DNA of 34,581 nt from Candidatus Methanoperedentaceae archaeon. GTDB taxonomy: Archaea > Halobacteriota > Methanosarcinia > Methanosarcinales > Methanoperedenaceae. How positions within the stretch are numbered: the first letter of the stretch is position 1; each line of letters starts with the position of its first letter. The notes beneath the pieces are model-generated. The model did no database searches. It was given only the letters and a program-made list of their open reading frames with translations, and was not told the DNA's origin. The stretch is from NCBI GenBank assembly GCA_003104905.1, contig PQAS01000008.1:1-34581 (forward strand), read 5' to 3'. Below, piece after piece: positions 1 to 34,581 of the stretch. Position numbers and translations under genes: made by a program.

Positions 1-75
1 AATTTTAACGCCACAACTTGAAAAGCAATAACAAGATACATCTGTTTTGGATTTCCTGAATATATCAAAGGCCAC

Positions 76-969
76 ATGGATTATAAATTTTATGAAAACC
101 GAAAAAGTTTTAAGGTTTCAAGTGAAGATGAAATTTGTAAAAAATATATTTCGGGGCTTTCAGCACAAAAAATTGCCACTGAATATAAAATCCTAAAAAT
201 AACTGTTCTACGTATTCTAAAAAAACATAATATTGAAAGAAGAAATATATCTGATTGCCATAAAGGAATAAAAAGAATAAAAAAAATACCTACCCAAACG
301 GTAGAAGTCAAGCCAATCGTCATTCCTGCGCCATCTATTGAAGCTGGAATTAAGCCTATAGCACCACAAAATAGCACTACATCCATATATGATACAAGAA
401 AATGTCCTTTATGCCAATCACAATTGATTTTGCGCCAAAACAAATATGATGGAACACATTTTTTTGGATGTTCTGAATTTCCACAATGTAGACATACTGA
501 ATCTGCTTATCCTGTTCTAAAAAACAAAGCAGAAATTGCAATACAACGATTAGAAATTGAAAGACTTAAAAAATTGGAAGAAGTCAAAAAACCTATAGGA
601 AGACCACCAAAACCAAAAGTTATAAAATTTGTTCCAAAAAAATATACATTATCCGACATAAAAAAATTTAAGAGAGAATTTTATAATATAAAAACTTTTG
701 ATCCAAATGACGTTTTAGCAAGAGCGTATCGGGAATATGCAGAAATAGAAAAATTAGAAAAATCAAAAAAGATAGAACGTTGGCCACTATCATCAGGATA
801 TAAATCAAAACACTATACAAATTTAGAAGAAAATAAAAAAAGAATACACGAAAACGTGCTAAGACTAAAATCAAAAGAAAAAATACAACCCACCCCACAA
901 CTTTCACCAATACAACAAAAAATCCTGCAGATACAACAAGCACAATTACAACATATGAGTGAAAAATGA
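76..969 (+). CDS. HTH plus topoisomerase-type zinc-ribbon protein, hypothetical
   Basis: The 297-residue protein has three visible parts. Residues about 17-56 look like a resolvase-type helix-turn-helix (a 'GLSAQKIATEY' turn followed by a basic recognition helix). Residues 110-138 form a C4 zinc ribbon of the type found at the C-terminus of DNA topoisomerase I (Cys110, Cys113, Cys132, Cys138, with the GCSEFPQC ending). The remainder is long, lysine-rich and probably helical, with a Gln-rich tail. The ATG at 76 is the first start after an in-frame stop at 58-60; no clear ribosome site precedes it. The gene is much richer in A and T than the housekeeping genes to its right, so it is probably acquired DNA. 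A DNA- or RNA-binding role is inferred; I do not recognise the family. Confidence 0.7.
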   Translation: MDYKFYENRKSFKVSSEDEICKKYISGLSAQKIATEYKILKITVLRILKKHNIERRNISDCHKGIKRIKKIPTQTVEVKPIVIPAPSIEAGIKPIAPQNSTTSIYDTRKCPLCQSQLILRQNKYDGTHFFGCSEFPQCRHTESAYPVLKNKAEIAIQRLEIERLKKLEEVKKPIGRPPKPKVIKFVPKKYTLSDIKKFKREFYNIKTFDPNDVLARAYREYAEIEKLEKSKKIERWPLSSGYKSKHYTNLEENKKRIHENVLRLKSKEKIQPTPQLSPIQQKILQIQQAQLQHMSEK

Positions 970-1046
970 AACTAAGAAAAAGAAGAATTGAAAAAAAGCG
1001 ATATTTGAAAACTAATCTGATGGTAAAGTCTTTTAAGGTTAAATGA
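966..1046 (+). CDS. possible tiny basic ORF overlapping the zinc-ribbon gene
   Basis: A 26-codon frame starts at an ATG that overlaps the stop codon of the preceding gene (ATGA arrangement). It encodes a very basic peptide (MKLRKRRIEKKRYLK...). The overlap is typical of translational coupling, but the DNA is so A-rich that a Lys/Arg-rich frame can arise by chance. No independent ribosome site is visible. Confidence 0.2.
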   Translation: MKLRKRRIEKKRYLKTNLMVKSFKVK

Positions 1047-1126
1047 TATTTTTACTATTATTGCACCAAAGGCAAAGAATAGAAATTTAATAAAAAAAAT
1101 AAATAGCGAATAAAAGGTATTACTTA

Positions 1127-1606
1127 ATGGCGATAAAAAGCGTGAGTTCCTTGATTGGGAACATGAAACGAACCTACGATAAGAGTAAAGATAAATCCGG
1201 ATGGCGCGTCTTAAGCGGCATCAACCGGGAATATAATGATACTTTCATCGCGGGTGATAAAAAGTTATGGCAGATAAAATCGGAAGAGGTAACACCGGGA
1301 GAATCTGTCGCTGTTGGCATGAAAGTATCGAAATTCGATGAAGATCTTGAAAAAATAATGAAAAACGGCTCCCCCATACCTTTCGGGACTGTCACTCCTA
1401 TTGACCGGAAAATTTCGGTAATAATGGCAGGGATGCAGACTTTTTCTTCAGATTCATCCAACCGGCTATGTAAGGAACATCTTTCGAGCAAACAGGCGGA
1501 ACTCGAGGCTAAACTTAAACAGCAGGTTGACCTGATGATGGATGACAGGTCTTTCAGAAGGAAATATCTGGAACATAAGGACAGGCTCAGAAGGGCGTAC
1601 ATATAA
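1127..1606 (+). CDS. hypothetical protein, 159 residues
   Basis: This soluble, charged protein has no signal peptide or membrane segment. The middle is likely alpha/beta (a VGMKVSKFDEDLEKIMKNGSP region) and the C-terminal third is a highly charged helix ending in RRAYI. Base composition is closer to the chromosomal genes than to the A/T-rich DNA on either side, so it is more likely resident than part of the neighbouring element. The start is preceded only by a weak AGGT. The gene ends 43 bases before tRNA-Gln and may be co-transcribed with it. I do not recognise a family. Confidence 0.65.
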   Translation: MAIKSVSSLIGNMKRTYDKSKDKSGWRVLSGINREYNDTFIAGDKKLWQIKSEEVTPGESVAVGMKVSKFDEDLEKIMKNGSPIPFGTVTPIDRKISVIMAGMQTFSSDSSNRLCKEHLSSKQAELEAKLKQQVDLMMDDRSFRRKYLEHKDRLRRAYI

Positions 1607-1649
1607 CATCCCCATAAAGAATAAGTAGTTTAGTTGCGATTAAGCCTTA

Positions 1650-1722
1650 AGTCCCGTAGGGTAGTGGTCAATCCTTCTGGCCTTTGGAGCCGGAGACGAC
1701 GGTTCGAATCCGCCCGGGACTA
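1650..1722 (+). tRNA. tRNA-Gln (anticodon UUG)
   Basis: The acceptor stem AGTCCCG (1650-1656) pairs perfectly with CGGGACT (1715-1721), and the discriminator is A at 1722. The anticodon stem CTGGC/GCCGG encloses the loop CTTTGGA, giving anticodon TTG, which reads CAA (Gln). The T loop is TTCGAAT, with one A-C mismatch in the T stem. CCA is not encoded. It lies at the edge of an A/T-rich accessory segment, a usual integration site, but no second copy of its 3' end was found in the window. Confidence 0.93.
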
Positions 1723-1766
1723 TTTTAAATCTCATTTTTAAGAAACTATTATTAATAAAGCAGGAT

Positions 1767-1807
1767 AGATTAGAGAAAGAAGAAAAGGTACTGAAAGATT
1801 AGAGAAA
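1767..1807. repeat. 12-base direct repeat pair
   Basis: AGATTAGAGAAA occurs at 1767-1778 and again at 1796-1807, 29 bases apart start to start, just downstream of tRNA-Gln. The copies are exact. The function is unknown; they could be remnants of a duplication. Confidence 0.4.
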
Positions 1808-1838
1808 CTTCATGGGAGATTTTGGGAAATGGATTTTT

Positions 1839-1856
1839 AAAAACCCCCCGGTTTTT
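1839..1856 (+). terminator. hairpin terminator candidate
   Basis: AAAAACC at 1839-1845 and GGTTTTT at 1850-1856 form a perfect 7-bp stem around a CCCC loop, ending in five T. It could end transcription from the 1127 gene and tRNA-Gln, and insulate the metalloprotease gene. Confidence 0.5.
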
Positions 1857-2077
1857 ACATAAAACAATATTTATATATATACCTAAAAATATATTAATTA
1901 TATTTTAAATAGTATTTAATATGTATGATAATATTGTTTGTCTCGGAATTATATAGTCACTTCGGATGCAAAATAGGAAGTCGATAGAGGATTATAATAA
2001 TCATTATATTAATTTTTTAAATGGGATTAATATTTAAACTTTAATGTATTAAATAAATTTATTTAAAGAGGTATAAT

Positions 2078-2812
2078 ATGATTAAAAAAATTTTAGTAAC
2101 ATTATTCGTTATAGGTATCATGACGAGTGGTGTTTCAGCATCAAAGATAGATAATCAACAAAAAACCGATTGTGGTGCAGACGAAAATGTACACGAAGAA
2201 CTTGTTGGAATGACTCATGACGGCAAAGATTTTATCGTAAAGAGAGTTATGGAATTTAAGGTAAAACAGCAAAATCCCGGTTCTTCACCATCAACAAGTT
2301 GTTATAAATTGATGGGTGTAAAATGGGCTTCACTTCCTGTAACATATTCCATAAATCCAAGCAATCCACAGAATGTAGATGCAGTAACAGCAATTAATAC
2401 TGGAGTAGGAACATGGGATGAACAAACATCAAAGAATCTCTTTGCTTATTCTGGAACAACTTCTGGTCAAGCTGGAACTTATGATGGCGTAAATATCATA
2501 TCTTTCGGAAGTGTTGCAAGTTCTAATACAATTGCAGTAACGACAACGTGGTACACACGCATTGGAAAAAGAATATTAGAAACCGATATGAAATTTAATA
2601 CATATTATATATGGGGAACAGATGGAAGTTCAGATAAAATGGACTTGCAGAATATTGCAACACATGAATTAGGACACACTTTCGGATTATCAGACCTTTA
2701 CAATTCCTGCACTTCACAAACAATGTATGGATATGCAGATTTTGGTGAAACCAATAAAAGAACTTTGGAATCCGGTGACATAGCTGGATTGAGAAGTTTA
2801 TATGGAACATAA
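2078..2812 (+). CDS. secreted zinc metalloprotease, matrixin/snapalysin-like
   Basis: The 244-residue precursor begins with a signal peptide (two lysines, hydrophobic core of residues 5-17, likely cleavage near GVSA-SK). The mature part carries the zinc motif HELGHTFGLSD at 196-206: His196 and His200 as ligands, Glu197 as catalytic base, and Asp206 as the third ligand where matrixins normally have His. A downstream Met in TMYGYADF is a candidate Met-turn, and the C-terminus (LESGDIAGLRSLYG) matches the closing helix of the matrixin fold. A proline-flanked Cys near residue 78 might act as a cysteine switch, but this is uncertain. A good GAGGT ribosome site lies about 6 bases before ATG 2078. 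The composition is A/T-rich, unlike the core genes, suggesting acquisition. It is likely exported and degrades extracellular or cell-surface protein. Confidence 0.8.
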   Translation: MIKKILVTLFVIGIMTSGVSASKIDNQQKTDCGADENVHEELVGMTHDGKDFIVKRVMEFKVKQQNPGSSPSTSCYKLMGVKWASLPVTYSINPSNPQNVDAVTAINTGVGTWDEQTSKNLFAYSGTTSGQAGTYDGVNIISFGSVASSNTIAVTTTWYTRIGKRILETDMKFNTYYIWGTDGSSDKMDLQNIATHELGHTFGLSDLYNSCTSQTMYGYADFGETNKRTLESGDIAGLRSLYGT

Positions 2813-2819
2813 TCTTTAA

Positions 2820-3050
2820 TTATTTTTTTTGTAAAAGAAGATTTTTATAATAGCCAGACTTGTAGGTTAATTCTGTCCCACAGCCTGTAGATGCAATTAA
2901 TTTGTTTACATCTTCGTTAGTCCATGTATCAATCGGCTTAAAGTCATTCATTGATGTAAGATACATTCGATAATTTGTTATTGTCCAATCTTTTTAACCA
3001 TTAGATTTTTGCCATTCTAAGAACTTATTAAGCATGATATCATCTAATGT
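2820..3050 (-). pseudogene. broken tyrosine recombinase (integrase) N-terminal domain
   Basis: Read on the minus strand, one frame runs from about 3050 to a stop at 2820-2822. It contains LNKFLEWQKSNG, then an in-frame TAA, then KDWTITNYRMYLTSMNDF, IDTWTNEDVNKLIAS and YKSGYYKNLLLQKK. This pattern (FLEW..., TI.NYR.YL, W...DV...I, ...YYK.L) is that of the SAM-like core-binding domain of phage/archaeal integrases. No catalytic domain follows, and upstream is closed by another stop. It is therefore a decayed fragment left between the metalloprotease and purA. Family assignment comes from the residue pattern only. Confidence 0.6.
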
Positions 3051-3093
3051 TTAAAAAGATGCAAATGTATATATAATTAACTTGAGGATAAAT

Positions 3094-4359
3094 ATGTTCA
3101 CAATAATCACAGGCGCACAGTTCGGGGACGAAGGTAAAGGAAAGATAGTTGATATGATGGCTTCAAAATACGATATTGTCGCACGCTTCCAGGGCGGCGA
3201 TAATGCGGGGCATACCGTTGTTGCGGAAGGTAAAACGTACAAGCTGCATCTTATCCCATCAGGTGTGCTTTTTGATGCGCGCCTTCTGATAGGGCCCGGC
3301 ACTGTGATGAATCCCGGGATTTTGATGGAAGAAATTGCCATGCTTTCCGGAAATGGCGTGGAAGTGACGCCTGCAAAGCTTGGCATCGATGCAAAGACAA
3401 GTATCATAATGCCTTATCATGTTGCTCTTGACGGCCTTCGAGAATCCAAACGCGCCATAAAAATTGGAACCACGAACAGGGGGATCGGTTTTGCTTATGT
3501 GGATAAAGTAGGGCGGGAAGAGATACAGATGGCGGATATTGCTGATAAGAACCGTTTCATGAGGAAAATCGAAGAAATAGCTCCTCAGAAAGAAGCAGCG
3601 ATAAAAGAATTGGGCGGAGACCCGGGGATCGCACGTTCCGAAATAAAGGATTATCTTGAGATTGGCAGGAAATTAAAACCTTATATCACGGATGTTTCAA
3701 AAGAGATAAACCAGGCATTAAAGGAAGGTAAAAAAGTCCTTGCCGAAGGTGCACAGGGGACGCATCTGGATATAATCCACGGTACTCAAAAATTCGTTAC
3801 CTCTTCAAGCACTGTAGCAGGCTCGGCATGTGCGGCGCTTGGAGTCGGCCCGACAAAAGTAAATGAAGTGATAGGAATAATAAAGGCCTACATCACACGC
3901 GTTGGAGAAGGGCCGCTTCCCACCGAACAGAAAAACCAGGTGGGAGAGCATCTTCGGGATAAGGGCGGCGAATTTGGAACTACTACCGGAAGACCAAGAA
4001 GATGCGGCTGGTTTGACCTGCCCCTGGCGCGAAAATCCATCAACCTCAATGGATATACATCCCTGGCTCTTACCAAACTGGATGTACTTTCAGGGCTTAA
4101 TCCATTGAAATTGTGCATTGAATATGACCTGGACGGAAAGATTATGAAATATATGCCCGAACTTTCCGATGATATTGCAGGATGCAAACCTGTATATATG
4201 GATATTCCGGGGTGGCATGAAGATATTTCAGATACCGGGAGTTTCGATGATCTTCCCGAAAATGCCAGGCTCTATATTGAATTGATCGAAGAATTGATGG
4301 GTGTAAAAATTAATTATATTTCTGTGGGGCCGGGCAGAAAGCAAACTCTTATGAAATAG
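3094..4359 (+). CDS. purA: adenylosuccinate synthetase
   Basis: It joins IMP and aspartate using GTP to form adenylosuccinate, the first committed step from IMP to AMP, in the cytosol. The GDEGKGK nucleotide loop is at residues 11-17, with Asp12 and, in DNAGHTVV, His40 as the expected catalytic pair. GSACAALGVGPTKV, the VGEGPLPTE strand and TTTGRPRRCGWFDL are further family signatures. The 421-residue length fits the full-length (bacterial-like) form. I chose ATG 3094 over an in-frame TTG at 3082 because GAGG (3084-3087) sits about 6 bases ahead of it. A TATA-like GTATATATA lies around 3066-3074. It is followed 25 bases later by cdc48. Confidence 0.96.
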   Translation: MFTIITGAQFGDEGKGKIVDMMASKYDIVARFQGGDNAGHTVVAEGKTYKLHLIPSGVLFDARLLIGPGTVMNPGILMEEIAMLSGNGVEVTPAKLGIDAKTSIIMPYHVALDGLRESKRAIKIGTTNRGIGFAYVDKVGREEIQMADIADKNRFMRKIEEIAPQKEAAIKELGGDPGIARSEIKDYLEIGRKLKPYITDVSKEINQALKEGKKVLAEGAQGTHLDIIHGTQKFVTSSSTVAGSACAALGVGPTKVNEVIGIIKAYITRVGEGPLPTEQKNQVGEHLRDKGGEFGTTTGRPRRCGWFDLPLARKSINLNGYTSLALTKLDVLSGLNPLKLCIEYDLDGKIMKYMPELSDDIAGCKPVYMDIPGWHEDISDTGSFDDLPENARLYIELIEELMGVKINYISVGPGRKQTLMK

Positions 4360-4384
4360 ACAGCAGATATTAATATGGGGTAAC

Positions 4385-6652
4385 ATGGAAAAATCAATAA
4401 GGTTGAAAGTAGCCGAGGCAGACCAGAGAGATGTGGGAAAGGGAATCGTCCGGATAGATGAAAAATTCCGGAACATGATAGGCGTCAATATTTTTGATGT
4501 TGTTGAAATAAGAGTAGAACAGCATTCCACATCTGCGGTGGTGGGAAGGGCATACCCGCAGGATGAGGGGCTCGATGTCATAAGAATGGACGGGCTTATA
4601 CGAACAAACTCAAGGACAAGCCTGGGAGAATATGTGGATGTTCTTAAGGCAGAGTGGAAAGAAGCAAAAAAAGTAACCCTTGCACCCGTTATAAAGAATA
4701 TCCATATTTATGCGCCCAGTGAAAGCCTGCGTGCAATTTTTCATAACAGGACAGTCTCAAAAGGGGATATCATTTCCACAACCAGCGTGAGGCGGCCGAG
4801 GGAATCATTTGGCACGGATGTTATGTTCGAGCAGGTATTCCCGGAATTCTTCGGTGGTTCTTTTGGGCTTGGCGAGATAAAATTGCATGTTTTTTCAACA
4901 TCACCGGGCGGAATAGTCAAGATAACCGATGTCACAGAGATAGAACTCCTTCCTGAGGCTGTTGAGCTTCCTGCTGAACTGCCTGAGGTAATGTATGAAG
5001 ACCTGGGTGGAATAAAACCTGCCCTGAGTAAGATCCGTGAAATCATTGAATTGCCTCTTAAGCACCCTGAACTTTTCAACAGGCTGGGTATTGATGCGCC
5101 AAAAGGGGTGCTTCTCCACGGGCCGCCCGGAACAGGAAAAACCATGCTTGCAAAGGCCGTGGCGAACGAAAGCGAGGCATATTTTATCACTATTAACGGC
5201 CCTGAAATAATGTCAAAATATTACGGGGAAAGCGAACATAAACTTCGTGAGGCTTTTGATGTGGCCGAGAAAAATGCTCCTGCGATCGTCTTTATAGATG
5301 AAATAGACAGCATTGCCCCAAAACGCGCTGAAGTGACAGGTGAAGTAGAGCGCCGTGTCGTGGCTCAGCTTCTTTCGCTTATGGATGGCCTGAAATCAAG
5401 AAAGAACGTGATAGTCATTGGAGCTACGAACCGTCCCGAAGCTCTTGATATGGCTCTGCGCAGACCGGGCAGGTTTGACCGTGAGATCGAGCTTCGAGCG
5501 CCAGACCGGGAAGGCAGGCGTGAGATATTCCAGATACACACCCGCGGTATGCCCCTTACCGAAGATGTTTCCCTTGATAACCTTGCAGACCGCACGCATG
5601 GATTTGTGGGCGCGGATATCGCGGCATTATGCCGCGAGGCTGCAATGACATCTCTTCGAAGAGTGCTTCCTGAAATTGACCTTGAACAGAAGGTCATACC
5701 CAAAGATACACTTGATAAACTTATTATTAAAGCTTCGGATTTTGAAGACGTAATGAAGGAAGTCCAGCCCTCGGCGCTTCGTGAGATCGTGTTTGAAGTG
5801 CCAAATGTATCCTGGAATGATATCGGGGGGCTTGAGAATGTCAAAGAGCTGCTTTCTGAGGCAGTAGAATGGCCGCTTCGTTATGGTACATCTTTCAAAC
5901 GTATTGGTGTCCAGGCCCCGAAAGGTGTTCTCCTCTATGGCCCCCCGGGCACTGGAAAGACGCTTCTGGCCAAAGCGATTGCCAATGAGAGCGAGGCAAA
6001 TTTCATAACCGTCAAAGGCAGCGACATATTATCAAAATGGTACGGCGAATCCGAGAAGCACATAGCTGAAATCTTCAAGAAGGTACGCCAGGTCGCGCCT
6101 GCAATAATATTTCTTGATGAGCTTGATGCCCTTGCGCCAGTGAGAGGTTCATCCGAAGGTGATCCACATGCTACGGAGCGAATAGTAAACCAATTGCTTT
6201 CAGAACTCGACGGGCTTGAAGAACTGGTTGGCGTCGTGGTCATAGGTGCCACGAACAGGCCCGATATAATCGATCCGGCGTTATTGCGCCCGGGAAGGTT
6301 TGATGAGATGATACTTGTGCCTGTTCCTGATCCCAAAACAAGGTCCGAGATATTTAAAGTCCATACTAAGAAGATGGCGCTTGCTCAGGATGTGAATCTT
6401 GGTGAACTCGTAAGGATAACCGAAGATTTTACGGGCGCGGATATTGCCGCCGTATGCAAGAAAGCAGGACGCTTTGCGATGCGTGAGAACATAAACGCGA
6501 CAGAAGTGAGCCAGAAACATTTCCTTTCTGCTACCGGAGAGACTGGCCCTTCAGTAACACCGGATATAATGAGCTATTATGAAAGAATAAAAGATGAGTT
6601 GAGGAAGAAACGCTCAAAGCAGATAGAAACAAGTCCAGCGCTATATGGATAA
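4385..6652 (+). CDS. cdc48: CDC48/VAT-type AAA+ ATPase
   Basis: This is a 755-residue hexameric unfoldase related to archaeal VAT and eukaryotic p97, which extracts and unfolds proteins, usually for the proteasome. The order is an N-terminal double-psi barrel/beta-clam domain (about 1-190), then D1 with Walker A GPPGTGKT at about 245-252 and Walker B FIDEID near 303. D2 follows with a second GPPGTGKT at about 519-526 and FLDELD near 575. Both domains keep arginine-finger regions (LRRPGRFD, LLRPGRFD). The C-terminus ends in ALYG rather than a long eukaryotic tail. GGGGT precedes the ATG. It probably shares a transcript with purA and the next gene. Confidence 0.96.
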   Translation: MEKSIRLKVAEADQRDVGKGIVRIDEKFRNMIGVNIFDVVEIRVEQHSTSAVVGRAYPQDEGLDVIRMDGLIRTNSRTSLGEYVDVLKAEWKEAKKVTLAPVIKNIHIYAPSESLRAIFHNRTVSKGDIISTTSVRRPRESFGTDVMFEQVFPEFFGGSFGLGEIKLHVFSTSPGGIVKITDVTEIELLPEAVELPAELPEVMYEDLGGIKPALSKIREIIELPLKHPELFNRLGIDAPKGVLLHGPPGTGKTMLAKAVANESEAYFITINGPEIMSKYYGESEHKLREAFDVAEKNAPAIVFIDEIDSIAPKRAEVTGEVERRVVAQLLSLMDGLKSRKNVIVIGATNRPEALDMALRRPGRFDREIELRAPDREGRREIFQIHTRGMPLTEDVSLDNLADRTHGFVGADIAALCREAAMTSLRRVLPEIDLEQKVIPKDTLDKLIIKASDFEDVMKEVQPSALREIVFEVPNVSWNDIGGLENVKELLSEAVEWPLRYGTSFKRIGVQAPKGVLLYGPPGTGKTLLAKAIANESEANFITVKGSDILSKWYGESEKHIAEIFKKVRQVAPAIIFLDELDALAPVRGSSEGDPHATERIVNQLLSELDGLEELVGVVVIGATNRPDIIDPALLRPGRFDEMILVPVPDPKTRSEIFKVHTKKMALAQDVNLGELVRITEDFTGADIAAVCKKAGRFAMRENINATEVSQKHFLSATGETGPSVTPDIMSYYERIKDELRKKRSKQIETSPALYG

Positions 6653-6661
6653 AGGAGATTC

Positions 6662-7681
6662 ATGATAAAGGAAGGAGTCCTGTTTGATGAACTTCCGGAT
6701 AAAAAGGTAAAATGCAATGTTTGCTCGCACAGGTGCCATATCAGTGATGAAAAACTGGGTGTATGCAGGACAAGACAGAATAAGAATGGGAAACTCTACA
6801 CACTGATATATAATACCGTTTCAAGTGAAGCGGTTGACCCTATCGAGAAAAAGCCCCTGTATCATTTCCTGCCCGGAACACTTTCGTATTCCCTGGGAAC
6901 AATAGGGTGTAATTTCAGATGCCAGCACTGCCAGAACTGGAATATTTCACAGGCTTCACTTGTTGATTCCCATACGATCGAAATCACGCCTGAAACTGCC
7001 ATAAAGAGGGCGTTAGCATCAGGTTCCAAATCTATCGCATGGACATATAACGAACCTGCGATATGGCATGAATATACTTTCGATAGCGCAGTTCTTGCGA
7101 AAAAAGCAGGATTAAAGACGATATATGTGACAAACGGCTACATCACCCCCGAAGCACTTCGCCGGATAGCGCCATATCTGGATGCTTTCCGCGTGGATAT
7201 CAAATCATTCTCAGAGGATTTCTACAGGAAAACCTGCGGCGCAAGGCTTGCTCCTGTGCTTGAATCCACAAAGCTGGCAAAGGAACTGGGCATGCATGTG
7301 GAAACCATAACGCTTATTATTCCCACAAAGAACGATTCCGGAGAAGAGATAATTCAGATCGTGAAGTGGGTGCATGATAATCTTGGCGCGGACACGCCCA
7401 TGCATTTCACGAGATTCCATCCCATGTATAAGATGGATGACCTGTATCCAACACCCATTGACACTCTTGAGATGGCTTACGATATCGCAAAGAAAGAGGG
7501 GATGAGGTTTGTTTACCTGGGGAATGTGGGGGGGCATAAGTATGAGAACACCTATTGCCCGAAGTGCAATGCCCTGCTGATCGACCGCGTGGGATTCAGG
7601 GTGAGCGCTATTAAGATAAAGGATGGGAAATGTCCGCAATGCGGGGAAGAGATACCGATGGTGGGACCGGGGAAGAAATAA
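6662..7681 (+). CDS. amrS: AmmeMemoRadiSam system radical SAM enzyme
   Basis: The 339-residue protein has the radical SAM cluster motif CNFRCQHC (Cys83, Cys87, Cys90). The surroundings are typical of AmrS/PflA-related proteins: a Cys-rich N-terminus with CNVCSHRC and GVCRTR, then the SEAVDPIEKKPLYHFLPG segment. The C-terminus adds a zinc-ribbon pair (CPKC near 298 and CPQC near 328). Its substrate is unknown in general; family members often co-occur with AmmeMemo proteins, none of which is in this window. An AGGAG site lies 5 bases ahead of the ATG, 9 bases after cdc48, so co-transcription is likely. Confidence 0.9.
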   Translation: MIKEGVLFDELPDKKVKCNVCSHRCHISDEKLGVCRTRQNKNGKLYTLIYNTVSSEAVDPIEKKPLYHFLPGTLSYSLGTIGCNFRCQHCQNWNISQASLVDSHTIEITPETAIKRALASGSKSIAWTYNEPAIWHEYTFDSAVLAKKAGLKTIYVTNGYITPEALRRIAPYLDAFRVDIKSFSEDFYRKTCGARLAPVLESTKLAKELGMHVETITLIIPTKNDSGEEIIQIVKWVHDNLGADTPMHFTRFHPMYKMDDLYPTPIDTLEMAYDIAKKEGMRFVYLGNVGGHKYENTYCPKCNALLIDRVGFRVSAIKIKDGKCPQCGEEIPMVGPGKK

Positions 7682-7797
7682 TTAAGACTCAGTCAGAGGG
7701 CATGAAACAATATAAGAGTTTTAAATGCATGGAGCAGTTTTTACGGGTGATTCTAAGACAATGGCGTCAATAAGTCTTCTGTCTTAAAATTTTTGAG

Positions 7798-8529
7798 CTA
7801 TATTTTCTTTTTTCGTCCATAAGGACACACAAACACACACATTCCGCAGACTGCTATCTCATTTTTTTGTTCCATGAAATCAAAATACTTTTCACATTTT
7901 TTTACATCATATCTTGCTTCTCGCGGTTCATCGGTCCTGAACGGCTTCCCGGTGAATGCCCTTGTTGGACAGATGTCAATACATTCCCTGCAATCCCCAC
8001 ATTGATCCTTTTGCATCTCTCCTGCAGATTCAAGGGGTGCATCAGTCAGTATAGTTGCCCAACGAACTCTTGGTCCGTGTTCAGGCGTGATTAATAAACA
8101 GCTCTTTCCAATCCATCCCAGTCCGGCCAGATGAGCACTAAGCTTATGCGAGAAAGAAGCACAAATGCGTTCATCATCTACACGTTTTGATGCAGGAATC
8201 GGAAAAGCCCTGGCTCCGGACTGTTGGAGATGACTGCTAATGATCGAAGCAGCAAGGTCCAACCGCAAATTCACGATATCATAAACATGGTGGCGATAGC
8301 TTACTTTTACCGCTTTTTCATTTCTCTGCGGCAAAAGATCGACGATTGAATCAAGGATGGATATTCCAATAGAGATGGAAAAGGGAAAGCTGGCTATAAG
8401 GCTGCCTCCCTGTTCAAGGATAGCATTATGAGCCTGTGAAAGATCAGCGATACCTAAATAATCAACGCCGTTGCTGGATATTATATTTTGTAATTGTTGA
8501 TTCAAATTCTTATTTCTTTCATATAACAT
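7798..8529 (-). CDS. QueG-like 4Fe-4S double-cluster protein
   Basis: The 243-residue protein resembles the epoxyqueuosine reductase family but is shorter than QueG (about 350-380 residues). The central [30 protein letters not shown] region, cited here in parts ([17 protein letters not shown]), is a signature of that family. Two iron-sulfur motifs follow: [12 protein letters not shown] and [11 protein letters not shown], with an extra KKCEKY Cys between. Archaea generally lack queuosine, so the reaction is probably different and is not known to me. An AGAGGAAG site precedes the ATG. It lies 55 bases downstream of the LamG/SGNH gene on the same strand. Confidence 0.8.
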
Positions 8530-8584
8530 GATCTTCCTCTCTTTGTAAATGGAACCTGTGACTCTATCATTTTGAGGGTGGTTT

Positions 8585-10264
8585 TTATTTAGCTAAAACA
8601 ATCTTCAATTGTTTAAACCAGACATCAGCCATTTTATTTGAACCATTTATATTGGGATGAACTTCATTCGATAGATCAGTATCAGTATTAATTCCTGCTT
8701 CATTATAGATATCCGCAAAATAGACGTTCTTTCCCTGGCTTTGCCTGTTAGTTACTACACCTCGAATTGCATTATTGTATGCGATAGTTGCACTATTATC
8801 GGTTTTACGCGGTATAATTGAAGCAACGATTACTTTTGTTTTGGGTGATTTTACTGCAATCTTATCAATAAGAGTTCCTAATCTATCAGGAGCTGTTTCA
8901 AGATTATAGTTATGAGATATATCATTAGTTCCAATATGCAATAAAACTATATCGGGCGTATATATTGATATCCAGTCCTCTACCTTATTAGATATTTTGT
9001 CTATTTTCCATCCCGTGTGTCCCTCATGATCTTTATCGGGTAGTGTTTTATATCCGCTTGACAACGAACCAACAAAATCTACCTTAATACTATTGTTTGC
9101 CAGAAGATCCCATAGACGATTTCGGTAACTGCTGGATGATGAAGTTATTGAGTCACCCAGAGGCATGATTTTAATAACCGGGGATATTGGGGTGGCATTC
9201 AAGCCTGACTTTACCTGTAGAGTCATCTTTCCAGTCCGGTTCACATTCCCCTGCAAGTCTTGAGCGTAAGCTCCGTAATCGTAAAATCCGTTTGACAGGT
9301 TTGTGAAATTATTATACAATCTGTAAATTCCGGCATCATAAGAGGCTTTTATTTCTTCAGGGCTTAATGCACGATTCCATATACGGACTTCATCAATAGT
9401 TCCTTTGAAATATCTGGAAAGATCGGGACCGCCAATTTTTAAATTATCAGTATTAGATATAATATTTGTGGGGCCAAGCATGCTATTTTCAAGATGTCCA
9501 TTGAAATAAATTTGTACCTGCTCCCTGTTATATACACCAACTAAATGAATCCAGGTATTACCATCTAAAGGATATGAAGAATTGCTGAAAAGTTTATAAG
9601 TATTGTGTGAAGTTTTCTGGTTGACCCTGAAGTAAGCTTTACCTGTAGACTCACTCAAAGAAAGTTCATAGCCGTCAGTAGAATCTCGTGTAGCCTTTTT
9701 CACAATATGTGATGTTTCTAATCTTTCAGGTTTTACCCATGCTTCAACTGTGATATTCCCGGTAATATTCAGATTTGATGCATTTCCTGCATCAATATAA
9801 TCATTTACGCCATCAAAAATCAGGGCATTTCCAAACTTTCCAGACGTTGAAGCAGGGCAATTTGTTCCTGAACATGTAGCGTTATTTTCCCATGTGCTCC
9901 AGTCCCTGAAAAATGTCGAATTTTCACCAGTTTCAGTATTGAACCTCCACCAACCAACTAAAGAACGATTCCAATCTATGAAGGCTGTCGAAGCATTAGA
10001 AACTGTTGTATTGATGTAAGCATAATTTTGAGCAAGGATTGTACCGTTTGCCGGAGTGGGATAGGTAAAGGAGATACCACTGCTGGCAACGAGAGATAAC
10101 GTAATACTTTCCGAGCTATTTATTGAATTTCCGTCCTGTGTATTGTCACTGCCAGTGTTCGTAATATATGGTACTGCACCTGCAATAATCACCAGCAATA
10201 AGACTGCAAACAGTGATATTCCAAAAGCTATTCTGTAGAGATGTGCCCAATAAGTTCTATCCAT
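8585..10264 (-). CDS. membrane-anchored LamG/SGNH-hydrolase surface protein
   Basis: It is about 559 residues from ATG 10264; ATG 10270 and 10294 are in-frame alternatives. I prefer 10264 because a GGCGG stretch sits 7 bases ahead. An uncleaved signal or anchor spans about residues 13-33. A concanavalin-like LamG domain follows (LVGWWRFN..., [35 protein letters not shown]). The C-terminal third is an SGNH/GDSL hydrolase: GDSIT with nucleophile Ser372, HTGWKI, GTND and VHPN with His536. The usual catalytic Asp three residues before that His is Asn533 (AAT codon). It is probably exported and binds or deacylates extracellular polysaccharide; substrate unknown. Similar domain pairs occur in carbohydrate esterase family 3-like proteins. 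Confidence 0.85.
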
Positions 10265-10266
10265 AA

Positions 10267-10446
10267 TCATACCGCCTTGAAGATTTCCATGCACAGCATA
10301 TAATTGCTACCCGCTTTGTGCCACCGCCGCAAAGATGGATATCCTTGCATAAATGCTTTTTCGATAATATCCGCCAAACCCTGTACTTTTTCAGAGAACT
10401 GGTCGCTGGCGATCGATCTCAGGTTCAATGGGACGAGTCCAGCCTC
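10267..10446 (-). other. possible minus-strand coding remnant ahead of the LamG/SGNH gene
   Basis: An open frame of 59 codons on the minus strand reads protein-like (…LRSIASDQFSEKVQGLAD…, …GYPSLRRWHKAGSNY…). It ends in TGA overlapping ATG 10270 in an ATGA arrangement. It has no good start: upstream it is closed by TAA, and only internal TTG or ATG codons are available. It may be the 3' end of a decayed gene once coupled to the hydrolase. No family is recognised. Confidence 0.25.
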
Positions 10447-10812
10447 TTATATCATTTTATGATAATAATTAAAGTTATGAGATTTTGGGTTTATGACCGC
10501 AAAGTTTTTAAATGGATATATCCAATTATAGCATGAGTTTGCATTGATGGAAAAATCATGCATCCATGCGAACATTATCCAAAGAAAAGTAGTTAGAATT
10601 AGATATTTCATAATCATATAGAGGTCACAAAGACTAATAGTGGCCTGATAGATCAATGTTACTTGTCATTTACAGTTTGGGTTATAAAATAAAGTCAAAG
10701 AGTCCGGGACTAATACGGTACTTGTTTAGTTCAGGATAGGTACTTTCAAAGATAGTCAGGTCCAAACCAATGAAATCTTCTTCTAGCACTCTTCAAAGGG
10801 AGGGTACAATAT
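10447..10812. other. intergenic region upstream of dnaG
   Basis: No gene is supported here. There is a perfect 12-base palindrome TGGATATATCCA at 10513-10524. A TATA-like element TTATAAAATA at 10682-10691 would place a dnaG start site near 10713 and give a leader of about 100 bases. The ribosome site GGGAGGG lies shortly before ATG 10813. Confidence 0.5.
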
Positions 10813-12150
10813 ATGCAAAATTCAGATACAACAAAATATATCATTCATGCAACAATAAAAGCAGACGGAGTAATAGAACGCCCGGATGTTGTTGGAGCAA
10901 TATTCGGTCAAACCGAAGGGTTAATCGGAGCGGACCTTGACCTCCGGGAACTGCAAAAAAGCGGCAGGATCGGAAGGCTTGAGGTCAACATAAAGTCAAA
11001 CATGGGTAAATCGGCAGGAACAATAGATATACCCTCAAGTCTTGACAAAGTTGAAACCGCAGTCCTTGCAGCAAGCCTTGAAACCATTGACAGGATCGGC
11101 CCTTGCATCTCAAATATCAGCGTCGTGAAAATTGAAGATGTGAGAAGCTCGAAAAGAAAACAGATCGTTGAGAGGGCAAAGCAGGTCCTTACAGCCATGT
11201 TCGACGAAATGCTCCCGGAAAGCCAGGAAATCATCGATGAAGTAAGGCAGTCCGTAAGGATCGAAGAAATGACCACATACGGGAAAGACAACATTCCCAT
11301 GGGCCCGAATGTTCTTGATTCTGATGCCATTATCGTTGTTGAGGGACGTGCTGATGTCCTGAACCTTCTTCGCTACGGCATCAAGAACGCCATAGCTGTT
11401 GGCGGGACAAATGTGCCGCAGGCAGTTGCAGATCTTTGCAAGAAGAAGACTGTCACAGCTTTCACCGACGGCGACAGGGGCGGAGAATTGATAATAAAGG
11501 AATTACTCCAGGTCGCAGATGTGGATTTCATTGCACGCGCTCCGGATGGAAAAGGTGTAGAGGAACTTGTTCAGAAAGAGGTTGTAAAATCATTAAGGCA
11601 GAAAATACCTGTTGAGCAGGCATTCGATTATTACCAGGTAGGCAAGAAGAGAAGAATTGCGATACTTGCGGCAACACGAAAGAAGGCCGGAAAGGGCGAA
11701 CCTATAGTTCCGGAAGAAGCTGAAACAAAACGTGAAGAACCTGCAGAAAATGAGCCTGTTGCAGAACCGGAAAGACCAAGGACAAGAGCAGAACCAAGAC
11801 CGGAAAATAGGTTTGAATCCAGAGCAGAACACAGGGAAGAACCAAGATTTGAAAAAGAGGTTAAGGAGAGCCCATTCCAGGAACATATAACAGATTTGAG
11901 CGGAACTCTCAGTGCGCGCTTCCTGGATGAGAATAACAATGCTATCAATGAAGTGCCGGTCCGTGATCTTGCAACGGCTTTGAAAGAGGCAAATGGCAAT
12001 ATCAAATGTGTAGTCTTTGATGGCGTTATAACCCAGCGTATTGTGGATATCGCAGCCGAAAAGGGAATCGAAAACCTGGTTGGCGCAAAAATGGGAAATA
12101 TCGTTAAAAGCCCTGCATCAATCCATATCGAAACATCAAATCAGCTTTAG
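10813..12150 (+). CDS. dnaG: DnaG-type primase of archaea
   Basis: The 445-residue protein has a central Toprim domain with EGRADV (Glu177) and the acidic motif DGDRGG (Asp219, Asp221). The N-terminal domain ([34 protein letters not shown], in parts [10 protein letters not shown] and [10 protein letters not shown]) is the archaeal signature. After about residue 290 there is a long Glu/Arg/Pro-rich low-complexity linker, then a C-terminal folded segment. In archaea this protein binds the exosome and is linked to RNA tailing/degradation; primase activity is reported for some. The gene is followed 2 bases later by the cobT-like gene. Confidence 0.95.
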
Positions 12151-12152
12151 GA

Positions 12153-13178
12153 ATGTGGGTTAAACCTGACCCGGATCTTAGCCCTGAAAAACCCCTGTTC
12201 CTTTGCATACTTGCAAATACGCAGACGGCTAAAATCCCGAATATTTCTGCAGCAGGAAAATCTCCGGAACTAACGGATTTTACTCCTGCCGCAGATGCGG
12301 AACTTGTGGAGACGGGTTTTGCCATAAGCATAAGCGAGCCTGCAATGACGCCGTCAGGTGCCCCTTCTCCGGCAGTTTTGACAAGGGCATCAATGCTGCT
12401 GACCGGGATACCCTGTATTTTCATAAACTCGGGACTTAACGTCCGCCCCATGATCCCAACAATAGACCTGAATGCCCGTCCTGGTGGCGATATCAGAAAA
12501 GGTCATGCAGTAGCAGATGCGTTTGAAATATATAATAAATCCAGGACACTTGGTGAAAAGCTCGGAAAACTTTCGGATCTTGTGATAATCGGTGAAAGCG
12601 TGCCTGGTGGAACAACTACGGCCATGGGCGTTCTCAGGGCTCTTGGCTATGATGGCAAAGTCTCATCCAGCTTCCCGAAAAACCCTCTTGATATCAAGCA
12701 CAGAGTTGTAGAAGAAGGGATGAAATATTCCGGAATATCTTTCGGGGGCTTAAGAAAAAGGCCGCTTAACGCGGTTGAAAGTCTTGGCGATCCGATGATG
12801 GCATCAGCGGCAGGACTTGTTGATGGACTCAGGACGAAAACCGTTCTGGCGGGAGGGACCCAGATGGTCTCGGTGCTTGGCATAATCAAACATCTTGGCA
12901 TGGAGCGTGATGTTTCCATCGCTACGACCAGATATGTTGCAGATGACAGAAGTGCCAATTTCAGGGAAATGACAGAAATCCTCGGATATGAGGCATTTGC
13001 TGCAGACCCGGGTTTTGGAACATCAAGAAGACATGGGCTTAGAATGTATGAGAATGGCGATGTGAAAGAAGGAGTAGGCGCAGGCGGTGCAATGTTCGCA
13101 GCAGCGATGATGGGTTTTTCGCAAAAGGAATTCAGGGAAAAAACGGAAGAAGTGTGCGATAGTATTTTTGGAATTTGA
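12153..13178 (+). CDS. cobT: archaeal CobT-like nicotinate-nucleotide phosphoribosyltransferase
   Basis: The 341-residue protein belongs to the archaeal family (TIGR00303/UPF0284) assigned to activation of the lower ligand base in cobamide synthesis. Typical features are LFLCILANTQTAKIPNISAAG near the start (LFLCILANT, ISAAGKSPELTDFTPAADAE), the GESVPGGTTTAMGVLRALGY motif, and LAGGTQMVSVLGI. The C-terminus has the glycine-rich EGVGAGGAMFAA segment. Cobamides are needed in quantity by methanogen-type methyltransferases. It starts two bases after dnaG stops and is very likely translated from the same mRNA. The biochemical role is known only by family. Confidence 0.85.
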   Translation: MWVKPDPDLSPEKPLFLCILANTQTAKIPNISAAGKSPELTDFTPAADAELVETGFAISISEPAMTPSGAPSPAVLTRASMLLTGIPCIFINSGLNVRPMIPTIDLNARPGGDIRKGHAVADAFEIYNKSRTLGEKLGKLSDLVIIGESVPGGTTTAMGVLRALGYDGKVSSSFPKNPLDIKHRVVEEGMKYSGISFGGLRKRPLNAVESLGDPMMASAAGLVDGLRTKTVLAGGTQMVSVLGIIKHLGMERDVSIATTRYVADDRSANFREMTEILGYEAFAADPGFGTSRRHGLRMYENGDVKEGVGAGGAMFAAAMMGFSQKEFREKTEEVCDSIFGI

Positions 13179-13204
13179 AAAAAACCAGAAGATAATAAAG
13201 CATC

Positions 13205-13576
13205 TCACTTCATAATTTCCTTATCAATGTTGGCTGCGATTTTCTTCATTTTATTATACCAATCATCGATGTTCCCAATTACCATTTCCTTTAGTTTTTC
13301 GGGTTCAAGAGCCTTATATTCATAGTAATATCCCCCTTCAATTATGGTTTTTGTCTCCCTGTGAACAAGACCGCAGGCCATAAGATTCTGTAAAGCCCTG
13401 TATGCTGTGCTTCGCTCCCGGGTCAATAGTTCACCAAGGCGTTCTGCCGTCATGGAGCCATTTGCCACGAGTACTTTATAGGATTCTATATCGATATTTT
13501 TAAGCCCGAGGATACACTTTGCGATATCATCGCATTTGAAATCTCCCCGGATCATTTCCGGAATTGATCTTGGCAT
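13205..13576 (-). CDS. TrmB-like HTH transcriptional regulator
   Basis: The 123-residue protein has a winged helix (AERLGELLTRERSTAYRALQNLMACGLVHRET) of TrmB/MarR type; key parts are LGELLTRERSTAYRALQ and a wing with GGYYYEY. A charged C-terminal helix (LKEMVIGNIDDWYNKMKKIA) may dimerise. ATG 13576 is preferred over the longer frame from 13663: an AGGATT sequence precedes it, and the longer form would translate through the promoter and palindrome. Related short regulators are common in Methanosarcinales. The 21-base palindrome at 13589-13609 in its own leader suggests autorepression, and probably control of the divergent ferredoxin gene. Confidence 0.8.
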   Translation of the reverse strand: MPRSIPEMIRGDFKCDDIAKCILGLKNIDIESYKVLVANGSMTAERLGELLTRERSTAYRALQNLMACGLVHRETKTIIEGGYYYEYKALEPEKLKEMVIGNIDDWYNKMKKIAANIDKEIMK

Positions 13577-13588
13577 AATAATCCTGTG

Positions 13589-13609
13589 TTTTGCACAATT
13601 TGTACAAAA
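13589..13609. promoter_or_regulatory. 21-base palindrome, candidate operator
   Basis: TTTTGCACAA and TTGTACAAAA are two 10-base arms (9 of 10 positions complementary) around one central base. The element lies between the regulator's TATA box (13620-13634, minus strand) and its start codon at 13576, covering the expected transcription start. Binding by the adjacent regulator is inferred. Confidence 0.55.
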
Positions 13610-13619
13610 CCTATCTATA

Positions 13620-13634
13620 CCTATAAGTTTAAAT
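13620..13634 (-). promoter_or_regulatory. TATA box of the TrmB-like regulator gene
   Basis: Read on the minus strand, ATTTAAACTTATAGG lies about 25-30 bases ahead of the predicted start site near 13600. The same A/T-rich segment sits directly in front of the divergent ferredoxin gene. Confidence 0.45.
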
Positions 13635-13643
13635 AGCTTATTA

Positions 13644-13826
13644 ATGAAAAATGAGGGTTTCATAATTGTTCTTGGGTGTAAGAAATGCGGAAAGTGTAAC
13701 GGTGTGTGCGAAACAGGAGCTCTAACACATGTCGATGGGATAGCCGGAATAGATCAAGAAAAATGCAGCCTGTGCATGCGCTGTGTCAGGGTATGTCCGA
13801 ATAAGGCCCTTGTGTATCTTGATTGA
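13644..13826 (+). CDS. small 2x[4Fe-4S] ferredoxin
   Basis: From ATG 13644 the protein is 60 residues. It carries two clusters of cysteines: CKKCGKCNGVC (Cys12, 15, 18, 22) and CSLCMRCVRVCPNKAL. The spacing CxxCxxCxxxC occurs twice and the second ends in CP, as in bacterial-type dicluster ferredoxins; the first lacks the Pro. It probably carries electrons for a soluble oxidoreductase. There is no obvious ribosome site and an A/T-rich promoter lies immediately upstream, so the mRNA may be leaderless. It is divergent from the TrmB-like regulator and may be its target. Confidence 0.8.
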   Translation: MKNEGFIIVLGCKKCGKCNGVCETGALTHVDGIAGIDQEKCSLCMRCVRVCPNKALVYLD

Positions 13827-13849
13827 ATCTATTATATTAAAGTTGACAC

Positions 13850-13865
13850 AATAATTATATATTAC
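13850..13865 (+). promoter_or_regulatory. TATA region for the DUF350 gene
   Basis: AATAATTATATATTAC in this interval is the only TATA-like sequence between the ferredoxin and the next gene. GAGGTGA follows, a good ribosome site, 5 bases before ATG 13910. Confidence 0.4.
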
Positions 13866-13909
13866 CCTATCACCATTATGATATTGCGCTAAGTGCGTGA
13901 GGTGAATTA

Positions 13910-14410
13910 ATGGAATTAATAAACGCAGTCGTAGGAATAATACAATTAGTTATCGCCATTATACTTGCAGTGGCGGCATTGTATATTGGTTTTTCCGTAT
14001 TGGGAAAGATAACTAAAGGGATTGACGAGGAAAAGGAAATCGCCAAAGGAAATACAGCAGTGGGTATTCTTGTGGCCTCTGTGTTCCTTGCAATAGGAAT
14101 TGTAGTACAGTCGGGAGTTGCAGGTATCTCAGTGGGAATTTCACAGGCTATGAATGTTGGTTTTCTGTCAAGCCTTGGTATTGCAATTATCGTGATCAGC
14201 ATCCTTCAACTTGTGCTGGGGATAGTGCTTGCAATAGTAGCAATATATCTTGCATTGAATATTCTGGACAAACTGACCAAAGGAATTGATGAATTCGAAG
14301 AACTCAAGAAAGGAAATGTTGCAGTAGCTCTTGAAATGGCAGGTGTTATAATCACAGTTGCGATTATCATCCAGTCAGGAGTAATGGGTATTACGGCTGC
14401 ATTGATCTAA
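13910..14410 (+). CDS. duplicated DUF350 membrane protein
   Basis: The 166-residue protein is two similar halves, each with two hydrophobic helices around a conserved loop: GKITKGIDEEKEIAKGNTAVG in the first, DKLTKGIDEFEELKKGNVAVA in the second (in short TKGIDE..E..KGN.AV). Four membrane helices are visible at about 5-30, 48-72, 85-115 and 133-160. The function of DUF350 proteins is not established; members often occur in pairs or as tandem domains. It has its own promoter and is followed by T-rich tracts, so it is probably monocistronic. Confidence 0.8.
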   Translation: MELINAVVGIIQLVIAIILAVAALYIGFSVLGKITKGIDEEKEIAKGNTAVGILVASVFLAIGIVVQSGVAGISVGISQAMNVGFLSSLGIAIIVISILQLVLGIVLAIVAIYLALNILDKLTKGIDEFEELKKGNVAVALEMAGVIITVAIIIQSGVMGITAALI

Positions 14411-14413
14411 AGA

Positions 14414-14452
14414 ACAATTCTTCTTTTTTCAATATTTCTTTTTTTTTCCATT
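14414..14452 (+). terminator. oligo-T termination region after the DUF350 gene
   Basis: A small AGAA/TTCT stem is followed by two long T tracts (T6 and T9) within 40 bases of the stop codon. T tracts of this kind end transcription in archaea. Confidence 0.5.
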
Positions 14453-14606
14453 ATTTGCATGTTTTAATTTAAATTTATGGCCTTAGCATATTGATTATAA
14501 TTTTTTTATATACTTTAAGTATGTTAAATTCCATGTTTTCAAGCTTTGGTTTGAGGGAAACAGCCATAGAAAATCGCTCAGCCTGAACAACTTCCAGATA
14601 CAGAAA

Positions 14607-14615
14607 CATATAAAC
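14607..14615 (+). promoter_or_regulatory. polB: TATA box of polB
   Basis: CATATAAAC is centred about 28 bases before ATG 14639. No ribosome site is visible near the ATG, so the mRNA is probably leaderless. Confidence 0.5.
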
Positions 14616-14638
14616 GCATTAAATTAAATCTAATCATA

Positions 14639-17221
14639 ATGAACTTCCAGATTCTCGATGCCGACTACACTTACAGCGACGATAAGCCTGTAGTAAGGCT
14701 ATATGGAAGGGATGATTCCGGAAATAGCATCTGCTGCCTTGTGCCTGATTTTGAACCTTATTTTTATGCAAAAGCAGCGCCTGAAATGGCAGGGATTTTG
14801 CAGGAAAAGTTCAAAGAACACATTCAAAGGATCGAGCCCGTCAAGAGGTTTGAACCTGTGGGCTATTTCAAGAATAAAACCAGCATGCTAAAGATAATCC
14901 TCTTTGATCCGAAAAGTGTGCCTGTTATCCGCGATGAGGTAAGGAACATGGTGGATGATATTTATGAAACTGATATACTTTTCCGCAACAGGTACATGGT
15001 AGATTCAGGACTTGGCGGCATGGGCTGGGCTAAATCAGAACCGGAAGGGTATCCGGTAAGAAATGAGGTATTATGCGACCGAAATATTACATCAAGATAT
15101 GTGGAACCTCTTGAGCTCCTGAAAAACGCACCCTTGCGGCATCTTGCATTTGATATCGAATGCCTGCCTTTAAATGGCGCAATGCCAACTCCTGAATATT
15201 CACCTATCGTTCTTATCAGCCTTGCTTTTGCTCCTGATTTTAAAGGAAAGAAAACACTTGTGCTCATTGGCAAGGATGCAAGAGAAGAAGGAGAAAACGA
15301 GAGCTGTGGCAGTGAAGAAAAAATGCTATGCAGGTTTTTTGAAATAATTAAGGAGTATGATCCCGATATCCTTGTGGGCTACAACTCAAACAGTTTTGAC
15401 ATCCCTTATATCGTTGACAGGATCAAAACACTCAATAAAAAAGGAGCACATATAGAACCGATCGCAGGCAGGGACGGCAGGACACTCTATTACAGGAAAA
15501 TTGGGAATGTAACAAGAGTAAGCGTGATGGGACGCATTGCCGTAGATGTACTGCCGCTACTTCGGCGTGAATTTTCCCTCAAACAGTACACATTGAGAAA
15601 TGCGGCAAAGGAATTGCTGGCCTGTGAAAAACTTGAAATACCATTTCTTGAGATGGAATCATACTGGAATGACAACGGCGAAAAGCTTTCAAAATTTATC
15701 GAATATGCAAGGCGTGACTCGGAACTTGCACTTCTTTTCCTGATGAAACTTCGGCTCATTGACAAATACATAGCTCTTGCGAGGGTGAGTGGAACTCTTT
15801 TGCAGGATATTCTGGATGGCGGGCAGACCCAGATGGTGGAGAACCTGATGCTTCGCGAGTATATGAAAAACGAGCGGGTCCTTCCGGCACGTCCCACGGG
15901 TGAGATGTCAGATGAGCGCTATGATGAAGGGGAGGAACTTGCGGGTGCGGAAGTACTGCCGCCAAAGAAGGGTCTTCTTGAAAATATTGTTATCCTTGAT
16001 TACAAATCACTATACCCGACTATAATGATGGCGCATAACCTGTGTTATACCACCGAAATCGTAGGAGATAGACCCAATGATGTGGTTGTTGCGCCTACAG
16101 GAGGTGTTTTTGTTTCCAGGAATATAGTTAAGGGCATCGTGCCATCTATTCTTGAAGATCTCTTGAACCGCAGGCAAGAGACGCGCGCAAAAATGAAGAA
16201 CGCAAATGATGAGGAAAAACGCGTACTTGATGCAACACAGCTTGCTCTTAAGATCCTGCTCAACAGTTTTTATGGCTATTCAGGATATACCAGGGCACGG
16301 CTTTACAGTTTAACTCTCGCAAGCGCAGTAACGAGCTTCGGACGCGAGAATATCCTGCGAACAAAAGATTTGATAGAGAACCGGATCAAGGAAATTATCC
16401 TGAGGGACGGAAAAGCTCTCAGGAAAGATGAAAACATAAGCGGAAAGCGCATCGGATTATCCGTGGTATATGGGGATACGGACAGCGTTTTTGTGAATCT
16501 TATTGGTGACGGGATCACCTTTGATGAGGCGCAGCTTGTTGGAAATAGTATCGCCGGAACAGTCACGGATTCTCTCGTTAAGCCTATGGAACTTGTTTTT
16601 GATTCTTTTGCCAGGCGCGCCATATTCCTTGCCAAGAAGCGATATGCTCTGCTTATCCAGGATAAAACTGCGAAGGGAATGTCAGAAAAGATAAAAGTAA
16701 AAGGCATGGAAACCGTGCGGCGTGACTGGTGCGAACTTACCACAAAGACGATTGAGAAGGTCCTTGCACTTGTGCTTATAGAAGGAAAGGTGGATGATGC
16801 TGTTCTTCTTGTTAAGAATACGATTAACAGCATAAAAACAATAGATGCAAGCAGCCCGCTTTTTGAAGACCTTATTTTGACAAGGCAGTATACCAAGAAA
16901 ATTGAAAGCTACAGGAACAGGCAGCCCCATATAACAGTTATAGAAAAACTTCAGAAAAGAGGTATTGTTTCAAACGTGGGTGACAGGATACCTTTTGTGA
17001 TCGTGGCGGGAAATGCGATTTTTGTTGACCGCGCAGAAGACCCTGAATATGCACAAAAGAAAAACCTCCCTATTGATGTTGATTATTACATCAATAAACA
17101 GATACTTCCGCCGGTTGAACGTATATTATCTGATTTCGGGGTAACAAGGGAAATGTTAAGGGGGATGGGGGAAAGAAAAGTGCAGATTGAAACAAAACAA
17201 AAGCAATTATTTGAATTTTAG
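14639..17221 (+). CDS. polB: family-B DNA polymerase (PolB)
   Basis: This 860-residue replicative/repair polymerase has 3'-5' exonuclease motifs FDIEC (Asp172, Glu174), NSFDIPY and YARRDSEL. Polymerase motifs are DYKSLYPTIM (Asp454), KILLNSFYGYSG and YGDTDS (Asp613, Asp615), followed by KKRY. All catalytic acids are present, so it should be active and proofreading. The last residues, KQKQLFEF, fit a PCNA-interacting (PIP) box. The length is slightly above the 770-800 residues of thermococcal PolB. No intein is visible in the polymerase motifs. The next gene starts within a few bases. Confidence 0.96.
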   Translation: MNFQILDADYTYSDDKPVVRLYGRDDSGNSICCLVPDFEPYFYAKAAPEMAGILQEKFKEHIQRIEPVKRFEPVGYFKNKTSMLKIILFDPKSVPVIRDEVRNMVDDIYETDILFRNRYMVDSGLGGMGWAKSEPEGYPVRNEVLCDRNITSRYVEPLELLKNAPLRHLAFDIECLPLNGAMPTPEYSPIVLISLAFAPDFKGKKTLVLIGKDAREEGENESCGSEEKMLCRFFEIIKEYDPDILVGYNSNSFDIPYIVDRIKTLNKKGAHIEPIAGRDGRTLYYRKIGNVTRVSVMGRIAVDVLPLLRREFSLKQYTLRNAAKELLACEKLEIPFLEMESYWNDNGEKLSKFIEYARRDSELALLFLMKLRLIDKYIALARVSGTLLQDILDGGQTQMVENLMLREYMKNERVLPARPTGEMSDERYDEGEELAGAEVLPPKKGLLENIVILDYKSLYPTIMMAHNLCYTTEIVGDRPNDVVVAPTGGVFVSRNIVKGIVPSILEDLLNRRQETRAKMKNANDEEKRVLDATQLALKILLNSFYGYSGYTRARLYSLTLASAVTSFGRENILRTKDLIENRIKEIILRDGKALRKDENISGKRIGLSVVYGDTDSVFVNLIGDGITFDEAQLVGNSIAGTVTDSLVKPMELVFDSFARRAIFLAKKRYALLIQDKTAKGMSEKIKVKGMETVRRDWCELTTKTIEKVLALVLIEGKVDDAVLLVKNTINSIKTIDASSPLFEDLILTRQYTKKIESYRNRQPHITVIEKLQKRGIVSNVGDRIPFVIVAGNAIFVDRAEDPEYAQKKNLPIDVDYYINKQILPPVERILSDFGVTREMLRGMGERKVQIETKQKQLFEF

Positions 17222-17232
17222 GAGTGAAAATC

Positions 17233-18093
17233 TTGAAGACCCATCCCAGATGTGCATCATGCTTATTATCAAGAGTACAATTTGAGGCCGAACTTTCCAC
17301 CAAAGACCTGGAATTGCAGAAAAAAGTGGTACTTGCAGGCATCGAAGTGCTTCGGAAATACATGGTCGACGGTGCGCCTGCGACCCATCTTTCTACCAAG
17401 ATACACAGGGAAGCATACAGGATCCTCGGGGATATTGATCCATATTCCCTTAAAAAAAAAGAGAGCAATGAAGCGGCAAGAAAGCTCATGCCTCTTGCCA
17501 GGGAATTTGTAGCGCAAAAGGATTCCTTCAGGCGAGCCGTGCTTGTATCGATCATCGGCAACTCATTTGATTTCGGGGTTCTTGGATTTGACGCTGATAG
17601 AGCAACGGCAAAGTCCGCCATGCAGGAACAGATCACACACGGGCTTGATGTGGATGATTCGGATAAGATAAAAACGATGCTTAGTAACGTTGTCTATCTT
17701 GCTGATAATTGCGGTGAGATCGTATTTGATATGTTGCTCTTTGAGCAAATAAAAAAGCTCGGAGGCAATATCACACTTGTTGTCAGGGGTGCGCCCATTC
17801 TGAATGATGTCACCATGAAAGAAGCTCTGGAACTTGGTATTGACAGGATGGTTGACAGGGTGCTCACCACAGGTTCAAATGCCATTGGTTTGTGCCTGCA
17901 GGAAGCTCCACCTGAACTTGTGGAAGCCCTGGGGAATGCATCGCTTATTATCAGCAAGGGGATGGCGAATTACGAGACGATGTCCGAGTATGATTTCAGG
18001 CCGATCGCATATCTTTTGAGGACAAAATGCGAATCAGTGGCTGAAGCGATGGGATTGGAGAAGGATATGAATGTGGCAAGGGTGGAAGATTAA
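17233..18093 (+). CDS. DUF89/ARMT1-type damage-control phosphatase
   Basis: The protein is about 286 residues from TTG 17233; GTG 17224 is an in-frame alternative. I prefer TTG because GGAGTGA (17221-17227) lies at the right distance before it, whereas GTG is inside that site. The N-terminus has a CASCLLSR Cys pair, typical of the archaeal subfamily. The LADNCGEIVFDMLLFEQI motif (DNCGE...D) holds the Asp/Asn metal ligands of DUF89 phosphatases. VVRGAPILNDVT and ISKGMANYETMSE are further family markers. Members dephosphorylate harmful or unwanted sugar and cofactor phosphates; the substrate here is unknown. It follows polB by a few bases and is presumably co-transcribed. Confidence 0.85.
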   Translation: MKTHPRCASCLLSRVQFEAELSTKDLELQKKVVLAGIEVLRKYMVDGAPATHLSTKIHREAYRILGDIDPYSLKKKESNEAARKLMPLAREFVAQKDSFRRAVLVSIIGNSFDFGVLGFDADRATAKSAMQEQITHGLDVDDSDKIKTMLSNVVYLADNCGEIVFDMLLFEQIKKLGGNITLVVRGAPILNDVTMKEALELGIDRMVDRVLTTGSNAIGLCLQEAPPELVEALGNASLIISKGMANYETMSEYDFRPIAYLLRTKCESVAEAMGLEKDMNVARVED

Positions 18094-18126
18094 CATGTTT
18101 ATAGCAATTTATTTAATTCAAATATT

Positions 18127-18723
18127 ATGATAATAATAAAACTTGGCGGAAGCCTGATCCGGAGCGCAAAACGAATCGTAAGAGACCTCAGGGAGTACAC
18201 AGACTCAACCGGGGAAAGCATCCTCATTATACCGGGCGGGTCAATATTCGCAGACACCGTGCGCAAAGCAAATCCCTCACAAGAAGCTGCTCACTGGATG
18301 GCTATACTTGCAATGGAACAGTATGGGTATTATCTGGCCGATGGAACTGATGTGAAACTCACTGACAGATTAGAAAATACCAATGAGACATTCATTTTGC
18401 TTCCATACAACCTTCTTAAGAATAATGATGAGCTTCCCCATACATGGGATGTTACATCCGACACCATTGCAGCATGGGTCGCTTTAAAGCTCAAGTCAAG
18501 GTTTATCAAACTCACGGATGTGGATGGTATTTACCTGGACGGCTTGCTTCAACATGAGCTCAGTGCAAAGGATCTCATAGGTAAGGAAACATGTGTTGAT
18601 GCAGAACTTCCGAATTTTCTTATGAAATATAGCATGAATTGCGAGATCGTCAATGGAAATTGTCCGGGAAGAGTGATAAATACATTAAAAGGCAAAATTA
18701 TCGGGACAGTTATTAGAGGATAA
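18127..18723 (+). CDS. mfnE: amino-acid-kinase family protein, probable MfnE
   Basis: The 198-residue protein has the amino acid kinase fold: KLGGSL at residues 5-10, IIPGGS around 38, and [10 protein letters not shown] (about 133-142) in the C-lobe. The short form with [13 protein letters not shown] matches the archaeal group that includes [5-(aminomethyl)furan-3-yl]methyl phosphate kinase, a step of methanofuran biosynthesis. An uncharacterised archaeal kinase of the same superfamily is the alternative. It has an A/T-rich upstream region and no clear ribosome site. A methanofuran role would fit the MptN gene at 29861. Confidence 0.7.
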
Positions 18724-18773
18724 ATTTAATAGCTTTCGGATGTGTATGGAAGTCCCAACATAAGGAGAATATT

Positions 18774-18947
18774 ATGGCAAGAAAAGAAAAAGCAACAATT
18801 TGTGTTTCATGCGGAGTAAATCTTATTGAAAGTGGTTATGCACGATTTCCATGCCCGCAATGTGGTAATGAAATCGGAAGATGTGCTGCCTGCAGGCACC
18901 AGAGCAATCCCTATAAGTGCCCTGGATGCGGATTCGAAGGACCGTGA
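18774..18947 (+). CDS. small HVO_2753-type zinc-finger protein
   Basis: The 57-residue protein is almost all zinc ribbon: CVSCG, CPQCG, CAACR and CPGCG, four CxxC pairs that can bind two zinc ions. A perfect ribosome site (AAGGAGAA) lies 5-6 bases ahead of ATG 18774. This conserved archaeal family is regularly found directly upstream of aEF-1beta, as here (6-base gap). A role in translation is suggested only by that context. Confidence 0.85.
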
Positions 18948-18952
18948 GACTG

Positions 18953-19219
18953 ATGGGAGAAGTCGCAGCAAAGATAAAAGTAATGCCTTCGGGCATGGAT
19001 GTTGACCTTAATAAGCTTAAAGATGCCCTTACGAAAGCGATTCCGGAAGGAGCGCGAATTCATGGATTCTCAGAAGAACCCGTGGCATTCGGCCTGAAAG
19101 CCCTGATGGTAGTTGTAAAAGTCGGGGATATCGAAGGCGGAACCGAGAAGGTCGAAGAAGAATTCAGCAAAGTAAAAGATGTAGAAAGCGTTTCAGTTGA
19201 AGAACTGGGAAGGATGTAG
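18953..19219 (+). CDS. ef1b: translation elongation factor aEF-1beta
   Basis: The 88-residue protein is the nucleotide-exchange factor for aEF-1alpha. It starts MGEVAAKIKVMPSGMDVDL and has the family core GLKALMVVVKVGD and a closing SVSVEELGRM strand. ATG 18953 is used because the protein then has the family's normal start; a longer in-frame reading begins inside the zinc-finger gene. It follows the zinc-finger gene by 5 bases. tRNA-Ala begins 23 bases after its stop and could be on the same transcript. Confidence 0.95.
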   Translation: MGEVAAKIKVMPSGMDVDLNKLKDALTKAIPEGARIHGFSEEPVAFGLKALMVVVKVGDIEGGTEKVEEEFSKVKDVESVSVEELGRM

Positions 19220-19242
19220 AATAAACCATTTCTCCATTTTCC

Positions 19243-19314
19243 GGGCCTGTAGATCAGGGGTAGATCGTTGCGTTCGCAACGCAAAGGCCGCGGGTTCGAA
19301 TCCCGCCGGGTCCA
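19243..19314 (+). tRNA. tRNA-Ala (anticodon CGC)
   Basis: The acceptor stem GGGCCTG (19243-19249) pairs with CGGGTCC (19307-19313), discriminator A. The third pair is G-T (G19245 with T19311), the G3-U70 identity element of alanine tRNAs. The anticodon stem TTGCG/CGCAA encloses TTCGCAA, giving anticodon CGC. The T stem GCGGG/CCCGC is perfect around TTCGAAT. CCA is not encoded. Confidence 0.96.
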
Positions 19315-19508
19315 TATATATGCGAAAGGCTATTTCATATCAGGTCTTTCTTTTTCTTTGGATGTTAAAGATAATATTGAAGAAATACATAAGAAAAAAG
19401 TCACATTTTTGGTACTTTTAAAATAATTACGATTTAAAAATTATATGGCCCATAAAATTATTCGTATTATTTTATATACTGATAGCACCGATAGATTTAA
19501 ATAATAAA

Positions 19509-19518
19509 CTATATAATA
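19509..19518 (+). promoter_or_regulatory. TATA box of the small Cys-rich operon
   Basis: CTATATAATA is centred about 27 bases before ATG 19541, the distance expected for a leaderless transcript. A second A/T-rich box (TTTAAATAA) lies slightly upstream. Confidence 0.45.
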
Positions 19519-19540
19519 TTATTATTGTGGGTTGGTTAAG

Positions 19541-19708
19541 ATGGATGGATGCATTCAAAGAAAATGTCCATGTGGAATATGGATTAATTGCCTGAAATAC
19601 AACAAGTGTAGATACAAATCTTTTCACTATGATGTAGAAATAAATGATTGGTATTTTACTCATTTTAGGATACAGTATGAAGCTCCTGACGTGTTTCTAA
19701 ATGGATAA
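19541..19708 (+). CDS. small Cys-rich protein, hypothetical
   Basis: The 55-residue protein has five cysteines in its first 25 residues (DGCIQRKCPCGIWINC, then YNKC) and an aromatic C-terminal half (DWYFTHFRIQYE). The CxxxCxC...C...C spacing could bind zinc or a cluster. The TATA box is at the right distance and the next gene follows within 15 bases, its ribosome site touching this stop codon. No family is recognised. Confidence 0.55.
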   Translation: MDGCIQRKCPCGIWINCLKYNKCRYKSFHYDVEINDWYFTHFRIQYEAPDVFLNG

Positions 19709-19722
19709 GGAGAGGTTAGTAT

Positions 19723-19926
19723 ATGACAAAGGATAGGGAAGAATGCCAGATAATATCAGAAGCGAATTTGGGGATTGAACAATGCGTGAAAGGAACAACA
19801 GAACGTAATGCAACCATTCTTTGCGTAGAATGTGACTATGCCTTCAGGTACATGGATTTGCCAAATCCGGGACAACTCTTTTGGCACTTGAAGAATAACC
19901 ATAATACTGGAATTGTCAGGGAATAA
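19723..19926 (+). CDS. small C2H2-like zinc-finger protein
   Basis: The 67-residue protein carries CVECDYAF at about residues 34-41 and HLKNNH near 56-61, i.e. C-x2-C ... H-x4-H with 17 residues between the pairs (a classical finger has about 12). It resembles the single-finger proteins of archaea and their viruses, which are often DNA-binding. AAGGAGAGG, overlapping the preceding stop codon, is an excellent ribosome site. It forms an operon with the Cys-rich protein at 19541. Confidence 0.7.
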   Translation: MTKDREECQIISEANLGIEQCVKGTTERNATILCVECDYAFRYMDLPNPGQLFWHLKNNHNTGIVRE

Positions 19927-19943
19927 GCGGTAAAGAAAAAAAG

Positions 19944-19961
19944 TTTGGGCTTTCGCCCAAA
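19944..19961 (-). terminator. GNRA-loop hairpin terminator of thi4
   Basis: On the minus strand TTTGGGC, loop GAAA and GCCCAAA form a perfect 7-bp stem followed by CTTTTTTTCTTT. It lies just after the thi4 stop codon (19970). The hairpin is symmetric enough to help end the rightward zinc-finger transcript too. Confidence 0.75.
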
Positions 19962-19969
19962 TTACATAT

Positions 19970-20803
19970 TTATTCCGTTACAAGAACATCGGGCGCACGG
20001 CTGCTGATCTTTATACCTTTTTTAACGCCCCTGATCTTATCGTAAGCAAGCTCTGCCGCTTTCTTTCCCGCAAGCAGCATACCACCAAATATCGGCCCCA
20101 TGCGCGGAGCGCCGTATGTTGAGGTTGCTGACATTCCGGCGACAATAAGACCTGGATATATCTCATGAGTGAGATCGACCGTTTGTTTCTCCGCTTCATC
20201 TACCCAGAGTGAACCGCATCCTTTGGGAATAGGAATACCTGATCTCTGTTCACTTAAACGCTTTACAAGGAATGAATCGTGTCCCGTTGCATCTATTACA
20301 ACCTTAGACCTTATCGCTATAGGATCCATACAGGTCATGAAGGGGGGCATTTGCTTTGCGGGGAACCACTGGATGACAACGCCGTCAACATGGTCTTCTT
20401 TCAGGATGATATCATCAACATTTGTGGAGTTCAGGAGTTTTACTCCTGCGTTGCAGGCACTTGCCAGCATCTTTGAGACCATTTCAAAAGAATCGCAAAC
20501 ATACAGGCCATTTCCCGCATCCTTAAGGTTTACGCCGCATTCTTCAAGTATCTTGTTCGCAGGCGAGCCCACGGTATTCTTGGGCATTAGATAGCCGCCC
20601 TGCCACATACCGCCGCCTGCATAGAGATTTCTCTCGATCATAACAGTCTTAAGACCTTTTTCAGCACAATATTTTGCTGCTGCGGCACCACATGGTCCTG
20701 ACCCGACAACAACAACATCGCTGTCAAGGATATTCTTTGTAAAATCATCCAGGAATTCATTAACTATCGTTTTTGTAACATGTATCTCACTGATATTCGT
20801 CAT
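19970..20803 (-). CDS. thi4: thiamine thiazole synthase Thi4
   Basis: The 277-residue protein makes the thiazole precursor of thiamine from NAD and glycine. An FAD/NAD-type GSGPCGAAAA motif is near residue 36; ERNLYAGGGMWQGGYLMP, cited in part as AGGGMWQGG, and DATGHDS are family signatures. MGPIFGGMLLAGKKAAE closes the fold. The residue directly before MDP is Cys158 (TGT at 20330-20332), where yeast Thi4 has the sulfur-donating Cys205; several methanogen enzymes have His and use free sulfide. ATG 20803 is preferred because AGGTGA precedes it. The gene faces away from 20947, with an inverted repeat between them. Confidence 0.9.
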   Translation of the reverse strand: MTNISEIHVTKTIVNEFLDDFTKNILDSDVVVVGSGPCGAAAAKYCAEKGLKTVMIERNLYAGGGMWQGGYLMPKNTVGSPANKILEECGVNLKDAGNGLYVCDSFEMVSKMLASACNAGVKLLNSTNVDDIILKEDHVDGVVIQWFPAKQMPPFMTCMDPIAIRSKVVIDATGHDSFLVKRLSEQRSGIPIPKGCGSLWVDEAEKQTVDLTHEIYPGLIVAGMSATSTYGAPRMGPIFGGMLLAGKKAAELAYDKIRGVKKGIKISSRAPDVLVTE

Positions 20804-20864
20804 AATTTCACCTTGCTGTAATAGGGCTTCTGCCAACTATAAACTTTTCTGACAACACACATTT

Positions 20865-20892
20865 TTCACACTCAGTTAAATTGAAGTGTGAA
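20865..20892. promoter_or_regulatory. inverted repeat between thi4 and the divergent membrane-protein gene
   Basis: TTCACACT and AGTGTGAA are perfect 8-base arms separated by 12 bases. The element lies 62 bases upstream of thi4 and 55 bases upstream of the gene at 20947. It could be the operator of a thiamine-responsive repressor, but no motif match was made. Confidence 0.4.
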
Positions 20893-20946
20893 TTAGAATA
20901 TGGATAAATATTATTAGGTGACAAAATAAATCAGAGAGAGCAAAAC

Positions 20947-21321
20947 ATGGTAAATATATCATTAATAACATTACATTCTGGCGGTTCAGCGCTTATAGGA
21001 GTGATCGGTTTTTATTTAGTTATAAAGATATGGAAGAAATGGCAACATATAGATATTGACCTTATAAAAGCCCGTGTTTTTCTCAACAGGAACTTCCTCG
21101 TAAAGAACTGGCAATATACGTTTCTAACAGGCGCTTCCCAGGCTGCTCACCAATTCCTGGATTTCATCGTATCGCTTGGTTATTTGACAGGTAGTTCTTT
21201 CGTTGGGCATATATCAAGTATCCTGGAATTTATGGTGCTGATATTCCTTGTTGTCCTAGCTTATGAATGGTATAAGATGATATATTCGAAGAATGAAAAA
21301 AAGAATATACCTAACGCATAA
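20947..21321 (+). CDS. small membrane protein, hypothetical
   Basis: The 124-residue protein has three likely membrane helices at about 5-27, 57-80 and 88-110, with a basic loop (KIWKKWQH) after the first and a charged tail (YSKNEKKN). No family is recognised. The ribosome site is weak (AGAGAG). Its last 11 bases overlap the 3' end of valS, which runs in the opposite direction. Confidence 0.65.
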
Positions 21322-23866
21322 TCACGATCGTAGAAGTTCCAACTTCAAGTACATCTACTGCTTTTCCTTTCAACAGCCTTTCCTTTTCAAGAATAAAACA
21401 GGAGGAATCAAGAATAATTTCCTCGCCATCGACATTCACTGTAATACTTCCTGACTCTGCAAGTTTCATATCCGAATGAACAAGCGCTTCTGAGATTGAA
21501 TTTGCCCTGCTCCTGTAAGTCTTCCCAAGAACTTTCATATTGGGTTTTATCTCTTTTGGCACAATCTCAAAATCCGGCGCCCCGGTTCTGAGTTTTATGA
21601 TTGAATTGGCAGCTCCCGCTATATCCGATGCATCCGGTATGGAGGAATATATCTCAATTTCTTTGAGGGGGGCATTTAAAGGCATGCCGTGTTCTGCTTT
21701 ATACCGTCTTATAACAGAAGTCATTTCTTTGATCAATTCACCCCTTGTTTCTGCATCGGCATCGATAAGTGATTCGTCGGCCGCAGGCCAGGGCTGGAGG
21801 TGGATGCTTTCCTTCCTGATATGTGAATAAACCTCCTCAGAGAAATAAGGAAGGAAGGGCGCAAGAAGCCGTGAAAGCGTCTCAATGGCGACGTAAAGCG
21901 TATATGCAGCCGCGTTTTTTCCTTCCCCTTCACCATAAAGTCTTGATTTTGCAAGCTCAATATAGTTATCAGCGAGGATATCCCATGCAAATCCGCGTAT
22001 TGCCTTGAATGTTTCATCGAACTGGTATGCATCCATCTTTTGCGTTGTTTCTTTGACAAGGCTGTTCAACTTACTGAGAAGCCAGAGGTCGATGGGCGTG
22101 AGGGTTGCGGATTTTTTAGAAATATGCGGCAATGAGAACCGCACAATACTCCAGAGTTTCTGCAGGAATCGTGAGCCTGCAACCACATCTTTCCATGAGA
22201 AGATAATGTCAGAACCGGTCGTACCCCCTATGGCCGCCCACTGCCTGAACGCATCAGCGCCATGCTTTGTGATAACTTCTTCAGGTATAACGAAATTATT
22301 GCGGGATTTACTCATTTTATGACCGTCTTCTCCCAGCACCATGCCGTTTAACAGGATGGTATCCCATGGTCTTTTATCAAGAAGCGCTTTTGTCCTTAAG
22401 ATAGTATAGAAAGACCATGTGCGGATGATATCATATCCCTGGGGGCGAAGCTGTGCCGGCAAAAGCAGCGGATGGTCGCTGAGCCAGCCCGATACTACAA
22501 GTGCAGAAATTGATGAGTCCATCCAGGTATCAAGGACATCTGCCTCTCCTCTGAATTCTTTTCCGCCGCATTCGCATGATTCGGGGGGCTGGGTCTGGGT
22601 GGGGTCAAGAGGCAGCCATTCTTCTTTTGCAACTTTTGTTTTCCCGCAACTGGAACAATACCAGGCCGGGATGGGTGTTGCAAATATTCTCTGCCTTGAT
22701 ATGCACCAGTCCCATTCCATGGTACCGGTCCAGTTCTCAAGCCGAACCTTCATATAATCAGGGACCCAGGTTACCTCATTTGCCGTATTCAGTATATCAT
22801 CATGCATTATTTTAACGAACCATTGCCGTTCCGAAAGAATTTCAATGGCCGTCTTGCAGCGCCAGCATAACCCCACATTCTGGGGAAGTTCTTCCTGTTT
22901 GTATAGTATCCCGCTTTTTTTCATGTCCTCGATTATATCTTTTTTGCATTGCGCTGTGCTCATTCCGGCATATTTACCAGCGAGTTCTGTCATTTTTCCG
23001 GTCTTATCAATGGCTTTCCTGAGCGGAAGCTTATGTTCAACCCACCATCGAACGTCCTGCTTATCACCGAAAGTGCATATCATAACAACGCCTGTGCCAA
23101 AACCCGGGTCAACGCTCTTATCAGAAATGACCCTGACAATATGACCGAAAACAGGTACTTTTATCTCCGTGTTCACAGATTCCCGATACCGTTCATCATC
23201 GGGATTGACGGCAACAGCCACACATGCAGCGAGAAGTTCAGGCCTTGTTGTTGCGATTTTCAGATTGTCAAAATTCAGGAAATTCAATGCCGTGTTGCGG
23301 GCGTCATATTCGACTTCAGCAAAAGCGATGGCGGTCTCGCAGCGCGGACACCAGTTCACAGGATGGTTTTGCTGGTATATCATGCCGCTGTGGTACATCT
23401 GCACAAATGACCTCTGGGTCTTTCCGAAATAGGCTGGCTCCATCGTTATGTATTCGTTGCTCCAGTCGATGGAAAATCCAAGGCGCCGTAGGCTCTTTCT
23501 CATACGCCCGATATTGGTTTCGGTCAGTTCCACGCACATTCGGCGGAATTCTTCCCTTGAAACCTGGCTTTTGGTGATATTATGTTTTTCTTCCACTTTC
23601 ACTTCAGTTGGTAGCCCGTGACAGTCCCAACCTTCGGGAAACATCACATTGAAGCCCCGCATCCTTTTATAGCGTGCCACAAAATCGATATAACACCAGT
23701 TAAGAGCATTGCCGATATGGAAATTCCCGGTAGGATATGGAGGAGGCGTGTCGATTATGAACTGGGGTTTTTTCGAGTTCCAGTCGAAATAGTACATGGA
23801 ATCCTGCCATGTATCCAGCCATTTTTCTTCAAGGGTGTTATAATCGTATTCTTTCGGAAGTTCCAT
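21311..23866 (-). CDS. valS: valyl-tRNA synthetase
   Basis: This 851-residue class I synthetase has [13 protein letters not shown] (the HIGH motif) near residues 41-53 and KMSKS at about 516-520. The [13 protein letters not shown] segment is typical of Val/Ile enzymes. Between these lies the CP1 editing domain, with CxxC zinc sites ([23 protein letters not shown]). It charges tRNA-Val and edits threonyl products. Length is normal for archaea. It starts 33 bases after acs stops, and ends overlapping the convergent gene at 20947. Confidence 0.96.
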
Positions 23867-23899
23867 GTTCCGCTTTGATTAATTGCATGATTAATAGAA

Positions 23900-25870
23900 T
23901 TATCGGTCTTGTTCTCTTTCTTCAACAAGCAGTTCCACGACTGAAGGGTCAGCCAGCGTGGTGATGTCCCCGAGGTCATGGATATCCCCGGATGCAATTT
24001 TCCTCAATATGCGCCTCATGATCTTCCCGGAGCGCGTCTTCGGAAGCGCATCTGCAAATTGAAGCTTCTCAGGTTTTGCGATGGGGCCAATTGAATTCCT
24101 GACATGGGTGACAAGTTCAGCCTTCAGATCATTTGTCTTTGTCACATTTTCCTTAAGCGTGACGAAGGCATAGATAGCTTCTCCCTTGATATCATGGGGA
24201 TAACCCACAACAGCCGCTTCAGCGACTGCATTATGTGACACAAGTGAGCTTTCGATCTCCGCAGTTCCAAGCCTGTGTCCCGAAACCTTGATCACATCGT
24301 CGATCCTTCCCATTATCCAGAAATAACCATCCTCGTCTTTGCGCGCACTGTCACCTGTCTGGTAAAGTCCCGGGAACTGGGCAAAGTACTTCTCAATAAA
24401 TCGCTCGTGGCTTCCATATACAGTTCTCATCATCCCGGGCCAGGGCTTTTTTATCACAAGCTGCCCCCCCTCATTGATACCCGCTTCAGTTCCTTCCGCT
24501 TTCATGACCATCGGTTCAATTCCGGGAAAAGGAAACGTCGCAGAACCGGGCTTAAGTGGTGTCGCTCCGGGAAGAGGAGTTATCAGGATGCCACCGGTCT
24601 CGGTCTGCCACCACGTATCTACAATAGGGCATCGCCTGTTCCCGATAACATTATAGTACCACATCCATGCTTCGGGATTTATTGGCTCACCAACAGTTCC
24701 AAGAAGCCGTAAACTTGAGAGATCTCTCCTTTTTGGCCATTCATCCCCGTTTATTTCAAGCGCCCTGATCGCCGTGGGGGCCGTATAGAAGATCGTGACC
24801 TTAAATTTTTCCACAAGTTCCCAGAACCGGTCAGGTTGAGGATAATTCGGGACCCCTTCAAACATCAGGCTGGTTGCTCCACATGCCAGAGGACCATACA
24901 CAATGTAACTGTGACCCGTTATCCATCCTATATCCGCCGTGCACCAGTACAGATCTTCATCGCGATAATCAAATATCCATTTGAAGGTCAGCATAGAATA
25001 CAATAAATATCCTCCGGTAGTGTGAAGCACACCTTTTGGCTTTCCGGTACTTCCGCTTGTGTAGAGGATGAACAGCGGGTCTTCAGCGTCCATAACTTCC
25101 GGTTCACATTCAGGGCTTGCTTTTTTGATTTCATCATGCCACCAGAAATCGCGACCTTCTTTCATGTTCACTTTTACGCCAACTCGGTTATAAACAATAA
25201 CAGTGTTCACAGGATTTTTATCATTGCTGCCTATCGCCCTGTCCACATTTTCTTTGAGCGCGAAAGTTTTTCCCCCCCTTAAACCAGCATCAGCCGTGAT
25301 CACAAAGGAACATGAGCTGTCATGGATGCGGTCCTTAAGCGAATCTGAGCTAAATCCCGCAAATACAACGTTGTGAATGGCTCCGATCCTTGCACAGGCC
25401 AGCATAGAAATTACAAGCTGAGGTATCATGGGAAGATAAATCGCTATTCTATCCCCTTTTTTCACTCCTTTGTTCTTTAACACGTTCGCAAATTTGCAGA
25501 CCTCCGTGTATAATTGTTTATATGTGAACCGTTGATTTTCTCCGCCGTCCCCCTCCCAGATGATAGCTATCCTCTCACCGCGTGTGGAAAGGTGCCTGTC
25601 AAGACAATTGGATGACGCGTTCAGTTTTCCCCCTTCGAACCATCGGCAAATGGCTTTTTCCGGATCCCAGAAATATATTTTTTCCCACTTCCTGAACCAT
25701 TCAAGCTGCTGCGCTTTTTCCGCCCAGAATGATGCCGGATCATCGATAGATTGTTTATATATTTCCTTATATTCATCAAAACTTTTTATATGCGCCATTT
25801 TGCTGAATTCAGTGGGCGGATAAAAGATCCTTTTTTCCTCTTGTAAAGATTCGATTGGTTTTTCAGCCAT
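23900..25870 (-). CDS. acs: AMP-forming acetyl-CoA synthetase
   Basis: The 656-residue enzyme activates acetate to acetyl-CoA via acetyl-AMP. It has [11 protein letters not shown] at about 269-279, [40 protein letters not shown] (in short [10 protein letters not shown] and [11 protein letters not shown]), and the C-terminal SGKIMRR with the catalytic and acetylation-site Lys near 616. Length equals the family norm. A perfect GGAGGTGA site is 6 bases before ATG 25870. In acetate-using methanogens of the Methanothrix type this enzyme starts acetoclastic growth; in others it serves carbon assimilation. It probably shares a transcript with valS. Confidence 0.95.
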
Positions 25871-25876
25871 ACTGGT

Positions 25877-25884
25877 TCACCTCC
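25877..25884 (-). promoter_or_regulatory. acs: consensus ribosome-binding site of acs
   Basis: GGAGGTGA on the minus strand is complementary to the archaeal 16S rRNA 3' end and lies 6 bases before the ATG. It is the strongest site in the window and fixes the acs start. Confidence 0.85.
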
Positions 25885-26278
25885 AGCGTAATTTAGCGCA
25901 ATAATTAAAATAGTTTTTCCAGTTTTTATTAGAATATTTTGATTTTTTGGATTTAAAGCCCGTAAATATGAAAAAAGAACGATTTTGGCATACTGTGCCA
26001 GTACAACTCGATGACTCAAAAAAATTATCCAATACAGTTATTATTGACAATATTTTTTCAAAAAAATTGTAAATAAGTGTGTTAAGCTAAAATAATGTGC
26101 ACCCCTTCGTTTCCACTGGAGAATTTATTTGAACATAATTATGACATAGAATTAAAAATTAAACAATAATAATACATATATTTTAAAAAAAGTCCAGGAT
26201 AACTAATACTAGGTAAAAATAACAAACTATATGTTAGTATTTTATATACGTATCCTCTAACCTTTGTTTCAATTGAAA
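25885..26278. other. A/T-rich intergenic region between acs and the winged-helix gene
   Basis: No gene is supported. The left part must hold the acs promoter (a TTTTAATTA-like box about 35 bases ahead of the start). A 5-5-5 inverted repeat TGGCA/TGCCA is at 25986-26000. The rest is low-complexity A/T with several TATA-like strings. Confidence 0.5.
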
Positions 26279-26290
26279 AGTATATATACT
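26279..26290 (+). promoter_or_regulatory. palindromic TATA element ahead of the structured leader
   Basis: AGTATATATACT is a perfect 12-base palindrome. As a TATA box it would start a transcript near 26311 and give the winged-helix gene a leader of about 110 bases. An alternative box (TTTTATATA) lies at 26240-26248. Confidence 0.4.
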
Positions 26291-26349
26291 AATAATTACA
26301 TCTATTCACAATGTCGTTCACAAAATGAAGACTATTTCACCAGAAGGAA

Positions 26350-26415
26350 ACATCGGAGGGGAAATCCGGATGTCAAACTGTCCGTCTCGATGGGCGGACA
26401 GTCTTCAATTTTTTT
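26350..26415 (+). promoter_or_regulatory. structured mRNA leader with two hairpins and a T run
   Basis: The first stem pairs ACATCGGA (26350-26357) with TCCGGATGT (26365-26373), with one bulge. The second pairs ACTGTCCGTC with GGCGGACAGT (26377-26402): ten pairs including one wobble, hexaloop TCGATG. T7 follows at 26409-26415, so the second stem looks like an intrinsic terminator placed a few bases before the start codon at 26423. A ribosome site (GGAGGGG) lies in the loop of the first stem. Confidence 0.55.
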
Positions 26416-26417
26416 GA
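26370..26417 (+). CDS. possible leader peptide, 15 residues
   Basis: ATG 26370 is 8 bases after a strong ribosome site GGAGGGG (26355-26361). The frame reads MSNCPSRWADSLQFF and stops at TGA 26415-26417. It runs through the whole second hairpin and stops 5 bases before ATG 26423; its stop overlaps the GAGG site of that gene. This layout fits a leader peptide whose translation controls the hairpin or reinitiation. It rests on signal placement alone. Confidence 0.4.
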   Translation: MSNCPSRWADSLQFF

Positions 26418-26422
26418 GGATT

Positions 26423-26950
26423 ATGAAAATAAGGCTTGAAATCGAAGGAAAAAATGCCGGCAGCATTAATTACAGGGGTGCTGATTGTATCGACCTTGCA
26501 GCTGCGTATCTTAATTCAATAGAGGCTGATGAAGTGCAGGTACATCTTGTTAAAGATGATGGGACAAGAGCAGATGCCGAGTTCGAAGGTGAATTCCCGG
26601 TAATTTCTGCAATCAAATTCATACTTGCGGCTTCAAAAACAGGGGTGGAGAGCACATCCGGGATTTCTATACAAAACAATATCAATGAATCCCAGATATT
26701 AACCTTAAAAGAGCGATTGGAAATGTTCTTGAGATTTGAATATCCCAGGGTCTGGTTCACATCGCTTGATGTTAAAAAACAATATGAGTCTGTTTACGGA
26801 AAAATCGGCCTCAGCACCGTATCAACCTATCTTGCACGGATGTCCAGGGAGAATATACTTGTCCGAAGAGGCAATCGAAACCAGAGAGAATATCGGTTCA
26901 AAGATGAAAATAATATCATCCGAAATATGGAATTCGGACTGGTAAAGTAA
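26423..26950 (+). CDS. winged-helix protein, hypothetical
   Basis: From ATG 26423 the protein is 175 residues. An in-frame reading goes back to 26264 but would translate the promoter and leader hairpins. The N-terminal part (MKIRLEIEGKNAGSINYRGAD..., residues 1-75) is an alpha/beta domain of unknown type. The C-terminal 80 residues form a winged helix: TSLDVKKQYESVYG, STVSTYLARMSRENIL and the wing RRGNRNQREYRF. It is probably a DNA-binding regulator. A GAGG site precedes the ATG. Its own leader appears regulated (see the hairpins). I do not recognise the N-terminal domain. Confidence 0.7.
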   Translation: MKIRLEIEGKNAGSINYRGADCIDLAAAYLNSIEADEVQVHLVKDDGTRADAEFEGEFPVISAIKFILAASKTGVESTSGISIQNNINESQILTLKERLEMFLRFEYPRVWFTSLDVKKQYESVYGKIGLSTVSTYLARMSRENILVRRGNRNQREYRFKDENNIIRNMEFGLVK

Positions 26951-27309
26951 TAGAAAATAGCTATTTAAAAATAATAAGCGGGTTGATGAGCTGACCCCTG
27001 GGAAATCTTCCCCGGGCCTGCAGAACCCTTGCAACACAAACTTTTGTAATTGCTTTTCTACAGATTGCGCTCCATGCGCTTTCTCATGGCACCCAACAGG
27101 TGAAATCCCAGTCGAGCCATTTCCTTTTAGACCATGTATGGCCACAGGACATTTACGCCCGGGAAACTTGGAAATTCTATTCATATTTCCAATATGGCTT
27201 TTCTGCCGATTTCATGCTAGCTCATCATAGCGTGCGCCATATCAAACACATTCTTGATATGGTAAATGATTATTTTCTTTTATCATGATTAATAGTTTTT
27301 GGTAACAAA
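26951..27309. other. stem-rich intergenic region, possible structured RNA
   Basis: There is no convincing gene in these 359 bases, yet stems are unusually frequent. AAATAGCTATTT is a perfect palindrome near 26956. GCGGG pairs with CCTGC around 26979-27022, enclosing CCTGGG/CCCGGG. GCAAcACAAA pairs with TTTGTaaTTGC at 27031-27053. TTGGAAAT/ATTTCCAA spans 27168-27192. CATGCTA/TAGCGTG spans about 27213-27234. CCATATCAA/TTGATATGG spans 27237-27262 and is followed by T-rich DNA. It could be a non-coding RNA of about 300 bases; the strand cannot be decided. It does not show the conserved cores of RNase P or SRP RNA that I know. Confidence 0.35.
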
Positions 27310-27561
27310 TTAGATAACTATTCCCATATCCGCCAAAATGTCCTTTGCTATAACAAGCGATTCTTCTTTGCTTTTTGCTTTGATGAGCATCCTGCCGCTT
27401 GGATACATCGAGACGTCCACTCCCTTATATGTCATTAATAACAAGTGTTTTGTTGACACTTTAGGATTGAAAAGGCAACTTGCCATGTTCAAATCGATAG
27501 TGACATTGGTGCTCACTTCAAATTGCGTTCTTCCCGAGCATAACCTGACTGAAATGACCAT
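27310..27561 (-). CDS. small TBP-like single-repeat protein
   Basis: From ATG 27561 the protein is 83 residues (a longer frame starts at 27600). The C-terminal half, YKGVDVSMYPSGRMLIKAK then SKEESLVIAKDILADMGI, matches the second half of a TATA-binding-protein repeat: a hydrophobic strand, SG(K/R), a strand ending in AKS, then a helix. The N-terminal half (FEVSTNVTIDLNMASCLFN) could be the first strand and helix. Full TBP has two such repeats; this has one. Homology is inferred from pattern only. A shared TATA-like element at 27587-27598 lies between it and the divergent gene. It might act in transcription as a dimer, or be an unrelated protein with the same fold. Confidence 0.6.
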   Translation of the reverse strand: MVISVRLCSGRTQFEVSTNVTIDLNMASCLFNPKVSTKHLLLMTYKGVDVSMYPSGRMLIKAKSKEESLVIAKDILADMGIVI

Positions 27562-27586
27562 ATTTTTAAATCGTGAGATGCAAAGC

Positions 27587-27598
27587 AAATATATAAGC
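27587..27598. promoter_or_regulatory. shared TATA element between divergent genes
   Basis: AAATATATAAGC reads as TATA on both strands. Its centre is about 31 bases from ATG 27561 on the minus strand and 33 from ATG 27625 on the plus strand. Both genes could be transcribed from it, with very short or absent leaders. Confidence 0.4.
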
Positions 27599-27624
27599 AT
27601 GTGTATAAAGTCAATGAAAACAAT

Positions 27625-28149
27625 ATGATGGGTAGATATGTATCAATATTAGCCATATCCCTGGTAATTCTTGCATTTTCAGGATCAGCAGCAAGCGACA
27701 CTATACTTAACGGGACCGGTTTTTATCTTGCAACAGGAGATTCGTACGGTCTTTCCCAGGGATACATAATAAAAATAAAAAGTGTAAGCAATGAAGGTTC
27801 GGTCTGGCTTGAATTAGAATCAGATAACAAAATCGTAAAAAGTGAGATCATAAATCTCAAAGGTAATTTTACATATATTAAGACGAACCGGACAATACTA
27901 TCCCTTAAAGTCGATAATATATATTCAGGTCCCGGAGACGCGAAGCTGGTTTCTTTTTTTCCTGTGTATCAATACATTGATCCTGACATGCCCGCACCAA
28001 GAATTATCGAAATAACACCTGTAGAGACTTCATACCTGGATAACATCAGTGCACCCGCACTAAAACAGATAATTTCCGAACAAGTGATATGGTCGGCTGT
28101 GATTATTTTAATACTTATCCTATTTTATGTAATCCGTAAATTATGGTGA
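27625..28149 (+). CDS. S-layer-like domain protein with C-terminal membrane anchor
   Basis: From ATG 27625 the protein is 174 residues (ATG 27601 gives a longer form that spoils the signal peptide). A signal peptide covers about residues 1-23 (SILAISLVILAFSGSAA). The middle (GYIIKIKSVSNEGSVWLELESD, in part KSVSNEGSVWLELE, then IINLKGNFTYI and YQYID) resembles the beta-sandwich repeat of Methanosarcina S-layer proteins (DUF1608). A single helix VIWSAVIILILILFYVIRKLW at the end anchors it, positive side inward. It is probably a small cell-envelope protein. It lies 4 bases ahead of pelA and is likely co-transcribed. Confidence 0.65.
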   Translation: MMGRYVSILAISLVILAFSGSAASDTILNGTGFYLATGDSYGLSQGYIIKIKSVSNEGSVWLELESDNKIVKSEIINLKGNFTYIKTNRTILSLKVDNIYSGPGDAKLVSFFPVYQYIDPDMPAPRIIEITPVETSYLDNISAPALKQIISEQVIWSAVIILILILFYVIRKLW

Positions 28150-28153
28150 TGGA

Positions 28154-29200
28154 ATGAAGCAATTGAAAAAAAATTTGCGGGGAAATGAAGGCGAAATATC
28201 ACTAACAATAGAATCATTGGATGACATGTGGCATCTGAAATACATACTGGAGCCCCAGGACATCGTTTTTGCATTCACAAAAAGGCGTATTGAGGGAGCT
28301 ACGGACAAACTCAGGCCTGAAAAAGCCGATAAGAAAACAGTGCGCCTCGGGATCCAGGTCGAGAAAGTAGAATTCCATAAGTTCTCAAACCGCCTGCGGG
28401 TGCATGGGACTATTATTGATGGAATTGATGCGGGCGCATACCATACAATTAATATTGAAGAGGGCAGCGAAATTTCCATAATAAAGAAATGGAAGAGCGA
28501 TCAGTTAGAAAGGATCAAAGAAGCACAAATCGCATCCATGCGTCCAAAAGTAATTATCGCAACAATAGAAGAGGGAGAAGCATCCATAGGACTTGTAAGG
28601 CAGTTCGGGGTTGAAGAATCATCATCGCTTCGGCAATCACTTGGAAAAGGCGAAGGTAATACACGCAACGAATTCTTCGGAGAACTTGCTTCACAGTTAA
28701 AATGGGCGGCAGAAAAAGTTGATGCGGTTATACTTGCAGGACCTGGATTCACAAAAGAGGATTTTTTTGAGTTCATAAGGAAAAAGGAACCTGAACTCAC
28801 AAAAAAAGCTGTTCTTGAGGATACGACTTCAATAGGAGTATCCGGATTTCAGGAGGTACTTCGAAGAGGTGCCGTAGACAGGATAGTGGAAGAATCAAGA
28901 ATTGGGCGGGAAGCATTGCTCATCGAGGAATTGATGAAAGAGATATCGATCAACGGGAAAGTATCTTATGGGATGGCGGATGTCAGGAATGCACAGGACC
29001 TTGGCGCCATACATACCCTGTTGATAACCGATGAACTGCTTCGCACCGAACGCGAAGGCAAATCTATTGATGGATTTCTAAAAGATGTGGAACATTCACA
29101 GGGAAAAATAGTCGTATTTAGCACTGAGTTTGAGCCTGGAAAGAAGCTGGAATCACTGGGAGGCATAGCGGCACTTTTGCGTTTCCGGGTGAATCCATGA
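28154..29200 (+). CDS. pelA: mRNA surveillance protein Pelota
   Basis: The 348-residue archaeal Dom34/Pelota recognises stalled ribosomes and, with aEF-1alpha and ABCE1, splits them. It has the N-terminal Sm-like domain (DDMWHLKYILEPQDIVFA, in part DDMWHLKYIL; RRIEGATDKLRPEK), a central domain with VILAGPGFTKEDFFEFI, and a C-terminal L30e-like domain with AIHTLLITDELLR. It lacks the release-factor GGQ, as expected. GGTGAT precedes ATG 28154 closely. The next gene overlaps its stop codon. Confidence 0.95.
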   Translation: MKQLKKNLRGNEGEISLTIESLDDMWHLKYILEPQDIVFAFTKRRIEGATDKLRPEKADKKTVRLGIQVEKVEFHKFSNRLRVHGTIIDGIDAGAYHTINIEEGSEISIIKKWKSDQLERIKEAQIASMRPKVIIATIEEGEASIGLVRQFGVEESSSLRQSLGKGEGNTRNEFFGELASQLKWAAEKVDAVILAGPGFTKEDFFEFIRKKEPELTKKAVLEDTTSIGVSGFQEVLRRGAVDRIVEESRIGREALLIEELMKEISINGKVSYGMADVRNAQDLGAIHTLLITDELLRTEREGKSIDGFLKDVEHSQGKIVVFSTEFEPGKKLESLGGIAALLRFRVNP

Positions 29201-29859
29201 GCCTAAAGAAAGCAGCTATCGATATCAGGTATCTTCTTGACAATGGATACCCGCCCAAAAGTGCTGTGGGATTCGTATGCGATCACTACAGGCTGGATGG
29301 GGATTCAAGGCATATTCTTTCAAGGGCAGTAATCGCTGGTTCCATATGCGAAAAAAGACACAAAAAATTCCTGCCCTGCGATAAGATTCGTGGGGAAGAT
29401 ATCATAATTGACGGGTATAATATAATAATCGGAATGGAAAGTATCCTTGAGAATAAGGCAATCCTTTGCGATGATGGAGTTATAAGGGACATAAAGGGAG
29501 TATTCAGGAATTTCAGGGCTTCAGAGAATACACATAAAGCCATAGAATTGATTTTATCGTTCTTGAAAGAAAAAAGCCCTTCACAAGTATTTTTTCTCTT
29601 TGATTCACAGATCAGTAAAAGTGGTGAGCTTGCGAAATTGCTTGGTGAAAAAATCCCTGGATCAGGATTGAAAGGAAATGCCAATACATCGAGACATGTA
29701 GATCATGATTTGAAAATTTCTCATTATATTGTGGCTTCAAGTGATGGCGTGATAATAGATACTGCCGAAAAAGTCATTAATTTCCTTTTTTGCATTATAT
29801 GCGAAAAACCTTATCTTGATGCGAAGATTGAAGAAGCGGGAAAATTTTATGGAAGGTAG
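29197..29859 (+). CDS. DUF434 family protein
   Basis: The 220-residue protein matches the archaeal DUF434 (COG2454) family: KKAAIDIRYLLDNGYPPKSAVGFV, in part AIDIRYLLDNGYP, at the start, then IIIDGYNIIIGMESIL and a C-terminal FFLFDSQISKSGELAKLL with conserved Asp residues. The DGYN and FLFD acidic motifs are reminiscent of PIN/NYN nucleases, so an RNA-related role is possible but unproved. Its ATG overlaps the pelA stop (ATGA), and mptN starts one base after its stop, so the three are translationally linked. Confidence 0.8.
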   Translation: MSLKKAAIDIRYLLDNGYPPKSAVGFVCDHYRLDGDSRHILSRAVIAGSICEKRHKKFLPCDKIRGEDIIIDGYNIIIGMESILENKAILCDDGVIRDIKGVFRNFRASENTHKAIELILSFLKEKSPSQVFFLFDSQISKSGELAKLLGEKIPGSGLKGNANTSRHVDHDLKISHYIVASSDGVIIDTAEKVINFLFCIICEKPYLDAKIEEAGKFYGR

Positions 29860-29860
29860 G

Positions 29861-30733
29861 ATGAAAAGGATAGGTATCTCAGTAACAGACCCGACAGATT
29901 GGACCGGTATTGCCCTTTCTAATTCCGTTACTCGATCCGGGGCGCAAGCTCTGACTTTTAGCTTCAGTGAAGCGACTTCAGATATTTCATCGGGTAAATT
30001 TCATTCGGGAAAAATCGATCTTACAACACTTGACGCTATTCTCGTTAGAGACCTTGGACCTGCGACACGTAACGATGTTTCCTTCAGGTTCGATATTCTC
30101 TGCCAGCTTGAGGATCTTGGAATTGCTGTAATCAATTCACCCGTTTCCATTATGAGATCAGCCAATAAATATGTTTCAAGTTATATGTTCCGCAAGAATG
30201 GGATCGCAACTCCACGAACATTGGTGACGAATTGCCGGGAGGAAGCGCTTCTGGCATTGGAGTCTTTCGGACGCGCTGTTGTGAAGCCTGTGTTCGGGTA
30301 TAAAGGGATTGGGGTAGAATGCGTGAAAAACGATGACAAAGGGGTACAAAAACTCAATGTGCTGCTTGAAAAAAACGGTCTTGTATATTTGCAGGAGTTT
30401 ATCCCTAATCCCGGAAGGGATATCAGGGTGTTTGTTGTGAATAACAAAGTAACAGGCTCAATTTACAGGATAGCTCCAGAGGGGAGCTGGATCAATAACC
30501 TGAGCCAGGGCGGTACCGCAAAATCCTGCAAATTGACGTCCGAACAGGAAAAATTAAGCCTGAAAGCCTCTAAGGTTATTGGAACCACCTATGCGGGCGT
30601 GGATATTATCGAAGGTGACAGACCTTATGTCCTTGAGATCAATGGAACGCCCTCAGGTAAAGGCATATTTGAGGCATGCGGGGTGGATGTAACCATCGGA
30701 ATAACTGAATATCTGATGGATCAAATTAATTGA
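29861..30733 (+). CDS. mptN: RimK-type glutamate ligase, probable MptN
   Basis: The 290-residue ATP-grasp enzyme has GRAVVKPVFGYKGIGVECV (VVKPVFGYKGIGV), LVYLQEFIPNPGRDIRVFVV (in part YLQEFIPNPGRDIRVFV), and DIIEGDRPYVLEINGTPSGKG, in part YVLEINGTPSGKG, with the metal-binding Glu-x-Asn. The closest known function is tetrahydromethanopterin:alpha-L-glutamate ligase, which yields tetrahydrosarcinapterin, the form used in Methanosarcinales; CofF (F420 glutamylation) is the main alternative. ATG 29861 is preferred over upstream ATGs because GGAAGG lies just before it and the start directly follows the DUF434 stop. T-rich DNA follows the gene. Confidence 0.8.
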   Translation: MKRIGISVTDPTDWTGIALSNSVTRSGAQALTFSFSEATSDISSGKFHSGKIDLTTLDAILVRDLGPATRNDVSFRFDILCQLEDLGIAVINSPVSIMRSANKYVSSYMFRKNGIATPRTLVTNCREEALLALESFGRAVVKPVFGYKGIGVECVKNDDKGVQKLNVLLEKNGLVYLQEFIPNPGRDIRVFVVNNKVTGSIYRIAPEGSWINNLSQGGTAKSCKLTSEQEKLSLKASKVIGTTYAGVDIIEGDRPYVLEINGTPSGKGIFEACGVDVTIGITEYLMDQIN

Positions 30734-30777
30734 AAAAAACTTAATTATCTTTTTGTAATTCTCGTTTTGGCTGAAAT

Positions 30778-30787
30778 CTTTAATAAC
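30778..30787 (+). promoter_or_regulatory. TATA box of the Ig-like membrane-protein gene
   Basis: CTTTAATAAC is centred about 30 bases before ATG 30813. No ribosome site is visible, suggesting a leaderless or near-leaderless mRNA. Confidence 0.4.
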
Positions 30788-30812
30788 ATGAACCCTATTA
30801 GAACCCAAAAAT

Positions 30813-32075
30813 ATGCCTTCTTTTTTCAACGATGATAGCGCTTCTATTGAAATCCCCATCAGACTTGTAGTATATGTGATCCTTACTGGTGCCATACTGG
30901 GGATCTTTGCTGTCGGACTATCAAATATCTGGCCTGGCATGACCACCAATACTATGGAAAAGCAAATAGGTGAAATAAAAGTCTCATTGACTGCAATGCA
31001 AAATGGGGGTGCGCGTAATTTGATCGATGCTGATTCTCCTGCCGGAAATATTCGCACACTAATGATAAAGATCCCGGAGGATGTGGATTATCTTGCTTTT
31101 GGGGCGGATCCTGACCCTGATAATGACCTTAACCTCACAAATACGCCCGAAGGAATGCTCACCGAGAAAGGAAATGTTATTTTCTACAATGGGAAAAACG
31201 GGAAGATCAGGGTTCCACTTGATGATTATATCGAACTTCGAGAAGGGCGACTTGAGAGCGCAAGATGGGTCCTTAATGAGATCGGAGGAAAACAATACGG
31301 AGTTGTTCTGACTGGAGAAGGAAATTATGAAATGACATTTGAACTGGTTTATGATCCCATCTCAAAAGAAAAATATACCCTTGTTCATCTGACCGACGAA
31401 TTAAATGCATATATAAATCTTTACGATCCGGCGGTCCTGCCAAACAACCTCTGGGTTTCCGTGAACCCGGGGTATATATCGGCAGATGGGATTACCAATG
31501 CGGAAATCCTGATCAAGTTAAAGGATAAAAAAGGCAGGGATGCGCCAAATGATGGGATTAACATAAATTTATCAGCATCGCTTGGAAATCTCTCAGGATC
31601 GAACCTGACAACCTTCAAAGGAACAGCGATAGCCACCATTAATTCAGACATGGTTGGAACTTCTTTGATAACAGCAACTTCACCGGGATTAAATCCGGGC
31701 TCAAGCTATTTGACAATAAAGCCAGTACCAATAATCATTGAATTTAACCGGTGGATATATGATGAAGATGAAAAACTCAATGGCCAATTCTTTACAGACC
31801 AGGAATTAGAATATAGTATTTCATTTACGGGATACGGATCAAAATTCTCGGTGCCCCTGGCAGGGGCCTGGTGGCCCAATGTAAGTATAGTGATCGATGG
31901 GATAAAACTTGGTGAAGAAATAATAGACAGTGAATCCACTATTTCCAGGACATTCATACAGGCAACATTGCCGGCTGGCAGCCATAACTTGAATATCAGT
32001 TTAAAAAATGATAAATATCTTCCATTATTGGGGGATACAAATATTTATGTCGGAAAAATAGTCCTTTCAGGTTGA
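30813..32075 (+). CDS. membrane-anchored protein with Ig-like domain
   Basis: The 420-residue protein starts with DDSASIEIPIRLVVYVILTGAILGIFAVGLSNI: a short acidic head and one membrane helix at about 15-38, like archaeal pilin-type or envelope proteins (quoted in part: RLVVYVILTGAILGIF). Residues 50-200 form a beta-rich domain found in Methanosarcinales relatives. Residues about 205-300 look like an invasin/Big_1 Ig-like domain (NLWVSVNPGYISADGITNA; GTAIATINSDMVGTSLITATS, in part ATINSDMVGTSLIT). The C-terminal 110 residues are another beta domain. It is probably exposed outside the cell; the function is unknown. It has its own promoter. Confidence 0.7.
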   Translation: MPSFFNDDSASIEIPIRLVVYVILTGAILGIFAVGLSNIWPGMTTNTMEKQIGEIKVSLTAMQNGGARNLIDADSPAGNIRTLMIKIPEDVDYLAFGADPDPDNDLNLTNTPEGMLTEKGNVIFYNGKNGKIRVPLDDYIELREGRLESARWVLNEIGGKQYGVVLTGEGNYEMTFELVYDPISKEKYTLVHLTDELNAYINLYDPAVLPNNLWVSVNPGYISADGITNAEILIKLKDKKGRDAPNDGININLSASLGNLSGSNLTTFKGTAIATINSDMVGTSLITATSPGLNPGSSYLTIKPVPIIIEFNRWIYDEDEKLNGQFFTDQELEYSISFTGYGSKFSVPLAGAWWPNVSIVIDGIKLGEEIIDSESTISRTFIQATLPAGSHNLNISLKNDKYLPLLGDTNIYVGKIVLSG

Positions 32076-32151
32076 ACGTTCAATTCATCTTTATTGCCTT
32101 TTCCGTAAATTATAAGTCCATTAATAAACTCTTGGAACATGATTTGAGAGC

Positions 32152-33339
32152 ATGGACCTTAACAAATACAAAAACCTTACTCGCGGCGTTTCTGACACTT
32201 ATGTGAACGTACACCCCATCCAGCGAGGTGGTGTCCTGACAGCAGAAGCGCGAAAAGCCCTTCTTGAATTCGGTGATGGCTATTCAGTATGCGATTATTG
32301 TTTCGAATCAAGAGTCGATCTTGTGGATAAGCCTCCGGTTCACGATTTTACAGCAGATGTCGCGGAATTCCTTAATATGGACGATGTCAGGTTCACTGCA
32401 GGCTGCCGACATGCGAAATGGGCGGTAATGCATATGGTTTGCGAGCCGGGCGATACTGTCGTGGTGGATGCTCTTGCCCATTATACTTCATATCTTGCAG
32501 CAGAGGCGAACAAGTTGAATATTGTAGAAGTTCCGCACAATGGTTATCCCAGATTTGAAATCGATGCCCAGGGGTATGCCAGTAAATTTGAAGAGGTAGA
32601 GCAAAAGACCGGAAAACTCCCCTCGATTGCAGTCCTCACACATGTGGATTACAGGTACGGCAATATTGCCGATGCAGAGGAAGTGGGTAAAATATGCAAA
32701 GAATATGGTGTCCCATTCCTGCTTAATACAGCCTATTCATCAGGTATAATGCCTGTTGATGGCAAGAAGCTACATGTGGATTTTCTTTGCGGTTCGGGGC
32801 ACAAAAGCTGGGCAGCATCGGCGCCTATCGGAATACTTGCAACGACTTATGAATGGAGCAGCAAAGTTTTCAACAAATCAACCTGCAGGGGCGACTGGAG
32901 CGGACGCGGTTTCTCAAAAAAAGAAGTCGCATTGTTCGGATGCTCCCCTGTATTTGGGGCGCCTGTTGCAACGCTTATGGCGTCCTTTCCCGCAGTGGTA
33001 GAACGTGTAAGTCGCTGGGACGAAGAGGTAAAAAATGCGCAGTATTTTGTAAATGAACTTGAAAAGATAGAGGGATTTCACCAGATGGGCGTCAAGCCAA
33101 AACAGCATCCTCTTATGAACTTTGAAAGCCTCCCGCTTCATGAGATCGCCCAAAAAGATAAGCGCAGGGGATATTTCCTTTATCATGAATTAAAAAAGAG
33201 AAAGATAGTCGGTCTTCACCCCGGTATGAGCAAGAATTTCAAGATCAATACGTACGGCTTGAAGCGCGAACAGATCGAATATGTAGCCGGCGCTTTCAAG
33301 GATATAGCAAGAGAAAACGGAATAAAAGTAGAGGAATAA
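32152..33339 (+). CDS. pscS: O-phosphoseryl-tRNA:Cys-tRNA synthase
   Basis: This 395-residue PLP enzyme (SepCysS) converts Sep-tRNA-Cys to Cys-tRNA-Cys, the second step of the tRNA-dependent cysteine route of methanogens. The PLP lysine is Lys218 in GSGHKSWAASAPIG. The active-site cysteines are Cys47 and Cys50 (VCDYC) and Cys264 (FGCSPVFG), all three conserved as in characterised enzymes, where they form persulfide or a cluster. Length is normal. Its partner SepRS is not in the window. The next gene starts one base after the stop, within the same operon. Confidence 0.95.
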   Translation: MDLNKYKNLTRGVSDTYVNVHPIQRGGVLTAEARKALLEFGDGYSVCDYCFESRVDLVDKPPVHDFTADVAEFLNMDDVRFTAGCRHAKWAVMHMVCEPGDTVVVDALAHYTSYLAAEANKLNIVEVPHNGYPRFEIDAQGYASKFEEVEQKTGKLPSIAVLTHVDYRYGNIADAEEVGKICKEYGVPFLLNTAYSSGIMPVDGKKLHVDFLCGSGHKSWAASAPIGILATTYEWSSKVFNKSTCRGDWSGRGFSKKEVALFGCSPVFGAPVATLMASFPAVVERVSRWDEEVKNAQYFVNELEKIEGFHQMGVKPKQHPLMNFESLPLHEIAQKDKRRGYFLYHELKKRKIVGLHPGMSKNFKINTYGLKREQIEYVAGAFKDIARENGIKVEE

Positions 33340-33340
33340 G

Positions 33341-34351
33341 ATGAAATATGCAGAATTGTCAATGAAATTCAGGAAATTTTTTGAACTTCCTTCTTCACCT
33401 GTTGCCATCAGGATCATTAATGACAGCTCCGAACAAAAAACAAGCAGCCAGCCTATGCGCTTTTGTGAAATGGTAAGAAGAAGCGCGTTTTACGGGGAAA
33501 GTTTTGTCTTTAGCGTAGAAGAACTTACATGCACAAGCGCAGAACTTGCTCTTGGCTTCACAGAGCCAAGTTACGGTGAGGTATATCCCCGCATAAAACC
33601 GGCAAATACGAAATTAGTAAGCGTTAGTGTCCTTGAAAAGACGGATAAAAAACCAGATGTGGTTGTGATAGTTGGAAATCCCAGGAAAATTATGCGTGTA
33701 TCTACAATTTTGGCGCAATTACACGAAAAACAACCTGTTGAGGCAAAGTTCAAAGGTGAGTTTGCGGTTTGCGGTGAGTGTACTGCTATTCCTTTTATGG
33801 AGAAAAAGGTAAACCTCTCGCTTCTGTGTAACGGAGCAAGGATGTTCTCAGGATATCGTGATGATGAGATCGTAATGGGTTTTCCGCTTGATGATTTTGT
33901 TCGCATATCCGAAAGCACGGAAGAAAAAGAGATAACAAGCGCATTATGCGGCTGTATTATGGATGACATCCCCGCAGGTGCAGTTTCTGCTATTGAAAAA
34001 ATAGGATTCGGGAAAGGGACAGACCAGTTCTTCGGACGTTTCGGGAATGAAATAGTTAGATTATACACACCCAAGGAAAAGGATGGAAAAATCACATCTC
34101 TGACACTTCATATACCGATAAAATTCAAAGACAGCCAGACTGCCTCCCTGGTAAATGATAAGGCAAAACTTGAGAAGCCATTGCTTCATCGGGTCAGGGA
34201 TAATTGGGTTGATATTGCGCTTCCCATTGACCTTGGGGAATCTCTTAACAGGGCAAGTATGCGCGGCGAGAGGTTCGAAGCCCTTATCAAGAACGGTATC
34301 GACACAATCTTAAAGGAAACCGAAAAGGTAAAAAGGAAAACAACGGGATGA
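33341..34351 (+). CDS. DUF169 family protein coupled to SepCysS
   Basis: The 336-residue protein has a DUF169 (COG2043) N-terminal domain with several conserved cysteines: MRFCEMVRRSAFYG, ELTCTSAELALGF, VCGECTAIPF and ALCGCIMDD. The C-terminal 110 residues (TSLTLHIPIKF..., VDIALPIDLGESLNRASMRG, in part ALPIDLGESLNRA) form a second, helical domain. DUF169 has no assigned biochemical function. GAGG at the end of the SepCysS gene is its ribosome site and the two are separated by one base, so they are translationally linked. A role in cysteine, sulfur-transfer or cluster supply for SepCysS is an inference from context. Confidence 0.8.
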   Translation: MKYAELSMKFRKFFELPSSPVAIRIINDSSEQKTSSQPMRFCEMVRRSAFYGESFVFSVEELTCTSAELALGFTEPSYGEVYPRIKPANTKLVSVSVLEKTDKKPDVVVIVGNPRKIMRVSTILAQLHEKQPVEAKFKGEFAVCGECTAIPFMEKKVNLSLLCNGARMFSGYRDDEIVMGFPLDDFVRISESTEEKEITSALCGCIMDDIPAGAVSAIEKIGFGKGTDQFFGRFGNEIVRLYTPKEKDGKITSLTLHIPIKFKDSQTASLVNDKAKLEKPLLHRVRDNWVDIALPIDLGESLNRASMRGERFEALIKNGIDTILKETEKVKRKTTG

Positions 34352-34523
34352 AATAGTTTCATTTCTGTCCTACCAACTCCTATACCAAAAGAAATCCATA
34401 CAGATATTTCATCTAAAATTCTTTGGCTAATTTTTCCATACATTTTGTCATAGCATCCACCTATTATAATGCAGATGATTATATTTTAAGAGGTTTTATT
34501 TATATCTATTGCTCTCATGAATC

Positions 34524-34581
34524 ATGGGTTTCATCGAGAGAGAATTGAAAGAATATATCCTATATTTCGCACATCTCTTTA
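34524..34581 (+). CDS. possible partial gene at the right edge
   Basis: A frame from ATG 34524 (MGFIERELKEYILYFAHLF) remains open to the last base. TTTTATTTATAT at about 34493-34504 is a TATA candidate 25 bases upstream. A second start at ATG 34517 in another frame is also open to the end, so which frame is used, and the product, cannot be decided. Confidence 0.35.
   Translation, partial: MGFIERELKEYILYFAHLF

Follow-up and report, generated by a model that had tools for sequence, protein, structure and literature searches.

Upstream of a winged-helix gene in a Candidatus Methanoperedens-type genome lies a short leader that can be read in two ways. It could encode a peptide whose translation governs the gene behind it, or it could act as a structured RNA. 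The window analyzed here is a 34,581-nt stretch of this genome, in which the only Rfam matches are two tRNAs. An SD-like GGAGGGG (26355-26361) precedes an ATG at 26370 that opens a 15-codon frame (MSNCPSRWADSLQFF). The frame runs through a 10-11 bp stem (26377-26387/26392-26402) and seven T (26409-26415) to a TGA at 26415-26417. The start codon of the winged-helix gene follows five bases past this TGA at 26423, and the Shine-Dalgarno (SD) sequence of the gene, GAGG (26416-26419), overlaps the stop. The next sizeable frame downstream of the gene is on the opposite strand, so the leader appears to serve the winged-helix gene alone.

The earlier note on this DNA proposed leader-peptide attenuation, and its description of the parts holds. 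The ribosome-like site ahead of the frame, the 10-bp stem, the T run, and the frame stop placed five bases ahead of the gene and overlapping its ribosome site are all present in the sequence. The T run was described as lying behind the stem; it begins six bases past the stem and does not abut it. The features of the locus are given in the table.

Features of the winged-helix gene and its leader, in window positions.
Feature	Positions	Strand	Support or conservation
Palindrome TTTCAATTGAAA, consensus TTTCNRYTGAAA; candidate DNA operator overlapping the BRE	26267-26278	.	Kept in most of 27 relatives
TATA box TATATATA	26281-26288	+	Invariant positions in alignment A1
Two TTCAC direct repeats (26305-26309, 26317-26321); candidate operator	26305-26321	.	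Second TTCAC invariant in 27 leaders
Purine stretch AAGGAA/AAGGAG	26344-26349	+	About 90% conserved
Hairpin 1, ACATCGGA / TCCG(G)ATGT, loop GGGGAAA, one bulged base	26350-26373	+	Pairing, RNAalifold, core identity
15-codon open frame, not a conserved gene	26370-26417	+	Length 1-35 codons in relatives
Hairpin 2 (the "terminator-like" stem), arms 26377-26386 and 26393-26402	26377-26402	+	100% of cells paired, covariation
CTTC - T run - GAGG segment, putative ribosome-binding site of the gene	26403-26419	+	CUC/GAG pairing
Putatively regulated gene, 175-aa protein	26423-26950	+	Orthologues, AlphaFold, Foldseek

The short open frame in related leaders

The leaders of 26 orthologous loci from other Methanoperedens-group genomes were compared with that of the window (27 leaders). 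The ATG of the short frame is present in all 27. The frame it opens spans one codon in seven leaders, 7-8 codons in four, 15-19 in twelve and 22-35 in four. The earlier note had named relatives without the frame as evidence that would speak against it, and the seven ATG-stop leaders are such relatives. They include the closest one (L002, protein 91% identical), which reads ATG TAA; the decisive codon is TCA in the window versus TAA in L002. Linker and loop lengths vary by one or two bases among the relatives, and consequently the frame shifts through the stem of hairpin 2. A search for constancy of the leader peptide, its codons or its stop across the 27 leaders returned none.

That the frame ends adjoining the gene is explained by TTTTTTGAGG and the gene's own ATGA, which carry stops in two of the three frames. 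The frame is a product of one codon and the stops at these two sites, and is not beyond chance. The leader peptide was thus rejected on the 26 relatives. The T run comprises at least five T in 21 of the 27 leaders and is broken or absent in the other six (L009, L012, L013, L021, L023 and L026). Being inconstant as well as offset from the stem, it makes a weak case for attenuation by termination and for an intrinsic terminator alike.

Conserved structure of the leader RNA

Folded as a single sequence, the window leader is only moderately better than its shuffles (z = -1.9 for 121 nt and -2.4 for the leader). Across the 27 leaders the mean z is -2.8, with values below -2 in 22, and this together with the covariation of the stem places the stem far beyond chance. 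RNAalifold predicts exactly hairpins 1 and 2 when no structure is supplied, and slid controls paired less than 40% of cells.

The earlier note suggested looking for compensatory changes in the stem, and they were found. Hairpin 2 is paired in 100% of cells over 26 distinct sequences, with compensatory changes at seven of ten pairs (alignment A2), a tally of sequences and not of independent events. G-U pairs also occur in it. It is only 70% identical between genomes, yet fully paired. Hairpin 1 is paired in 98.6% of cells, and its end pair is exchanged between A-U and G-C in nine sequences (alignment A2). Its GGAGGGG core is 99% identical between genomes, compared with 43% at the four-fold synonymous sites of the gene. 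The conserved "ribosome site" and ATG "start codon", which had been taken for translation signals, are by this alignment the two strands of hairpin 1. Conserved structure with compensatory changes marks the region as a predicted structured cis-regulatory leader.

Two further helices are plausible, with covariation absent or nearly so. The purine stretch at 26344-26349 may pair with CTCC/CTTC at 26403-26406 and close a junction. This unproven helix is paired in 87% of cells, with both sides changed in only one of four pairs. The CUC/GAG pairing at the ribosome-binding site is found in 81% of cells without compensatory change. A hairpin that masks the SD is possible in all leaders, formed with CTTC/CTCC or with codons 5-7 (CTTGAAA), again without covariation.

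These pairings bear on the most viable alternative, a small-molecule riboswitch in which hairpins 1 and 2 form a metabolite aptamer and CTCC switches between the purine stretch and the ribosome site. Its near-invariant core, its covarying helices and two mutually exclusive CTCC pairings, each in more than 80% of cells, would suit such a device. We nevertheless consider it improbable, as the single controlled gene is a regulator, the conserved part would make a very small aptamer, and most other families lack hairpin 2 and the CTCC segment. The crcB (fluoride) and TPP riboswitches, which occur in both bacteria and archaea (PMC2864571), likewise are structured and conserved 5′-leader elements. 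They differ in sequence and architecture from the window element, which has no Rfam match and no transporter or metabolic gene downstream. In a search of Rfam release 15 (4227 families), nothing reached the gathering threshold in the region and nothing was credible at a relaxed E-value.

Gene specificity and spread across archaeal families

Searching with a covariance model of the leader identified a single strong match (E = 2e-15 or better) per genome in 31 genomes of the family, and every one of these matches ends at the start codon of the winged-helix gene. No other match in the family genomes was better than E = 0.09. Two genus members in which the winged-helix gene was not detected also lack the element by this model. 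Comparison of the relatives establishes, at the level of sequence, a conserved RNA structure that is specific to one gene and carries no conserved leader peptide.

Orthologues of the winged-helix gene occur in 51 of 60 relatives, and a sample of 295 genomes from the whole phylum contained 118 with one. The gene is single-copy in most of the order. Hairpins with a GAGGGGA loop precede it in about a dozen families (given here anonymous labels, f1, f2 and so on), often as tandem pairs. There is one copy in f1, f3, f11, f17, f21, f22, f30, f34 and f35. Two tandem copies are usual in f2 and in f5, which is probably Methanosarcinaceae, and two are also found in a single f32 leader. Every leader with the core has it upstream of the true SD, about 28 to 104 bases ahead of the gene. 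Hairpin 1 and its counterparts are constantly placed before one homologous gene.

The stems around GAGGGGA differ by family (e.g., GCCGCAA/TTGCGGC, GCCACAT/GTGTGGC and AACCATT/AATGGTT), and the copies tend to sit in hairpins. For 69 distinct copies, the true flanks gave a pairing score of 10.5, compared with 8.2 for family-swapped flanks (0 of 1000) and 6.8 for shuffled flanks (0 of 300). A model built only from the tandem-copy family f5 found the f3 and f2 leaders as the best matches in their genomes (E = 0.003 and 0.007). Within this family covariation is nil, and the stems hardly vary. Ten near-complete genomes from two f5 genera without a detectable gene contain no credible copy of the element. 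The core is absent before the orthologues in f10, f12, f14, f28 and most of f6, and is therefore not essential to the gene. The element is best read as ancient.

Individual leaders deviate in various ways. In L170, from the distant family f35, the layout is window-like, with GAGGGGATGG, a GC-rich hairpin and then CTCCCCATTTTTTT. The first GAGGGGA copy is intact in L089 and L140 (genus g13), and their second hairpin has lost the loop core and become a stem with a four-base loop (AATCYACC-TTCT-GGTGGATT). In the f14 leaders L178, L180, L204 and L205 there are several GGGGATGGATTGG-like repeats, with no evident hairpin. At L110 (G054:C3:16199), ATCTGAGGGGAT sits within a 10-bp stem (TTGCACCCTG/CAGGGTGCAA) in an intergenic position away from the winged-helix gene.

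A wider regulon was not apparent. Matches to the RNA core elsewhere in 12 genomes were mostly coding or lacked a consistent downstream gene. No viral or mobile copies were found by protein, and five IMG/VR contigs match the DNA patterns.

The core could instead dock or divert ribosomes. GAGGGGAU mimics an extended Shine-Dalgarno sequence, GAGGUGAU, and could hold or divert the 30S subunit; presumably seven of its eight bases are complementary to the 16S 3′ end. Its location upstream of the true SD in every core-bearing leader fits such a role. We regard this as clearly unlikely, since the single mismatching G is invariant, contrary to what ribosome binding would predict, and the core is held within conserved hairpins some 28 to 104 bases before the gene. 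Purely structural hairpins, serving as mRNA stabilizers or a weak intrinsic terminator, have if anything slightly poorer prospects. A stable stem followed by a T run does occur in most Methanoperedens-group leaders, but this proposal leaves the near-invariant sequence of hairpin 1 and the tandem GAGGGGA hairpins of other families unexplained.

The regulator and its possible feedback

The gene had been called a probable DNA-binding regulator, and structure prediction agrees. In the AlphaFold model, residues 1-71 fold into two beta-beta-alpha units, which a disordered linker joins to a winged helix at the C terminus (95-160); by this model the protein carries a winged-helix transcription factor domain. 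Foldseek aligned the winged helix with RosR, Fur, MecI and PadR (probability about 1, E = 0.007-0.09). No Pfam family scored above its cut-off for the 175-aa protein, with FUR falling below it. The N-terminal beta-beta-alpha-beta-beta-alpha domain, encoded at 26423-26640, is modelled at pLDDT 92, and a search of PDB structures found no structural relative for it. Proteins with two beta-beta-alpha units (f1, f3 and f22) go with one hairpin, and those with one unit (f2 and f5) usually go with two. A relation between unit number and hairpin number is suggested by these sequences but is not a rule, as one-unit families with a single GAGGGGA copy also exist.

The promoter carries conserved DNA motifs of its own. 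The palindrome TTTCNRYTGAAA combined with a TATA box occurs only at this locus in each Methanoperedens-group genome with a match, the reversed control gave 0, and the consensus is kept in several families. TTCAC/GTGAA repeats near the expected transcript start are about six-fold enriched over shuffles in Methanoperedens-group leaders. Most families show an excess of such repeats, even f10 and f12, where the RNA element is missing. A direct repeat, TTCAC-N7-TTCAC, lies at the expected transcript start (26304-26322). The palindrome and TTCAC repeats resemble DNA operators, through which, on the simplest assumption, the regulator would repress its own gene. They do not delineate a regulon: this locus alone has the palindrome, and TTCAC pairs elsewhere lie in or near coding regions with no consistent downstream gene.

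At archaeal promoters the transcript start is expected about 25 bases past the TATA box, which would put it near 26310 here. The TATA box is about 62 bases upstream of hairpin 1, and the hairpin element is therefore probably transcribed as part of the mRNA. This bears on whether the element could act as DNA, either as a cruciform or as an operator bound by the regulator, in place of an RNA. Such a role would suit a gene product of DNA-binding type and a promoter with other conserved DNA motifs. It is very unlikely: hairpin 2 contains G-U pairs and shows compensatory changes, the same loop sits on quite different stems in other families, and the element lies beyond the TATA box in the direction of transcription.

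Weakest of all is ribosome-mediated attenuation of the trp/his type, in which a ribosome on the 15-codon leader peptide decides whether stem and T run end transcription: short frame, stem, T run and gene follow in order in this one genome, but neither the frame nor its codons are conserved, and the T run stands apart from the stem and is frequently interrupted, so that the comparison of relatives corrects a tempting misreading and leaves it scarcely tenable.

We favor a gene-specific cis-regulatory mRNA leader through which a trans-acting factor, most likely the regulator itself, sets translation, with transcriptional self-control in addition; we put its probability at about 50%. The untranslated leader of about 110 nt would act as a cis-regulatory RNA, and the factor would recognize the hairpin or hairpins that present GAGGGGA. 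In the Methanoperedens group, the order would be the GAGGGGA hairpin, the second covarying hairpin and a maskable ribosome-binding site. Binding or refolding could then alter access to this site and so set the amount of regulator translated. Action on translation is suggested by the ribosome site, which lies directly behind the element and can be masked. The ligand would be a protein. The regulator itself is the simplest candidate, since the element accompanies no gene but the winged-helix gene and is lost where that gene is lost. We speculate that such feedback involves the beta-beta-alpha N-terminal domain, and that transcriptional self-control operates at the conserved TTTCN4GAAA and TTCAC motifs.

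Feedback of the proposed kind has a precedent in archaeal L7Ae, a protein that regulates its own translation by way of a k-turn in the 5′ leader of its mRNA (PMC5539422, PMC6298567). Both cases have a 5′-leader hairpin in an archaeon and, here by inference, translational feedback on the gene behind it. The window hairpins lack a k-turn (tandem G-A pairs and a 3-nt bulge), and the window gene encodes a winged-helix regulator, whose binding to the leader is a prediction. Read by eye in the alignment, hairpin 1 contains no k-turn: all its pairs are canonical, and a single base is bulged. EarA, which regulates the archaellum in Euryarchaeota (PMC5512572, PMC10665913), is by description similar, since it too is a euryarchaeal regulator of transcription and short binding sites recur at the promoter it targets. 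The archaellum family PF04659 is present in most relatives, and in the window's own genome the locus inspected for an archaellum link is a chemotaxis region whose promoter was uninformative.

The leader RNA was previously unclassified, judging by Rfam and by the open-access papers that were searched. A bolder proposal, which we hold only tentatively and consider doubtful as a whole, is a new archaeal regulatory RNA class in which GAGGGGA-loop hairpins, whether one or a tandem pair, are bound by the product of the downstream gene. Its protein would combine a novel beta-beta-alpha RNA-binding domain with a winged helix and exert self-control at both the DNA and RNA levels.

Established cis-regulatory mRNA elements of archaea are few. 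This one appears to be archaeal, is small enough for direct testing, and is tied to a single regulator in about a dozen families of methane-making and methane-oxidizing archaea and their kin. Binding of the regulator to its own mRNA leader, if real, would give this archaeal transcription factor a second feedback loop at the level of RNA.
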